From Leucobacter salsicius M1-8 (GTDB lineage Bacteria > Actinomycetota > Actinomycetes > Actinomycetales > Microbacteriaceae): a stretch of DNA of 64,000 nt. The notes under the pieces were generated by a model, which worked only from the letters and a program-made list of their open reading frames with translations, made no database searches and was not told the origin of the DNA. Both the position numbers and the translations under genes were made by a program. The stretch spans positions 186,001 through 250,000 of the forward strand of contig NZ_AOCN01000019.1 in the NCBI RefSeq assembly GCF_000350525.1, read 5' to 3'. Shown here piece by piece: positions 1-64,000 of the stretch (positions are counted from its first letter, which is position 1; each line of letters starts with the position of its first letter).

Positions 1-1
1 A

Positions 2-328
2 TCGCTGCCGCTCTCGGGCGATGAGTTCTACCTCTCACTCGCGCCGTACCAAACGCAGACGCACCCGTGCGAGTTCCACGTTCCCACCTCCTGCGTCGGC
101 GAGATGCAGGCTGCCGATGTGCAGCTTCGCGTTACCAACGTCGCAACTGGCGAGGTGGTGCTCGAGCAGTCCACGCAGACCGAGGACAACGGCTTTGTGG
201 GGCTCTGGCTACCGCGCGACGGGGAGTTTCGCATCGAGGTGACGGCCGGCGGAGTGAGCGGCGAACAGGTTGTGCGCACCGGCGACCAAGACCCCACCTG
301 CATTACGACCCTGCAGCTGCAGGCGTAA
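2..328 (+). CDS. CueP-family metal-binding protein, C-terminal part (5' end outside window)
   Basis: The open frame enters from the left edge and ends at TAA 326-328, leaving about 108 residues. Three cysteines are spaced as in the periplasmic copper protein CueP of Salmonella: a CEFHVPTSC segment (two Cys eight residues apart) and a third Cys 69 residues later in DPTCITTLQL, near the C-terminus. The NGFVGLWLPRDG stretch also fits the family. Family members bind copper outside the cytoplasm. The signal peptide or lipobox would lie upstream, outside the window, so location cannot be checked. The family call rests on the Cys pattern and these motifs. Confidence 0.72.
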   Translation, partial: SLPLSGDEFYLSLAPYQTQTHPCEFHVPTSCVGEMQAADVQLRVTNVATGEVVLEQSTQTEDNGFVGLWLPRDGEFRIEVTAGGVSGEQVVRTGDQDPTCITTLQLQA

Positions 329-376
329 CGACAGGGCACTGAAGATGCCCTCGAGGTACGGGCGTACCCTGGGAGC

Positions 377-1810
377 ATGACCGGATCATCCAGCATTCCG
401 CTGCCCCTCGAGCGCGCGTTCGCAGACGCGTTCCCTGAGCTGGGGGTGCCGTGGGAGTCGATCCGGCCCGCGAATCCTCAGCTCACCGTGTTGAATGAAC
501 CGCTCGCGCGCGAACTGGGGCTCGACCCCGAGGCGTTGCGCACGGAGGCGGGCGTGCGCGCGCTGCTCGGCAACGATCTCGCGAGCGGGGCGAAGCCCGT
601 CGCGCAGGTGTATGCCGGGCACCAGTTTGGCAGCTACTCGGCCAGGCTCGGGGATGGCCGTGCGCTGCTCCTGGGCGAGCTGCGCACCTCGCGCGGCACC
701 CTACTCGACGTACATCTCAAAGGATCTGGACCCACCCCGTTCTCGCGCGGGGGCGACGGCTTCGCGGCCCTCGGTCCGATGCTGCGAGAGTACCTCGTGA
801 GCGAGGCGATGCATGTCCTCGGCATCCCCACGACCCGGGCGCTCGCGGTGATTTCGACCGGGCGGCGCATCGAGCGCGACGGTGACCTCGTGCCCGGCGC
901 GGTACTCGTGCGCGTGGCCGCGAGCCATCTACGCGTCGGTACGTTCCAGTACGCGCGGGCCACTAGCGATACGGATCTGCTTGCGCGGCTCGTGAGCTTC
1001 GCGCTCGAACGCCACGCTCCGGATCGCGTCGCCTCCGTGACGCCCGCACTCGAACTGCTGGACCACGTCGTCGCGGGCCAGGCGGCACTCATTGCGCGGT
1101 GGACCCTTGCGGGGTTCGTGCACGGCGTCATGAACACCGACAATATGACGATCTCTGGTGAGACGATCGACTACGGGCCTTGCGCTTTTCTTGACCGCTA
1201 CGACCCCGCAGCCGTGTTCAGTTCGATCGACCGGCAGGGGCGCTACGCGTATGGGGCGCAGCCGAGCGTGGCGCTGTGGAACCTGACACGGTTCGCTGAG
1301 GCGCTCTTGCCGCTAATCGCGGGGGAGGTCTCTGGCAGGAAGGCCGCTGTCGGGCAGGCCGCTGGTGGGCAGTACACCGAGGCAGGCGCTGACGCAGACG
1401 GTGCGTCTGAGGCAGCCATCGAGGCGGCCCGCGACGTGTTGGCCTGCTTCGGCCCCGCCTACGATTCGGCGTGGACCGATGGCATGCGCGACAGGCTCGG
1501 GCTCGGGGCGGGCGTGGTGAGCGATGCCGAAGTGGTGCAGCGCGCAACCGAGACGCTGACCCGGATCGAGTATGAGCACGGTGACTACACGCTCTCGATG
1601 CGTGCGGAGAACGAAGCGAACCCCCTGTATGTTGCCCGCAACGCGCTGCTCGATGAGGCGCTTGCCGCTGCCACCGCGGGGGACCTAGGACCGTTTGAAC
1701 AGATGCTTGCTGCCGTGACCGACCCCGCACATGAGCGCGCGGGCTTCGAGCGACTCGCCGAGCCTCCCGCGGCGGGCGCACGCAGGTTCATCAGTTACTG
1801 CGGTACATAA
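377..1810 (+). CDS. selO: SelO (YdiU) protein adenylyltransferase pseudokinase
   Basis: 477 residues, close to the usual length for the family. SelO transfers AMP from ATP to Ser, Thr or Tyr hydroxyls of target proteins, with a link to redox stress. Visible family landmarks are QVYAGHQFG, LGDGRALLLGE, HLKGSGPTPFSRGGDG with K115, the helix-C Glu E138 in LREYLVSEAM, RVAASHLRVGTFQ, and NTDNMTISGETIDYGP with D255, N256 and D265. The last three match the catalytic and metal-binding trio of the characterised Pseudomonas enzyme with a small offset. The protein ends FISYCGT, with Cys where many eukaryotic homologues carry selenocysteine. Residue 129 is Phe in GDGFA, where the family normally has a basic residue. 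ATG start; no close neighbour suggests an operon. Confidence 0.93.
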   Translation: MTGSSSIPLPLERAFADAFPELGVPWESIRPANPQLTVLNEPLARELGLDPEALRTEAGVRALLGNDLASGAKPVAQVYAGHQFGSYSARLGDGRALLLGELRTSRGTLLDVHLKGSGPTPFSRGGDGFAALGPMLREYLVSEAMHVLGIPTTRALAVISTGRRIERDGDLVPGAVLVRVAASHLRVGTFQYARATSDTDLLARLVSFALERHAPDRVASVTPALELLDHVVAGQAALIARWTLAGFVHGVMNTDNMTISGETIDYGPCAFLDRYDPAAVFSSIDRQGRYAYGAQPSVALWNLTRFAEALLPLIAGEVSGRKAAVGQAAGGQYTEAGADADGASEAAIEAARDVLACFGPAYDSAWTDGMRDRLGLGAGVVSDAEVVQRATETLTRIEYEHGDYTLSMRAENEANPLYVARNALLDEALAAATAGDLGPFEQMLAAVTDPAHERAGFERLAEPPAAGARRFISYCGT

Positions 1811-1870
1811 GCATTCGGTCATCGGTGGGGGCGAGCGCAGCTTCTGCGGTGCAGAATAGTGGGGCCTGTT

Positions 1871-1905
1871 GCTCCTGCGGCGGTGTTATGGTTCTTCGCA
1901 GGAGC
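1871..1905 (+). terminator. Hairpin downstream of selO, possible terminator
   Basis: Nine-base perfect inverted repeat GCTCCTGCG (1871-1879) and CGCAGGAGC (1897-1905) with a 17-base loop, 61 bases after the selO stop. Only a short T-rich stretch follows, so termination is a guess. Confidence 0.35.
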
Positions 1906-1966
1906 TACGTTTGGTCATTGAGTCAATGATGTTGTCAATATCGTAGTTGTTGCGGTTTCAGTATCG

Positions 1967-2004
1967 AAATCATGATTTGACGACTGAATTAGTGTCGTTA
2001 TACT
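1967..2004 (+). promoter_or_regulatory. Near-consensus promoter with overlapping palindromic operator candidate (PACE gene)
   Basis: TTGACG (1977-1982) and TATACT (1999-2004) are each 5/6 to the housekeeping consensus, with a 16-base spacer. The 12-base palindrome AAATCATGATTT (1967-1978) overlaps the -35 box, which is a typical operator position. The surrounding ~120 bases are clearly more AT-rich than the rest of the window. The predicted start site lies about 70 bases before the GTG at 2082. No regulator gene lies next to it. Confidence 0.62.
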
Positions 2005-2081
2005 CGAATTACCGAGATTTTCGCGTTCTAGTGTGACCCAGAGTGTCTGCCGCAAAATCTTGTATCTATGGAGTGATACCC

Positions 2082-2717
2082 GTGACCGCCCCAGGCCACA
2101 ACCCCGCCGTGCCCGCGCACGCTGCCCCTCAGTCCGACGCCTCAATGGCTGCGCAGGATGTCTTCGCCACAGCGCAAGAGGCCCTCTCGACGGCGCAGAT
2201 TGCCCTGACATCCGCTGCCTCCCGGGTCGCGACCGCCACCGGTCAGATTGCGACCGCGATGGTGCACTCAAAGCCCCGCGACGCACGATTCTTCAATGAC
2301 GCTCCTGTACTGCGCCGCATCGCCTTTGTAGTCGGCTACGAGGGCTTCAGCCTGCTCTTCACGATTTTCGTGCTGGGTGCCTTGCTCGGGCACGGAGGGG
2401 GAGAGTCGACGCTCACCGCGGTGCTCGTGACCGTGACCGCCACCACCTGGAACTACGTGTGGAACATGATGTACGAGGCGTTCGAGCGCCGGCGCGGAAT
2501 GCGCGGCCGCGGCGCCTGGTCGCGTGCACTGCACGCGTTCGGCTACGAGGGCGGCGTGCTCATCTTCACGGTGCCGCTCGTGGCGTTTCTGTTGAACGTA
2601 AGCCTCTGGGAGGGGCTCATGATCGAGGGTGGGCTGCTCGTGTTCTTCCTGGTGTTTACAGTCGTCTACACCTGGGCGTTTGACCGAGTCTGCGGTCTGC
2701 CTGCCTCCGCACGCTAG
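2082..2717 (+). CDS. PACE-family efflux protein with long N-terminal extension
   Basis: Contains the tandem transmembrane-pair layout of PACE (AceI-type) exporters, which use proton flow to expel biocides such as chlorhexidine. Each half begins with an R-x3-x4-(Y/F)E motif: RRIAFVVGYE in the first and RALHAFGYE in the second. Each half ends with its own motif, TTWNYVWNMMYEAFE and VVYTWAFD. Four membrane helices are apparent. The first-half motif has Phe where His is usual. About 65 residues precede the first motif and form an Ala/Thr/Gln-rich helical segment absent from classical ~150-residue members. The GTG at 2082 is chosen because GGAG (2070-2073) is 8 bases upstream; an in-frame GTG at 2043 is the alternative. 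Substrate unknown. Confidence 0.8.
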   Translation: MTAPGHNPAVPAHAAPQSDASMAAQDVFATAQEALSTAQIALTSAASRVATATGQIATAMVHSKPRDARFFNDAPVLRRIAFVVGYEGFSLLFTIFVLGALLGHGGGESTLTAVLVTVTATTWNYVWNMMYEAFERRRGMRGRGAWSRALHAFGYEGGVLIFTVPLVAFLLNVSLWEGLMIEGGLLVFFLVFTVVYTWAFDRVCGLPASAR

Positions 2718-2874
2718 CCGGTACCGGTGGTGCGGGCAGTGTCGCACGCGGCGCAACCTGAGCGTTTGTTGATTTTTCGAGATGCGAACACTCCTGTGAC
2801 CTGCGCGTAACACAGCCCGCATACACTCGCATCAGCGCTTGGCGCAGATCGCGCACGCAAGAAAGGCAACGCTG

Positions 2875-3852
2875 ATGACTATCCGCATCGGAATCGTTGG
2901 TTACGGCAACCTGGGCCGCGGAGTAGAAACCGCCATCTCGGCTCAGGCTGACCTCTCACTCGCGGGCATCTTTACCCGCCGTGATCCGGGCAGCTTCGAC
3001 CCCCTGGGCGACGCCCCCGTCTACGCCCTCGCAGACATTGATGCTCACGCAGACGAGATCGACGTGCTCGTGCTCTGCGGCGGCTCCGCGAGTGACCTGC
3101 CGGTGCAGAGCCCCGAGCTCGCGAAGCGCTTCTCGATTGTTGACAGCTTCGACAACCACGCGCTCGTTCCCGAGCACTTTGCGGCGGTTGACGCGGCCGC
3201 GACCGAGGGCGGCACTACCGCCGTCATCTCGACGGGTTGGGATCCGGGCCTGTTCTCGATCAACCGCCTGTATGGCGAGGCGATCCTGCCGCAGGGTGAG
3301 ACCTACACGTTCTGGGGCCGTGGCATCAGCCAGGGTCACTCTGATGCGGTGCGCCGCATCCCGGGCGTGGCCGGTGCCGCGCAGTACACGCTGCCCGCGG
3401 AGGACGCCATCGACCGCGTGCGTGCGGGGGAGCGGCCCGAACTGACGACCCGCGAGAAGCACACGCGCGAGTGCTTCGTGGTGCTCGAGGAGGGTGCGGA
3501 TGCCGAGGCAGTACGCGAGGCAATCGTGACGATGCCCAACTACTTCGAGCCCTACGACACGACCGTGCACTTTGTGTCGGCCGAGGAGCTGGCGCGTGAC
3601 CACTCGGGTATGCCCCACGGTGGGTTCGTGATTCGCAGCGGCGAGAGCTCACCCGGCACGAAGCAGTCGATCGAGTACCGCCTCCAGCTGGATTCAAACC
3701 CCGAGTTTACCTCGAGCGTGCTCGTGGCTTACGCCCGCGCCGTCGCGCGCCTCGCGAAGACGGGCGACCACGGTGCAAAGACACCGTTCGACATCGCCCC
3801 CGGGCTGCTGTCGCCGAAGTCGGCCGCAGAACTGCGCGCAGGACTGCTCTAG
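2875..3852 (+). CDS. ddh: meso-diaminopimelate D-dehydrogenase
   Basis: 325 residues, similar to the Corynebacterium enzyme. It reductively aminates tetrahydrodipicolinate to meso-diaminopimelate with NADPH and ammonia, the one-step branch of lysine synthesis. A Rossmann motif GYGNLGRG sits at the N-terminus, followed by LCGGSASDLP, VDSFDNHA, STGWDPGLFS, WGRGISQGHSDAVRRIPGV and MPHGGFVIRSGES, all characteristic of Ddh. ATG 2875 is preferred over the upstream in-frame start because GAAAGG lies 8 bases before it and the protein then begins MTIRIGIVGYG. It is monocistronic, followed by hairpins and a convergent neighbour. Confidence 0.95.
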   Translation: MTIRIGIVGYGNLGRGVETAISAQADLSLAGIFTRRDPGSFDPLGDAPVYALADIDAHADEIDVLVLCGGSASDLPVQSPELAKRFSIVDSFDNHALVPEHFAAVDAAATEGGTTAVISTGWDPGLFSINRLYGEAILPQGETYTFWGRGISQGHSDAVRRIPGVAGAAQYTLPAEDAIDRVRAGERPELTTREKHTRECFVVLEEGADAEAVREAIVTMPNYFEPYDTTVHFVSAEELARDHSGMPHGGFVIRSGESSPGTKQSIEYRLQLDSNPEFTSSVLVAYARAVARLAKTGDHGAKTPFDIAPGLLSPKSAAELRAGLL

Positions 3853-3873
3853 ACGAGTCCGTTCTATACAGGA

Positions 3874-3939
3874 CTACGAGGCTGCTCGGTGGCCTCGTAG
3901 GCAATGTGGCCCGTGCACATCATGTGTACGGGCCACATT
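3874..3939 (+). terminator. Two consecutive hairpins between convergent genes
   Basis: First stem CTACGAGGC (3874-3882) with GCCTCGTAG (3892-3900). Second stem AATGTGGCCCGT (3903-3914) with ACGGGCCACATT (3928-3939), extendable inward. The second is flanked by A and T tracts on either side and could terminate both ddh and the facing flavoprotein gene. Confidence 0.65.
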
Positions 3940-3994
3940 TGTGTTGTAGGGGGATCGGATCCCGGCCCGCGGCCCGCGCGGCCAGTCACTCCGG

Positions 3995-5701
3995 CTACTT
4001 CACGTCCCTCGCCACGCCCCGCCCCGCGGCCCGCCCCGAAAACAGGCAGCCTCCCAAGAAGGTGCCCTCGAGCGCGTTGTAGCCGTGCACACCTCCGCCA
4101 CCAAACCCCGCCGCCTCGCCCGCGGCGTAGAGCCCGGGAACCGGCCGGCCGTCAGCATCGAGCGCCCGCGAATCCAGGTCGGTCTGGATGCCGCCGAGAC
4201 TCTTGCGCGTGAGCGTGTGCAGTTTGATGCCCACGAGCGGCCCGGCCGCCGGGTCGAGGATCCGGTGCGGCGCGGTCGTGCGGGTGAGCCGGTCGCCGAG
4301 ATACCGCCGCGAGTTGCGAATGCTCATCATCTGCGCGTCCTTCGAGAACGGATTCGCGACCTCCGCGTCCCGCTCCCGCACCACCCGCGCCACGTGCGCC
4401 GGATTGAGGAGCGGCTGGTCGGTCAGCCCGTTCATCTTCGCCACCAGCTCGGGCAGCGACAGTGCGGTCACGAAGTCTTTGCCGCGGTCGATGAACGCCT
4501 GCACCGGCCCCGGCGCACCCTTTCCCAAGCGGGTCTTGACGAGGAGCTTCTTGTCGCGGTTCGTGAGGTCGGGGTTCTGTTCCGAGCCCGACAGCGCAAA
4601 CTCCTTCGCGGCCATACGCGCCGTCACGACGAACCACGAGTGATCGTGAACCGCGAGATCCGGATCCGTGCGCAGCAGCCGCAGCGTGCCGAGCGTGTCA
4701 TGTCCCGGCAGCCCGGGCAGCGGGAGCCTGCGACCGAGCGCGTCGAGCCACAGCGGTGACGGCCCGGGGAGAATGCGTATCGCGTGGCCCGGCCACACGG
4801 GGTTCCAGTTGCGAATGCCCTCGGTGTAATGCCACATACGGTCGCGGTTCACGAGTCGCGCGCCTGCCTCGCCCGCGATGTCGATCATGCGGCCATCCAC
4901 GTAGGCGGGCACGCCCGTCACCATGTGCGCGGGCGGGGTACCGAGCCGCTCGGGCCAGAACTTGCGCACCAGCTCGTGATCGCCGCCGATGCCGCCGCTC
5001 GCCACGACGACCGCACTTGCGCGCAGCTCGAAGTCGCCCACAGCCTCGCGACTTGATGGGGCCCCGCGCGCGTTCGAGCTGTGCGCCAGTCGAGTGCCGC
5101 TGATGCCCACCACCCGACCGTCCTCCACAATCAGGTGATCGCAGCGGTGCCGGTGCAAAATTTGGGTGCCACCGCGCTCGGCGGCCTGCTCAGCGGCATC
5201 CGTGAAGGGCCGGATCACGCCGGTTCCCGTGCCCCACGGCACGTGAAAGCGGGGCACGGAGTTGCCGTGCCCCGTGGCGGTCAGGTCGCCACGCTCGGCC
5301 CACCCCACGACCGGGGTGAGATCGATGCCGGCCTCCCTGATCCACGAACGCTTCTCGCCCGCCGCGAACTCGACGTAGGCGCGCCCCCAGCGTTCAGCCC
5401 ACGTGTCCTCGCCCGTGTTCGCCGAGCTGGCGGGGCCGCCCGGGGCGTGCGCGCTGCGATCCCACTGCGCGCTGCCCTGCCAGTCCTGCCACGCGAGGTC
5501 AAACGAGTCGCGCACGCCAAAGCGGCGCTGTTCGGGGGTATCGACCATAAAGAGTCCACCAAACGACCACCAGGCCTGCCCGCCAAAGTCCTGCGGGCCC
5601 TCCTGATCCACGATGATGGTGCGTAACCCGGCCGCGGCGGTCTCACGAGCAGCCACAAGACCGGCGAGACCGGCCCCCACAATGATGACGTCAGCGTCCA
5701 T
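3995..5701 (-). CDS. FAD-binding dehydrogenase (fumarate reductase / ketosteroid dehydrogenase-like flavoprotein)
   Basis: 568 residues. The N-terminal dinucleotide fold VIIVGAGLAGLVAARE is followed by an acidic residue binding the FAD ribose (IIVDQEG), then GGQAWWSFGGLF. The C-terminal FAD contact region is GLYAAGEAAGFGGGGVHGYNALEG. This pattern belongs to the FAD-binding dehydrogenase group related to fumarate reductase flavoproteins and 3-ketosteroid dehydrogenases. The mid-region ALGRRLPLPG and an Arg-rich HTLTRKSLGGIQTD segment are typical of actinobacterial members. The true electron acceptor and substrate are not known. It uses the ATG at 5701 and is followed by the PlsC-like gene 32 bases upstream on the same strand. 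Confidence 0.82.
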   Translation of the reverse strand: MDADVIIVGAGLAGLVAARETAAAGLRTIIVDQEGPQDFGGQAWWSFGGLFMVDTPEQRRFGVRDSFDLAWQDWQGSAQWDRSAHAPGGPASSANTGEDTWAERWGRAYVEFAAGEKRSWIREAGIDLTPVVGWAERGDLTATGHGNSVPRFHVPWGTGTGVIRPFTDAAEQAAERGGTQILHRHRCDHLIVEDGRVVGISGTRLAHSSNARGAPSSREAVGDFELRASAVVVASGGIGGDHELVRKFWPERLGTPPAHMVTGVPAYVDGRMIDIAGEAGARLVNRDRMWHYTEGIRNWNPVWPGHAIRILPGPSPLWLDALGRRLPLPGLPGHDTLGTLRLLRTDPDLAVHDHSWFVVTARMAAKEFALSGSEQNPDLTNRDKKLLVKTRLGKGAPGPVQAFIDRGKDFVTALSLPELVAKMNGLTDQPLLNPAHVARVVRERDAEVANPFSKDAQMMSIRNSRRYLGDRLTRTTAPHRILDPAAGPLVGIKLHTLTRKSLGGIQTDLDSRALDADGRPVPGLYAAGEAAGFGGGGVHGYNALEGTFLGGCLFSGRAAGRGVARDVK

Positions 5702-5733
5702 GCCCCCATTGTGCTCCGACGCCGACGGGAATG

Positions 5734-6411
5734 CTAGAAGTCTCTTCCTCCAGAGGCGTGCTCGTCGACGCGCTCCTGGCCGGTCAGCTCGGCAATGGCC
5801 GACATAATGCGCTCGGTCGCTTCTCGCCGGGCCTGCCCGGCGGGCAGCACGGCCAGGTCGGTGAGCGGCACCGGCGCCCCGAAGCGCAGCTCGACGCGAT
5901 CCGGTCGCCCCGTAGCGGGATTCTTTAGATGGCGGCCCGTGCCGACGAGCCCAACGGGGACAACCGTGGCGCCAGTCTCGAGCGCGAGCCAGGCGGCACC
6001 GGCGCGGCCGCGGTACAGCCGCCCGTCGCGTGAGCGGGTGCCCTCGGGAAACACCGCGAACACACTGCCAGCTACGAGCACCTCGCGCCCGACATTGAGC
6101 GCCCCCTGTGCGGCGGCCGAGACATCTCGGTGCACGGGGATCGCCCCGATCTCGCGAAAGAACCAGCCGCCCAGGCGTGACCGAAATAGCGAAGCCTTCG
6201 CAAGAAACTGCACTTTGCGCGGGGAAAACGACGGAATCAGAATCGTATCGAGACCCGATAGGTGATTGCTCACGAGGAGCACCGGCCCTGCCATTGGCAC
6301 GTGTTCACGCCCAGACACCCGGGGGCGATACCTGAGCCACAGATACGGCGCCAAGATCGTTCGCCCGATAAAAAACGTCGGGCCGGGGCGCGGAGCGGGG
6401 GAGGAAATCAC
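5734..6411 (-). CDS. PlsC-like 1-acylglycerol-3-phosphate acyltransferase
   Basis: 225 residues from the GTG at 6411. The acyltransferase blocks are visible: NHLSGLD (the HX4D catalytic motif), the substrate-binding FPEGTRSRDG, and VVPVGLVGTG. Members esterify lysophosphatidic acid during phospholipid synthesis at the membrane. The frame stays open to 6654, but residues upstream of 6411 are unlike the family and would overlap the divergent ABC operon promoter, so the shorter start is preferred. The ribosome site is weak, so the start is uncertain. It lies 32 bases from the start of the flavoprotein gene on the same strand. Confidence 0.83.
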   Translation of the reverse strand: MISSPAPRPGPTFFIGRTILAPYLWLRYRPRVSGREHVPMAGPVLLVSNHLSGLDTILIPSFSPRKVQFLAKASLFRSRLGGWFFREIGAIPVHRDVSAAAQGALNVGREVLVAGSVFAVFPEGTRSRDGRLYRGRAGAAWLALETGATVVPVGLVGTGRHLKNPATGRPDRVELRFGAPVPLTDLAVLPAGQARREATERIMSAIAELTGQERVDEHASGGRDF

Positions 6412-6525
6412 CCACCGAGTGTAGCCCGCGCCGTGTGTACTGCTCTGGGCACGAGGCCGCCGTAACCGGCTGCCGGTCCCAGGAAAGACCCTGTGAATGA
6501 CTCGCGCCCGCCGCGACCACAACAC

Positions 6526-6537
6526 TAGGCTGGTGCA
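6526..6537 (+). promoter_or_regulatory. Candidate -10 element of the solute importer operon
   Basis: TAGGCT (6526-6531), a common actinobacterial -10 form, is followed by GGTGCA. The -35 region is weak. A start site near 6538 gives a ~33-base leader with the AAGGAGGT ribosome site at 6556-6563. The 12-mer at 6526-6537 recurs before secY. Confidence 0.45.
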
Positions 6538-6570
6538 CCAAGGCCCGCACCAATCAAGGAGGTGCCCAGC

Positions 6571-7383
6571 ATGATCGAGTTTCAGAGCGTATCGAAGCGC
6601 TTCCCAGACGGCTCCCTCGCGGTTGACGATTTCTCGCTCCAGGTGCCGTCGCACAGCGTCGTCGCGCTCGTCGGTTCTTCAGGATCTGGAAAGACCACGC
6701 TGCTGCGCATGATCAACCGAATGGTCGACCCGAGCTCCGGCCGGGTGCTCATCGATGGCGAAGACGTGCGCACCCGCGACGCTGTGCAATTGCGACGCTC
6801 TATTGGGTACGTCATGCAGCAGGGCGGCCTGCTGCCGCACCGCAGCGTGCTCGACAATATTGCGACGGTGCCACGGCTCACCGGCGAACCCAAGACGGCA
6901 GCCCGCAGGCGAGCCGCCGAGCTCCTCGACCTCGTTGGGCTCGACCGAGCCCTCGGCGCGAGGTACCCCGCCCAGCTGTCGGGCGGGCAGCAACAGCGGG
7001 TTGGGGTGGCCCGAGCGCTTGCCTCCGACCCCAACATTCTGCTCATGGACGAGCCCTTCGGCGCGGTTGATCCCATCGTGCGCCGTGAGCTGCAGGCCGA
7101 GCTCATGAGACTGCAGGCCGAGCTCGGCAAGACGATCGTGTTTGTCACTCACGATGTCGACGAGGCGATGCGGGTGGGAGACGAGATTGTCGTGCTCGAG
7201 CGTGGCGCGCACATTGCCCAGCGCGGCACCCCGGCCGAACTGCTGGCCGCCCCCGCCTCCGACTTTGTGCGTGACTTTGTGGGGGCCAACTTGGCCGATC
7301 GGCAGCTACACACGCGTGTGGTCGAGGGCCGAACGGTCGCGATTGACGAGCACGGCACCCCTGTGGGGGTGCTCACGCAGTGA
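6571..7383 (+). CDS. Opu-type compatible-solute ABC importer, ATPase subunit
   Basis: 270 residues. Walker A GSSGSGKT, Q-loop (YVMQQGG), signature LSGGQQQR, Walker B LLMDEPFGAVDP and the switch His in FVTHDVDEA are all intact. The DEPFGAVDP and HDVDEAMRVGD wording is typical of the glycine betaine/choline/carnitine group (OpuBA, OpuCA, ProV). The protein ends soon after the nucleotide-binding domain and has no tandem CBS domains, unlike OpuCA, so ionic-strength gating through CBS modules is not expected. The ATG at 6571 follows AAGGAGGT by 7 bases. It is the first of four overlapping genes. Confidence 0.92.
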   Translation: MIEFQSVSKRFPDGSLAVDDFSLQVPSHSVVALVGSSGSGKTTLLRMINRMVDPSSGRVLIDGEDVRTRDAVQLRRSIGYVMQQGGLLPHRSVLDNIATVPRLTGEPKTAARRRAAELLDLVGLDRALGARYPAQLSGGQQQRVGVARALASDPNILLMDEPFGAVDPIVRRELQAELMRLQAELGKTIVFVTHDVDEAMRVGDEIVVLERGAHIAQRGTPAELLAAPASDFVRDFVGANLADRQLHTRVVEGRTVAIDEHGTPVGVLTQ

Positions 7384-8069
7384 GCTGGTGGCTGAGTAAC
7401 TGGGAGCAGGTCGCGGGTCTTGCGGCCTCGCACCTCGCGCTGAGCCTGCCCGCGATCGCCCTGAGTCTCGTGATCGCGGTGCCGATCGGCCGGCTCGCGT
7501 TCGAGAGCCCGCGCATAGGCGGCGCGCTGTTGTCGGCCGCGAGTCTCGCCTACGCGATCCCCGCGCTGCCGCTGCTGATCATCGTGCCCGCCGTGCTGGG
7601 CGTGCCGCTGCGCTCGTGGCAGACGATGGTCACCGCGCTCACGATCTACGGCGTTGCGCTGCTGGTGCGCACCGCCGCCGACGCCTTCGCTGCGGTTGAT
7701 CCCCAGGTGCGCACCGCCGCGGTCGCCCTCGGACACTCCCCGCAGGCCATGTTCTGGCGGGTCGATCTGCCACTCGCGGTGCCGGTGCTCGTCTCTGGGC
7801 TGCGCGTCGTCGTGGTGTCGACGGTGAGCCTGGTCACGATCGGCGCGCTCATCGGCGTGCCCAGCCTGGGGTCGCTCCTCACCGACGGCTTTCAACGCGG
7901 CATTGCGGGCGAGGTTTGGACGGGCGTCATCGCGACAGTGCTGCTGGCGGTCGTGCTCGACCTCGCGGTCGTACTCGCGGGGCGGCTCCTAACCCCGTGG
8001 GCCCGGGCCGCAGCCGGACAGCAGGAGCGTGCTGGCGCACTCGCACGCTCCGGATCGGCCAACGCATGA
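7380..8069 (+). CDS. Opu-type ABC importer, permease subunit 1
   Basis: 229 residues, GTG start overlapping the ATPase stop by four bases, so translation is probably coupled. About six hydrophobic helices are present. The ABC coupling loop is in the region AAVALGHSPQAMFWRVDLPLA (EAA-type motif). VSLVTIGALIGVPSLGSLLTDG resembles OpuBB/OpuCB. It pairs with the next permease to form the membrane channel for glycine betaine, choline or a similar compatible solute. Substrate is inferred from family only. Confidence 0.9.
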   Translation: MSWWLSNWEQVAGLAASHLALSLPAIALSLVIAVPIGRLAFESPRIGGALLSAASLAYAIPALPLLIIVPAVLGVPLRSWQTMVTALTIYGVALLVRTAADAFAAVDPQVRTAAVALGHSPQAMFWRVDLPLAVPVLVSGLRVVVVSTVSLVTIGALIGVPSLGSLLTDGFQRGIAGEVWTGVIATVLLAVVLDLAVVLAGRLLTPWARAAAGQQERAGALARSGSANA

Positions 8070-8761
8070 ACCTCTTTGGCGAAGCGCTCGCCTGGCTCGT
8101 CGACCCGGCCCACTGGAGCGGATCCGGATCCATCCCAATTCGAACGGCCGAGCACCTGGGCCTCACCGCGGTCGCCCTCCTTGGTGCAGCCCTGCTCGCG
8201 CTCCCTGCGGGGGCGGCCATCGGCCACGCTCGCCGAGGCGCCGCGCTCGTGGGCGGTATCGTGGGCGCCGCCCGAGCGCTGCCGACGCTCGGACTGCTGA
8301 CACTGCTGGCACTCGCGCTCGGAATCGGGATCGAGGCCCCGCTCATCGCGCTCATCATCCTCGCGATCCCGTCGCTCTTCGCCGGAGCCTATTCCGGGGT
8401 GCAAGCAATCGATCCAGCGGTGCCCGACGCGGCCGCCGCGATCGGCATGACCCCGTGGCAGGTGCTCATGCAGGCCGAGCTGCCGCTCGCCCTCCCCGTG
8501 ATCCTCGGCGGCGTGCGTGCCGCAACCCTGCAGATTGTATCGACCGCGACGCTGGCTGCCTATGTCGCCGACGTGGGGCTGGGCCGCTACCTGTTTGCGG
8601 GACTCAAGACCCGCGACTACCCGCAAATGCTTGCTGGGGCGCTCCTTGTCGTTGCGCTGACGCTTGCGATCGACCTGCTACTCGGCGCGATGCAGCGGGT
8701 CGCTTCGCGCCGCACGAACCACACCGCGCTTATTCACCCGATCAGAGAGGCCGCACGATAA
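8066..8761 (+). CDS. Opu-type ABC importer, permease subunit 2
   Basis: 231 residues from the ATG at 8066, which overlaps the previous stop (ATGA). It shows the EAA-type loop DAAAAIGMTPWQVLMQAELPLALPVILGG and the family sequence IVSTATLAAYVADVGLGRYLFAGL. RTAEHLGLTAVALLGA near the start corresponds to the first membrane helix of OpuBD/OpuCD proteins. With the first permease it would form a heterodimeric channel in the cytoplasmic membrane. Its stop codon shares one base with the start of the binding-protein gene. Confidence 0.9.
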   Translation: MNLFGEALAWLVDPAHWSGSGSIPIRTAEHLGLTAVALLGAALLALPAGAAIGHARRGAALVGGIVGAARALPTLGLLTLLALALGIGIEAPLIALIILAIPSLFAGAYSGVQAIDPAVPDAAAAIGMTPWQVLMQAELPLALPVILGGVRAATLQIVSTATLAAYVADVGLGRYLFAGLKTRDYPQMLAGALLVVALTLAIDLLLGAMQRVASRRTNHTALIHPIREAAR

Positions 8762-9681
8762 TGAGCCACAAATTCACCACCCTACTCGCCGTCACGGCCG
8801 CCCTGGCCCTCACGCTCGCGGGCTGCTCTGGGAGCGACCCGTTGGCGACCGCTAGCGACTCCGGATCGGGTGATGCGACCGCACCACTCGTCATCGGGTC
8901 ACAGGACTACTATTCGAACGAGATCATCGCCGAGCTCTACGCGCAGGCGCTCGAGGCCGGCGGGTACGAAGTCGATCGGCAACTGCGCATCGGTCAACGC
9001 GAGGTGTACCTGCCCGAACTTGAGGCGGGCACGATCGACCTGATGCCTGAGTACACGGGAAATCTGTTGCAGTTTTGGCAGCCGGATACCGAGGCCAGCA
9101 CCTCCGAGGACGTCTACGCGGCACTCAAGGAAGCCACCCCGGAGGGCTTGCGCGCCCTCGAGCAGTCGCCCGCGACCGACCAGGATTCGTACGTCGTGAC
9201 CGCCCCCTTCGCACAGGAGTGGCAGCTCGAATCCATCGGCGATCTCGCGAATGTCACCGGGCCGATCACGCTCGGTGCCAACTCCGAGGCCGAGTCGCGG
9301 CCGTACGGCCCAGCCGGGCTCGCGAGCGTGTATGGGGTCGCTGGCGTTAAGTTCACACCGATCGAGGACAGCGGCGGGCCGTTGACACTCAAGGCGCTCC
9401 AAGACGACGATATTCAGCTCGCCAACATCTACTCGGCCGACCCCTCGCTCTCGAGTGGCGATGTCGTGACGCTCGCCGACCCCAAAGGCATCTTTCTCGC
9501 GTCCCACGTGGTTCCGATTGTGAGCGATCGCGTCGACGAGGGCGCCGCCGAGATCATCAACGCGGTGAGCGCAGCGTTGCAGCCGGCCGACCTCGTCGAG
9601 CTCAACGCGCGCAGCGTCAACGACGAACTTCCCGCGAAGCAGATCGCGGCGGACTGGCTGGGCGCACAGGGGCTGGCGTAA
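8761..9681 (+). CDS. Opu-type ABC importer, solute-binding lipoprotein
   Basis: 306 residues. A lipoprotein signal peptide ends at the lipobox LAGC, so the mature protein is anchored outside the membrane. VIGSQDYYSNEIIAELYAQALEAGGYEV and DLMPEYTGNLLQFW are hallmarks of the OpuAC/ProX-type fold that binds quaternary amines in an aromatic cage. The ATG shares one base with the upstream TAA. It ends 13 bases from the stop of the convergent Nudix gene. Which solute is bound (glycine betaine, choline, carnitine or proline betaine) cannot be read from the sequence. Confidence 0.92.
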   Translation: MSHKFTTLLAVTAALALTLAGCSGSDPLATASDSGSGDATAPLVIGSQDYYSNEIIAELYAQALEAGGYEVDRQLRIGQREVYLPELEAGTIDLMPEYTGNLLQFWQPDTEASTSEDVYAALKEATPEGLRALEQSPATDQDSYVVTAPFAQEWQLESIGDLANVTGPITLGANSEAESRPYGPAGLASVYGVAGVKFTPIEDSGGPLTLKALQDDDIQLANIYSADPSLSSGDVVTLADPKGIFLASHVVPIVSDRVDEGAAEIINAVSAALQPADLVELNARSVNDELPAKQIAADWLGAQGLA

Positions 9682-9694
9682 CCGCCAGCGCTGG

Positions 9695-10189
9695 TTACTC
9701 CGAGCGCAGGGCGGGAAACACGAACTCGATGTTGAGCGGTGCGACGGCGATGTGCGGGGCAAGTCCCTCGCGAGGCCGCGCCGGGTCAAGCCACGCGACC
9801 TCTTCAATCTCGGCGAGCGGGGCCGCGCTGAGCGCGGCCGCGACGAAGTCGTGGGCAAACACGGTGGCCTCGAGCGCAAACCCCGGCTCGTTTGCGGCGG
9901 CGGTGCGAAACACGCCGAGTAGCGTGAGCGACGCCGGATCGAGCGCAATGGCGAGCTCCTCGGCCACCTCGCGCGCCGCACACGCTGCGGCGGATTCGCC
10001 CGGCTCGGGCTTGCCGCCCGGCAGCATGAATGCATGGGTGCCGCGCTTGCGCACATTAAGCACGCGCCCCTCACGGTCGCGCAGCACAACCGCGCTCACC
10101 CGGATCACTTGATCGGCAATCGCGGAGTGGGGTTCGACGGCCTGATCCGGCGTCGCGGCGGGGGAGTGGGGCGTGGGAGCTACTGACAC
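9695..10189 (-). CDS. Nudix hydrolase
   Basis: 164 residues. The Nudix box is GGKPEPGESAAACAAREVAEELAI, with the metal-binding REVAEE core. The glycine that normally follows EE-x is replaced by Ala (EELAI). It begins with IRVSAVVLRDREGRVLNVRKRG, typical of small NUDIX proteins that hydrolyse nucleoside diphosphate derivatives. The substrate cannot be assigned. The ATG at 10189 lies 9 bases after the stop of the M15 peptidase gene, so the two are probably cotranscribed. Confidence 0.9.
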   Translation of the reverse strand: MSVAPTPHSPAATPDQAVEPHSAIADQVIRVSAVVLRDREGRVLNVRKRGTHAFMLPGGKPEPGESAAACAAREVAEELAIALDPASLTLLGVFRTAAANEPGFALEATVFAHDFVAAALSAAPLAEIEEVAWLDPARPREGLAPHIAVAPLNIEFVFPALRSE

Positions 10190-10198
10190 CGCTCCAGA

Positions 10199-11005
10199 TT
10201 AGCCCGCGTACCCGGGGGCCGCGGGGAGCCCAAAGAATTCCTCGAGCGTCGTGACGCCCGTTGCCCGCATTTCGGCTGCCAGCTCGGGGCCGACATATCG
10301 GAAGTGCCAGGGCTCCGGCATGAAACCCGTGACGGATTCCTTGTCGGCCGGATACCGCTCGATGAAGCCGTAGGCTGCGGCATTCTCCGCAAGCCACTGG
10401 CCCGCGGGAGTCTCACCGAAGCACGACGCCAGGTAGCAGGCGCCGTAGTCGTCGAAATCGACGGTGAGACCAGTCTGATGTTCGGAGTGCCCGGGGCGCG
10501 CAGAATAGGTGTCGGCGGCCGCCTGCCCGTCGCGCGCGATGTAGCTCTCATAGAGCTGCACCTGGAGGGCATAGGGGCGGTAGGCGCTGATGACGCGCAC
10601 ATCGAACCCGGCGTCGAGCGCGCCCGCCACGAGCTGCTCGGTTGCGCGCGCTGCGACCTCGCGCAGCGGCTGCCCGTTATCGTTTGCGACTCCCTCGGTG
10701 GGCACGAGATCGCTCGGCTCGAACTCGACGGGGTTCAATGGCCGCAGCTTGTTTCCCACCACCCAGATCGACATGGGGTCGTCGATCGAGTGAGCCTTGC
10801 GGTCAAACCCGGTTGGCGCGGGTGCCGCGGGGGCCTCAGCTTCGGGCTGCGGCTCGGGCTTGGCCAGCTTAGGTTTTGCCTCGGCAGCCTGCTCGGCGGC
10901 AGGCTTCTTCGGCTGAACCGGCTCGGGCTCCGGTGCACACGCGGTGAGGGACCCAACGAGCACGAGAGCGAGAAGGGCAGCGGCACCGTGCCGAATGAAA
11001 GTCAT
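10199..11005 (-). CDS. D-alanyl-D-alanine carboxypeptidase-like lipoprotein (peptidase family M15B)
   Basis: 268 residues. A signal peptide ends at LTAC (lipobox), followed by a ~45-residue Pro/Glu/Lys/Ala-rich linker that would hold the domain away from the membrane. The VanY-type domain shows SAYRPYALQVQLY, the zinc motif SEHQTGLTVDF (His and Asp ligands) and EPWHFRYVG (catalytic Glu and third ligand His). It would remove the terminal D-Ala from peptidoglycan stem peptides. It sits between the nitrilase-like gene (34 bases upstream) and the Nudix gene. Confidence 0.9.
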   Translation of the reverse strand: MTFIRHGAAALLALVLVGSLTACAPEPEPVQPKKPAAEQAAEAKPKLAKPEPQPEAEAPAAPAPTGFDRKAHSIDDPMSIWVVGNKLRPLNPVEFEPSDLVPTEGVANDNGQPLREVAARATEQLVAGALDAGFDVRVISAYRPYALQVQLYESYIARDGQAAADTYSARPGHSEHQTGLTVDFDDYGACYLASCFGETPAGQWLAENAAAYGFIERYPADKESVTGFMPEPWHFRYVGPELAAEMRATGVTTLEEFFGLPAAPGYAG

Positions 11006-11039
11006 AGGAATATCGTAGGGGACGCTGCTTGGGCCGCAT

Positions 11040-11885
11040 TCACAGCAGCGGGTTGCTGCTCAGACCTACGTACCCGGCCCCCTCGAGCCGATCAGCAATG
11101 ACAGGAAATTCGGCGCGAGTGAGTGTCACCGCGTCGCGGGGCAGATCGGCCATAATGAACTGCTCCTCCGATCCGCACTCGGCAATGATGGTGCCCGAAG
11201 GATCGACGATGCGACTGTAGCCCCCGAGCTGCACTTCGCCCTGGGTGCCACACGCATTGCACGCGAGTACCCAGAGCTGGTGCTCGATAGCGCGGGCCTG
11301 CGTGAGTACCCGCCAGTGTTCCCGTCGGGCCGCTGGCCACGCCGCGGGGATCACGACGGCCTCTGCGCCGCGCTCGCTAATCTGCTGCCACAGGCCAGGA
11401 AAGCGCAGATCGTAGCACGTGGTGCTCGCGACGGGGCCAACGGGACTGTCGACGACGCTCAGCGATTCACCCGGGGTGAGGAGCTTTGACTCAAGGGACT
11501 GGTACCCAAATACGTGAATCTTGCGGTACACCTGGGCGACCGTGCCGGTGGGGTCGAGCAACACGGCCGTGTTAAACAACTGATCGCCTCGACGCTCGAC
11601 GATGCTGCCGAGGTGAATCCAACTGCCGAGCTCGCGGGCCAGCTCGCTCATTGCGGTGACCGTGGGCCCCGCAAGCGACTCGGCGCGGTCGGCATACTGC
11701 TCAAAGGCGAAGTAGCCCGGGCTCCAGAGCTCGGGCAGCACATACAGCTCGGCCCCCGCGTGAGACCGGATGAGGTTCACGACGCGAGCGATGCGATTGC
11801 TCTGAGTTTCGTCGACGGGGCTCGCGACCTGTACCAGCGCGACTCGAGTGTGAGCGGGGGCGATGTGTGGCTCTGTCACGTGCAT
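11040..11885 (-). CDS. Carbon-nitrogen hydrolase (nitrilase superfamily)
   Basis: 281 residues from the ATG at 11885, which has a GGAGAG site just upstream; the longer frame to 12023 is not family-like. The catalytic Glu-Lys-Cys triad is visible as Glu in VLPELWSPGYF, Lys in YRKIHVFG, and Cys in STTCYDLRFPGLW. This pattern fits the omega-amidase / predicted amidohydrolase branch, which hydrolyses amides such as 2-oxosuccinamate and deaminated glutathione. The precise substrate is not resolved. It is divergent from the DUF4916 gene and heads a likely three-gene minus-strand operon. Confidence 0.88.
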   Translation of the reverse strand: MHVTEPHIAPAHTRVALVQVASPVDETQSNRIARVVNLIRSHAGAELYVLPELWSPGYFAFEQYADRAESLAGPTVTAMSELARELGSWIHLGSIVERRGDQLFNTAVLLDPTGTVAQVYRKIHVFGYQSLESKLLTPGESLSVVDSPVGPVASTTCYDLRFPGLWQQISERGAEAVVIPAAWPAARREHWRVLTQARAIEHQLWVLACNACGTQGEVQLGGYSRIVDPSGTIIAECGSEEQFIMADLPRDAVTLTRAEFPVIADRLEGAGYVGLSSNPLL

Positions 11886-12001
11886 GCTCTCCACACTACG
11901 CGTGGTGAGCACGCCAATGCACCGGCGAGTGCGGCACAATAGAGCGTGGTGGTGCGAACTGTCAGGGTGCGCCGCCGAAACCGATCGGAGGGCGAACCCG
12001 C

Positions 12002-12559
12002 ATGAGCATCGACACTGCGCCACGGCCAGAGAACGAAGGCCGCCCCGATAACCCCGGGTGGCTGAGTGAAGACGAGCTGCAGTTCGTGCGCGGCCGACTC
12101 CCGATGTTGTATGTAGAGGCAGTGCCGGTGCGCGTCAACGGGATGGGGCAGATCACCGAGGTGGGGCTGTTGCTGCGGAGCACCCCAGACGGGGTCATGA
12201 CCCGCACGCTCGTGTCGGGCCGGGTGCGCTACGGCGAACCCGTGCGTGAGGCGCTTGCGCGTCACCTCGAGAACGACCTGGGGCCGATGGCGTTTCCCCA
12301 GATGCCCAACGCGCTCGTACCCGCGCAGGTGGCCGAGTACTTTCCGATGCCGGGCATCTCGCAGTTCTATGACGAGCGGCAGCACGCCGTCTCGCTCGTG
12401 TATGTGGTGCCGGTCACCGGCACCTGCAACCCCCGGCAAGACGCGCTCGAGGTGACCTGGATGTCGCCCGAGCTCGCGCTGTCAGACGAAACGCTGCGGG
12501 AGCTTTCGGGTGGCCGGGGCGCGTTGCTGCGGCAGGCGCTCGGCGCCACCGGCTGCTAG
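12002..12559 (+). CDS. DUF4916 (Nudix-like) protein
   Basis: 185 residues starting ATG at 12002, with GGAGGG about 8 bases before. The segment WLSEDELQFVRGRLPMLYVEAVPVRVN followed by ITEVGLLLR and LVSGRVRYGEPVREALARHLENDLGP is the actinobacterial DUF4916 pattern, a Nudix-fold family with a degenerate box. It lacks an intact REUXEE metal motif, so catalysis is doubtful. Function is unknown. It is divergent from the nitrilase-like gene and ends 10 bases before the convergent SprT-like gene. Confidence 0.82.
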   Translation: MSIDTAPRPENEGRPDNPGWLSEDELQFVRGRLPMLYVEAVPVRVNGMGQITEVGLLLRSTPDGVMTRTLVSGRVRYGEPVREALARHLENDLGPMAFPQMPNALVPAQVAEYFPMPGISQFYDERQHAVSLVYVVPVTGTCNPRQDALEVTWMSPELALSDETLRELSGGRGALLRQALGATGC

Positions 12560-12569
12560 CCGCGATCCC

Positions 12570-13022
12570 TCAACCCCGTTTGCGCCAGTTGATGAGGTGC
12601 GTTCGAGAGAACGAGCGGGAGCACTTGCCGCAGGACTGCTCCCGTGTGGGGCGACGAAACCGGTAGTGCGGGTGGCCCGCCGGGCATGCCCCGACCCAAG
12701 GGGCCTGTTCGTGCGCGATTTCGCCGTCGTGGGTGCGCCCGCCGACGTAGCCGATCTCTGCCGCCGTGCGCTTCCAGAGCGCGCCGTGTCCAGCGCGAGG
12801 GCCAGCCATCGCGTGCGCAACTTCGTGCAGCAGGATCTGGTGTACCTCGTCGTCGTCGAACTTGGAGGCGAGATATCGCGAAACGGTGATGCGTTTCTCG
12901 GTGAAGTTGCACAGGCCGGCGCGACGCTTCGCGGTGTCGAAGCCGAAGCTCCACACGGCCGGGTCGAGGTGCATCTTGATGAGCGCCTCGGCCCAGACCC
13001 GAACCCGTGCGAGATTAGCCAC
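12570..13022 (-). CDS. SprT-like zinc metallopeptidase-fold protein
   Basis: 150 residues. The HEVAHA motif (HExxH) sits mid-protein in ILLHEVAHAMAGPRAGHGALWK, with a third ligand His downstream. The C-terminal zinc ribbon shows CPAGHPHYRF and CGKC. SprT-fold proteins include the DNA-protein crosslink protease Spartan; bacterial members are poorly characterised. The start chosen is the GTG at 13022, which overlaps the stop of the upstream gene by 8 bases (GTGGCTAA) and places LARVRVWAEALI at the family N-terminus. It is the last gene of a four-gene minus-strand operon. Confidence 0.86.
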   Translation of the reverse strand: MANLARVRVWAEALIKMHLDPAVWSFGFDTAKRRAGLCNFTEKRITVSRYLASKFDDDEVHQILLHEVAHAMAGPRAGHGALWKRTAAEIGYVGGRTHDGEIAHEQAPWVGACPAGHPHYRFRRPTREQSCGKCSRSFSRTHLINWRKRG

Positions 13023-13878
13023 GGCCGAAGAGCTCCCGTGCCGGGGCGGGGGAATCGACGGCGGTTGCATCGGTCACGATGCGTGCGCCGCGGATGAGTT
13101 CTGACAGCTCAGCGCCGTACAGCATGCGTGCCGGGTGCGGCCCGCCGGCAAGCAACCGCGGCATCCAGTCGAGTGAATCGAGCGGATCGGTGGACGCGAC
13201 GAACACGATGTTGCCGAAGCGGCGGCCCTTGAGGACCTGCGGCTCGGCGATGGCCGCGACCGAGGGGAACAGGCTCGCGAGTGTCGCGGCCTGACCGCGC
13301 GCAAACGGCAGGCCGGTGCCATCCGCCGTGTTTACGACCACCACGCCCCCGGGGGCGAGCAGCGGGCGAATAAGCTCGTAGAACTCGAAGCTCGACACGT
13401 GCGCCGGGGTGCGCGCCCCCGCAAAAATATCAACAACGACGAGGTCCATTGCGCCCTGCATGCCCGCGGGCAGCTTGCCCAGCACCTCGCGGGCGTCGCC
13501 GCGTCGCACCCTGATGCTCGCGCGTTTGGGCAGCGGGGCAGCCTCGCGAACCAGATCGACGAGCGCGCCCTCGAGCTCAATCACCTGCTGACGGCTGCCC
13601 GGGCGCATCGCCTCGACATAGCGGGGGAGGGTGAAAGCCCCGCCACCCAGGTGTAGCGCCGAAATGGGCGCACCCTCGGGGCGAAACAGGTCGATGACAT
13701 GCCCCATGCGCCGCACGTACTCAAAGAAGAGCTCGGTCTCGTCGCGCAGATTCACGTGTGACTGCGGGGTGCCGTCAATGGTCAACTGCACCGCTCCGGG
13801 GACCCACTCGTCCTCTTCGACGGCGGCGATGAGGCCCGAGGGGAGGGTAACCGGATCGGGAAGCACGAGCTTAGCCAC
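13015..13878 (-). CDS. Spermidine-synthase-like methyltransferase-fold protein
   Basis: 287 residues from the GTG at 13878, which overlaps the mycoredoxin stop by 8 bases. The nucleotide-binding motif ALHLGGGAFTLPRY is followed by VIELEGALVDLVRE, VRRGDAREVL and VVDIFAGARTPAHVSSFEFYELI, as in the spermine/spermidine synthase superfamily. The polyamine-synthase catalytic Asp in a GGGDG motif is not obvious, so this may be a methyltransferase-fold relative and not a real aminopropyltransferase. The substrate is unknown. Its own end overlaps the SprT-like gene in the same manner. Confidence 0.8.
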   Translation of the reverse strand: MAKLVLPDPVTLPSGLIAAVEEDEWVPGAVQLTIDGTPQSHVNLRDETELFFEYVRRMGHVIDLFRPEGAPISALHLGGGAFTLPRYVEAMRPGSRQQVIELEGALVDLVREAAPLPKRASIRVRRGDAREVLGKLPAGMQGAMDLVVVDIFAGARTPAHVSSFEFYELIRPLLAPGGVVVVNTADGTGLPFARGQAATLASLFPSVAAIAEPQVLKGRRFGNIVFVASTDPLDSLDWMPRLLAGGPHPARMLYGAELSELIRGARIVTDATAVDSPAPARELFGRG

Positions 13879-14185
13879 GGCCGAGCCCCAGCTCCTCGAT
13901 CTTGCGCTGCAGGTCAGCGTTTGAGGGCTCAACCTGATGGCTTGCATCGGGATAGAGGATGACGGGAATGTTCGTGCGACCGCTGATGTCTCGAGCCACC
14001 TCTGCCGCATCGGGCTCTAGCACCAGATCGATGTAGCGGTAGGACACTCCCGCACGATCGAACACGAGCTTTGCGCGCCGGCAATCGCCGCACCAGTCGG
14101 CACCGAACATCACCGTCTCGGGCTGGACTGCGGTTTCAGTGTGGCTCGGATCAACAGAATCGCGGGGCGCTGAAGAGGTGGTCAT
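13871..14185 (-). CDS. Mycoredoxin / glutaredoxin-like protein
   Basis: 104 residues from the ATG at 14185. The thioredoxin-fold active site is FGADWCGDCRRAK, with two redox cysteines separated by two residues. Later TNIPVILYPDASH holds the cis-Pro. In Actinobacteria such proteins act as mycoredoxins that reduce mycothiol-mixed disulfides. The CGDC form differs from the more common CGYC, so the target may be different. The ribosome site is weak. It lies 10 bases after PAP2 and overlaps the spermidine-synthase-like gene by 8 bases. Confidence 0.87.
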   Translation of the reverse strand: MTTSSAPRDSVDPSHTETAVQPETVMFGADWCGDCRRAKLVFDRAGVSYRYIDLVLEPDAAEVARDISGRTNIPVILYPDASHQVEPSNADLQRKIEELGLGRG

Positions 14186-14195
14186 GCACCCAAGC

Positions 14196-14888
14196 CTAAA
14201 GCGAGCCTCCGACATTGGCCTGTGCCGCCGCGCGCTGCGGCTGCCACATCGCAAACGAAATGAGGGCAGCAGTGGCTCCCACGATCGCGCCAGCGACCGT
14301 GTCGCTCAGCCAGTGCACGTGGAGCGCGGTGCGGCTCCACGCCATGAGAACGATCCAACCGACGGCCGCCAGATTGACCCATACTGCCTGCCGACGAGTC
14401 ACCCAGCCTGAATAGCGCACGACGAGAGCGAGTGAGACCACCAGTGCGGCCGCGCCCATGGTGTGCCCCGACGGGTACGAATATCCACTCGAACCATAGA
14501 GCTGATCCCAGGGGCGGGGCCGTGCCACCAACTGCTTCAGTAGCTGGGACGAGACCACGCCGAACAGCATCGCGGTCATGACCGTCGCCCCGGCGCGCGG
14601 AAACCGCAGGGCAAAGAAGAGGGCGGCCGCAATTGCCGCGCACACGGCCGCACCGATGCCGCTGCCCACCTCCGCCATGAATGCTGCGATGGCAAACGGG
14701 ACGCTGCCGCGTGTGACGCCCGCGACTCCGTGCCACCACTCATCAATGCCGAGCGGGCCCTGCGAAACGAAGCGCAGGTACGCCCCAAACGCGACGACGG
14801 CCGCGAGGCCCGCGACCGCCCAGGCGGTTGCGGCGCGCGGCGACGCAGGATCCGGATCGTGGCGATTCGCGCCTGGTGCATCGTTCAT
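14196..14888 (-). CDS. PAP2-family membrane phosphatase
   Basis: 230 residues from the ATG at 14888. The three phosphatase motifs are present: KQLVARPRP (KX6RP), SYPSGH, and SRTALHVHWLSD (SRX5HX3D). About six membrane helices surround them. Such proteins dephosphorylate lipid phosphates, for example undecaprenyl pyrophosphate or phosphatidic acid, on the outer face of the membrane. The exact lipid is not known. It is the first gene of the four-gene minus-strand operon and is divergent from rpoB. Confidence 0.88.
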   Translation of the reverse strand: MNDAPGANRHDPDPASPRAATAWAVAGLAAVVAFGAYLRFVSQGPLGIDEWWHGVAGVTRGSVPFAIAAFMAEVGSGIGAAVCAAIAAALFFALRFPRAGATVMTAMLFGVVSSQLLKQLVARPRPWDQLYGSSGYSYPSGHTMGAAALVVSLALVVRYSGWVTRRQAVWVNLAAVGWIVLMAWSRTALHVHWLSDTVAGAIVGATAALISFAMWQPQRAAAQANVGGSL

Positions 14889-15194
14889 CTGGACACAGTA
14901 GCGTCGCAAGCTGCGGAGTTTTGTGGGAACAGCGCGTCGCATGGAACCATCCCGGTTCCCGGGAATAAGCTGGGGGCCCGCGGGGCTGGTGCATAAACAC
15001 CGGTTTTCTCATGGACAGCGCGTAACGATGGTGTTACAGTAGAAAGCTGCACTACGGACACCAGTGTGCCTTCATATAGTGGTAGGCCCCGGGAGCTGGC
15101 GCGAAAGCGCATATGAGCCTCGACCTTGTGATCCGATGCACTTCTCGCAAGACCAGGCTCAACCGGCCCGACGGGGCCCACGGAGGTAGTTTCC
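14889..15194. other. Divergent intergenic region PAP2/rpoB with rpoB leader
   Basis: The 306 bases hold no gene. They contain the candidate rpoB promoter, a leader of about 150 bases with a GCGC-GAAA-GCGC hairpin (15099-15110), and the GGAGGT ribosome site (15182-15187) placed 7 bases before the TTG start. A GATCCGGATC palindrome lies just left of it in the PAP2 gene at 14849. Confidence 0.7.
15012..15040 (+). promoter_or_regulatory. rpoB promoter candidate
   Basis: TGGACA (15012-15017, 5/6 to the -35 consensus) and TACAGT (15035-15040, 4/6 to the -10 consensus) are separated by exactly 17 bases. Transcription would start near 15047, giving a ~148-base leader. Confidence 0.6.
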
Positions 15195-18100
15195 TTGGCT
15201 GCTGCGCGCAACGCATCGTCCACCACCCAACCGAAGAATGGCCGCAATCACGAGCGGCTGTCCTTCGCCAAGATTTCCGACACGCTGTCGGTGCCTAACC
15301 TACTGGCACTGCAGCTTGAGAGCTTTGACTGGCTCGTCGGAAACGACGCCTGGAAGCAGAGCGTCGTCGAGGCACAGGCTCAGGGGCGCGATGACATCGC
15401 GCTGAAGAGCGGCCTCGAAGAGATCTTTGACGAGATCTCACCGATTGAAGACAACGCTGGCACTATGCAGCTGTCGTTCGAGAACCCGATTCTCGACGAT
15501 CAGAAGTTCACCATCGAGGAGTGCAAGGAGCGCGGCAAGACTTACGCCGCTCCGCTGTACGTCGAGGCGGCCTTCTACAACACCGAGACCCAGGTGCTGA
15601 AGAGCCAGACCGTCTACATGGGTGACTTCCCCATCATGACGGACAAGGGCACGTTCATCATTAACGGCACCGAGCGCGTCATCGTTTCGCAGCTCGTCCG
15701 TAGCCCCGGTGTGTACTTCGAGCGCGCACAGGAGAAGACGAGCGATAAGGACGTCTTCACCGCACGCGTAATCCCGAGCCGTGGTGCTTGGCTCGAGTTC
15801 GAGGTCGACAAGCGCGATCAGGTCGGTGTGCGCATCGATCGCAAGCGTAAGCAGTCGGTTACCGTCTTCCTGAAGGCGCTCGGTATGACGAGCGAAGAAA
15901 TCATGGAAGAGTTCGCCGGCTACGAGTCGATCATGCTCACCCTGGAGAAGGACACCGTCCTCACCCAGGAAGAGGCGCTCAAGGATATCTACCGCAAGCA
16001 GCGTCCGGGCGAGCAGGTTGCCATCGAGGCTGCCAAGGCTCTGCTCGACAACAGCTACTTCAACGAGAAGCGCTACGACCTCGCAAAGGTCGGTCGTTAC
16101 AAGATCAACCGCAAGCTGGGCGTCGATGCCCCCATCACCGATTCGGTGCTGTCGCTTGAGGACATCGTTTCGACGATCAAGTACCTCGTTGGTCTGCACG
16201 CTGAGACGAAGACGCTGCCCGGCATCCGTGACGGCAAGCCCTTCGAGAACCGTCTCGACACCGACGACATCGATCACTTCGGCAACCGTCGCATCCGCGC
16301 CGTTGGCGAGCTGATCCAGAACCAGGTGCGCACCGGCCTCAGCCGTATGGAGCGCGTCGTGCGTGAGCGCATGACGACCCAGGACATCGAGGCGATCACG
16401 CCCAACACGCTGATCAACACGCGCCCTGTGCTCGCAGCGATCAAGGAGTTCTTCGGTACTTCGCAGCTGTCGCAGTTCATGGACCAGAACAACCCGCTTG
16501 CTGGCCTGACGAACAAGCGTCGTCTGTCGGCCCTCGGCCCGGGTGGTCTGTCACGTGACCGCGCAGGCGTCGAGGTTCGAGACGTTCACCCGTCGCACTA
16601 CGGCCGTATGTGCCCCATTGAGACCCCGGAAGGCCCGAACATTGGCCTGATCGGTGCACTCGCAACGTTCGCGCGGATCAACGCGTTCGGCTTCATTGAG
16701 ACGCCGTACCGTCGCATCCTCGATGGCAAGGTCACCGACCAGGTTGACTACCTCACCGCTCACGAAGAGGACGAGTACCTCATCGCTCAGGCAGGTGCCC
16801 CCCTCACCGAGGACGGCACCTTTGCTGAGGAGCAGGTGCTGGCTCGCCCCCGTGGCTCGGAAGTGATGATGGTTGACGCGACTCGCGTGGACTACATGGA
16901 CGTTTCGCCCCGCCAGATGGTGTCGGTCGCAACCTCGCTGATTCCGTTCCTCGAGCATGACGATGCAAACCGCGCGCTCATGGGCGCCAACATGCAGCGT
17001 CAGGCCGTGCCGCTCGTCCGCTCCGAGTCGCCCGTTGTGGGCACCGGTATGGAGGGCTACGCAGCCATTGACGCCGGCGACGTCATTGTCGCCGAGAAGT
17101 CGGGCGTGATCGAGGACGTGTCTGCTGACGTCGTCACGATCCAGCTTGATGAGGGTGGCCGCAAGAGCTACTTCCTGCGCAAGTTCGATCGCTCGAACCA
17201 GGGCACGAGCTACAACCACCGCGTCATCGTCAAGGAGGGGGAGCGCATCGAAGCCGGCGAGGTCATCGCTGATGGTCCCGCTACCGAGAACGGCGAGCTC
17301 GCACTGGGCAAGAACCTGCTGGTCGCGTTCATGCCGTGGGAGGGCCTCAACTTTGAGGACGCCATCATCCTGAGCCAGAACCTGGTGAAGGACGACACGC
17401 TCTCGTCGATCCACATCGAGGAGTACGACATCGATGCCCGCGACACCAAGCTCGGCAAGGAGGAGATCACTCGTGACCTCCCCAACGCCAGCATGGAGGC
17501 GCTCAAGGACCTCGACGAGCGCGGCATCATCCGCATCGGCGCTGAGGTTGGCCCCGGCGACATCCTCGTCGGCAAGGTCACGCCCAAGGGCGAGACCGAG
17601 CTTTCGGCTGAGGAGCGCCTGCTGCGCGCTATCTTCAACGAGAAGAGCCGCGAGGTTCGCGACACGTCGCTCAAGGTGCCGCACGGTGTCTCGGGCACGG
17701 TGACGTCGGTCAAGGTGTTTGACGCCGAGAACGACAACGACGACGAGCTTGGCTCGGGCGTCAACCAGCGCGTCGTGGTCTACATTGCGCAGAAGCGTAA
17801 GATCACCGAGGGCGACAAGCTTGCTGGCCGTCACGGCAACAAGGGTGTCATCTCGAAGATCCTCCCCGTTGAGGACATGCCGTTCCTCGCTGACGGTACC
17901 CCCGTCGACGTGATCCTGAACCCGCTGGGTATCCCCGGTCGAATGAACTTCGGCCAGGTGCTCGAGGTCCACCTCGGCTGGATCGCCAAGCAGGGCTGGA
18001 AGGTAGAGGGCAACCCCGAGTGGGCTGCCAAGCTGTCGCAGGAGGCCCTCGAAGCTGCCCCGAACACCAAGGTTGCGACCCCCGTGTTCGATGGCGCTTC

Positions 18101-18692
18101 CGAGGCCGAGATCGCCGGTCTGCTGGACTCGACCCTCGTGACTCGCGATGGCGACCGCCTCGTCGATCACACGGGTAAGACCCGGTTGTTCGACGGTCGT
18201 TCGGGCGAGCCCTACCCGTACCCGATCGCGGTCGGTTACATGTACATCCTGAAGCTGCACCACCTCGTGGACGACAAGATCCACGCGCGTTCAACGGGTC
18301 CCTACTCGATGATCACGCAGCAGCCGCTGGGCGGTAAGGCCCAGTTCGGTGGCCAGCGCTTCGGTGAGATGGAAGTGTGGGCGCTCGAGGCCTACGGCGC
18401 CGCATACGCGCTGCAGGAGCTGCTCACGGTGAAGTCGGATGACATTCTTGGTCGTGTGAAGGTTTACGAGGCGATCGTGCGCGGTGAGAACATCCCCGAG
18501 CCCGGTGTCCCCGAGTCGTTCCGCGTGCTCATGAAGGAGATGCAGTCGCTCTGCCTAAACGTCGAGGTGCTGGGCAAGGACGGCAACGTCGTCAGCCTGC
18601 GCGACAACGACGATGAGGCTCACCGCACCGCGGAAGAGCTCGGCATTAACCTTTCTTCGCGCTTCGAGACCTCGTCTGTTGACGAGATCTAA
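15195..18692 (+). CDS. rpoB: RNA polymerase beta subunit
   Basis: 1165 residues, standard for actinobacteria. It starts at TTG 15195 after GGAGGT, and the N-terminus [24 protein letters not shown] is typical. With RpoC it forms the catalytic core. The rifampicin region reads [34 protein letters not shown] in short segments: residue 440 is Asn (codon AAC at 16512-16514) where nearly all bacteria have His (E. coli 526), and residue 436 is Ala in place of Ser 522. Positions equivalent to Q513, D516 and S531 are unchanged. rpoC follows after 37 bases. Confidence 0.98.
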
Positions 18693-18729
18693 GCCGGACC
18701 AGACGACACAGTTACCAAGGGAGAACATT

Positions 18730-22623
<3,894 letters not shown>

Positions 22624-22636
22624 CGCTGGCCTCAAG

Positions 22637-22681
22637 GCGCGTGGGCGTTCGCACTTCGGTGCGGGCGCCCACGCGCTTTTT
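22637..22681 (+). terminator. Intrinsic terminator of rpoBC
   Basis: An 11-base stem GCGCGTGGGCG (22637-22647) pairs with CGCCCACGCGC (22666-22676), with an inner GCAC-TTCG-GTGC hairpin, and is followed by TTTTT (22677-22681). Confidence 0.9.
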
Positions 22682-22792
22682 GCGTGGTCTTGCGAGAGTC
22701 CGGCGAGGGAACGCCGCAAAGTGGTGGCAAGCTTGTACTGTGGCGTGATGGTGGTAGGTCACCGATAGTTTTTGGACCCAAGAGGTGAGGCG

Positions 22793-23827
22793 ATGAGCGA
22801 AGAACGCGAGACCCCTGCGTCGAGAGCCGCGGAAGCCCCAGAGGCCCCGGCAAATCTCGGCGCACCCGTCGAAGAAACCGAAGTGAGCGAAACCGAGGTC
22901 CTCGAGGCGGTTGAGCGCGCCACGAGCCCGTCGGCTGAGCCCGCGGGCCCGAACGGAGAGCCCACGACTCTGGCTGACGAGGCTACTCCCGCGGCAATCG
23001 CGGAGCCCGGCGAGGAAGTGACTGGCGAAGCCGCGAGTGCCCGATCCGGTACAAGCACCGAAGGCAGCGTGGATCTCGGTGTCGCCCCCACGCCCGAGGT
23101 TGCAGAACAGGCGCGCCGCCAAGCCATCTCCGAGGTGGACACCCAGCTCAACATCGACATGGGTGCGGGTATCGCGGACCCCACGCTCGGCCTCGATGAC
23201 CTTCCGAGCGCGACCGAGGAGCCAGCGCGCGACGGCGAGATTCGCATTGCGGCTGACCACCCGATGGCGGCGCTGTACATGCAGTCGCCGATGCCCCCCG
23301 AGATTCGCGGTAACCGCGGAGCGGGCGTGCTCATTGCGCTGCTCGGCACGGTTGGTTTCGCGCTCGTGTGCGCGGGTGTCGTGGCGCTGTGGCTCGCGCC
23401 CACGCTCGCACCGTCACAATTCGTCGCCGGGCTCACGGAAAGCTTGCTCGCGTGGAGTTTCATTGCCGCGACGATCGCGTTCTTCGTCGGGCTTGCCGTG
23501 CTCGTGCTGATCGTCGGTCGTGCTGGCTGGTGGGCCTATGTGCTGGGCGGCTTTTTCGTGGGCGTCTTCGTCTGGGCAGCTGCCACCGCGGGGCTCGTCG
23601 TCGAGGCGCTTGGCTGGCGGGCACTCATTGATCTGGCTCCCGCCGCGCTCATTGAAAAGTTTGGTGTCTCGGTTCCCGCGATCGCGGCCGGTGTGATCGC
23701 CCGCGAAGCCACCGTATGGTTCGGTGCGTGGATCGGTTCGCGCGGTAGGCGCATGAAGCAGCGCAATGCGGAAGAACTCGCAGCGTACGAATCGGCCCTG
23801 GCAGAGGTGCAGGCGAAGTCGATATGA
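22793..23827 (+). CDS. Membrane protein of unknown function with acidic disordered N-terminus
   Basis: 344 residues; not recognised. The first ~165 residues are rich in Glu, Ala, Pro and Thr, lack obvious fold and would be cytoplasmic. A segment AADHPMAALYMQSPMPPEIRGNRGAG leads into about four hydrophobic helices (for example VLIALLGTVGFALVCAGVV and AVLVLIVGRAGWW), and a basic tail RGRRMKQRN follows. ATG 22793 is chosen because GAGGTGAGG precedes it. It is the first of three genes with 4-base overlaps sitting between rpoC and rpsL. A role in envelope or transport regulation would be speculation. Confidence 0.78.
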   Translation: MSEERETPASRAAEAPEAPANLGAPVEETEVSETEVLEAVERATSPSAEPAGPNGEPTTLADEATPAAIAEPGEEVTGEAASARSGTSTEGSVDLGVAPTPEVAEQARRQAISEVDTQLNIDMGAGIADPTLGLDDLPSATEEPARDGEIRIAADHPMAALYMQSPMPPEIRGNRGAGVLIALLGTVGFALVCAGVVALWLAPTLAPSQFVAGLTESLLAWSFIAATIAFFVGLAVLVLIVGRAGWWAYVLGGFFVGVFVWAAATAGLVVEALGWRALIDLAPAALIEKFGVSVPAIAAGVIAREATVWFGAWIGSRGRRMKQRNAEELAAYESALAEVQAKSI

Positions 23828-24312
23828 GCGCGGCGGGCCGGCGGGGCGTAACGCGCGGTTATGTGGTGGCGTTGATCGCCGCAACGTGCATCGTTGCAGT
23901 CGCCCTGCTGGTCCCTTCCTGGGGTGCGATCGCGCTCGCAACCGGCACCGAACCGGTGATGACCGACTCTGTGTCGCCCTCGGCCGGCCCACTCACGGTG
24001 GTCGTCGCGCTCGCCTTGCTCGCCGCTTCGCTGTGGCGACAGGCGATCACGCTGCTACGTGGACAGCGCAGCCCCGCCTGGGGGCAGATCATCATCGCGG
24101 CCGTCGGCGGCTACCTCGTCTGGTGCCTCGGCGGCATGCTCGCCGGGATGGACCTGCGCGCCACCTGGCTGAGCCCCTACGCGGTCGCGCTCGGCGTCTC
24201 CTGGGCGCTCGCAACCCTCGCCTTCTGGGCGGTTCTCGCCCGGCGCGTGTACACCGACCGGCCGCCTCCGCGGTGGCCGTGGGAGCGGGCTGAGGAGAGC
24301 GACGGCTCGTGA
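23824..24312 (+). CDS. Small four-helix membrane protein, unknown function
   Basis: 162 residues; not recognised. Four hydrophobic helices are predicted by eye: YVVALIAATCIVAVALLVP, TVVVALALLAASLW, IIIAAVGGYLVWCLGGMLA and WALATLAFWAVLARRVY. A Pro/Trp-rich acidic tail follows. The ATG overlaps the end of the previous gene (ATGA), and its TGA overlaps the GTG of the next gene, so the three proteins are likely produced together and the two membrane proteins may associate. No catalytic motif is visible. Confidence 0.76.
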   Translation: MSAAGRRGVTRGYVVALIAATCIVAVALLVPSWGAIALATGTEPVMTDSVSPSAGPLTVVVALALLAASLWRQAITLLRGQRSPAWGQIIIAAVGGYLVWCLGGMLAGMDLRATWLSPYAVALGVSWALATLAFWAVLARRVYTDRPPPRWPWERAEESDGS

Positions 24313-24941
24313 CGGTCGTCGAGGATCGGGTCTCCGTCGCTGTCGACGCTTGGCTGCGATGGCTGCCATCGTGGCGCCCCGGGAGCCACCGCGGTCGCAC
24401 GCGGGTGTGCCGGCGCTGCACCGGATCTCCGGTGGTGATGGCCGCCGCGATCGGCCACGACGTGCCGCATCAGGTGACGCACGCACTCACGAGCCGAATG
24501 CAGCGCATCATCGACCGCGGGGTCGACGAGTACACGGAGCGAGAGTTGCCGCTGCTGCACGCAGAACTCACGGGGGAGGAGCTGTGGAGCTCGGGCGGCT
24601 ACGATCCGGCCGCCGGGCTTGAGCCTGAATTCGAGGGGATTGATCCGGATCCCGAGCCCGCAGAGGGCTCGCAGCCGTACCTCTTCACACTCGCGGGCCT
24701 CGCGGAGGAGGTGCGCCCCGAGGCGCCGCTCCCGCGGCCGCCCTTGACTGCGCAGGAACGGGAAGTGCTTGCTGCCGAGATTGCCCGCGCGGACGACTGT
24801 GCCGAGGAGATTGGGCGCGAACTGTGCCTCGCGCTTGTGACCCACAGGGCCCGGATCGCCGCCGCGATCGAGCGCTTCGTTGAGCCCCAGGTGCAGGCCA
24901 TGCTCGACGAGCTCAGCCGCCATCTGGAGCCGCCGCGGTAG
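24309..24941 (+). CDS. Soluble protein of unknown function with N-terminal CxxC
   Basis: 210 residues; not recognised. There is no membrane segment. An N-terminal basic stretch contains a VCRRCTG knuckle, a single CxxC that might bind metal only as a dimer. The middle is acidic (EFEGIDPDPEPAEGSQ), and the C-terminal ~65 residues are helical and charged (AQEREVLAAEIARADDCAEEIGREL), suggesting a coiled coil. The GTG start overlaps the upstream stop by four bases. No family motif allows a functional call. Confidence 0.72.
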   Translation: MTVVEDRVSVAVDAWLRWLPSWRPGSHRGRTRVCRRCTGSPVVMAAAIGHDVPHQVTHALTSRMQRIIDRGVDEYTERELPLLHAELTGEELWSSGGYDPAAGLEPEFEGIDPDPEPAEGSQPYLFTLAGLAEEVRPEAPLPRPPLTAQEREVLAAEIARADDCAEEIGRELCLALVTHRARIAAAIERFVEPQVQAMLDELSRHLEPPR

Positions 24942-24981
24942 CTGCCCGCGACACGCCCGACTGAGGATCGCCCGGTCGCTC

Positions 24982-25010
24982 TTGCGCGCGCTCGCATCTG
25001 CGCGTAAAGT
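24982..25010 (+). promoter_or_regulatory. str operon promoter candidate
   Basis: TTGCGC (24982-24987) and TAAAGT (25005-25010) are 17 bases apart. A start near 25017 gives a leader of about 215 bases before rpsL. Confidence 0.5.
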
Positions 25011-25035
25011 AGCTAACTGGTGTGCACCCGTTTGC

Positions 25036-25057
25036 GCTGCCCTCGCGGCGGCTTTTT
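25036..25057 (+). promoter_or_regulatory. Terminator-like hairpin in the str operon leader
   Basis: GCTGCC (25036-25041) pairs with GGCGGC (25047-25052, one G-U) around a 5-base loop, followed directly by TTTTT (25053-25057). It lies ~20 bases after the predicted start site and upstream of the first gene, so it could act as an attenuator. Confidence 0.45.
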
Positions 25058-25233
25058 GGGGTGTTCATCGCTGGGTATGTGACTCGCAAGAGTTGCGCCC
25101 CCACGGCATAGCTGCACCCGCGATTGTACCTCCAGGGGTGCGATCTCAGCAGCTCAGTCGCCGCGTAAGCCGCGACGCATGCTCATCCATTGGAAGCATT
25201 CCTGTCACCGTGCAGGACTAAATAGGAGAATCA

Positions 25234-25608
25234 TTGCCTACTATTCAGCAGTTGGTTCGCAAGGGCCGCACGCCTAAGGTCTCTAAGACCAAGGCGCCCG
25301 CCCTTAAGGCGAACCCGCAGCAGGCAGGGGTTTGCACCCGTGTCTACACCACCACCCCCAAGAAGCCCAACTCGGCGATGCGTAAGGTCGCTCGTGTGAA
25401 GCTTCGTAACGGTACTGAGGTCACCGCCTACATCCCGGGCGAGGGTCACAACCTGCAGGAGCACTCACTCGTGCTCGTGCGTGGCGGCCGTGTCAAGGAC
25501 CTCCCCGGTGTTCGTTACCGGATCGTCCGCGGTGCGCTCGATACTCAGGCAGTCAAGGACCGCAAGCAGGCTCGTAGCCGCTACGGCGCGAAGATGGAGA
25601 AGAAGTAA
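25234..25608 (+). CDS. rpsL: 30S ribosomal protein S12
   Basis: 124 residues from TTG 25234, with AGGAGA 5 bases before. S12 lines the decoding centre of the small subunit. Lys43 ([11 protein letters not shown]) and Lys88 ([12 protein letters not shown]) are both wild type, so the usual streptomycin-resistance changes are absent here. It is the first gene of the str operon and its TAA shares a base with the rpsG ATG. Confidence 0.98.
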
Positions 25609-26078
25609 TGCCTCGTAAGGGTCCTGCTCCCAAGCGCCCCGTAGTTGCCGATCCCGTATACGGCGCTCCCATTGTTAGCCAGCTGGTCAACAAGATTCTC
25701 GTCGACGGCAAGAAGGGTCTGGCCGAGCGCATCGTTTACCAGGCACTCGAAGTTGTTGCTGAGAAGTCCGGCCAGGACGCAGTGACGGTTCTCAAGAAGG
25801 CGCTCGACAACGTGCGCCCCACCCTTGAGGTTCGTTCACGCCGCGTTGGCGGCAGCACCTACCAGGTGCCCGTTGAGGTTAAGCCTCACCGCGCCAACAC
25901 GCTCGCACTGCGCTGGCTGACCAGCTACGCGAAGGCCCGTCGCGAGAACTCGATGACGGACCGCCTCACCAATGAGATCCTCGACGCATCCAACGGCCTC
26001 GGTGCCGCTGTGAAGCGCCGCGAGGACACTCACAAGATGGCTGAGTCGAACCGCGCGTTCGCACACTACCGCTGGTAG
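25608..26078 (+). CDS. rpsG: 30S ribosomal protein S7
   Basis: 156 residues, standard length. S7 nucleates assembly of the 3' domain of 16S rRNA and contacts tRNA in the E site. [19 protein letters not shown] and the C-terminal NRAFAHYRW are typical of actinobacterial S7. The start codon overlaps the rpsL stop by one base. In many bacteria S7 also represses the str operon by binding between rpsL and rpsG; the one-base junction leaves no room for that classical site. Confidence 0.98.
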
Positions 26079-26092
26079 TCGTCACTCGGTGA

Positions 26093-26135
26093 GGTGGGCA
26101 GCGCGCTCCGCTTGCGCGGCTGCGCGCCGCCCACC
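26093..26135 (+). other. Strong hairpin between rpsG and fusA
   Basis: GGTGGGC-A-GCGCGC (26093-26106) pairs with GCGCGC-C-GCCCACC (26122-26135), a 13-pair stem with a single A-C mismatch and 15-base loop. No T tract follows, so it is more likely a processing, stability or translational element than a terminator. Confidence 0.6.
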
Positions 26136-26225
26136 CCGCCGTTTGATCTTCTTAGCTGGCATCGGCCCCAACCGGGCCCGTGCTCAGCGCACACCAAACT
26201 TTTATCCCCACCCGGAGGAGACCCC

Positions 26226-28340
26226 GTGGCACAAGACGTGCTCACTGACCTGAGTAAGGTCCGCAACATCGGCATCATGGCTCACATCGATGCTGGCAAG
26301 ACCACCACGACCGAGCGCATCCTGTTCTACACGGGTGTTAACCACAAGCTGGGCGAGACCCACGACGGTGGCGCGACGACTGACTGGATGGAGCAGGAGA
26401 AGGAGCGCGGCATTACGATTACGTCTGCCGCCGTAACCTGCTTCTGGAACAAGAACCAGGTCAACATCATTGACACCCCCGGCCACGTTGACTTCACCGT
26501 CGAGGTCGAGCGTTCGCTTCGCGTGCTCGACGGCGCCGTTGCAGTGTTCGACGGCAAGGAGGGCGTTGAGCCCCAGTCGGAGACCGTTTGGCGTCAGGCT
26601 GACAAGTACGAAGTTCCCCGCATCTGCTTCGTCAACAAGATGGACAAGATGGGCGCTGACTTCTACTTCACCGTAGACACGATCGTCAACCGCCTCGGCG
26701 CAAAGCCGCTCGTCATGCAGCTGCCCATCGGTGCAGAGGCTGACTTTGTTGGCGTCGTTGACCTGCTCACGATGAAGGCATTCGTTTGGGAAGGCGATTC
26801 CAAGGGTGACGTTACCCTGGGCGCTAACTACGAGACCAAGGAAATTCCCGCTGAGCTCCAGGCCAAGGCCGAAGAGTACCGCGCGAAGATCGTTGAGACC
26901 GCTGCAGAGACCGACGATGCACTCCTCGAGAAGTTCTTCGGTGGCGAAGAGCTCACGATCGACGAGATCAAGGGCGGCATCCGCAAGCTCGTCGTGAACA
27001 ACGAGATCTACCCCGTGTACTGCGGCTCGGCGTTCAAGAACCGTGGCATCCAGCCCATGCTCGACGCAGTTGTGGACTTCCTCCCCAACCCGCTCGACGT
27101 TGGCGCGATCGAGGCACACGATCCCCGCGACGAGTCGATCGTTATCGAGCGTTTCCCGAAGGCTGACGACCCGTTCTCGGCTCTCGCCTTCAAGATCGCT
27201 GTTCACCCGTTCTTCGGTCGTCTGACCTACGTTCGCGTGTACTCGGGCAAGATTCCTTCGGGCACTCAGGTCATTAACTCGACCAAGGGCAAGAAGGAGC
27301 GCATCGGCAAGATCTTCCAGATGCACGCCAACAAGGAGAACCCTGTTGACGAGCTGATGGCAGGTAACATCTACGCCGTCATCGGCCTGAAGGACACCAC
27401 CACGGGTGACACGCTGGCCGCCGCTGACGCGCCCGTCGTGCTCGAGTCGATGACCTTCCCTGAGCCCGTCATTGAGGTTGCTATTGAGCCCAAGACCAAG
27501 GGTGACCAGGAGAAGCTTGGCGTCGCCATCCAGAAGCTCGCTGAAGAGGATCCCACGTTCCGCGTGAGCCTCAACGCCGAGACCGGCCAGATGGTTATCG
27601 CCGGCATGGGCGAGCTCCACCTTGACATCCTTGTCGACCGCATGAAGCGCGAGTTCAAGGTTGAGGCGAACGTTGGTAAGCCGCAGGTTGCTTACCGCGA
27701 GACGATTCGCCGCGAGGTTGCCAAGTACGACTACACCCACAAGAAGCAGACCGGTGGTTCGGGTCAGTTCGCTAAGGTACAGATCGCGCTTGCTCCGCTC
27801 GAGGTTGAGGGCGACAAGATCTACGAATTCGTGGACAAGGTGACCGGTGGTCGCATTCCGCGCGAGTACATCCCGTCAGTCAACGCTGGTATCCAGGACG
27901 CAATGGGCTACGGCATCCTCGCGGGCTTCCCGCTCGTGGGTGTTAAGGCAACCTTGCTCGATGGCGCTTACCACGATGTTGACTCGTCGGAAATGGCGTT
28001 CAAGATCGCCGGCTCGATTGCGTTCAAGGAAGCAGCTCGCCTCGCGCAGCCCGTCATCCTTGAGCCCATGATGGCCGTCGAGGTACGTACGCCCGAGGAG
28101 TACATGGGTGAGGTTATCGGTGACCTCAACTCACGTCGTGGCCAGATCCAGTCGATGGAAGACGCGAGTGGCGTAAAGGTCATTCGTGCACTGGTGCCCC
28201 TCTCTGAGATGTTCGGGTACATTGGCGATCTGCGGTCGAAGACCAGCGGTCGTGCAGTGTTCTCGATGACCTTCGACTCCTACGCTGAGGTGCCGAAGGC
28301 CGTGGCCGATGAGATCGTTCAGAAGGCTAAGGGCGAGTAA
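26226..28340 (+). CDS. fusA: Elongation factor G
   Basis: 704 residues from GTG 26226, with a CGGAGGAG ribosome site just upstream; the longer frame reading through the rpsG-fusA spacer is not protein-like. EF-G is the GTPase that drives ribosomal translocation. The G1 motif [18 protein letters not shown] (G3) and [10 protein letters not shown] (G4) are present, followed by domains II to V. It is part of the str operon between rpsG and tuf, with hairpins in both flanking spacers. Confidence 0.97.
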
Positions 28341-28350
28341 TATTGCCCGG

Positions 28351-28385
28351 CGGCGGGCGGCCAGACCTAGTCTGGCCGTTCGCCG
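28351..28385 (+). other. Strong hairpin between fusA and tuf
   Basis: A 16-pair stem (28351-28366 with 28370-28385), including two G-U pairs in the middle, closes on a CTA loop. The inner part CGGCCAGAC/GTCTGGCCG is perfect. There is no T tract. It lies 11 bases after the fusA stop and could protect or cleave the upstream mRNA, or partly end transcription before tuf. Confidence 0.6.
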
Positions 28386-28501
28386 TGAGGCTCAGGTCGC
28401 GATTGCGTCGCTGAGCTTGTAACATAGGTACACAAACCCAGTACTCGTGCCCTTCGAAATGGTCGAAGGGAAGCGGTGCTTATGTCCTGAGGAGGACCAT
28501 A

Positions 28502-29695
28502 GTGGCGAAGGCCAAGTTCGAGCGGACCAAGCCGCACGTAAACATCGGTACGATCGGTCACGTTGACCACGGTAAGACGACCCTTACCGCTGCTATCTCG
28601 AAGACGCTTGCTGACAAGTACCCTTCGGATACCAACGTTCAGCGCGACTTCGCAACGATCGACTCGGCGCCGGAAGAGCGCCAGCGCGGCATCACGATCA
28701 ACATCTCGCACGTTGAGTACGAGACCCCGAAGCGCCACTACGCGCACGTTGATGCACCCGGCCACGCCGACTACATCAAGAACATGATCACCGGTGCTGC
28801 CCAGATGGACGGCGCAATCCTCGTGGTTGCTGCTACCGACGGCATGATGGCACAGACCAAGGAGCACATCCTGCTCGCAAAGCAGGTTGGCGTTCCTTAC
28901 CTGCTCGTTGCACTCAACAAGTGCGACCAGGTTGACGACGAGGAGATCCTCGAGCTCGTCGAGATGGAGGTCCGCGAGGAGCTCTCCAAGCACGGCTACC
29001 CCGGAGACGACGTCCCCGTCGTCCGCGTTTCGGGCTACCAGGCACTCCAGGGCGAAGAGAAGTGGGCTAACTCAGTTCTCGAGCTCATGGAAGCTGTCGA
29101 CAACAGCGTTCCGGACCCCGTCCGTGACCGTGACAAGCCCTTCCTGATGCCCGTTGAGGACGTCTTCACGATCACCGGTCGTGGCACCGTTGTTACGGGT
29201 CGCGCCGAGCGTGGCACGCTGAAGATCAACTCTGAGGTCGAGATCGTTGGTCTGCGCGACACGCAGAAGACCACCGTTACCGGTATCGAGATGTTCCACA
29301 AGCAGCTCGACGAGGCATGGGCAGGCGAGAACTGTGGTCTGCTTCTCCGCGGCACCAAGCGCGAAGACGTAGAGCGCGGCCAGGTTGTTGTTCAGCCCGG
29401 CTCGATCACGCCTCACACGAACTTTGAGGGCACCGCCTACATCCTGAAGAAGGAAGAGGGCGGCCGCCACAACCCGTTCGAGACGAACTACCGTCCCCAG
29501 TTCTACTTCCGTACGACTGACGTGACCGGCGTTATCACGCTGCCCGAGGACAAGCCGATGGTTATGCCCGGCGACACCACCGACATGACCGTTGAGCTGA
29601 TCCAGCCCATCGCTATGGAGGATGGCCTCGGCTTCGCAATCCGTGAGGGTGGCCGCACCGTCGGCGCCGGCACGGTGACCAAGGTTCTCGCGTAA
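28502..29695 (+). CDS. tuf: Elongation factor Tu
   Basis: 397 residues from GTG 28502, preceded by GAGGAGGA. EF-Tu delivers aminoacyl-tRNA to the ribosome. GTP-binding motifs [17 protein letters not shown] and NKCD are intact. The 161-base spacer after fusA may contain a separate promoter, as is common for tuf. Residue 377 is Gly in [10 protein letters not shown], where E. coli has Arg. A perfect intrinsic terminator follows and closes the str operon. Confidence 0.98.
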
Positions 29696-29728
29696 GTCTT
29701 AGTTTTCTAAGTCTTTCGATAGACCTAC

Positions 29729-29758
29729 AAAACCCCCGGGATTTTTCCCGGGGGTTTT
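29729..29758 (+). terminator. Intrinsic terminator of tuf / str operon
   Basis: AAAACCCCCGGG (29729-29740) pairs perfectly with CCCGGGGGTTTT (29747-29758) around a 6-base loop; the A and T tails make it able to act in both directions. Confidence 0.93.
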
Positions 29759-29902
29759 GTGCATCCTCCGGCACTGATCCGGCACCGCATCTCTATTGCG
29801 GCCCGCCCGGCCCCAGCCTGGTGGGGTCTTCACCTTCTGAGGAGTATCCTCGAAGTACGGGGCAGATCCTTGCCCTCACACCACACAGCGAACGGAGCAG
29901 GA

Positions 29903-31702
29903 GTGCCGCAAACCGCAGCCGAACGCATCACCCATTTTGCGCGGCAGTATGGCGCGCTCTACCTCCTCGATGCGCTGGCATGGGCGATCGCCATTCTCGT
30001 CGCGCTCGTACTGAGGTTTGACTTCAATCTCGCCCGGATCCACTGGGGTTGGACGCTCGTGGTGATCGGGGTCACAGCGGTGCTGCAGCTCGCAGCTGGC
30101 TGGCTCACCTGGCTCTATCGCAACCGCTTTGCGATCGGCAGCTTTGATGAGGTGCGTGCGCTCGTCATCGACATCACGGCTGTGATGATCGTCGCCTGGG
30201 TGTTCGCATTCCTAGTGGGCTACGGCAACGGCATTCCCCGCAGTACCCTCATCATCGCCGCACCCATCACCTTCAGCCTCATGGGCGTCGCTCGCTACAT
30301 CATGCGGCTCAGGAGCGAGAAGCAGCTGAAGCCCGGCGACGAGGCCGAGATCACGCTGCTGTACGGTGCGGGATATCTCGGGGTGCAGACCGCGAAGCGT
30401 ATGCTCACCGACGCGAAGGGTGCGGCGCTGCCCGTCGGCTTCATCGACGATGACCCGACCAAGCGCAACCAGGAGGTGCGGGGCGTCCGTGTGCTCGGCG
30501 GATTCGCAGACCTTCCGCAGATCGCTCGCGAAACCCGGGCGACCAAACTCATCGTGTGTATTGGAGACGCAGATTCCGCAATGATGCGGCGCGTCGACGC
30601 CGCAGCGGACCGGGCCGGAATGACCGCCCTCGTGCTGCCGCCGCTGGAACAGATCCTGCAAAATAATGCGGCCATTTCGGACGTACGCGCACTGTCGATC
30701 GAGGACCTCATCGGGCGTCACCCCGTGCGCCTGGAAACCGAATCGATCGCGTCCTACCTCCAGGGCAAGCGTGTGCTCGTAACAGGCGCCGGTGGCTCGA
30801 TCGGCTCAGAGCTGTGCCGACAGCTCGCGAAGTTCGCCCCGAGCGACCTCATCATGCTCGATCGCGACGAGACTGCCCTGCAGGAGAGCCAGCTGGCCAT
30901 CAGCGGGCACGGACTGCTGGACACCAATGACGTGGTGCTCGCGGATATTCGCGATGCCGACGCGCTTCACCAGATCTTTCTCGAGCGGCGCCCCGAGGTG
31001 GTCTTCCACACCGCAGCGCTCAAGCACCTACCCATGCTCGAGCAGTACCCCGACGAGGCGTGGAAGACGAACGTCCTCGGCACGCTGAACGTGTTGCGCG
31101 CCGCGCAGGCGGCCGGGGTCGGGACGTTTGTGAACATCTCTACAGATAAGGCCGCGAACCCCACGAGCGTTCTCGGGCACTCCAAGCGGGTCGCTGAGAA
31201 GCTCACCGCCTGGATGGCCGAGCAGACCGGCATGCGGTACCTCTCCGTGCGCTTCGGCAACGTCATTGGCAGCCGCGGCTCGATGCTCCCCACCTTTCGC
31301 AAGCTAATTGAGGCTGGCGGCCCGCTGACGGTCACACACCCCGACGTCACCCGGTACTTCATGACGATTCCCGAGGCCTGTCAGCTTGTCGTACAGGCCG
31401 GCGGTATCGGGCGTCAGGGCGAGGTGTTGATTCTCGAGATGGGGGAGCCCGTCTCGATCTTGGACGTTGCCAAACGCATGATCGCGCAGTCAGGCAAGGA
31501 CGTCGAGATTGTGTTCACCGGGCTGCGTCACGGCGAGAAGCTGCACGAGGAGCTGACCGGTGAGGGGGAGGGCAACGAACGTCCCTTCCACCCGATGATT
31601 TCCCACGCCCACGTCGACACGATCTCACCCGAGGTGCTCGACCACGAGGGCTGGGTCGCGCGGATGGACCTGACCCAGGCCGCCGAGGAGCGCGTGCATT
31701 GA
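29903..31702 (+). CDS. CapD/WbpM-type nucleotide-sugar 4,6-dehydratase (polysaccharide biosynthesis)
   Basis: 599 residues from GTG 29903. About four N-terminal membrane helices are followed by a first Rossmann domain (LYGAGYLGVQTAKR) and a second, catalytic one (VTGAGGSIGSELCRQL). ISTDKAANPTSVLGHSKR aligns with the dehydratase active site; the catalytic Met of the Ser-Met-Lys triad in WbpM is Leu here. Members convert UDP-GlcNAc into 4-keto-6-deoxy sugars used as the first sugar of surface glycans. The stop overlaps the next gene by four bases, and that gene supplies the matching sugar-1-phosphate transferase. Confidence 0.9.
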   Translation: MPQTAAERITHFARQYGALYLLDALAWAIAILVALVLRFDFNLARIHWGWTLVVIGVTAVLQLAAGWLTWLYRNRFAIGSFDEVRALVIDITAVMIVAWVFAFLVGYGNGIPRSTLIIAAPITFSLMGVARYIMRLRSEKQLKPGDEAEITLLYGAGYLGVQTAKRMLTDAKGAALPVGFIDDDPTKRNQEVRGVRVLGGFADLPQIARETRATKLIVCIGDADSAMMRRVDAAADRAGMTALVLPPLEQILQNNAAISDVRALSIEDLIGRHPVRLETESIASYLQGKRVLVTGAGGSIGSELCRQLAKFAPSDLIMLDRDETALQESQLAISGHGLLDTNDVVLADIRDADALHQIFLERRPEVVFHTAALKHLPMLEQYPDEAWKTNVLGTLNVLRAAQAAGVGTFVNISTDKAANPTSVLGHSKRVAEKLTAWMAEQTGMRYLSVRFGNVIGSRGSMLPTFRKLIEAGGPLTVTHPDVTRYFMTIPEACQLVVQAGGIGRQGEVLILEMGEPVSILDVAKRMIAQSGKDVEIVFTGLRHGEKLHEELTGEGEGNERPFHPMISHAHVDTISPEVLDHEGWVARMDLTQAAEERVH

Positions 31703-32805
31703 TCCCCCTAACCGCTGCCCTGCTCGCTGGCGGGGTTGCACTCGTGTGCAGCTTGCTGCTGCCATTCGTCGTGCGCCCGGTGCTGGTGCGCTTGGGCATT
31801 ATGGATGTGCCCAACGAGCGCTCTTCGCACGCGCGCCCCGTGCTGCGCGGCCTGGGCCTCGCTGTACTGATCGCGATGGTCATTGCGGGCGTCATAGGCG
31901 TGCTGCTGTTCGCGGACGCCGCCCCTGCAAGCGCAGTTTGGCAGGTCCTCGCGGTGGTCGTCGCCGGATCGTTCTGTGCGGGGCTCCTCGGCCTGGCAGA
32001 AGATCTGCACGGTGTGAGCGTCAATGTGCGCAGCGCATTGCTCCTAGTGATCGCACTTGCCGCTCCCATCGCACTGTTCTGGGTGCAGCCGAGCGCGAGC
32101 GTATCGCTGTTCAACTCCGGCGATGTCGGACGCATTGCTGGGGCAGAGGCCTCATTTGGTTGGGTGCCCGCGCTGCCGCTCTGGGGCACAATCTTGCTCG
32201 TCATCTATGCCGTGTTCTTTATCTCGAGCTACATCAATGTCGCGAACTTCATGGACGGCCTGAACGGCATCAGCGGGTTTCATGGCCTGATTGCTGGACT
32301 AGCATTTGCTGGCGCTGGTTGGGGGATGGGCTTGCCCTGGCTAGTGGCGGCTGGTCTGATCTTGGGGGCGGGCTTTGCCGGCTTCCTACCGTGGAACCTG
32401 ACAAAGCCGGGTGCCTTCCTGGGGGACGTGGGGAGCTATTTGCTCGGCGGTGCGACCGCGATCACGAGCTTCGCGGCGCTGCTGGCCGGAGTGCCCCTGC
32501 TCGCCACGATCGGTCCCATGGTGATCTATTTTGGCGACGTCGGTGTAACACTTGTGAAGCGGGTGCGCGCCGGTCACAAGTGGGACGAGCCGCACAAGGA
32601 GCACACCTACCAGCGCATTCAGCAGATGGGCTACAGCCACGTGCAGGCGTCGGGCTTTACGGCGGGCGCCACGCTGATTACATCCTTGCTCGGGCTCGCA
32701 TCGCTGTTCACGGGCCTCTGGGGCACCCTCGCGCTACTCGCGGGCGGGCTCGCGGTGCTGGTGTTCTACCTCGCACTCCCCAAGCTGCTTCCCGCGCGCG
32801 CGTAA
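31699..32805 (+). CDS. WbpL/WecA-type polyprenyl-phosphate sugar-1-phosphate transferase
   Basis: 368 residues from TTG 31699, overlapping the CapD-like stop. An integral membrane protein with ~10 helices. Family motifs are DVPNERSSHARPVLRGLG near the start, NFMDGLNGI (Mg and nucleotide-binding Asp), GDVGSYLLGG, and HKWDEPHKEHTYQR in the last cytoplasmic loop. It transfers a UDP-sugar phosphate to undecaprenyl phosphate, starting a surface glycan. The DVPNERSSH sequence favours the WbpL subgroup, which uses diamino- or deoxy-sugars made by WbpM-like enzymes. The glycan itself is unknown. Confidence 0.9.
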   Translation: MIPLTAALLAGGVALVCSLLLPFVVRPVLVRLGIMDVPNERSSHARPVLRGLGLAVLIAMVIAGVIGVLLFADAAPASAVWQVLAVVVAGSFCAGLLGLAEDLHGVSVNVRSALLLVIALAAPIALFWVQPSASVSLFNSGDVGRIAGAEASFGWVPALPLWGTILLVIYAVFFISSYINVANFMDGLNGISGFHGLIAGLAFAGAGWGMGLPWLVAAGLILGAGFAGFLPWNLTKPGAFLGDVGSYLLGGATAITSFAALLAGVPLLATIGPMVIYFGDVGVTLVKRVRAGHKWDEPHKEHTYQRIQQMGYSHVQASGFTAGATLITSLLGLASLFTGLWGTLALLAGGLAVLVFYLALPKLLPARA

Positions 32806-32854
32806 ATCTTCGATGGATCCTGCTGTGCGGAGGGCGAACTGATTGCGCGTTTTT

Positions 32855-32916
32855 GCGCATCGGGGTTGGCTTTTCGGCGAGCGAGTGTGTTTGCTTCTCC
32901 GCGCATCGGGGTTGGC
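32855..32916 (+). repeat. Two-copy 16-base direct repeat
   Basis: GCGCATCGGGGTTGGC occurs at 32855-32870 and 32901-32916, a 46-base period. The sequence after each copy is also similar (CGGCGAGCGAG and GGCCGAGCGAAG), pointing to an ancient duplication of a ~30-base unit. Confidence 0.8.
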
Positions 32917-32975
32917 GTGGCCGAGCGAAGCTAGGACAGGCCGGGGCCCCGGTCTAAGCGGAGAAGCAAATACAC
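32885..32975 (+). repeat. Long inverted repeat upstream of S10 promoter
   Basis: The 18-base arm at 32885-32902 pairs with 32958-32975 without mismatch if one G-U pair is allowed. The 55-base loop contains the palindrome CCGGGGCCCCGG. There is no T tract. It could terminate or process the upstream transcript or form a structured RNA. Confidence 0.7.
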
Positions 32976-32994
32976 GAGGGAAGACACGCCCGGG

Positions 32995-33023
32995 TTGCAC
33001 GATCGCGCGAGGCATGCGAGAAT
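32995..33023 (+). promoter_or_regulatory. S10 operon promoter candidate
   Basis: TTGCAC (32995-33000) and GAGAAT (33018-33023) with a 17-base spacer. Both boxes are imperfect. The start would be near 33030, leaving a ~300-base leader. Confidence 0.4.
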
Positions 33024-33142
33024 AAACAGGTTCAGTACTCCTCGCTTCGGCGTGGATCACTGCCAGGCAGTGCATAGCCGCCTTGATGAATCAGGGTTTG
33101 GGTTAGGCCGCGGGCAGCGAACGAGCACCACACGCACTGAGG

Positions 33143-33168
33143 CGGTCGGATTTATGCCGGCCGTTTTT
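33143..33168 (+). promoter_or_regulatory. Terminator-like hairpin in the S10 operon leader
   Basis: CGGTCGG (33143-33149) pairs with CCGGCCG (33157-33163, one G-U) around ATTTATG and is followed immediately by TTTTT (33164-33168). A second weaker stem (33181-33196) with TTTT follows. This is the layout of a transcription attenuator upstream of rpsJ. Confidence 0.5.
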
Positions 33169-33328
33169 GTACGAGTGGGCCGTGCCTCCGGGTGCGGTTT
33201 TGACAGGTGAACAGAGACCCAGCACGTAGAGCCTTAGGGCTCAGCTATGCCAGGGCGCTGGTACGTAAGACGTCCAATGCTTCACGCCCCGTGCGTGAAA
33301 TAAGACGCAAGTAGAAAGTAGAGATGTC

Positions 33329-33637
33329 ATGGCGGGACAAAAGATCCGCATTCGACTCAAGTCGTATGACCACGAGGTCATCGATAGCTCAGCACGTAAG
33401 ATCGTCGACACGGTTACCCGCGCGGGTGCAACTGTGATCGGCCCCGTGCCGCTCCCCACCGAGAAGAACGTGATCGCAGTGATCCGTTCGCCTCACAAGT
33501 ACAAGGACAGCCGCGAACACTTCGAGAAGCGCACGCACAAGCGCCTCATCGACATCGTGGATCCGACGCCCAAGGCAGTCGATTCGCTGATGCGTCTCGA
33601 TCTCCCTGCCGATGTCAACATCGAGATTAAGCTCTAA
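33329..33637 (+). CDS. rpsJ: 30S ribosomal protein S10
   Basis: 102 residues, ATG 33329. S10 is part of the 30S head and doubles as the antitermination factor Nus[24 protein letters not shown] and [22 protein letters not shown] are typical. It opens the S10 operon after a long structured leader, where L4-dependent autoregulation is known in other bacteria. Confidence 0.98.
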
Positions 33638-33650
33638 GGGAGGTCCGGAC

Positions 33651-34304
33651 ATGTCAGTAGTACGCAACGTGAAGGGTCTTCTGGGCACCAAGCTCGGTAT
33701 GACGCAGGTATGGGACGAGAACGGCAATGTCGTTCCCGTGACCGTTATTGAGGTGGCCCCCAACGTGGTCACTCAGATCCGTACCCCCGAGGTCGACGGC
33801 TACAGCGCCGTGCAGATCGCCGCGGGTCAGATCGACCCCCGCAAGGTAAACCAGCCCACCGCTGGTCACTTCGCAAAGGCAGGCGTTACGCCTCGCCGCC
33901 ACCTCACCGAAGTTCGCACCTCCGACGCGGCTGATTACAGCCTCGGCCAGGAGCTCACGGTGGATGCCACCTTCGAGGCCGGTCAGAAGATCGACGTCGT
34001 TGGCACCTCCAAGGGCAAGGGCTTCGCCGGTGCTATGAAGCGTCACAACTTCTCGGGTGTTAGCGCTTCACACGGCGCACACCGTAACCACCGTAAGCCT
34101 GGCTCTGTCGGCGGCGCAGCGACCCCCGGTCGCGTGTTCCGTGGCAAGAAGATGCCCGGCCGTATGGGTGGCGAGCGCGTGACCGTGCAGAACCTCCTCG
34201 TCCAGGCGATTGACGCAGAGAAGGGCCTCATCCTCGTGAAGGGTGCGGTTCCCGGTGCTCGCGGTCGTCTCGTTTTCGTTCGCAACGCAGTGAAGGGAGC
34301 GTAA
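33651..34304 (+). CDS. rplC: 50S ribosomal protein L3
   Basis: 217 residues from ATG 33651, with AGGGAGG upstream; the longer frame overlapping rpsJ is not used. L3 binds near the 3' end of 23S rRNA and starts large-subunit assembly. [20 protein letters not shown] and the loop [13 protein letters not shown] that reaches towards the peptidyl transferase centre are present. It follows rpsJ by 13 bases. Confidence 0.98.
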
Positions 34305-34308
34305 GTTC

Positions 34309-34929
34309 ATGACTACCGCTACCAAGCTTGATGTTTCGCTGCCGGAGGCAATCTTCGGCGCCGAGACGAACGTCCCGCTGATCCACCAGGTGGTCACCGC
34401 TCAGCTCGCAGCTGCGCGTCAGGGTACGCACAAGACCAAGACCCGGGGCGAGCGCTCCGGTTCGGGTGTCAAGCCGTTCAAGCAGAAGGGTACCGGCCGC
34501 GCCCGTCAGGGTTCGGTTCGTATGCCTCAGCACCGCGGCGGCGGCATCGTTCACGGGCCGGTACCCCGCGATTACTCGCAGCGCACCCCCAAGAAGATGA
34601 TCGCTGCAGCACTCAACGGTCTGCTTTCGGATCGCGCACGCGCGAACCGCATGCACGTCGTTGACAGCTTCGGCATTGGCGACAAGCCCAGCACCAAGAG
34701 CGCACGCGATTTCCTCGCACAGGTTGCTCCTGGCAAGCGCGTTCTCGTTGTCATCACCCGTGAGGACGAGGTTACGGCGCTCAGCGTTCGCAACCTGCCC
34801 TTCGTGCACGTCCTGTTCCAGGATCAGCTCAACGCCTACGATGTGGTCGTCAGCGACGATCTCGTCTTCACCAAGGCTGCCTTCGACGCATTCGTCGCCG
34901 GCCGCGCCGCCAAGGAGGACACGAAGTGA
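34309..34929 (+). CDS. rplD: 50S ribosomal protein L4
   Basis: 206 residues, ATG 34309. L4 has an internal extended loop lining the exit tunnel (the [27 protein letters not shown] segment, at about residues 42-68), where macrolide-resistance changes arise elsewhere. No obvious alteration is seen. In several bacteria L4 represses the S10 operon by binding its leader. The end overlaps rplW by four bases. Confidence 0.98.
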
Positions 34930-35225
34930 GCCTGAACAAGTCTGCACACGACGTCATCATCCGCCCCATCGTTTCCGAGAAGAGCTACGGCCTCATCGAT
35001 GCAAACGGCCAGTACACCTTCGAGGTACAGCCGACTGCAACGAAGACCGAGATCAAGCTCGCGATCGAGTCGGTTTTCAGCGTTAAGGTCGCTTCGATCA
35101 ACACGCTGAACCGCAAGGGCAAGACCCGCCGCACCAAGTTTGGCACTGGCAAGCGCAAGGACACCAAGCGCGCCATCGTCACGCTGAAGTCGGGCTCCAT
35201 CGACATCTTCACGGCTGCGCTGTAG
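34926..35225 (+). CDS. rplW: 50S ribosomal protein L23
   Basis: 99 residues from GTG 34926, overlapping the rplD stop. L23 sits at the tunnel exit and docks trigger factor and [25 protein letters not shown] and [22 protein letters not shown] are family-typical. The next gene, rplB, follows after 22 bases. Confidence 0.98.
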
Positions 35226-35247
35226 AAGGGGCGAAAAGGAACACACT

Positions 35248-36084
35248 ATGGCTATTCGTAAGTACAAGCCGACGACCCCCGGTCGTCGCGGGTCGAGCGT
35301 CGCCGATTTCGCCGAGATCACGCGCTCCACGCCTGAAAAGTCGCTGCTGCGTCCGCTCCCCAAGACGGGCGGTCGTAACAACCAGGGTCGTATCACTACC
35401 CGTCACATCGGTGGTGGCCACAAGCGCCAGTACCGCGTCATCGACTTCCGTCGCAATGACAAGGACGGCGTAAACGCCAAGGTTGCTCACATTGAGTACG
35501 ATCCCAACCGTACGGCTCGCATTGCGCTGCTGCACTTTGAGGACGGCGCGAAGCGTTACATCATCGCTCCGAACAAGCTCAAGCAGGGCGACATCGTTGA
35601 GTCGGGTCCCGCGGCTGATATCAAGCCCGGTAACAACCTCCCGCTCAAGAACATCCCCACCGGTACGGTCATTCACGCCATTGAGCTGAAGCCCGGTGGC
35701 GGTGCCAAGATGGCTCGTTCGGCAGGCTCTTCGGTGCGCCTCGTCGCTAAGGACGGCCCTTACGCTCAGCTGCGTCTCCCCTCGGGCGAGATCCGCAACG
35801 TTGACGCACGCTGCCGGGCAACCGTCGGCGAGGTCGGCAACGCCGAGCAGTCGAACATCAACTGGGGTAAGGCCGGCCGTATGCGCTGGAAGGGCGTACG
35901 CCCGACCGTTCGTGGCGTCGTCATGAACCCTGTTGATCACCCGCACGGTGGTGGCGAAGGCCGCACCTCAGGTGGCCGTCACCCGGTCAGCCCGTGGGGC
36001 CAGAAGGAAGGCCGTACGCGCCGTCCTAACAAGGAAAGCGACAAGCTCATTGTGCGTCGCCGTACCGTTGGCAAGAAGCGCTAG
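35248..36084 (+). CDS. rplB: 50S ribosomal protein L2
   Basis: 278 residues, ATG 35248. L2 bridges the subunits and supports peptidyl transfer. [21 protein letters not shown] opens the protein, and the conserved [21 protein letters not shown] segment with the functionally important His is intact. It lies between rplW and rpsS. Confidence 0.99.
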
Positions 36085-36109
36085 TCGGCCGGGTAGGAGA
36101 GAGTAGAAG

Positions 36110-36391
36110 ATGCCTCGTAGTCTCAAGAAGGGCCCCTTCGTCGATAACCACCTGCTGAGCAAGGTAGTTGTCCAGAACGAAGCTGGCACCAAGAATGTGA
36201 TCAAGACCTGGTCGCGCCGCTCGATGATCATCCCCGCAATGCTGGGACACACCATCGCGGTTCACGACGGTCGTAAGCACATTCCCGTGTTCGTCACCGA
36301 AACCATGGTTGGCCACAAGCTGGGCGAGTTCGCGCCCACTCGTACCTTCCGCGGTCACGTGAAGGACGACAAGAAGGGCCGTCGCCGCTAA
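36110..36391 (+). CDS. rpsS: 30S ribosomal protein S19
   Basis: 93 residues, ATG 36110, preceded by GGAGAG. S19 binds the 30S head with S13. [16 protein letters not shown] and [17 protein letters not shown] are diagnostic. rplV begins 25 bases further on. Confidence 0.98.
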
Positions 36392-36416
36392 GCGGCGACG
36401 TGAAGGAGGAAGAGAA

Positions 36417-36800
36417 ATGGTGGAGTCGATCGCACGCGTGCGTCATATCCGCATCACCCCCCAGAAGGCCCGTCGCGTTGTTGACCTGGTTCGTGGCAAG
36501 AACGCTCAGGAGGCACTCGCCATCCTGAAGTTCGCCCCGCAGGCTGCAGCTGAGCCCGTGTTCAAGCTGGTCGCTTCGGCAATCGCTAACGCACGTGTGA
36601 AGGCTGACAAGGAGAACCTGCGTCTGAACGAGGACGAGCTTGTCATTGCTCGCGCTTTTGTTGATGAGGGTGCAACGCTCAAGCGTTTCCGCCCCCGTGC
36701 ACAGGGCCGCGCTTTCCGTATCAACAAGCGCACGAGCCACATCACGGTTGTCATCGCGACCGCCGATGAGCTTGCGGCAGCGAAGAAGGGAGCCAAGTAA
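36417..36800 (+). CDS. rplV: 50S ribosomal protein L22
   Basis: 127 residues, ATG 36417 (a GTG follows directly as the second codon). L22 lines the exit tunnel through a long beta hairpin; [20 protein letters not shown] is intact. [21 protein letters not shown] is the family signature. It abuts rpsC, whose ATG follows the stop without a gap. Confidence 0.98.
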
Positions 36801-37559
36801 ATGGGCCAGAAGATTCATCCCTACGGCTTCCGCCTCGGGATCACCACTGATCACGTCTCGCGTTGGTTCTCGGACTCGACCAAGAAGGGCCAGCGTTACG
36901 CTGACTACCTTGCCGAGGACATCAAGATCCGTCAGCACCTGACCAAGCAGCTTGATCGCGCCGGCGTTTCGCGCGTCGAGATCGAGCGCACCCGTGACCG
37001 TGTCCGCGTGGATATCCACTCGGCACGCCCCGGTATCGTCATCGGCCGCCGCGGCGCCGAGGCTGAGCGCATCCGCGCTGACCTCGAGAAGCTCACCGGC
37101 AAGCAGATCCAGCTGAACATCCTCGAGGTTAAGAACCCCGAGGCTGACGCTCAGCTCGTCGCACAGGGCGTCGCCGAGCAGCTCGCTGCTCGTGTGGCTT
37201 TCCGCCGCGCGATGCGCAAGGGCCTCCAGGGCGCACAGCGCGCTGGTGCCAAGGGCATCCGTATCCAGGTCTCAGGCCGCCTTGGCGGCGCCGAGATGAG
37301 CCGCTCGGAGTTCTACCGCGAGGGTCGCGTGCCGCTGCACACGCTCCGTGCGAACATCGATTACGGCTTCTACGAGGCAAAGACCACCTTCGGCCGTATC
37401 GGCGTGAAGGTCTGGATCTACAAGGGTGACCTCACCAACAAGGAACTCGCACGCGAGCAGGCGGCCCAGAAGCCGTCGCGCGACCGTGGAGACCGCCGCC
37501 GTGCACCTCGCGGTGCTCAGGCCGAGGCTGCACCCGCTGCAGCAGGAGCGGAGAAGTAA
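36801..37559 (+). CDS. rpsC: 30S ribosomal protein S3
   Basis: 252 residues, ATG 36801. S3 forms part of the mRNA entry channel and helicase. [18 protein letters not shown] opens it, and the KH domain loop [16 protein letters not shown] is present. The tail ([19 protein letters not shown]) is a lineage-type Ala-rich extension. It is followed by rplP after two bases. Confidence 0.98.
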
Positions 37560-37561
37560 GC

Positions 37562-37981
37562 ATGCTGATTCCCCGTCGAGTCAAGTACCGCAAGCAGCAC
37601 CACCCCGGCCGTAGTGGCCAGGCAAAGGGCGGCACGAAGGTTTCCTTCGGCGAGTTCGGTATCCAGGCCCTGACTCCCGCTTATGTGACGAACCGTCAGA
37701 TCGAGTCCGCTCGTATCGCGATGACGCGTCACATCAAGCGTGGTGGCAAGGTATGGATCAACATCTACCCGGATCGTCCCCTCACCAAGAAGCCCGCGGA
37801 AACCCGCATGGGCTCGGGTAAGGGTTCACCCGAGTGGTGGGTGGCCAACGTCAAGCCGGGCCGCGTCCTCTTTGAGGTCGCAGGCGTTGACGAGGAGCTT
37901 GCGCGCGAGGCACTGACCCGCGCGATCCACAAGCTGCCTCTGAAGGCCCGCATTATTAAGCGCGAGGAGGGCGACGCGTAA
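37562..37981 (+). CDS. rplP: 50S ribosomal protein L16
   Basis: 139 residues, ATG 37562. L16 contacts the A-site tRNA and is needed for late 50S assembly. [24 protein letters not shown] and [18 protein letters not shown] are conserved. Its stop shares a base with the rpmC start. Confidence 0.98.
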
Positions 37982-38286
37982 TGGCGATCGGGACCAAAGA
38001 ACTGGCCATCACGGAGCTGGATTCGTTCGAGAACGAGCGTTTGGCTGAGGAGCTCAAGAAGGCTAAGGCCGAGCTCTTTAACCTGCGCTTCCAGTCAGCC
38101 ACCGGCCAGCTGGAAAGCCACGGCCGCGTACGCCAGGTGAAGCGCGACATCGCTCGCATTTACACCGTGCTGCGTGAGCGCGAGCTCGGAATTCGGGTAA
38201 CCCCCGCTGCCGAGCCGGCTAAGGCCACTAAGGCCACCAAGAAGACTGAGCAGGCGGACGCCGCCGCTGATACGAAGGAGGCCTAA
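37981..38286 (+). CDS. rpmC: 50S ribosomal protein L29 with C-terminal extension
   Basis: 101 residues, ATG 37981. The L29 core occupies the first ~75 residues ([48 protein letters not shown]). L29 lies by the tunnel exit near L23. It is followed by ~25 residues rich in Ala, Lys and Thr ([19 protein letters not shown]), longer than the usual 60-80-residue protein. The tail is low complexity and probably flexible. Confidence 0.96.
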
Positions 38287-38288
38287 TA

Positions 38289-38561
38289 ATGGCTGAGGTC
38301 GAAAAGGAAGCTCGCGGCTACCGTAAGACGCGCCGCGGCTACGTTGTCAGCGACAAGATGGACAAGACCATCGTCGTCGAGGTCGAGGACCGTGTGAAGC
38401 ACGCCCTCTACGGCAAGGTGCTCCGCCGTTCGTCGAAGGTTAAGGCCCACGACGAGCAGAACAGTGCAGGCATCGGCGATCTCGTGCTCATCCACGAGAC
38501 CCGTCCGCTCAGCGCTTCAAAGCGCTGGCGCCTGGTCGAGATCCTCGAGAAGGCGAAGTAA
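38289..38561 (+). CDS. rpsQ: 30S ribosomal protein S17
   Basis: 90 residues, ATG 38289, with AGGAGGC before it. S17 binds the 5' domain of 16S rRNA early in assembly. [23 protein letters not shown] and [20 protein letters not shown] are typical. It is the last gene of the S10 part; rplN follows after 30 bases. Confidence 0.98.
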
Positions 38562-38591
38562 GCCTCAGGCTTACTGAGTAAGGAGTAGCTA

Positions 38592-38960
38592 GTGATTCAG
38601 CAGGAATCCCGACTCAAGGTTGCCGATAACACCGGCGCCAAGGAGTTGCTTACCATTCGTGTTCTCGGAGGTTCGCGTCGTCGTTACGCCGGTCTCGGCG
38701 ACACGATCGTCGCGACCGTCAAGGACGCGATCCCCGGCGGCAACGTGAAGAAGGGTGACGTCGTCAAGGCCGTCATCGTTCGCACGCGCAAGTCGACTCG
38801 TCGCGCTGATGGCTCGTACATCAGCTTCGACGAGAACGCTGCCGTCATCCTGAAGGCCGATGGGGAGCCCCGCGGCACCCGTATCTTCGGGCCGGTCGGA
38901 CGTGAGCTTCGCGATAAGAAGTTCATGAAGATCGTCTCGCTCGCACCGGAGGTGATCTAG
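38592..38960 (+). CDS. rplN: 50S ribosomal protein L14
   Basis: 122 residues from GTG 38592. L14 contacts 16S rRNA at the subunit interface and is the docking site of silencing factor Rsf[21 protein letters not shown] and the C-terminal [23 protein letters not shown] are the family signatures. It opens the spc part of the operon. Confidence 0.98.
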
Positions 38961-38964
38961 TCCT

Positions 38965-39327
38965 ATGGGCATGAAGATCAAGAAGGGTGACCTCGTAGAG
39001 GTCATCTCGGGCCCGTCGCAGGAGCGCGGCGGCTACAAGGGCAAGCAGGGCCGTGTTCTCGAGGTATTCACCGAGACCGACCGTGTTCTTGTCGAAGGCG
39101 TTAACTTCGTAACGAAGCACGTGCGCGTTGGCCAGTCGAGCCAGGGCGCCCGCGAGGGTGGCATCGAGACCGTTGAGGCCCCGATCCACATCTCGAACGT
39201 CGCCATGATCGACCCCGAGACCAAGAAGCCCACTCGCGTTGGCTTCCGCGTTGAAGAGGTTGAGAAGGACGGCAAGAAGAAGACCGTGCGCGTTCGTTAC
39301 GCAAAGAAGTCTGGGAAGGACCTCTGA
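38965..39327 (+). CDS. rplX: 50S ribosomal protein L24
   Basis: 120 residues, ATG 38965. A KOW motif ([31 protein letters not shown]) is at the start. L24 is one of the two assembly initiators of the 50S subunit. The TGA shares a base with the rplE ATG, so the two are translationally coupled. Confidence 0.97.
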
Positions 39328-39893
39328 TGACTGATCAGGCTGTCAAGATCCAGCCCCGTCTGAAGCAGCAGTACCGCGATGCAATCGTCCCCGCACTGCG
39401 CGAGCAGTTCGAGTACGCGAACATCATGCAGGTGCCCGGCATCGTCAAGATCGTCGTGAACACCGGCGTTGGCGAAGCTGCACGCGACAGCAAGGTAATC
39501 GAGGGCGCAATTGCGGACCTCGTGAAGATCACGGGCCAGAAGCCCATGGTTACCAAGGCTCGCAAGTCGATCGCACAGTTCAAGCTGCGCGAGGGCCAGG
39601 CCATTGGTGCACACGTCACGCTTCGTGGCGACCGCGCCTGGGAATTCCTGGACCGCCTTGTTACGCTCGCACTGCCCCGTATCCGCGATTTCCGCGGTCT
39701 TTCGGCCAAGCAGTTCGACGGAAACGGCAACTACACCTTCGGTTTGACCGAGCAGAGCGTGTTTCACGAGATTGATCAGGATAAGATTGATCGCGTGCGT
39801 GGCTTCGACATCACGATCGTAACCACGGCCAAGACTGACGACGAGGGTCGTGCGCTGCTTCGCGCGCTCGGCTTCCCCTTCAAGTCAGAATAA
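39327..39893 (+). CDS. rplE: 50S ribosomal protein L5
   Basis: 188 residues, ATG 39327. L5 binds 5S rRNA and helps place it in the central protuberance. [21 protein letters not shown] and [23 protein letters not shown] are conserved. In most actinobacteria rpsN/rpsZ (S14) follows; here a 118-base spacer with a strong hairpin leads directly to rpsH. Confidence 0.98.
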
Positions 39894-39912
39894 TTTAATA
39901 GTCCAAGCGGAC

Positions 39913-39939
39913 GGGCGCCCGGGGTTTTCCCGGGCGCCC
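39913..39939 (+). other. Perfect hairpin at the missing rpsN position
   Basis: GGGCGCCCGGG (39913-39923) pairs perfectly with CCCGGGCGCCC (39929-39939) around a GTTTT loop. No T tract follows, so read-through to rpsH is expected. Its loop core GGTTTTCCCGG (39923-39933) recurs in the rpsK-rpoA hairpin. Confidence 0.8.
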
Positions 39940-40011
39940 TGGCCGCGTGTCTCCTAGGTCGCGATCCTTGTACCGGATCGTGAAACCAGGTGAAAAAAGA
40001 AAGAGTCACTC

Positions 40012-40410
40012 ATGACGATGACTGATCCGGTCGCAGATATGCTGACCCGACTGCGCAACGCTAACAGCGCACATCATGACGACGTTTCGCTCCCCGGCTC
40101 AAAGCTGAAGGAGCGGATCGCACAGATCCTCAAGAGCGAGGGCTACATCAAGGACTGGAAGGTTGAGCCCGCACGCGTCGGCACGACCCTGACCATGTCG
40201 CTGAAGTATGGCCCGAACCGCGAGCGTTCGATCGCAGGTATCAAGCGCGTTTCCAAGCCCGGCCTGCGTGTATACGCAGGTGCGGCTGAGATCCCCAACG
40301 TTCTCGGTGGCCTCGGCATCTCGATCCTGTCCACCTCTTCGGGCCTCCTCACGGGGCGCGAGGCCGATCAGAAGGGCGTTGGCGGGGAAGTCCTCGCTTA
40401 CGTGTGGTAA
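40012..40410 (+). CDS. rpsH: 30S ribosomal protein S8
   Basis: 132 residues, ATG 40012 (a second in-frame ATG is two codons later). S8 binds helix 21 of 16S rRNA and in E. coli represses the spc operon at rpl[19 protein letters not shown] and [32 protein letters not shown] are typical. The ribosome site (AAAGAAAGAG) is weak. Confidence 0.98.
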
Positions 40411-40416
40411 GACGAC

Positions 40417-40953
40417 ATGTCACGTATTGGTAAGCTTCCCATCACCGTTCCCGGTGGTGTAGACGTAAAGATCGATGGCCAGAACGTCACGGTCAAGGGC
40501 GCAAAGGGTGAGCTCACGCTCACCATTGCAGAGCCCATCCGTGCATCGGTTGAGGACGGCCAGCTTCTGGTTACTCGTCCCAACGACGAGCGCGACTCAC
40601 GAGCACTGCACGGTCTGACCCGCACGCTCATCAACAACAACATCATCGGTGTGACCGAGGGCTACTCAAAGCAGCTCGAGGTTGTCGGCACCGGTTACCG
40701 CGTGCAGCAGAAGGGTACCGGCCTTGAGATGGCGCTCGGCTTCTCGCACCCGGTGCTCGTGGACGCTCCTGAGGGCATCACGCTCTCTGTTGAGGGCAAC
40801 ACGAAGATCACCGTTGCTGGTATCTCGAAGCAGGGGGTCGGAGAGGCCGCCGCTAACATCCGCAAGCTGAAGAAGCCGGAGCCCTACAAGGGCAAGGGTA
40901 TTCGCTACGCTGGCGAGAATGTCCGTCGCAAGGCTGGAAAGGCTGGTAAGTAA
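40417..40953 (+). CDS. rplF: 50S ribosomal protein L6
   Basis: 178 residues, ATG 40417. L6 lies near the factor-binding centre. [27 protein letters not shown] is the N-terminal repeat, and [24 protein letters not shown] is the conserved C-terminus. It follows rpsH by six bases and precedes rplR by two. Confidence 0.98.
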
Positions 40954-40955
40954 CC

Positions 40956-41330
40956 ATGGCCGCTTCAATTTCCCGGGCTAAGGGCCGTACGGCTGCGCGA
41001 GTACGCCGCCACGCCCGCCTGCGTAAGAAGATCGTCGGCACGGAGGCTCGCCCCCGTCTCGCAGTGACGCGCTCCGCTCGTCACGTATTCGTTCAGGTCA
41101 TCGACGACGCTAAGGGCTTCACCCTGGCTTCGGCTTCGACCATGGAAGCCGATCTGCGCGCTTTCGAAGGCGACAAGACCGCTAAGGCCCGCAAGGTCGG
41201 CGAACTCGTTGCTGAGCGTGCGAAGAGCGCCGGTGTTGACACCGTCGTGTTCGACCGTGGTGGCAGCAAGTATGCCGGCCGCGTCGCAGCGATCGCCGAT
41301 GGCGCTCGCGAAGGGGGGCTGACCCTGTGA
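40956..41330 (+). CDS. rplR: 50S ribosomal protein L18
   Basis: 124 residues, ATG 40956. L18 binds 5S rRNA with L5. [34 protein letters not shown] and the C-terminal [24 protein letters not shown] are diagnostic. Its TGA overlaps a possible rpsE GTG start. Confidence 0.98.
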
Positions 41331-42028
41331 GCAACGAAACGAAGGAGCAGCAAGTGTCTGCAGAGGCTCAGGCTGATACCCAGGCCGCACCGGCTCAGGA
41401 TCACCGCAGCGAGCCGCGCGAACAGCGTCGCGGCAGCCGTGATCGCGGCACTCGCAACGAGCGCGGCGGTCGTGACCGCAACGAGAGCCAGTTCCTCGAG
41501 CGCGTCGTAACGATCAACCGTGTGTCGAAGGTCGTCAAGGGCGGCCGTCGCTTTAGCTTCACCGCGCTCGTCGTGGTGGGCGATGGCAACGGTACCGTTG
41601 GCGTCGGCTACGGCAAGGCGAAGGAAGTTCCCCTCGCGATCTCCAAGGGTGTCGAGGAAGCGAAGAAGAACTTCTTCCGCGTTCCCCGCGTTGGCAGCAC
41701 CATTCCCCACCCCGTGCAGGGTGAGGCAGCAGCCGGTGTGGTTCTGCTTCGTCCCGCAGCCGCAGGTACCGGTGTTATCGCCGGTGGCCCGGTGCGCGCC
41801 GTACTCGAGTGCGCTGGCATCCACGACGTTCTGAGCAAGTCGCTCGGTTCGTCGAACACCCTGAACATCGTGCATGCGACCGTTGAGGCACTGCAGCAGC
41901 TCGAGGAGCCCCGCTCCGTCGCAGCTCGCCGCGGCCTTGACTTCGACCGCGTTGCTCCGGCCCGCATTGTGCGTGCCGAGGCAAAGGCGCTGGCCGACGC
42001 TGCCGCGAAGGCAAAGGCAGGTGCGTAA
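41327..42028 (+). CDS. rpsE: 30S ribosomal protein S5
   Basis: 233 residues from GTG 41327. S5 contributes to decoding fidelity. The core begins near residue 50 ([25 protein letters not shown]) and includes [10 protein letters not shown]. The ~50-residue N-terminal extension is rich in Gln, Arg, Glu and Asp. A second GTG at 41354 has an ideal AAGGAG 6 bases before it and would shorten the protein by nine residues, so the exact start is open. The end overlaps rpmD by one base. Confidence 0.96.
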
Positions 42029-42216
42029 TGGCTGCGAGCCTGAAGATTACGCAGACGAAGTCCGTTATCAGTGAGAAGCAGAACCAGCGTGCATCGCTGC
42101 GGAGCCTCGGCCTCAAGAAGATCGGCGATTCTGTCGTTCGTGAGGACTCGAAGATCAACCGCGGCTACGTGCGTGCAGTTGCTCACCTGGTAGAGGTTGA
42201 GGAGATCGACGCATGA
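42028..42216 (+). CDS. rpmD: 50S ribosomal protein L30
   Basis: 62 residues, ATG 42028, overlapping the rpsE stop. [35 protein letters not shown] is the L30 pattern. It overlaps rplO by four bases. Confidence 0.97.
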
Positions 42217-42674
42217 GCGAGAACATCGAGGAGCGCGGCGCCGTGCTGAAGGCACACCACCTTCGCCCCGCCGAGGGTTCCAAGAAGACCAAGACCCGCG
42301 TGGGTCGTGGCGAGGCATCCAAGGGTAAGACCGCAGGCCGCGGCACCAAGGGCACCAAGGCACGTTACCAGGTTCGGGCAGGCTTCGAGGGTGGGCAGAT
42401 GCCGCTGCACATGCGCACCCCCAAGCTGCGCGGCTTCAAGAACCCGTTCCGCACTGAGTACCAGGTCGTGAACGTGGCGAAGCTCGCCGACCTGTACCCC
42501 CAGGGTGGAGAGGTCACTGTTGCTGACCTCGTCGCCAAGGGTGCGGTTCGTGCAAACCATCCCGTCAAGGTACTCGGTGATGGCGACCTGCAGGTCAAGC
42601 TCACCGTTACGGTCGACAAGGTCTCCGGCTCAGCTGAGCAGAAGATCGTCGCTGCCGGTGGCGAGATCAAGTAA
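42213..42674 (+). CDS. rplO: 50S ribosomal protein L15
   Basis: 153 residues, ATG 42213. L15 acts late in 50S assembly. [36 protein letters not shown] is the basic N-terminal arm, and [22 protein letters not shown] is conserved. A strong terminator follows and separates it from secY. Confidence 0.98.
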
Positions 42675-42721
42675 GTATCTTTCTAGATACTGATGTCGTT
42701 CGCCCTTAGGTGCGAGTGACT

Positions 42722-42769
42722 GGGGCATGGCCGGCCGGTGAACATCACCGGCCAGCCTGCCCCTTTTTT
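42722..42769 (+). terminator. Intrinsic terminator after rplO
   Basis: Inner stem GGCCGGTG (42733-42740) with CACCGGCC (42746-42753) and outer GGGGCA (42722-42727) with TGCCCC (42758-42763), followed by TTTTTT (42764-42769). It ends the S10-spc message before secY. Confidence 0.9.
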
Positions 42770-42780
42770 CATGACTTTCA

Positions 42781-42835
42781 CTGCCGCGACCGCGGCAGTT
42801 TCATTCAGCCTCACGCTGGCGTGTAGGCTGGTGCA
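42781..42835 (+). promoter_or_regulatory. secY promoter region candidate
   Basis: A perfect inverted repeat CTGCCGCG/CGCGGCAG (42781-42798) lies upstream of TAGGCT (42824-42829), a common actinobacterial -10 form. The -35 box is weak. The 12-mer TAGGCTGGTGCA (42824-42835) also occurs before the solute importer. A start near 42836 gives a ~54-base leader with AGGAGG before the TTG start. Confidence 0.45.
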
Positions 42836-42889
42836 ATCGGTTCTCGTCGTCAGGCGAAGGCCCCAGGCGACGTTTCCAGGAGGCAGATT

Positions 42890-44212
42890 TTGTTCAGCGC
42901 CATCGGACGGATCTTTCGGACCCCGGATCTTAGGCGAAAGATCGTGTTCACACTCGCGATCGTCTCCTTGTTCCGACTCGGCTCGTTTATTCCCACGCCG
43001 TTCGTTCAGTTCAACAACGTGCAGGCATGTCTCGCTGCCAACAAGCAGGGCGCATCGGGTCTTTATGAGATGGTGAACCTCTTTAGCGGCGGAGCGCTGC
43101 TTCAGTTGTCGATCTTTGCGCTCGGCATCATGCCGTATATTACGGCGTCGATTATCACGCAGCTGCTGCGTGTGGTGATCCCGCACTTCGAGGTGCTCCA
43201 CAAGGAGGGCCAGGCCGGTCAGGCCAAGCTGACGCAGTACACGCGTTACCTCACGATCGCCCTCGCAATTCTACAGTCGACGACGCTGATCACGGTCGCA
43301 CGTTCGGGGCAGCTCTTTGGTGCTGTGTCGAACGACGCGTGCCGCAACCTTGTGTCGCAGGAGTGGTGGGCGATTGTCATTATGATCCTCACGATGACCG
43401 CCGGTACCGGCCTCATCATGTGGTTCGGTGAGCTCATCACCGAGCGCGGTGTCGGTAATGGCATGTCGCTGCTGATCTTCACCTCGATCGCCGCAACCTT
43501 CCCCAACGCAATGTGGGTCATCAAGGAGTCGCAGGGCTGGGAGATCTTCTTCCTTGTGCTTGCTGTCGGACTTGTTGTGGTCGCAGCCGTCGTCTTCGTC
43601 GAGCAGTCGCAGCGCCGCATTCCGGTGCAGTATGCGAAGCGCGTTGTGGGCCGCCGCACTTACGGTGGCTCGAGCACCTACATTCCCATCAAGGTAAACA
43701 TGGCCGGCGTGATCCCCGTGATCTTTGCCTCGGCGATCCTGTATCTGCCGATGCTCGTCACGCAGTTCAGCCAGCCGAAGATCGGTGAAGAGCCCAAGGC
43801 GTGGATGGTCTGGATTCAGAACAACCTCGTGTCGGGTGACCAGCCGCTCTACATGCTCGTCTTCTTCTTGTTGGTCATCGGTTTCGCCTTCTTCTACGTG
43901 CAGATCACGTTTAACCCTGAAGAGGTCGCCGACAACATGAAGCAGTACGGCGGGTTCGTGCCCGGCATTCGTGCAGGCCGTCCGACCGCTGAATACCTCA
44001 ACTACGTGCTGATGCGCATTACCACTGCGGGCTCACTGTACCTTGGCGTCATCGCACTGCTGCCGCTCGTCGCACTCTCGTTCTTTGGAGCTAACCAGAA
44101 CTTCCCGTTCGGTGGTGCATCCATCCTCATTATCGTCGGCGTCGGCCTCGAGACCGTCAAGCAAATTGACGCTCAGCTCCAGCAGCGCCACTACGAAGGG
44201 CTTTTGAAGTGA
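42890..44212 (+). CDS. secY: Protein translocase subunit SecY
   Basis: 440 residues from TTG 42890, with AGGAGG 7 bases upstream. Ten membrane helices form the protein-conducting channel with SecE and Sec[28 protein letters not shown] at the start, [16 protein letters not shown] and [26 protein letters not shown] are hallmark segments. The end overlaps adk by four bases. Confidence 0.98.
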
Positions 44213-44808
44213 CCCAGACCGCTACCACTCGACTGCTGATCATCGGGCCTCCCGGTGCCGGTAAGGGCACACAGGCCCACCGGATCGCCGAGGGCTACGC
44301 AGTACCGGCGATTTCGACGGGAGATATCTTCCGCGCGAACATCAAGGGTGCTACCGAACTGGGCAAGAAGGTTCAGGCGATTATTGAGACGGGTGAGCTC
44401 GTCCCCGACTCGCTCACCAACGAGATTGTGGCTGATCGTCTGGCACAGGCTGACGCAGCAACCGGGTTCCTGCTTGATGGGTACCCGCGCACGGTCGACC
44501 AGGTGGCAGCGCTCGACGCAATGCTTGAGGGGGAGTCGCTCGACGCAGTCGTGCTTCTCGAAGCGGATACCGACGAGGTCGTTGCTCGGCTGCTCAATCG
44601 CGCACAGCTTGAGGGTCGTGCTGACGACACCGAAGAAGTTATCCGGCACCGCCAGAACGTTTACGCAGAGCAGACGGCTCCGCTTATCGATCTGTTCTCG
44701 AAGCGTGGCATCCTGGTCACGGTAGACGGCATGGGGTCGGTTGATGAGGTCGCCGAGCGCATCGCCTCGGGCCTGAACGGCCTGCTGAGCGCAAAGGTAG
44801 TTAGCTAA
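44209..44808 (+). CDS. adk: Adenylate kinase
   Basis: 199 residues from GTG 44209, overlapping secY. It interconverts ATP + AMP and 2 ADP. The P-loop [20 protein letters not shown]-site [18 protein letters not shown] and [12 protein letters not shown] are present. The lid is short and lacks the four-Cys zinc site. Position between secY and map is conserved. Confidence 0.97.
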
Positions 44809-44811
44809 CCA

Positions 44812-45654
44812 GTGTCACGTAGGGGATTGCTGAAGCGTTCGATCTACAAGTCGCCAGCGCAGCTGCGACTAATGATCGAGCCCGGCCTCGCGACCGCGGC
44901 AGCGCTTGCCGCAGCGAAGGCTGCGATTCGACCGGGCGTCACACCGCTTGAGCTCGACGCGCTCGCCGAGGCCGCCATTCGTGGCCTCGGCGGCGAGCCG
45001 AACTTTATGCTCGAGCCGGGATACAAGCACACCATCTGCGCGAACGTGAACGCGGATGTGGTGCACGCCATTCCGACCGACAAGCCGCTTGAACCCGGTG
45101 ATGTGATTGCCGTCGATGCCGGCGCGATCATCAACGGCTGGAACGGGGACGCCGCCTTCACCGCGGTCGTACCCAACCCCGCCGATCCGGAGCGCACGGC
45201 CCAGCTCGACGAGCTGAGCCGGGTGACTGAGCTCGCCATGTGGACCGGGATCGCCGAGCTCGCTCGCGCCAAGTACCTCAACCAGGTGGGCGTCGCGATT
45301 GAGGCCTGCGTGAAGCGCGAAAGCGATTTCGGTGTCCTCGAGGACTACATCGGTCACGGCATCGGGCGCAGTATGCACGAGGACCCGCCGGTCTTCAACT
45401 ATCCAGTGCGCGGCAAGGGGCCCGAGATCAAGCCGGGCCTCGTAGTCGCGATCGAGCCGATCATCGCCGAGGGCGGTATCGACACCGTGATCCAGGACGA
45501 CGGCTGGACCGTTTCGATGGCCGACGGTCGCGCGAGCGCCCAGTGGGAGCACTCGGTGGCGGTCCACGCGAAGGGCATCTGGGTGCTCACTGCCGAGGAC
45601 GGCGGGGCTGCAGGGCTCGCGCCCTTCGGCATCACCCCGGTTCCGATCCCGTAG
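44812..45654 (+). CDS. map: Methionine aminopeptidase type I
   Basis: 280 residues from GTG 44812. It removes the initiator Met from new proteins. The metal-binding residues appear in VDAGAIINGWNGDAAFT (two Asp), GHGIGRSMHEDP (His), AIEPIIAEGG (Glu) and QWEHSVAV (Glu). The usual HGIP substrate-pocket motif is HAIP here (DVVHAIPTD). A strong terminator follows. Confidence 0.96.
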   Translation: MSRRGLLKRSIYKSPAQLRLMIEPGLATAAALAAAKAAIRPGVTPLELDALAEAAIRGLGGEPNFMLEPGYKHTICANVNADVVHAIPTDKPLEPGDVIAVDAGAIINGWNGDAAFTAVVPNPADPERTAQLDELSRVTELAMWTGIAELARAKYLNQVGVAIEACVKRESDFGVLEDYIGHGIGRSMHEDPPVFNYPVRGKGPEIKPGLVVAIEPIIAEGGIDTVIQDDGWTVSMADGRASAQWEHSVAVHAKGIWVLTAEDGGAAGLAPFGITPVPIP

Positions 45655-45696
45655 CGAGATTCGCTCTGATTCGATCGATCTGATCCGGATCGCATG

Positions 45697-45738
45697 TACG
45701 TAAGCCTCCGCAGCTATCTGCGGGGGCTTACGTATTTT
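45697..45738 (+). terminator. Intrinsic terminator after map
   Basis: A 17-base stem (45697-45713 with 45718-45734, one G-U) closes on CTAT and is followed by TTTT (45735-45738). Confidence 0.9.
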
Positions 45739-45748
45739 GGGCGTGGAC

Positions 45749-45777
45749 TTTACAAATGCGGCTCGCCCGAGTACTCT
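45749..45777 (+). promoter_or_regulatory. infA promoter candidate
   Basis: TTTACA (45749-45754, 5/6 to the -35 consensus) and TACTCT (45772-45777, fitting TANNNT) have a 17-base spacer. The start would be near 45784, with a leader of ~85 bases. Confidence 0.5.
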
Positions 45778-45868
45778 TGATCTTTGGTGCTTTGCGCCTG
45801 TTTTCGCGTTCGCAAAACAGGACATTGCATTCGCATGACCAGCATAACTACTAGGCGACAGTGAGGCT

Positions 45869-46090
45869 ATGGCGAAGAAAGACGGCGTCATCGAGATCGA
45901 GGGACACGTTGTCGAGGCTCTGCCCAACGCGATGTTCCGCGTTGAGTTGACCAATGGACACAAGGTGCTCGCTCACATCTCGGGCAAGATGCGCCAGCAC
46001 TACATCCGCATCCTCCCCGAGGACCGCGTGATCGTGGAGCTGACGCCCTACGATCTGACCCGCGGCCGCATCGTCTACCGCTACAAGTAG
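45869..46090 (+). CDS. infA: Translation initiation factor IF-1
   Basis: 73 residues, ATG 45869. IF-1 is an S1-fold protein that occupies the 30S A site during initiation. [27 protein letters not shown] and [25 protein letters not shown] are essentially invariant. It opens the alpha operon section: infA, rpmJ, rpsM, rpsK, rpoA, rplQ. Confidence 0.98.
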
Positions 46091-46156
46091 ACGGCTGGAA
46101 AGTAACGGCGCGCGGCATCCTGCGCGTACGAAGACAGCGAACCGTAAGGAAACATC

Positions 46157-46270
46157 ATGAAGGTTAAGCCCAGCGTTAAGAAGATCTGCGATAAGTGCAA
46201 GGTCATCCGCCGCCACGGTAACGTCATGGTGATCTGCGAGAACCCGCGCCACAAGCAGCGCCAGGGCTAA
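46157..46270 (+). CDS. rpmJ: 50S ribosomal protein L36, zinc-binding form
   Basis: 37 residues ([20 protein letters not shown] then [17 protein letters not shown]), ATG 46157, with TAAGGAAA upstream. The three Cys and one His (C11, C14, C27, H32) form the zinc site, so this is the C+ type and not a zinc-independent paralogue. It lies between infA and rpsM, the standard position. It is too short for most ORF cut-offs. Confidence 0.97.
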
Positions 46271-46331
46271 TTGCCCGGCCTGTGGGGCCGCAGAACACGT
46301 AATTGAATAACTGATCTAGCGCATCTAAGAA

Positions 46332-46353
46332 CCCACTCACTTCGGTGAGCGGG
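46332..46353 (+). other. UUCG-capped hairpin between rpmJ and rpsM
   Basis: CTCAC-TTCG-GTGAG (46336-46349) extends to CCC/GGG (46332-46334 with 46351-46353) past one mismatch. No T tract follows. It lies in the 153-base spacer that otherwise holds only the AAGGAGAG ribosome site of rpsM. Confidence 0.5.
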
Positions 46354-46423
46354 TGACACCTCGGGTCGGAGGCCCGATTCCCCGATGCGCATCACACCTC
46401 CACTACCGCCAAGGAGAGCCAGA

Positions 46424-46792
46424 ATGGCACGTCTCGCCGGAGTAGACATCCCACGTGACAAGCGCGTTGAGATTGCACTCACTTACATCTACGGCGTCGG
46501 CCGTACCAGCGCGCTGAAGACGCTCGCTGCTACCGAGATCGACGGCAACATCCGCGTCAAGGATCTCACCGACGACCAGCTCGTCGCGCTTCGCGACCAC
46601 ATCGAGGGTAACTTCAAGGTTGAGGGTGACCTCCGCCGTGAGGTCGCAGCCGACATCCGCCGTAAGGTTGAGACCGGTAGCTACCAGGGTATTCGCCACC
46701 GCAAGGGTATGCCTGTGCACGGCCAGCGGACCAAGACGAACGCTCGTACCCGCAAGGGCCCGAAGCGCACCGTCGCCGGCAAGAAGAAGTAA
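46424..46792 (+). CDS. rpsM: 30S ribosomal protein S13
   Basis: 122 residues from ATG 46424, with AAGGAGAG upstream; the longer frame from 46385 is not family-like. S13 forms bridges to the 50S subunit. [25 protein letters not shown] and [23 protein letters not shown] are conserved. Confidence 0.98.
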
Positions 46793-46839
46793 CCGCCGGT
46801 CCGTTAGACCTACACACAGAGCTTTCAGGAGAACACTCA

Positions 46840-47238
46840 ATGGCTGCACCAAAGAGCGCGGCGCGCAAGCCGCGTCGCAAGGATAAGAAGAACGTTGCTG
46901 TGGGCCAGGCCCACATCAAGTCGACGTTCAACAACACGATCGTTTCGATCACGGACACCACCGGTGCTGTGATCAGCTGGGCTTCGTCAGGTGGCGTTGG
47001 CTTCAAGGGTTCGCGTAAGTCGACTCCCTTCGCTGCTCAGCTCGCTGCTGAGTCGGCTGCGCGCAAGGCGCAGGAGCACGGCATGAAGAAGGTCGACGTC
47101 TTCGTCAAGGGCCCCGGCTCGGGTCGCGAGACGGCGATTCGTTCGCTGCAGGCTGCCGGTCTCGAGGTTGGGTCGATCAACGACGTAACCCCGCAGACGC
47201 ACAACGGCTGCCGCCCCCCGAAGCGTCGTCGCGTCTAA
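46840..47238 (+). CDS. rpsK: 30S ribosomal protein S11
   Basis: 132 residues, ATG 46840. S11 supports the mRNA path near the E site. [21 protein letters not shown] and [21 protein letters not shown], and the C-terminal [17 protein letters not shown], are diagnostic. In many actinobacteria rpsD follows; here a hairpin-containing spacer leads straight to rpoA. Confidence 0.98.
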
Positions 47239-47256
47239 GCACGAGCTCGAGCGCGT

Positions 47257-47289
47257 GACGGTGCGCCGCGGTTTTCCCGGCGTACCGTC
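47257..47289 (+). other. Hairpin at the missing rpsD position
   Basis: A 12-pair stem (47257-47268 with 47278-47289, one G-U) closes on CGGTTTTCC. It is followed by CCTTCCC with no T tract. It shares the loop core GGTTTTCCCGG (47270-47280) with the rplE-rpsH hairpin. Confidence 0.7.
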
Positions 47290-47352
47290 CCTTCCCTCAT
47301 TCCCGATACCGCATGAGTCATATAGCGGACTCCAGCGAAAGGACCACACACA

Positions 47353-48339
47353 GTGCTCATTGCACAGCGACCCACTCTGACTGAAGAATCGATCTCCGAG
47401 TTTCGCTCGCGCTTCGCGATCGAGCCGCTCGAGCCTGGCTTCGGCTACACGCTCGGCAACTCGCTCCGTCGTACGCTGCTGTCGTCGATTCCCGGCGCCG
47501 CAGTAACGAGCGTTCGCTTCGAAGGCGTCGCCCACGAGTTCACCACCATTCCTGGTGTGACCGAGGACGTCACCGAGATCATCCTGAACATCAAGGGCCT
47601 CGTCGTCTCGAGCGAGCATGACGAGCCGATCACGGCTTACCTGCGCAAGACCGGCGCGGGCGAGGTTACCGCTGCAGACATTTCGGCTCCCGCCGGTGTC
47701 GAGGTGCACAACCCCGAGCTCGTGATTGCGACGCTCAGTGACTCGGCACAGTTCGAGCTTGAGCTGACGATCGAGCGTGGCCGTGGCTACGTTTCGGCTG
47801 CTCAGAACCGCAACGAGGACGCAGAGGTTGGCCGTATCCCGGTCGACTCGATCTACTCGCCGGTACTGAAGGTGACCTACCGCGTCGAGGCAACTCGTGC
47901 CGGTGAGCGCACTGACTTCGATCGTCTGGTCGTTGACGTCGAGACCAAGCCGGCAATCAGCCCCCGCGATGCAATCGCTTCGGCTGGTTCGACGCTGGTC
48001 GAGCTGTTCGGCCTCGCTCGCGAGCTGAACACCGCTGCTGAGGGCGTCGAGATCGGGCCCGCACCCGTCGAGGTTGTGGCCGAGGGCGAGCTGTCGATTC
48101 CGATCGAGGATCTCGATCTTTCGGTTCGCAGCTACAACTGCCTGAAGCGTGAGGGCATCAACACGGTAAGTGAGCTCGTTGCACTCTCAGAGGCACAGCT
48201 CATGAACATTCGTAACTTCGGCCAGAAGTCCGTATTCGAGGTGCGCGATAAGCTCACCGAGATGGGCCTCTCGCTCAAGGACGCGGTGCCCGGGTTTGAT
48301 GGCGCTCAGTTCTACAGCTACGAAGACGACAACAACTAA
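47353..48339 (+). CDS. rpoA: RNA polymerase alpha subunit
   Basis: 328 residues from GTG 47353. The N-terminal assembly domain includes [34 protein letters not shown]. The C-terminal DNA-binding domain begins near residue 245 ([26 protein letters not shown]). Alpha dimerises to start polymerase assembly and contacts promoter UP elements and activators. The protein ends with an acidic YEDDNN tail. rplQ follows after 42 bases. Confidence 0.98.
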
Positions 48340-48381
48340 TCGATCCGGCATCGGCTGCCCGATCACTTAATGGAGTAAATC

Positions 48382-48873
48382 ATGCCCAAGCCCAATAAGG
48401 GCCCCCGCCTCGGAGGCGGCCCCGCACACGAGCGCCTGATGCTCAACCAGATGGCTGCGCAGCTCTTCGAGCACAAGCGCATCCAGACGACCGAGACGAA
48501 GGCTAAGCGCCTGCAGCCCCTGGCTGAGCGCCTGGTGACCTTCGCAAAGCGCGGAGACCTGCACGCACGTCGTCGCGTCATGCGTCGCATCCTCGACAAC
48601 TCAGTTGTGCACGAGCTCTTCACGGAGATCGCACCGCTGGTTGAGGAGCGTCAGGGTGGTTACACCCGCATCATCAAGACCGGTTACCGTAAGGGCGACC
48701 GTGCACCGATGGCGGTCATCGAGCTCGTTCTCGAGCCCGTTAACCCCAAGCCCAAGAAGGCTGCAGCTCCCGTAGAGGAAGCTCCCGCAGCTGAAGAGGT
48801 CGTCGAGGCTCCTGCAGAGGACGTCACCGAGACCGAGGCAACCGAGGCACCCGCCGAGGAGAAGGCCGAGTAA
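48382..48873 (+). CDS. rplQ: 50S ribosomal protein L17 with acidic tail
   Basis: 163 residues, ATG 48382. The L17 core is the first ~118 residues ([58 protein letters not shown]). The last ~45 residues are rich in Ala, Glu, Val and Pro, a low-complexity acidic tail common in actinobacterial L17. A perfect terminator follows. Confidence 0.97.
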
Positions 48874-48888
48874 CTCTCGCCTACGCAT

Positions 48889-48923
48889 AAGCGCCCCGCT
48901 GATCTGATCAGCGGGGCGCTTTT
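48889..48923 (+). terminator. Intrinsic terminator after rplQ
   Basis: GCGCCCCGCTGAT (48891-48903) pairs perfectly with ATCAGCGGGGCGC (48907-48919), flanked by AA and TTTT. It can act on both rplQ and the convergent acyltransferase gene. Confidence 0.93.
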
Positions 48924-49055
48924 GTATGTGTAGGGCGCTGTTTCTGGGCGGCAGACTCTGGCGGCAGTTGCTGCTCAGCTGCTTCCGGGCAGCTGTGCTG
49001 GCGATTTTGCGTCCGCGCAGGCGCTCCGCTCACGGGCTCGTAGCCCACAACCGCG

Positions 49056-51002
49056 CTAGCGGCGGGGGACCGCGTATCCGATCGCCTCAGCGGGCGTATC
49101 GAGCGCGTCGAGTGCAGACTGGACGCTCTGGGCGTAGATGATTCCACCGCTCGGGTTGGGGTGAATCTCGTCGCCTGCGAGGGCACCGGGAACTCCAGTT
49201 ACGTTGCCGTCCCAGTCCGCTACGACGACGCCGCGGTGAGCAGCAGCAAAGGCGGTGATGGTCTCGTTCACGCCGGGAATCCACTCGCGGTCCCCATGCG
49301 CGTTGACGAGGATCAGCGGGTGGCCCGCCGCCGAGTTTCTGATCGCCGCAAGCTCGTCGGTGGTGACGGTACCGTTGGTGCCGAGGCCGACGACGACCAC
49401 GTGCCGAAGCGCGCCCTGTGCCGCGGAATCGGCAACGAGGCCGACGCCGGCCCCCATGCCGCGCGAGACCGCCGCGTCAATGGAGACCCCCGGAAACGCC
49501 GAGTTGAGTTCGGGTGCGCTCGCGAGCATGACGGAGTCGCCGACCGCCGTGATATCGGTACCCATCGCGCGGGGAGCCGCGGGGAGTGCAGTCTGCTTGC
49601 CCTTGGCGGACTTCGCGTCGTTCGCCTTGCCCGCGTCCTTGGAGTCGGACGGCTTGGACTCTGGCGGCTCGGCCTCGGACGCCTGCGGCTTTGCTGTCGG
49701 CTTCGCAGTCGGCTCCACAGCAGGCTTCGCCGCCGGTGGCTGGGTCTGCTCGACAAGTGCAGCACCCCGCTCAATTGCGGCCTGTGCTGAGCTCAGGGCG
49801 GGCGCCTGGGACACCGCGTACGCCGTGGCGGGCACCGAAACGGCGAGCACGGCGCCGAGCCCGATCGCCACGAAGCGGCGCTTGGGCGTGTAGCGACGGG
49901 GCTGCAGCAGGAGCCTGAGGGAGGCGCGGATCCCGAGCTGGCGAACAGGCTGTTCGACCCAGCGGAATGACATCGCGGCACAAAGCAGCGTCGCTGCGAG
50001 TGTGACGAGGGCCACCTGCCACTGCGGCGCTGCCGGGAATGCCCCGGCAACAATGAGCAGGAGCGGCCAGTGCCAGAGGTAGATGCCGTATGACCGCTCG
50101 CCGACCCAACGCATGGGGGCCGCATCTATGGTGCGCCCAATCCAGGCACCGGGGCGCGTGACGGCCCAAACAGTTGCGAGAGCCACCACGGTGGCCAGCT
50201 GGAACCCGCCCTGGAAGCTCAGTGCGCTGCCCTCGGGCAACGTTAAGACCATGACGCCGAGCGCCCCAAAGCCACCGAGCGCCACCGCGGAGTAGCCGAT
50301 CTGCCGAGCCGGCCCAGGGGTAGTGCGGCCGCGGGAATAGCTGGTCACGAACGCGAGGGCTGCTCCTAGCATGAGCCCAAACGAGTGGGTATCTGAGCCG
50401 AAGTACACGCGGGTTGAGTTCGCCCCGGTAAGGGAGAGCTCGGCCATCCAAATGGCCGATGCGATGCCGGCGACGGCGAGCAGAAGTGCTGCGGTCTGGC
50501 GGCGACACACGGCGAACAACAGGATCGCGATGAGCGGCAGGAAGATGTAGAACTGCTCCTCGATCGCGAGGGACCAGGTGTTGCGAAAGAGCTCGGGGGT
50601 GTCTCGCGCGAAATAGTCGGCGCCTGCCGCGATGAAGACCCAGTTGCTCACGAACGTTGCCGCGCCGAGCAGCTGTCGTCCGATCCCCACGAGCAGGTCG
50701 CCGCCGACGAGGGCGACGAGGCTCGTGCACACGAGGAGCACGAGGCCCAGGGCGGGTAAGAGGCGTCGAGCGCGCCGACGCCAGAACGACCTGAGCGAGA
50801 CGCGGCCGTGTTTTGCCTTCTCTCGAATCAGCAGCGAGGTAATGAGAAACCCGCTAATGACAAAGAAAATGTCGACACCAAGAAATCCACCCGGCAGCAG
50901 CTGCGGGAAGAAGTGGTAAACGAGTACCAGTGCTACTGCGATGGCGCGAAGCCCATCGAGTCCACCGAATCGTGCCGTCGAGGTGGCGGGGGAGAAGTTC
51001 AT
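49056..51002 (-). CDS. OafA/YrhL-type acyltransferase with C-terminal SGNH domain
   Basis: 648 residues, ATG 51002. The N-terminal ~370 residues are the membrane acyltransferase-3 domain with ~10 helices, starting RFGGLDGLRAIAVALVLVYHFFP and FFVISGFLITSLL. A linker rich in Lys, Pro, Ser and Ala follows (AKPAVEPTAKPTAKPQASEA). The C-terminal extracytoplasmic SGNH domain shows GDSVM (catalytic Ser), a GTNG block and DEIHPN (Asp/His). Such proteins O-acetylate peptidoglycan, wall polymers or other surface glycans. It is inverted with respect to the flanking ribosomal genes. Confidence 0.9.
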   Translation of the reverse strand: MNFSPATSTARFGGLDGLRAIAVALVLVYHFFPQLLPGGFLGVDIFFVISGFLITSLLIREKAKHGRVSLRSFWRRRARRLLPALGLVLLVCTSLVALVGGDLLVGIGRQLLGAATFVSNWVFIAAGADYFARDTPELFRNTWSLAIEEQFYIFLPLIAILLFAVCRRQTAALLLAVAGIASAIWMAELSLTGANSTRVYFGSDTHSFGLMLGAALAFVTSYSRGRTTPGPARQIGYSAVALGGFGALGVMVLTLPEGSALSFQGGFQLATVVALATVWAVTRPGAWIGRTIDAAPMRWVGERSYGIYLWHWPLLLIVAGAFPAAPQWQVALVTLAATLLCAAMSFRWVEQPVRQLGIRASLRLLLQPRRYTPKRRFVAIGLGAVLAVSVPATAYAVSQAPALSSAQAAIERGAALVEQTQPPAAKPAVEPTAKPTAKPQASEAEPPESKPSDSKDAGKANDAKSAKGKQTALPAAPRAMGTDITAVGDSVMLASAPELNSAFPGVSIDAAVSRGMGAGVGLVADSAAQGALRHVVVVGLGTNGTVTTDELAAIRNSAAGHPLILVNAHGDREWIPGVNETITAFAAAHRGVVVADWDGNVTGVPGALAGDEIHPNPSGGIIYAQSVQSALDALDTPAEAIGYAVPRR

Positions 51003-51117
51003 GCAGTCCGGATCTAGTTTTGGCGGGCGCCCGGTGGCCCCGCGTACGACCCTCGATTGTACGCCGTTCCCCGGGGTAATGCATGCGCCGTCGATTTGGC
51101 CATGGAAGAATTGAGGG

Positions 51118-51984
51118 GTGACGGAAGAAAGAACACTGATCCGGATACGGATTGACCTCGCTTATGACGGTACTGATTTCTCTGGCTGGGCGACACAGCC
51201 CGGCCGTCGGACCGTGCAAGGTGAACTGGAGTTGGCGCTGGCCACACTTCTGCGCACACCCATTGATGGCGAGGGTGCCGTAAGGCTCACGGTCGCGGGA
51301 CGCACTGATGCCGGTGTGCACGCTCGTGGTCAGGTGGCCCATGTTGACGTGACGGCCGAGCAGTCGGCGAAGTGGGGTGATGATCCCCACCAGCGCGTGC
51401 GCAGAATCAATGGCGTACTCAAGCGAGGCGCCGGCGGAATTGTCGTGCACTCGGTTACGGAAGCACCGGACGGGTTCGACGCGCGATTCTCGGCCCTGCG
51501 CCGCCGATATGAGTATCGCCTTCGCGGTGCGGGGGTACGCAGAGATCCCCTGACGGCTCGGTTTACGGCCGACGTAGACCGTCCCCTCGATCTCGCGACC
51601 ATGCAGCGCGCGAGCGATGAGCTGCTCGGGCTGAATGACTTCACGACCTTTTGTAAGGCGCGGGAGGGTGCGACGGCCGTGCGCGACCTGCTCAGCTTCG
51701 AATGGACCGAGGCCGCCGACGGGGCCTATGTCGCGCGCATCGAAGCGGATGCGTTCTGCCACTCGATGGTGCGCGCGCTCGTGGGCGCCGTCGTGGCCGT
51801 GGGAAGCGGGCGCATCGACGAGCGTGAGCTCGCTGCGCTGCGTGACGCGAGGGAGCGCACGAGCCGATTCACGGTGATGCCCGCCCACGGGCTCTCCCTG
51901 GAAGAGGTGTGGTACCCCGGTGAAGCCGAGCTCGCACTTCGCGCTGAGCAGACGCGGGCGAGGCGCGATCCGGTGCTGCCGTAG
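51118..51984 (+). CDS. truA: tRNA pseudouridine(38-40) synthase
   Basis: 288 residues from GTG 51118, with GAGGG just upstream. It converts U38, U39 and U40 of many tRNAs to pseudouridine. The catalytic Asp lies in GRTDAGVHARGQVAHVDV; LAYDGTDFSGWATQPGRRTVQGELE is the N-terminal signature. It is divergent from the acyltransferase gene and leads into rplM-rpsI. Confidence 0.96.
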   Translation: MTEERTLIRIRIDLAYDGTDFSGWATQPGRRTVQGELELALATLLRTPIDGEGAVRLTVAGRTDAGVHARGQVAHVDVTAEQSAKWGDDPHQRVRRINGVLKRGAGGIVVHSVTEAPDGFDARFSALRRRYEYRLRGAGVRRDPLTARFTADVDRPLDLATMQRASDELLGLNDFTTFCKAREGATAVRDLLSFEWTEAADGAYVARIEADAFCHSMVRALVGAVVAVGSGRIDERELAALRDARERTSRFTVMPAHGLSLEEVWYPGEAELALRAEQTRARRDPVLP

Positions 51985-52144
51985 CACGACCACGCCGAAC
52001 CCAGGGGCGCGAGTGTGGTAAAGTTGTCAGTTGGTGCGCAAGCATCCGATTTGTTGAGCCCTCCACCAGTCCAGCATCCTCTCGGGGAACGGGCGCGGAG
52101 TGGGATTCGCGAACACCTCCAATTCGACAGAAAGCAGCACGACA

Positions 52145-52591
52145 GTGACTCGCACTTATTCACCGAAGGCAGCTGAGCAGAAGCACGACTGGATCGTCAT
52201 CGACGCCAGCGACGTTGTTCTCGGCCGCCTCGCTTCGCATGCAGCAGTGCTCCTGCGCGGCAAGCACAAGACGACCTTCGCCCCCCACATGGACATGGGC
52301 GATTACGTTGTCATCATCAACGCTGACAAGGTCGTCCTCACGGGCAACAAGGCAGCGCAGAAGAAGGCATACCGCCACTCGGGTTTCCCGGGCGGCCTCC
52401 GCGCTACCAGCTACACCGAGCTGCTCGAGAAGAACCCCGAGCGCGCAGTCGAGAAGGCGATCCGCGGCATGCTGCCGAAGAACTCACTCGGCGCTGACCA
52501 GTTCCGCAAGCTCAAGGTATACGCAGGCGCAGAGCACCCCCACGGTGCACAGCAGCCCACCCCGTACACCTTCGGCCAGGTCGCGCAGTAG
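52145..52591 (+). CDS. rplM: 50S ribosomal protein L13
   Basis: 148 residues from GTG 52145, chosen over the longer frame because the protein then begins [32 protein letters not shown]13 is an early assembly protein of the 50S subunit. [23 protein letters not shown] is conserved. A candidate -10 TAAAGT at 52019-52024 lies in the 160-base spacer. It pairs with rpsI as usual. Confidence 0.97.
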
Positions 52592-52626
52592 TCGCGCCAA
52601 CGAGACTTTAAGAAAGAGACTTCACA

Positions 52627-53106
52627 GTGACTGAAGAGCAGACCGTGGCCACCGAGAGCTACACCACCGAGACGCCCGCAGCTCAGGCTGCAACGTCGGC
52701 ACCGCGCCCCGCGCTCACCGTTCCCGGTGCAGCCGTTGGTCGCCGCAAGCGTGCAATCGCCCGCGTGCGCCTCATCCCCGGCGAGGGCAAGATGACCGTT
52801 AACGGTCGCGAGCTCGCCGAGTACTTCCCCAACAAGCTGCACCAGCAGCTGATCACCGATCCGTTCACGGTTCTCGAGCTCAACGGCTCGTACGACGTGA
52901 TCGCTCGCATCGGCGGCGGCGGCCCCTCGGGCCAGGCAGGCGCACTGCGTCTCGCTATCGCTCGTGCCCTCAACGAGATTGACGTCGAGCACAACCGCCC
53001 GACGCTCAAGAAGGCAGGCTTCCTGAGCCGCGACGCTCGCGTCATCGAGCGCAAGAAGGCCGGTCTCAAGAAGGCCCGCAAGGCGCCTCAGTACTCGAAG
53101 CGCTAA
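52627..53106 (+). CDS. rpsI: 30S ribosomal protein S9 with N-terminal extension
   Basis: 159 residues from GTG 52627. The S9 core begins near residue 38 ([26 protein letters not shown]) and ends with the invariant RKAPQYSKR tail that contacts P-site tRNA. The extra ~35 N-terminal residues are Thr/Ala/Glu-rich and low complexity. It follows rplM by 35 bases and precedes glmM by 14. Confidence 0.97.
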
Positions 53107-53120
53107 CCAGGAGCCCAGAT

Positions 53121-54470
53121 ATGGGACGCCTGTTTGGCACGGATGGGGTTCGGGGTCTAGCCGGGGTCGATGTGACCGCCGAGCTGGCCCTGAACCTCGC
53201 ACACGCAGCGGCTCTCGTGCTCGGGCGAAATGCCCGAGGCGAGAGCCGTCGTGCTATCGCCGTTGTCGCGCGTGACCCGCGCGTCAGCGGCGAGTTCATC
53301 TCGGCCGCGGTCTCGGCGGGGCTCGCTGCGGCGGGCGTCGACGTGCTCGATGCCGGGGTCATCCCCACTCCCGCGGCGGCGTATCTCGTCGCTGACACCG
53401 ACGCCGATTTTGGTGTCATGGTGTCTGCGTCGCACAACCCGGCTGCCGACAACGGGATCAAATTCTTCGCCGAGGGCGGGCGCAAGCTGCCCGACGAGGT
53501 CGAGGACCAGATCGAGGCCGCCATGAGCGGGCCCGTGACCGCGGTGACCGGCCGCGAGGTCGGCCGCATTCGCCGCTTCGCTGACGCCGAGGATCGCTAC
53601 CTCGTGCACCTGCTCGGTACTCTCGAGGGTTTGTCTCTCGAGGGGCTGCACGTGGTGCTCGACTGCGCCCACGGCGCGGCCGCCGGTATTTCGCCCGACG
53701 TCTTCACTGACGCTGGTGCGAGGGTAACGGTCATCGGTAACGATCCCGACGGCTTCAACATCAATGACGGCGTCGGCTCGACGTATCTTGAGCCACTGCA
53801 GGCCGCTGTTCGCGAGACGGGCGCCGACCTCGGCATCGCTCACGACGGCGACGCAGATCGCTGCCTCGCGGTAGACGGCGACGGCAACGTAGTTGACGGC
53901 GACAAGATCATGGCCATCATTGCGCTGTCGATGATGGCACGCGGCAAGCTCGAGAAGAACACGCTCGTTGCTACCGTGATGTCGAACCTGGGTCTCAAGC
54001 TCGCGATGGCCAACAACGGAATCGACATTGTCGAGACCGGAGTGGGCGACCGCTACGTGCTCGAGGCCATCAATGCGGGGGGGTACTCCCTCGGCGGTGA
54101 GCAGTCGGGTCACGTCATCATGAGCGAACACGCCACCACCGGTGACGGGATCCTCACGGGGCTCCATATCGCCGCTGAGGTGAAGCGCTCGGGCAAGACC
54201 CTCGCGCAGCTCGCGGAGTGCATGCAGGTTTACCCGCAGGTGCTCGTGAACGTGCGTGGCGTCGACCGTGCAGGTGTCGCTGGAGACGAAATGCTTCAGC
54301 AGGCCGTCACGCAGGCTGAGATCGCGCTCGCGGGTAAGGGCCGGGTGCTGCTGCGCCCGTCAGGCACTGAGCCCGTCGTGCGCGTGATGGTCGAGGCCGA
54401 GTTCGAGGATCAGGCTCACCAGCTTGCCAACGATCTCGCCGCGATCGTCAAGGAGCGGCTCGCGATCTAA
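53121..54470 (+). CDS. glmM: Phosphoglucosamine mutase
   Basis: 449 residues, ATG 53121, with CAGGAGCC upstream. It converts GlcN-6-P to GlcN-1-P for UDP-GlcNAc synthesis. The phosphoserine loop is [16 protein letters not shown], the Mg site is HDGDADRC, the sugar-binding loop is GGEQSGH, and the phosphate-binding C-terminus is [15 protein letters not shown]. The rplM-rpsI-glmM order is conserved in actinobacteria. The product of glmS in this window feeds it directly. Confidence 0.97.
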
Positions 54471-54515
54471 ATCGCATCGCGTTCGCGCATTGCTGACCCG
54501 GATCGCGGTACGCAC

Positions 54516-54569
54516 CGCACAAACAAGTAGAGGGCGCTCCCCAGGGAGCGCCCTCTACTTGTTTGTGCG
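54516..54569. terminator. Very long bidirectional terminator between glmM and coaA
   Basis: The arm 54516-54540 is complementary to 54545-54569, about 24-25 pairs with a minimal loop. Runs of A (AAACAA) and T (TTGTTT) in the lower stem replace separate U tracts. It separates two convergent genes. Confidence 0.85.
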
Positions 54570-54586
54570 TAAGCCTGTCGCGAGCG

Positions 54587-55570
54587 TCAGAGCTTGCGCA
54601 GGAGCACGCTGTGCACGCGGTGATCCGCCGCCTTGCGCAGCACGAGGCTGGCGCGGGCGCGCGTCGGCCGAATGTTGTCGATCAGGTTGGGCTCGTTGAT
54701 TTTCGTCCAGAAATCGTCAGCGAGCGAGATCGCGGTCTCATCGTCGAGGTCTGCGAACCGGCGAAAGTACGAGTTGGGGTTTGAGAACGCGGTCTCACGT
54801 AGCTTGAGGAATCGGTGCCGGTACCAGCGCCAAATATCGGTCGTGCGCGCGTCGACGTAGATCGAGAAGTCGAACAGATCGCTCACCGCGATGGGGTGTC
54901 CCATTGACGGGGGCTGCAGGACGTTGAGGCCCTCGACGATGAGGATGTCTGGGTGACGCACCACGGTGACCTCGTTCGGCACGATGTCGTAGATCAGGTG
55001 ACTGTAATGCGGGGCCACGACCTCATCGACGCCGGCCTTGACCTGGGACACGAAACGCAGCAGTGCGCGACGGTCGTAGGACTCGGGAAATCCCTTGCGG
55101 TGAGAGATTCCGCGGCGCTCGAGTTCGGCATTGGGGTACAAAAAGCCGTCGGTGGTGACGAGCTGAACATTGGGAGTCTCGGGCCAGCGAGCGAGCAGAT
55201 CGCGCAAGATGCGGGCCACCGTTGACTTACCGGCGGCGACCGATCCGGCGATGCCAATCACAAACGGGCTTTGCCGATCGTTCTCGCGGTGGAGAAAGCC
55301 GCGGGTGCGCCGATGCATGTCGCGCGCGGCAATCGCGTACTGGTTGATGAGCCGGCTGAGGGGCAGGTAAATCTCTGCCACCTCTTCCAGGTCAAGCGGT
55401 TCTCCGAGTCCACGAAATGCGGCGAGTTCTTCCTCCGTGAGGGGTGACTGAGTCTCTCCGGCAAGGCGGGCCCACTCATCGCGGCCGATCTCGTCGAAGG
55501 GGGAGGTGAATTCGGGTCTAATGAGCGCTTGAGTATCAGTGCTAAGCGCTTGCGAGCTGTTCTCGGACAT
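54587..55570 (-). CDS. coaA: Pantothenate kinase (type I, CoaA)
   Basis: 327 residues, ATG 55570. It catalyses the first step of coenzyme A synthesis. The P-loop [17 protein letters not shown] is followed by [36 protein letters not shown] and FSIYVDA, all type I hallmarks. It is divergent from glmS with only ~32 bases between start codons, so their promoters must overlap each other's coding sequence. Confidence 0.96.
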
Positions 55571-55589
55571 TGTGCATCCATCGTGCCAC

Positions 55590-55603
55590 TAAAATGGCAC
55601 CCA
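55590..55603 (+). promoter_or_regulatory. glmS -10 element directly before the start codon
   Basis: TAAAAT (55590-55595, 5/6 to the -10 consensus) ends 7 bases before the glmS ATG, so transcription would start at or next to the A of the ATG. No Shine-Dalgarno sequence is present upstream. Confidence 0.5.
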
Positions 55604-57453
55604 TGTGTGGAATCGTCGGATATGTCGGCCCGAATGAAACGGTCGAAGTGCTGTTGAATGGTCTACGTCGTCTGGAGTACCGCGGTTACGATTCGGCGGG
55701 TATCGCCGTGATTGATGACGCGGGCGCAGTCGCCGTGCGTAAGCGCTCGGGTAAGCTCGCGCGCCTTATTGAGCTTCTCGAAGACGACCCGTTACCGTCG
55801 GGTGGTACCGGAATCGGTCACACCCGCTGGGCCACGCACGGTGGCCCGAGCGATGTCAACGCACACCCCCATCTCGGCGACAACGGAAAACTCGCCTTGA
55901 TTCACAACGGCATCGTTGAGAACTTCAGCGAACTGAAGGACGAAGTTCTTGCGGGCGGCGTGTCGCTCGCAAGCGAGACCGACTCAGAGGTGGTCGCCGG
56001 GCTTCTGGGGCTCGAGTACGCCCGCGTCGGTGACCTCGAGACAGCCTTCCGCGGCATCGTCCGGCGCCTGCAGGGAACCTTCACGTTGCTCGCAACGCAC
56101 CAGAGTGAGCCCGGCAAGGTCGTGGCCGCCCGCCATCACTCACCGCTCGTCGTGGGCCTTGGCGAGGGCGAGAACTTCCTCGGATCAGACGTCGCGGCGT
56201 TCGTATCATCGACGCGACGCGCCGTTGCTGTAGATGAAGACAATATTGCTGTCATTACCGCCGACGAGGTGCGCATCACCGACTTCGACGGCAACCCGGT
56301 GGAGTTCACCGAGTACGAAGTCGAGTGGGACGCCGAGGCCGCAGACAAGGGCGGCTGGTCCTCATTCATGGCCAAGGAGATCAACGAGCAGCCCGAGGCC
56401 GTAGCCAACACGATCCGGGGCCGCATCGAGAATGGCCAGGTGGAGATCCCCGAGCTCACCGAGCTGGGCGATGATCGCCTGCGCGGCATCGACCGCATCG
56501 TGATCATTGCCTGCGGCACCGCGTCGTACGCGGGCCAGGTGGGCGCGTATGCAATCGAGCAGTGGGCCCGCATTCCCGTCGAGGTGCAGCTGAGTCACGA
56601 GTTCCGCTACCGCGATCCGGTACTCAGCGACCGCACGATGGTGATCTCGGTGAGCCAGTCGGGTGAGACCATGGATACGCTCATGGCCGTCAAGTACGCC
56701 ATCGAGCGCGGCGTGACGACCGTGTCGGTGTGCAACACCCAGAGCGCCACGATTCCCCGCGAATCCGACGCGGCCGTGTACACGCACGCCGGACCCGAGG
56801 TGGCCGTCGCTTCGACGAAGGCATTCGTGGCGCAGATCACCGCGCTCTACCTCGTGGGCCTGCACCTGGGGCGCGTGCGCGGCACGCTATCGGCCGAGGT
56901 CGGCGCTGCGGCGGTCGAGCAGCTCGAAGAGCTCCCCGAGAAGGTGCGCGAGGCCGTCGCCACGCACGATCAGATCGCGCAGCTGGCGCACTGGATGGCA
57001 GACACCCGATCGGTGCTCTTCCTGGGTCGCCACGTGGGTTACCCGGTTGCGCTCGAGGGTGCGCTGAAGCTCAAAGAGATCGCCTACATTCACGCTGAGG
57101 GCTTCGCCGCGGGCGAGCTCAAGCACGGCCCGATCGCACTGATCGACCACGGCCAGCCCGTGTTTGTGCTCGTGCCGAGCCCGCGCACGTCACCGCTGAT
57201 GCACTCGAAGGTGGTGTCAAACATCCAGGAGATTCGTGCCCGCGGTGCTCGCGTCATCGCGATCGTGGAGAAGGGTGACACCGCGGTGCTGCCGTTCGCA
57301 GACGACGTGATTCGTCTGCCGCTCAGCGACCCGCTGTTTGACCCGGTACTCCAGGTGATTCCGCTGCAGTGGTTTGCCCTCGAGCTGTCGACCGTCAAGG
57401 GGCTCGACGTTGACCAGCCGCGCAACCTCGCCAAGTCAGTAACCGTCGAGTAG
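55603..57453 (+). CDS. glmS: Glutamine-fructose-6-phosphate aminotransferase (isomerising)
   Basis: 616 residues. It makes GlcN-6-P from fructose-6-P and glutamine, the entry to amino-sugar synthesis. The start ATG 55603 is fixed by the need for Cys as residue 2 (MCGIVGYVG), the glutaminase nucleophile after Met removal. HTRWATHGGPSDVNAHPH follows, then two SIS sugar-isomerase domains (SVSQSGETMDTLMA, and HVGYPVALEGALKLKEIAY). It ends with LAKSVTVE. No glmS ribozyme is present upstream. acpS follows after 9 bases. Confidence 0.97.
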   Translation: MCGIVGYVGPNETVEVLLNGLRRLEYRGYDSAGIAVIDDAGAVAVRKRSGKLARLIELLEDDPLPSGGTGIGHTRWATHGGPSDVNAHPHLGDNGKLALIHNGIVENFSELKDEVLAGGVSLASETDSEVVAGLLGLEYARVGDLETAFRGIVRRLQGTFTLLATHQSEPGKVVAARHHSPLVVGLGEGENFLGSDVAAFVSSTRRAVAVDEDNIAVITADEVRITDFDGNPVEFTEYEVEWDAEAADKGGWSSFMAKEINEQPEAVANTIRGRIENGQVEIPELTELGDDRLRGIDRIVIIACGTASYAGQVGAYAIEQWARIPVEVQLSHEFRYRDPVLSDRTMVISVSQSGETMDTLMAVKYAIERGVTTVSVCNTQSATIPRESDAAVYTHAGPEVAVASTKAFVAQITALYLVGLHLGRVRGTLSAEVGAAAVEQLEELPEKVREAVATHDQIAQLAHWMADTRSVLFLGRHVGYPVALEGALKLKEIAYIHAEGFAAGELKHGPIALIDHGQPVFVLVPSPRTSPLMHSKVVSNIQEIRARGARVIAIVEKGDTAVLPFADDVIRLPLSDPLFDPVLQVIPLQWFALELSTVKGLDVDQPRNLAKSVTVE

Positions 57454-57462
57454 CGTCATGGG

Positions 57463-57924
57463 ATGCGTGCGAGTGGGCCGGCGTTGATCGTCGGGATCGG
57501 GGTCGACACTGTTGACCTCGGGCGCTTCGAGCGCCAGCTCGCGCGCACCCCCGCGCTCCTCGCCCGACTGTTCACTGTGCCCGAGCGTGAGCTCTCGATC
57601 GCGTCGCTCGGTGCGCGGTTCGCGGCCAAGGAGGCGCTCATCAAGGCGCTCGGGGGATCCGACGGCATCAGCTGGCAGGACCTGGAGGTGCTGCGCGGCG
57701 ACGCACGTGTGCCGTGCTTCACGCTGACCCCGGCGCTCGTTCTCGCGCTGGAGGCGCGAGGAGGCGACCACGTGCACGTGTCACTCACCCACGACGCTGG
57801 CATCGCGACGGCGTTCGTGGTGGTCGAGGCGCGCGGCACGGCGTTTTCTGGGTCGCAGGACCCCAGGGCTCAAGGCCCCAGGGCTCAAGACCCCAGTGCC
57901 CACGACAACAGCGATTCGAGGTAG
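57463..57924 (+). CDS. acpS: Holo-[acyl-carrier-protein] synthase
   Basis: 153 residues, ATG 57463. It transfers phosphopantetheine from CoA to acyl carrier protein. The Mg-binding Asp lies in IVGIGVDTVDLGRFE and the Glu in ARFAAKEALIKALGG; HVSLTHDAGIATAFVVVE is the C-terminal motif. About 30 extra residues follow and contain three tandem pentapeptide repeats (DPRAQ, GPRAQ, DPSAH). The stop is two bases before the alr start. Confidence 0.95.
   Translation: MRASGPALIVGIGVDTVDLGRFERQLARTPALLARLFTVPERELSIASLGARFAAKEALIKALGGSDGISWQDLEVLRGDARVPCFTLTPALVLALEARGGDHVHVSLTHDAGIATAFVVVEARGTAFSGSQDPRAQGPRAQDPSAHDNSDSR
57861..57905 (+). repeat. 15-base tandem repeat at the acpS 3' end
   Basis: CCCCAGGGCTCAAG plus one base occurs twice in a row (57861-57875 and 57876-57890), and a third, diverged copy follows. 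The 15-base period is five codons, so copy-number change would keep the frame. Confidence 0.8.
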
Positions 57925-57926
57925 CT

Positions 57927-59063
57927 ATGAGAACCGGATCAATGCGAGTCGCCGAGATTTCGACGGCAGCGATTCGCCACAATGTCGGCCACATTCGTGA
58001 GCTGACGGGTGGGGTCGTCATCGTCGTGGTGAAGGCCAACGGGTATGGCCACGGCGCAGCGATCGCGGCTCAAGCCGCAATCGAGGGCGGCGCTGACATG
58101 GTCGCCACCGCCGATCTGGAAGAGGCACTCGCGCTGCGGGAGGCCGGCATCGCGGGCCCCATTCTGTGCTGGCTGCACGGGGCCCGGGTTGACTTCGCCC
58201 CGGCCGTCGCCGAAGACATCGAGATCGGGGTGAGTAACCTCGCGCAGCTTGAGAAGCTCGCGGCCGCCGCGCAACGGGCGGGCAAAACCGCCGTAGCGCA
58301 GCTCAAGGTCGACACCGGGTTGAGCCGTAACGGTGCCTGCCGCTCCGAATGGGACGTCCTGTTCACACGGGCCGCCGAACTGCACCGTGCGGGCATCGTG
58401 CACGTGCGCGGAATCTTCAGCCACCTCGCCAACGCTGGCGACCAAGGCGACCGGGCGCAGGCTGCCGAGTTCGACGCGGCCATCGCGCTGCTGCAGGAGA
58501 AGGGCGTCGACCCCGAGTTGACCCACCTCGCTGCGAGCGCTGCGACGCTCAAGTCGCCGCATCTGCACTATTCGGCCGTGCGTGTGGGTGTTGTGGCCTA
58601 CGGCCTCAGCCCGCTCGCCGACAAGACCTCGGCGCAGCTGGGGCTGATCCCCGCGATGACGCTGCGCTCGGAGATCGTCGCGCTGCGCGGGGTGCCCGCT
58701 GGCACAGGCGTTTCGTACGGCTTTAATCACGTGTGCGAGACTGCGACGACCCTCGCCCTCGTGCCCATGGGCTACGCCGACGGCATGCCGCGCGCGCTCA
58801 ATGGCTCGGGGGCCTGGGTCTCGATCGCGGGGGAGCCGCGGCCGATCGTGGGTCGCATCGGCATGGACCAGTTCATCGTCGATGTGGGCCCGCTCGCGGG
58901 CCGGCTCAGCCTCGGCGACGAGGTCGTCTTGTTCGGCGACCCCGAGCGCGGATTCCCCGCCGTCGAGATCTGGGCCGGGCTGATGCGCACCATCAATTAC
59001 GAAATCATCGCGAGTATTGGGCCGCGCGTGCTGCGGCTTGCGGCGGGAGCGGATGCAGCGTGA
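57927..59063 (+). CDS. alr: Alanine racemase
   Basis: 378 residues from ATG 57927, with GAGG upstream; the frame open from 57714 is a shadow of acpS. It supplies D-Ala for peptidoglycan. PLP is held by Lys in VKANGYGHG. The catalytic Tyr region is GTGVSYGFNH, with MGYADGMPRALN and GRIGMDQFIVDV also present. The end overlaps tsaE by four bases. Confidence 0.97.
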   Translation: MRTGSMRVAEISTAAIRHNVGHIRELTGGVVIVVVKANGYGHGAAIAAQAAIEGGADMVATADLEEALALREAGIAGPILCWLHGARVDFAPAVAEDIEIGVSNLAQLEKLAAAAQRAGKTAVAQLKVDTGLSRNGACRSEWDVLFTRAAELHRAGIVHVRGIFSHLANAGDQGDRAQAAEFDAAIALLQEKGVDPELTHLAASAATLKSPHLHYSAVRVGVVAYGLSPLADKTSAQLGLIPAMTLRSEIVALRGVPAGTGVSYGFNHVCETATTLALVPMGYADGMPRALNGSGAWVSIAGEPRPIVGRIGMDQFIVDVGPLAGRLSLGDEVVLFGDPERGFPAVEIWAGLMRTINYEIIASIGPRVLRLAAGADAA

Positions 59064-59605
59064 CGAAGATTGAACACATCGAAGCGGCCTCGCCCGACGA
59101 GATGCACGATGTGGGGGTGCGCCTCGGACGGGTGCTGGCCGCGGGAGACCTGCTGATCCTGACCGGTCCGCTCGGCGCTGGGAAGACCACGCTCACCCGT
59201 GGCATTGGTGAGGGCCTCGGCGTCCGCGGCCCCGTGCAGAGCCCCACCTTCGTGATCGCCCGCACGCACCCGTCGCTCGTCGGCGGCGCGCCACTCGTGC
59301 ACGTCGACGCCTACCGGCTCGCAAACTCAGACGAGCTCGAAGATCTCGACCTCGACTTCGAGGCGTCGGTTGTGGTCGCAGAGTGGGGTGCCGGTGTGCT
59401 CGAACCCACCGGCTCCTGGATCGAAATTGAGATTGAGCGCCCGACCGGCGCGGGAGCTGATCCGGATCCCGATGCGGATCGCGGGGACGAAGCGGCCGAG
59501 CCCACGGGGGCAGCGGCCGAGGATTGGTCAGAAGCGCTGGTTGAGGCGCGACGAATGACGCTCACGGGGCACGGGCCCCGATGGGCCGGAGGGATTCTCT
59601 CATGA
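59060..59605 (+). CDS. tsaE: tRNA t6A37 synthesis ATPase TsaE
   Basis: 181 residues from GTG 59060, overlapping alr. Walker A GPLGAGKTTLTRGIGEGLG, SPTFVIARTH and HVDAYRLANSDELEDLDLD and VAEWGAGVLEP are the family signatures. It powers the TsaB-TsaD complex. A ~40-residue Asp/Ala/Glu-rich insertion (DPDPDADRGDEAAEP) lies before the final strand, longer than in E. coli TsaE. The end overlaps tsaB by four bases. Confidence 0.95.
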   Translation: MTKIEHIEAASPDEMHDVGVRLGRVLAAGDLLILTGPLGAGKTTLTRGIGEGLGVRGPVQSPTFVIARTHPSLVGGAPLVHVDAYRLANSDELEDLDLDFEASVVVAEWGAGVLEPTGSWIEIEIERPTGAGADPDPDADRGDEAAEPTGAAAEDWSEALVEARRMTLTGHGPRWAGGILS

Positions 59606-60267
59606 GCGTGGACTACGCCGTCACGGTAGGCGACGCCCCCGAGTTGGGTGGGCGCTGCCTGCTCGCGATCGACACGTCCATCGGCACGAGCGTTGCGCTC
59701 GGGTGCGACGGCTGGGTGTGGGCGGTGGCGAGCGAGAATCCTCGCGGCCACGCCGAGGCGATCGGCACGCTGCTCGCGCTGGTGTTCAGCGAGAGCGGCG
59801 TCGCCGCTGGCCGAGTCGACGGCGTGATTGCAGGAATGGGCCCGGGCCCCTTCACCGGCTTGCGCGTGGGTATCGCGGCGGCGCAGGCCTTCGCCACCGG
59901 TCGTGAGGCTCCGCTGTATGGGCTACACAGCCACGAGGCGGTGGCCCTCGGCACGCTCGAGCGGGGCGCGGCGGCTGGCACGCGCGTCGTCACCGACGCG
60001 CGTCGCAAGGAACTGTTCGTGTCTGACTACGCGAGCCTCAACTGGGCAGGTATTCCCGAGCTCTCGAACGGGCCGCGGCTCGTCGCGCGCGAAGGCTACG
60101 AGGCCGTGCCCGGAGAAGAGTGGCCCGTCACGATCGATGCCTCGGCACTCGTGCGGCTTGCTGCGCGCCGGATCGCCGCGGGCATCGAGTTTGCTGGCGA
60201 TCAGGCGCTCTACCTGCGCGAGCCAGACGTTGCGAAGCCAACGACGCAGAAGCGGGTGAGCGCGTGA
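59602..60267 (+). CDS. tsaB: tRNA t6A37 synthesis scaffold TsaB
   Basis: 221 residues from ATG 59602, overlapping tsaE. An ASKHA-fold protein that dimerises with TsaD. LLAIDTSIGTSVALG and MGPGPFTGLRVGIAAAQAFA are characteristic. It has no metal-binding His pair, as expected of the non-catalytic partner. The start follows GGAGGG and overlaps tsaE; the end overlaps rimI. Confidence 0.95.
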   Translation: MSVDYAVTVGDAPELGGRCLLAIDTSIGTSVALGCDGWVWAVASENPRGHAEAIGTLLALVFSESGVAAGRVDGVIAGMGPGPFTGLRVGIAAAQAFATGREAPLYGLHSHEAVALGTLERGAAAGTRVVTDARRKELFVSDYASLNWAGIPELSNGPRLVAREGYEAVPGEEWPVTIDASALVRLAARRIAAGIEFAGDQALYLREPDVAKPTTQKRVSA

Positions 60268-60731
60268 GCGCTGCCGCCCTGCAGATTCGGCCCGCGACGG
60301 CAGACGACCTCGACGCCGTCTGGGCGATCGAATCCGCCGTGTTCGCGGCCGAGGCGTGGAGCCGTCCGATGGTGGCGGAGGAACTCTCGGGGCCGCACCG
60401 CAGTTACCTCGTGCTGGTCGACGAAGAGGGGGCTGTGCAGGGCTACGCCGGGCTGCTCGCGGTGGGCACCGAGGGTGACGTGCAGACCATTGCCGTGGCG
60501 CCTGCTCAACGCGGGGGCGGGCACGGACGACGGCTCATTGAAGCCCTCATTGCCAGGGCCCGCGAACAGGGCGTGCGTGAGCTGTTCCTTGAGGTGCGCG
60601 CCGACAATCCCGTCGCCCGATCACTGTACGAAAGCCTGTCGTTCGCCGAAATCGGCGTACGGCCGCGCTACTACCAACCCGACGACGTCGACGCGATCGT
60701 CATGAAGCTGCAAATGAAGGATCTAGCGTGA
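60264..60731 (+). CDS. rimI: Ribosomal protein S18-alanine N-acetyltransferase (GNAT)
   Basis: 155 residues from GTG 60264. The acetyl-CoA site is [19 protein letters not shown] and the C-terminal half includes [31 protein letters not shown], a strong RimI pattern. It acetylates the N-terminal Ala of S18 and possibly other proteins. Placement between tsaB and tsaD is the usual arrangement in actinobacteria, and both junctions overlap by four bases. Confidence 0.94.
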
Positions 60732-61810
60732 CTGTTGCTGAGCCCCTGGTGCTGGGCATTGAGACGAGCTGCGACGAAACCGGCGTGGGCATCGTGCGGG
60801 GACGTACCCTACTTGCGAACACGATCGCGTCATCGATGGACGAGCACGCGCGCTACGGCGGTGTCGTGCCCGAGGTCGCGGCCCGCGCGCACCTCGAGGC
60901 CATGCGCCCGACCATCGAGCGCGCCGTGGCTGACGCAGGGGTGCGGCTCCAGGATCTCGACGCAATTGCGGTGACGAGCGGGCCGGGCCTCGCGGGCGCA
61001 CTCATGGTGGGCGTGGCCGCTGCCAAAGCTCTCGCCGTTTCGCTCAACAAGCCGCTGTACGCCGTGAACCACCTCGTGGGACACGTGGGGGCCGACCTAC
61101 TGCAGGGAGAGGGGCTGCGCCCCGCCGTAGGCTCCGTGGGCGATCTCGAGCTTCCCACCATCGCACTGCTGGTGTCAGGAGGGCACACCTCGCTGCTGCT
61201 CGTGCGCGACCTGGTGGGCGACGTCGAGATGCTCGGAGAGACCATCGACGACGCCGCGGGTGAGGCCTTCGACAAGGTCGCCCGGCTGCTCGGCATGCCC
61301 TATCCGGGCGGGCCGCACATCGACCTCGCTGCCGAGACTGGCAACCCGCAGGCGATCCGGTTTCCTCGCGGGCTCACCCACCCGAAGGACCTCGAACGGC
61401 ATCGCTACGATTTCTCATTCTCGGGGCTCAAAACCTCGGTGGCCCGGTGGGTTGAGAAGCAGCGCGACACGGGCGCCGAGATTCCCGTCGCCGATGTCGC
61501 GGCAAGCTTTAGGGAGGCCGTAGTCGACGTGCTGCTCACGAAGGCGCTCGCCGCCTGCGCCGACCTGGGTGTGCCACGCCTGCTGCTCGGCGGCGGCGTG
61601 GTTGCCAATGCGCGGCTGCGCGAGGTCGCTGCGGAGCGCGCGACGGCCGCCGGCGTCGAACTGCGCGTGCCGCCGCTGTCGCTCTGCACCGACAACGGCG
61701 CGATGATCGCGTCGCTCGGCGCGCAGCTCATGGCCGCGGGGCACGGGCCGTCGGGCCTCGGATTTGGGGCGGACTCGACACTCCCGGTGACCGAGATTCA
61801 AGTCCTGTAA
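60728..61810 (+). CDS. tsaD: tRNA N6-adenosine threonylcarbamoyltransferase TsaD
   Basis: 360 residues from GTG 60728, overlapping rimI. It transfers the threonylcarbamoyl group to A37 of ANN-decoding tRNAs. [15 protein letters not shown] opens it; [54 protein letters not shown] and [12 protein letters not shown] follow in order. It is the last of the coupled tsaE-tsaB-rimI-tsaD run. Confidence 0.97.
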
Positions 61811-61889
61811 CCTGACCGGTTAGGCGGTCGGCACGGTAACCTGAAACTCACGAACCGCGGAACCCCGCAGTTGACTAGAGGAGGACAAC

Positions 61890-62423
61890 GTGTCTGACAA
61901 CCTGCCCCCGAACGAGCCCGTACAGCCTGCATCGGGCGAACCGGTTAATCCCGTCAGCCCGGTGACACCCGAGGTGTCCGCGGTGCCGGCGGCTCCCGTC
62001 AGCCCGGCCGCTCCGGAAGCCCCGGCCTACCGCGCCGAGCCCGTTGCTCCCCAGGCACAGCAAGCTCCACAGGCCCCGGCCTACGGCGCTGGCGGCTACG
62101 CGGCCCCCGCAGCCGTGCCCGGCAAGACGCTGGGCATTGTGGGCCTCGTGCTCGCGTTCCTGGTTTCATTCGTTGGCCTGATCCTGAGCATCATCGCGGT
62201 GATCCAGTCGAAGAAGGCCGGCGCCAAGAACATTCCCGGCATCATCGGCATCGTGATCGGTGCCCTCGGTACGATCGGTTGGATTCTCGGCATTATTGCC
62301 CTCGTGGGGGCCATGAGCCTGGGACTCAACGTGTACGAGGCTTGCATTGGCGACCCGACTGCAAGTGTTGAGGTCATGGGCCAGCTCGTGCCCTGCTCGA
62401 GCGTAGAAATCGACCAGTACTAA
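61890..62423 (+). CDS. DUF4190-like membrane protein with Pro/Ala-rich N-terminus
   Basis: 177 residues from GTG 61890, with GAGGAGG upstream. The first ~75 residues are rich in Pro, Ala and Val with no fold. GKTLGIVGLVLAFLVSFVGLILSIIAVIQSKKAG and IIGIVIGALGTIGWILGIIALVGA are two hydrophobic stretches in the DUF4190 layout. A small extracytoplasmic tail contains two Cys (EACIGD and LVPCSSVE) that could form a disulfide. Function is unknown. It is separated from tsaD by 79 bases. Confidence 0.78.
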   Translation: MSDNLPPNEPVQPASGEPVNPVSPVTPEVSAVPAAPVSPAAPEAPAYRAEPVAPQAQQAPQAPAYGAGGYAAPAAVPGKTLGIVGLVLAFLVSFVGLILSIIAVIQSKKAGAKNIPGIIGIVIGALGTIGWILGIIALVGAMSLGLNVYEACIGDPTASVEVMGQLVPCSSVEIDQY

Positions 62424-62455
62424 GCCTCTCGCGCCGCAGCACGCGGTGCAAAAGT

Positions 62456-62490
62456 AGAGCCCCGCAGAATCTCAGATTCTGCGGGGCTCT
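62456..62490. terminator. Bidirectional terminator between DUF4190 gene and methyltransferase gene
   Basis: AGAGCCCCGCAGAATC (62456-62471) pairs perfectly over 16 bases with 62475-62490 around a TCA loop. There is no long T run, but it sits between convergent genes. Confidence 0.75.
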
Positions 62491-62529
62491 GTTGTGCGGG
62501 GATCCGAGGTGAGCGGATCAGCTGCGTCG

Positions 62530-63771
62530 TTAGCAGCGCTCCGCGAGTAGGGCGATGTGGTCGCCCTGTGCATCGCGCGTGAGAAACACGGTCGCGCTGC
62601 CTTTGCCCTTGAGTTTCAACCGCTTGCGCAGGGCTGCCGGGTCCACGTCCACGCCGCGCTTCTTGATCTCGAGCGTGCCGATATCTCGCGTTGCCAAGGC
62701 GCGCCGCAGCTCCTTCTCCTTCGCGGGCAGCCGCTCGAGCACGCGAAACGCGTGGGCGAAGGGCGTCGGCGTATGTGTGTCCGAGGTGAGATACGCGATC
62801 TTGTCGCTCAGCATGCCCGCGTTGAGCGTGCGCGCGAGGTCTCCGATTAGTCGCGCGCGAATGACCGCGCCGTCGGGCTCGTACAGGTACTCGCCGAGCT
62901 CACGCTCGGGGGCATCCTCTGAATCTGCGGGAGCAGTCAGTTCGAACGCCTCGGAGCCGCGAAGCACGAGCGCGGCTCGCTTGATGCCGGGGCGCGCTAC
63001 GGCGCCAAACCACAGGCCGGTCTCAACGACCTGGCCATCAACCGAGATCCACTGCGCCTCTGCGTCATCAGGAATGAGGTCGCGGTCAAGCCCGGGCCCG
63101 AGCTTGACCCCCGTGGGAAACGCGCGGGCAGTGTCGAAGGCAAAAGTCAGTGAGGGCGAGTAGTCATCGGGCGACGCCACGCGACGGGTGTCCCGATGGC
63201 CAGCTGTGCGACGAGCCGGATCGAGAAAGGCCCCATCGCAGCCGGTGATATCTGCCGATTCCGCGTCCGCGTGTGAGACGCCCGGGGCCGCGACACCCAG
63301 ACGCGCAGCCAACACCCCGAGATTGTGTGCCGCAAGTCGGGCTGTGAACGGATCGAGTTCGACCGCGTGTGGCGTGACGCCCGCCTCCAAGAGCGCGAGT
63401 GACTCCGCTCCGATCCCGCACCCCAGGTCGGCGACGCGTGAGCATCCGGCCTGGGCAAACCGCGTCGCGTGGAGCCGCGCCACGTGGGATCGGGTGGCCT
63501 GTTCGAGGCCAGCCTGAGTAAACAACAGCCCATTGGCGAGCTCGCCAAACTTGCCCCGTGCCTTGATCCGGAGCTCAGCCTGAGTGAGTACAGCGGCGAT
63601 GAGCGAGGGGTCTATGCCTCGTTTGCGCAGGCGCGCATTGATCTGCCCGGAGTCGGTGCCGCCCGCTTGGAGTTGCTCGCCGACCTCGGCGAGCAACTCC
63701 AAGCCCGGGGCTGAAAGGAGATCCTCCCAACCCGGAGCAGCTGAGGTGGGAGGGGACTGTCGTTCGGTCAT
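62530..63771 (-). CDS. SAM-dependent methyltransferase with THUMP-like C-terminal domain
   Basis: 413 residues, ATG 63771. The SAM motif VADLGCGIGAESLALLEAG is followed by AVELDPFTARLAAHN and the motif IV-like segment GAFLDPARRTAGHRDTRR. The C-terminal ~80 residues (ERLPAKEKELRRALATRDIGTLEIKKRGVDVDPAALRKRLKLKGKG in parts) are the THUMP-like RNA-binding domain found in this actinobacterial family. A role in RNA methylation is likely but the target is unknown. It lies 7 bases after the stop of the truncated DUF4190 gene on the same strand. Confidence 0.85.
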   Translation of the reverse strand: MTERQSPPTSAAPGWEDLLSAPGLELLAEVGEQLQAGGTDSGQINARLRKRGIDPSLIAAVLTQAELRIKARGKFGELANGLLFTQAGLEQATRSHVARLHATRFAQAGCSRVADLGCGIGAESLALLEAGVTPHAVELDPFTARLAAHNLGVLAARLGVAAPGVSHADAESADITGCDGAFLDPARRTAGHRDTRRVASPDDYSPSLTFAFDTARAFPTGVKLGPGLDRDLIPDDAEAQWISVDGQVVETGLWFGAVARPGIKRAALVLRGSEAFELTAPADSEDAPERELGEYLYEPDGAVIRARLIGDLARTLNAGMLSDKIAYLTSDTHTPTPFAHAFRVLERLPAKEKELRRALATRDIGTLEIKKRGVDVDPAALRKRLKLKGKGSATVFLTRDAQGDHIALLAERC

Positions 63772-63778
63772 TCCTGGC

Positions 63779-64000
63779 TTAGGACAGGGTGTAATCGTTG
63801 AAGGCAGACCCCATCGTGCCGATCAGCGCGAAGATCATGAATGCGTAGGCAAACATGAACAGGGCAACAAAGACAAGCGCTGCGTAGCTGATGATCAGGC
63901 CGGTGAGGCCAATGCCGCGGCCTGCATCACCCGTGCGCTTGATCTGGCTCAGACCCATGTGGCCAAAGATGATGCCCGCGATGGGGGAAATGAACGCGAA
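63779..64000 (-). CDS. DUF4190-family membrane protein, C-terminal part (5' end outside window)
   Basis: 73 residues are readable from the right edge to the stop at 63779-63781. The reverse-strand translation shows FAFISPIAGIIFGHMGLSQI, then KRTGDAGRGIGLTGLIISYA, the standard DUF4190 pattern with a cytoplasmic KRTG-x-GRG loop. A second hydrophobic helix (LVFVALFMFAYAFMIFALIG) and a short tail NDYTLS follow. The start lies outside the window. It precedes the methyltransferase by 7 bases, so they probably share a message. Confidence 0.85.
   Translation of the reverse strand, partial: FAFISPIAGIIFGHMGLSQIKRTGDAGRGIGLTGLIISYAALVFVALFMFAYAFMIFALIGTMGSAFNDYTLS

Follow-up and report, generated by a model that had tools for sequence, protein, structure and literature searches.

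Membrane-protein genes A and B and a gene for a putative zinc-motif protein between rpoC and rpsL in Leucobacter, with relatives in other Microbacteriaceae

We analysed a three-gene set (genes A, B and C) that sits between rpoC and rpsL in the window, the whole 64-kb stretch of Leucobacter salsicius DNA under study. Judged by sequence comparison, A and B are a conserved pair of membrane-protein genes, and their products likely form a complex. B is a divergent relative of the DUF6121 proteins. C encodes a soluble protein with a probable zinc site, and it is plausibly an accessory of A-B. On present evidence the trio amounts to an A-DUF6121 locus in a variant form, with a zinc-motif protein added, and not to a new class of system. 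As far as searched, A and C appear to be families confined to Microbacteriaceae. They set one bacterial family apart in the genomes searched, and no name, domain or structure was found for either. The family genomes counted below belong to the window's own family (Microbacteriaceae) as grouped by the genome search; 199 were sampled.

Gene order and transcription signals

The interval contains the following features.
22635..22681, plus strand: intrinsic terminator 3' of rpoC (fold, T-run)
22793..23827, plus strand: gene A, ATG 22793 to TGA 23827, 344 aa, acidic tail and four-segment membrane domain
23824..24312, plus strand: gene B, ATG 23824 to TGA 24312, 162 aa, four-segment membrane protein
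24309..24941, plus strand: gene C, GTG 24309 to TAG 24941, 210 aa, soluble
25032..25057, plus strand: weak terminator-like hairpin between C and rpsL (terminator scan, fold)

Each junction in the set is a 4-base overlap (ATGA at A/B, GTGA at B/C). The first-pass annotation had described three coupled genes with such overlaps behind the rpoC terminator, and the coordinates and both junctions agree with it. The fold of the 67 nt 3' of rpoC has an energy of -47.3 kcal/mol (z -6.34), none of 200 shuffles does as well, and TTTTT follows the stem, which bears out the terminator. The consensus terminator scan gave a shorter stem there than the fold analysis. AGAGGTGAG lies immediately upstream of the A start ATG at 22793. 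The hairpin between C and rpsL has a fold z of only -1.04, and 29 of 200 shuffles equal it. The promoter scan of the interval gave 0 sites, a result that carries little weight in such a genome. No RNA element in the interval had an Rfam match reaching the gathering score.

The genes 3' of the trio are presumably rpsL, rpsG, fusA and tuf, judged by their sequences, and their order agrees with other genomes. The RpoC of the window shares 90% identity with its counterpart in Leucobacter chromiisoli (family Microbacteriaceae). A, B and C are judged to be real genes and not chance open reading frames because invariant columns persist when they are aligned with relatives at 24-78% identity. Hydropathy gives four membrane segments in A, four in B and none in C, in line with the earlier description of two membrane proteins and one soluble protein.

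Gene A

The protein opens with an acidic low-complexity tail (residues 1-158; 35 D/E versus 8 K/R). It continues with four membrane segments, whose hydropathy peaks, after overlapping windows were merged, are at 179-197, 223-241, 255-273 and 284-302. An acidic, disordered cytoplasmic domain had been claimed at first pass. Its acidity stands by these counts, its cytoplasmic side is suggested by the positive charges that flank the membrane segments, and its disorder would follow from composition. The model of residues 151-344 (AlphaFold2, 38 rows) has a mean pLDDT of 92.7 and a pTM of 0.84. The last helix of the model spans 50 residues and must therefore extend outside the membrane. The membrane part contains 10 columns that are invariant in the 38-sequence alignment, E305 among them. 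R304 is kept in at least 90% of the 38 rows, and the two residues lie near the middle of the predicted membrane helix.
23702..23707, plus strand: R304-E305 of A, placed by position within the last membrane segment (38-row alignment)

Window A has no convincing domain in Pfam and matches nothing in NCBIfam or PADLOC at E up to 1. Its relatives gave stray Pfam-type matches to ABC2_membrane_3 (2e-4, 2/32), CitMHS (8e-4, 1/32) and AmaP (3e-4, 2/38), with others weaker. Profile searches for solved relatives gave none for A and none for B at E up to 0.1. Foldseek retrieved nothing for the A model with E at or below 0.001, and its best match (E 0.64) was a TolQ chain. The best Z in a structure search was 6.8, to unrelated chains; such a Z is ordinary for helical models. 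The weak structure matches include TolQ and the membrane parts of efflux pumps. Like the TolQ/ExbB/MotA-type motor subunits, A has several membrane helices, one of them long and extending beyond the membrane in the model. It differs from those systems in that the trio has no visible TolR/ExbD/MotB-like partner and in that the Foldseek E is 0.64 at best.

Gene B

B has hydropathy peaks at 12-30, 53-71, 89-107 and 120-138 and a C-terminal P-x-W-x-W-E motif. Among its aligned relatives, 13/25 match DUF6121 (PF19616), a Pfam family of unknown function, with a best E of 2.9e-13. The alignment links window B to these members, and B is accordingly placed, on alignment grounds, as a divergent relative of the DUF6121 proteins. 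B is similar to them in size and has the same place adjoining A, but its identity to the remoter members of the alignment is 24-34%. Window B itself does not reach the Pfam profile (0 families at E up to 0.1), and the wider Pfam search gave only MTABC_N at E 0.2, below that family's cut-off. NCBIfam likewise gave nothing for window B at E up to 1. Stray matches of B relatives include DUF4199 (4e-4, 1/25), with others weaker. The earlier statement that none of the three contains a recognised domain thus holds for the window proteins, none of which has a convincing domain match, but not for the relatives of B. A literature search of a limited collection retrieved nothing on DUF6121, alone or alongside DUF3097/DUF3054.

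The A-B pair

Relatives of A were found in 152/199 family genomes by a single-sequence search, which makes this count a lower bound. B was found in 121/199 by a profile search. Positions of A were listed for 149 of the 152 genomes, and 104 of these also contain B. In 85 of these 104, B follows A on the same strand at a distance of no more than 300 bp. Of the 30 best-scoring A loci, 28 have a frame of the B family adjoining A. The 4-base A-B overlap recurs in five loci (L002, L003, L004, L009 and L013) and the B-C overlap in two of them (L009, L013), depending on the starts chosen.

In Homoserinibacter gongjuensis (Microbacteriaceae), A and B lie in a single 441-codon frame without a stop (locus L095, the same as L253).
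L095:12439-13437, plus strand: A and B in one frame, Homoserinibacter gongjuensis (frame reading)
This is the sole case among the 115 A-holding frames examined, many of them mutually redundant. It comes from one genome and could instead reflect the loss of a stop or a sequencing error.

A and B are thus a conserved pair as far as gene order can tell. The pairing, the one-frame case and the overlap make a complex of their products likely. The first-pass annotation had proposed a small membrane complex of all three; A and B do look like partners, but the trio is not a fixed unit.

Gene C and its candidate metal site

C contains no membrane segment by hydropathy. Its model (AlphaFold2, 35 rows) has a mean pLDDT of 85.2 and a pTM of 0.76 and is all-helical, with no strands. 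The alignment of 35 C proteins has 22 invariant columns. They include the four residues of the motif C34-x2-C37-x16-H54-x3-H58 and, likewise, W15, W18 and W22.
24408..24419, plus strand: C34-x2-C37, first half of the putative metal site (alignments)
24468..24482, plus strand: H54-x3-H58, second half of the putative metal site (alignments, model)
24600..24704, plus strand: residues 98-132, conserved low-confidence segment (alignment; pLDDT blocks 58-72; absent in the paralogues described below)

In the model the CxxC lies in a loop, a short helix follows at 41-46, and the HxxxH opens the helix 54-79. We call zinc probable at this putative site because the four residues are invariant in C (35/35 rows) and in an alignment that includes the paralogues (12/12 rows, 6 of them paralogues) and because the model places the CxxC in a loop and the HxxxH at a helix start. 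The four residues offer one clean test of a possible new metal-binding module.

C2H2-type zinc modules have a C-x2-C then H-x3-H pattern and a beta-beta-alpha fold. C resembles them in this conserved order and in the His pair at a helix start. It differs in its spacer of 16 (13 in the paralogue), in the lack of a match to such a module in Pfam and in its predicted model, which is strandless and so does not have the beta-beta-alpha fold. Zinc-binding anti-sigma factors have the order H-x3-C-x2-C. C was rejected as one of these, since its conserved order is C-x2-C then H-x3-H.

Window C has no convincing domain in Pfam and matches nothing in NCBIfam or PADLOC at E up to 1; NCBIfam gave nothing for the 35 C members. 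Stray matches of C relatives include DUF7685 (0.003, 2/35), with others weaker. Profile searches found no credible solved relative, the best being apolipoprotein E at E 0.12. Fold searches with the C model retrieved long-helix proteins (BAR domains; Mcl-1, best Z 5.1). We take these as a common shape that rules out no fold. PHROGs gave matches to window A, B and C only at E 0.16 to 0.72. A known anti-phage defence system was rejected, as A, B and C match 0 PADLOC families at E up to 1.

The C paralogue

A shorter relative of C is clear in 6 genomes of two genera, at these loci.
L190:5535-6101, minus strand: C paralogue
L211:6592-6996: C paralogue
L212:4583-5152: C paralogue
L213:5703-6107: C paralogue
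L214:6078-6482: C paralogue
L215:6250-6819, minus strand: C paralogue

It is 21-30% identical to window C, does not contain the 98-132 segment and keeps all four Cys/His residues in 6/6. By hhalign the paralogue profile is homologous to that of C (probability 98.7). The paralogue profile matches 68/199 genomes, which are 62 with full-length C, 4 with the paralogue only and 2 weak (G080, G130). At three of the loci (L190, L212, L215) the paralogue is followed by a type II/IV secretion ATPase gene (Pfam T2SSE match in L190), which we take to be pilB-like.

Distribution of A and C

A sample of 248 genomes from the order gave 17 full matches to A and 18 matches to C, all in Microbacteriaceae. The only match of A outside the family was a weak one of 39 residues (E 3.5e-4). 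Among ten named-locus genomes, A is present in 7 (Leucobacter chromiisoli, Gryllotalpicola, Clavibacter, Agromyces, Homoserinibacter, a Microcella MAG and Microbacterium ulmi) and C in 3 (Leucobacter, Agromyces and Microbacterium). Both are absent from the other three, a Microbacteriaceae MAG, Cellulosimicrobium and Kocuria. Profile and single-sequence searches agree in placing C in 66/199 family genomes. Four of these (G016, G068, G097, G159) contain only the shorter paralogue and were left out, which leaves 62 with full-length C.

Linkage of C to A-B

The first-pass annotation had assigned the three products a fixed stoichiometry, which is no observation and finds no support here. C lies directly 3' of A-B in 20/62 genomes with full-length C. 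Full-length C is absent from 98/149 genomes with a placed A, and C is thus unnecessary for A or B. A three-protein complex of fixed make-up was rejected on this count and because C often lies elsewhere. Conservation as a unit, on which that annotation had staked its proposal, is therefore split: A-B adjacency is kept (85/104), and C is absent or distant in many genomes. A is placed in 51/62 C genomes and not placed in 11/62. Of the 51, 23 have A and C no more than 1 kb apart, 2 have them 1-5 kb apart, 16 have them 5-50 kb apart and 4 more than 50 kb apart; in the other 6, C lies on another contig. Three of the 23 closest cases are not A-B-C on one strand.

B is followed directly by C in 33 of the 58 genomes with both, and 13 of these have no A before B, so the B-C linkage is able to outlast the A-C linkage. 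B is present in 58/62 C genomes versus 63/137 without full-length C; this comparison ignores kinship, and the B profile draws mainly on genomes that contain C as well. An accessory role of C is plausible because C is linked more firmly to B than to A and because the genes are coupled in the window.

Three layouts illustrate the range. L. chromiisoli keeps A-B-C intact beside rpsL, and the set is absent from the first 8 kb behind its rpoC. In genome G120 a stretch of 29 kb separates A-B, which lie 2.5 kb 3' of rpoC, from C, which lies 2 kb short of rpsL. In genome G079 the separation is 21 kb, with A 0.8 kb 3' of rpoC and B-C immediately upstream of rpsL. The last two indicate that the rpoC-rpsL gap can open on either side of B. 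Duplication of B is an alternative, since in genome G002 a weak second B-like frame follows A (E 3e-6) and another B precedes C.

The other neighbourhoods of C bring a second reading close in weight to the accessory role, although we hold it to be somewhat unlikely. A-B and C would have separate jobs, the gap would be a place where genes gather, and C, as a free zinc-motif protein, would act on some target in the cytosol, perhaps one linked to RNA polymerase or the ribosome. The 20/62 count fits this reading, as do the many other genes, up to about 30 kb of them, in the gap of relatives. The paralogue lies 0.3 to about 8 kb 3' of rpoC in 6/6 loci, and no A or B frame was found in these loci. 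C also occurs in the order DUF3097-C-DUF3054 (L172, L173, L188; Pfam names checked on the L172 proteins), which argues that C works apart from A-B there. In L174 the same order has DUF3054 reversed, and in L175 C adjoins DUF3054 with the DUF3097 match 6 kb off. The B-C adjacency, including the 13 pairs without a preceding A, and the presence of B in nearly every C genome tell against separate jobs. The DUF3097-C-DUF3054 order forms a second recurring C neighbourhood, in genomes where C is not near rpsL.

Proposed mechanism and further alternatives

Our leading reading, offered tentatively, is an inner-membrane A-B complex on which C acts in some genera as a zinc-stabilised cytosolic accessory. 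A and B would assemble as a small inner-membrane complex of Microbacteriaceae, with direct A-B contact. A would contribute a flexible acidic tail on the cytoplasmic side and a core of four helices, with the conserved R-E pair inside the last membrane helix, and B would pack alongside. C, helical and cytosolic, would have its N-terminal module stabilised by a metal, probably zinc, bound at C34, C37, H54 and H58. It would dock on A-B, most likely through the conserved 98-132 segment. In the genera that have it, C may couple A-B to a cytosolic partner. The division into an A-B core and a C accessory tells which deletions and pull-downs to choose.

A bolder extension is that A-B-C is a membrane device, so far only in Microbacteriaceae, in which the zinc-motif protein ties transcription or translation to the condition of the inner membrane. 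C-type proteins do lie near RNA polymerase or ribosome genes in two separate paralogue lines, but we consider this a long shot.

Also improbable, if a little less so, is a transport role: A-B would form a small transporter or ion pathway whose working site is the R-E pair of A, and C would be the cytosolic regulator that senses metal for it. The invariant E305 and nearly invariant R304, about mid-helix, would suit such a site, and the weak matches to TolQ and efflux-pump membrane parts point the same way. However, those matches stay outside the Foldseek threshold and at an ordinary Z, a buried R-E pair may merely hold helices together, and the window trio has no ATPase.

We think it quite unlikely that A, B and C take part in envelope assembly together with neighbours that they have in some genera, namely a MoxR-type ATPase and DUF58, transglutaminase and FHA proteins. 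In favour of this, locus L179 has AAA_3 (which we take to be MoxR), DUF58, transglutaminase, FHA, B and C packed in that order on one strand, and at least 15 genomes of at least 6 genera have a DUF58 gene no more than 5 kb from A, B or C. Against it, DUF58 is matched in 173/199 genomes altogether, and none of the four proteins is matched in the 64-kb window, with the DUF58 match of the window genome lying elsewhere.

The rpoC-rpsL gap in relatives

A literature search of a limited collection retrieved nothing on Microbacteriaceae signature proteins or on the rpoC-rpsL region, Clavibacter included. Among the Tn-seq matches listed, none was by title a Microbacteriaceae screen. A further protein family of about 350-490 aa, membrane-anchored by eye, lies between B or C and rpsL in seven loci (L186:2726-4183, minus strand; L178, L179, L180, L184, L219 and L224). 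Its L186 member has no Pfam match, and the family has no match in the window. The gap in relatives (L171-L190, L211-L225) is up to about 30 kb and contains many other genes. It looks like an insertion hotspot in Microbacteriaceae. Its contents in some genomes include genes for MoxR-type, DUF58, transglutaminase, FHA and secretion ATPase proteins.
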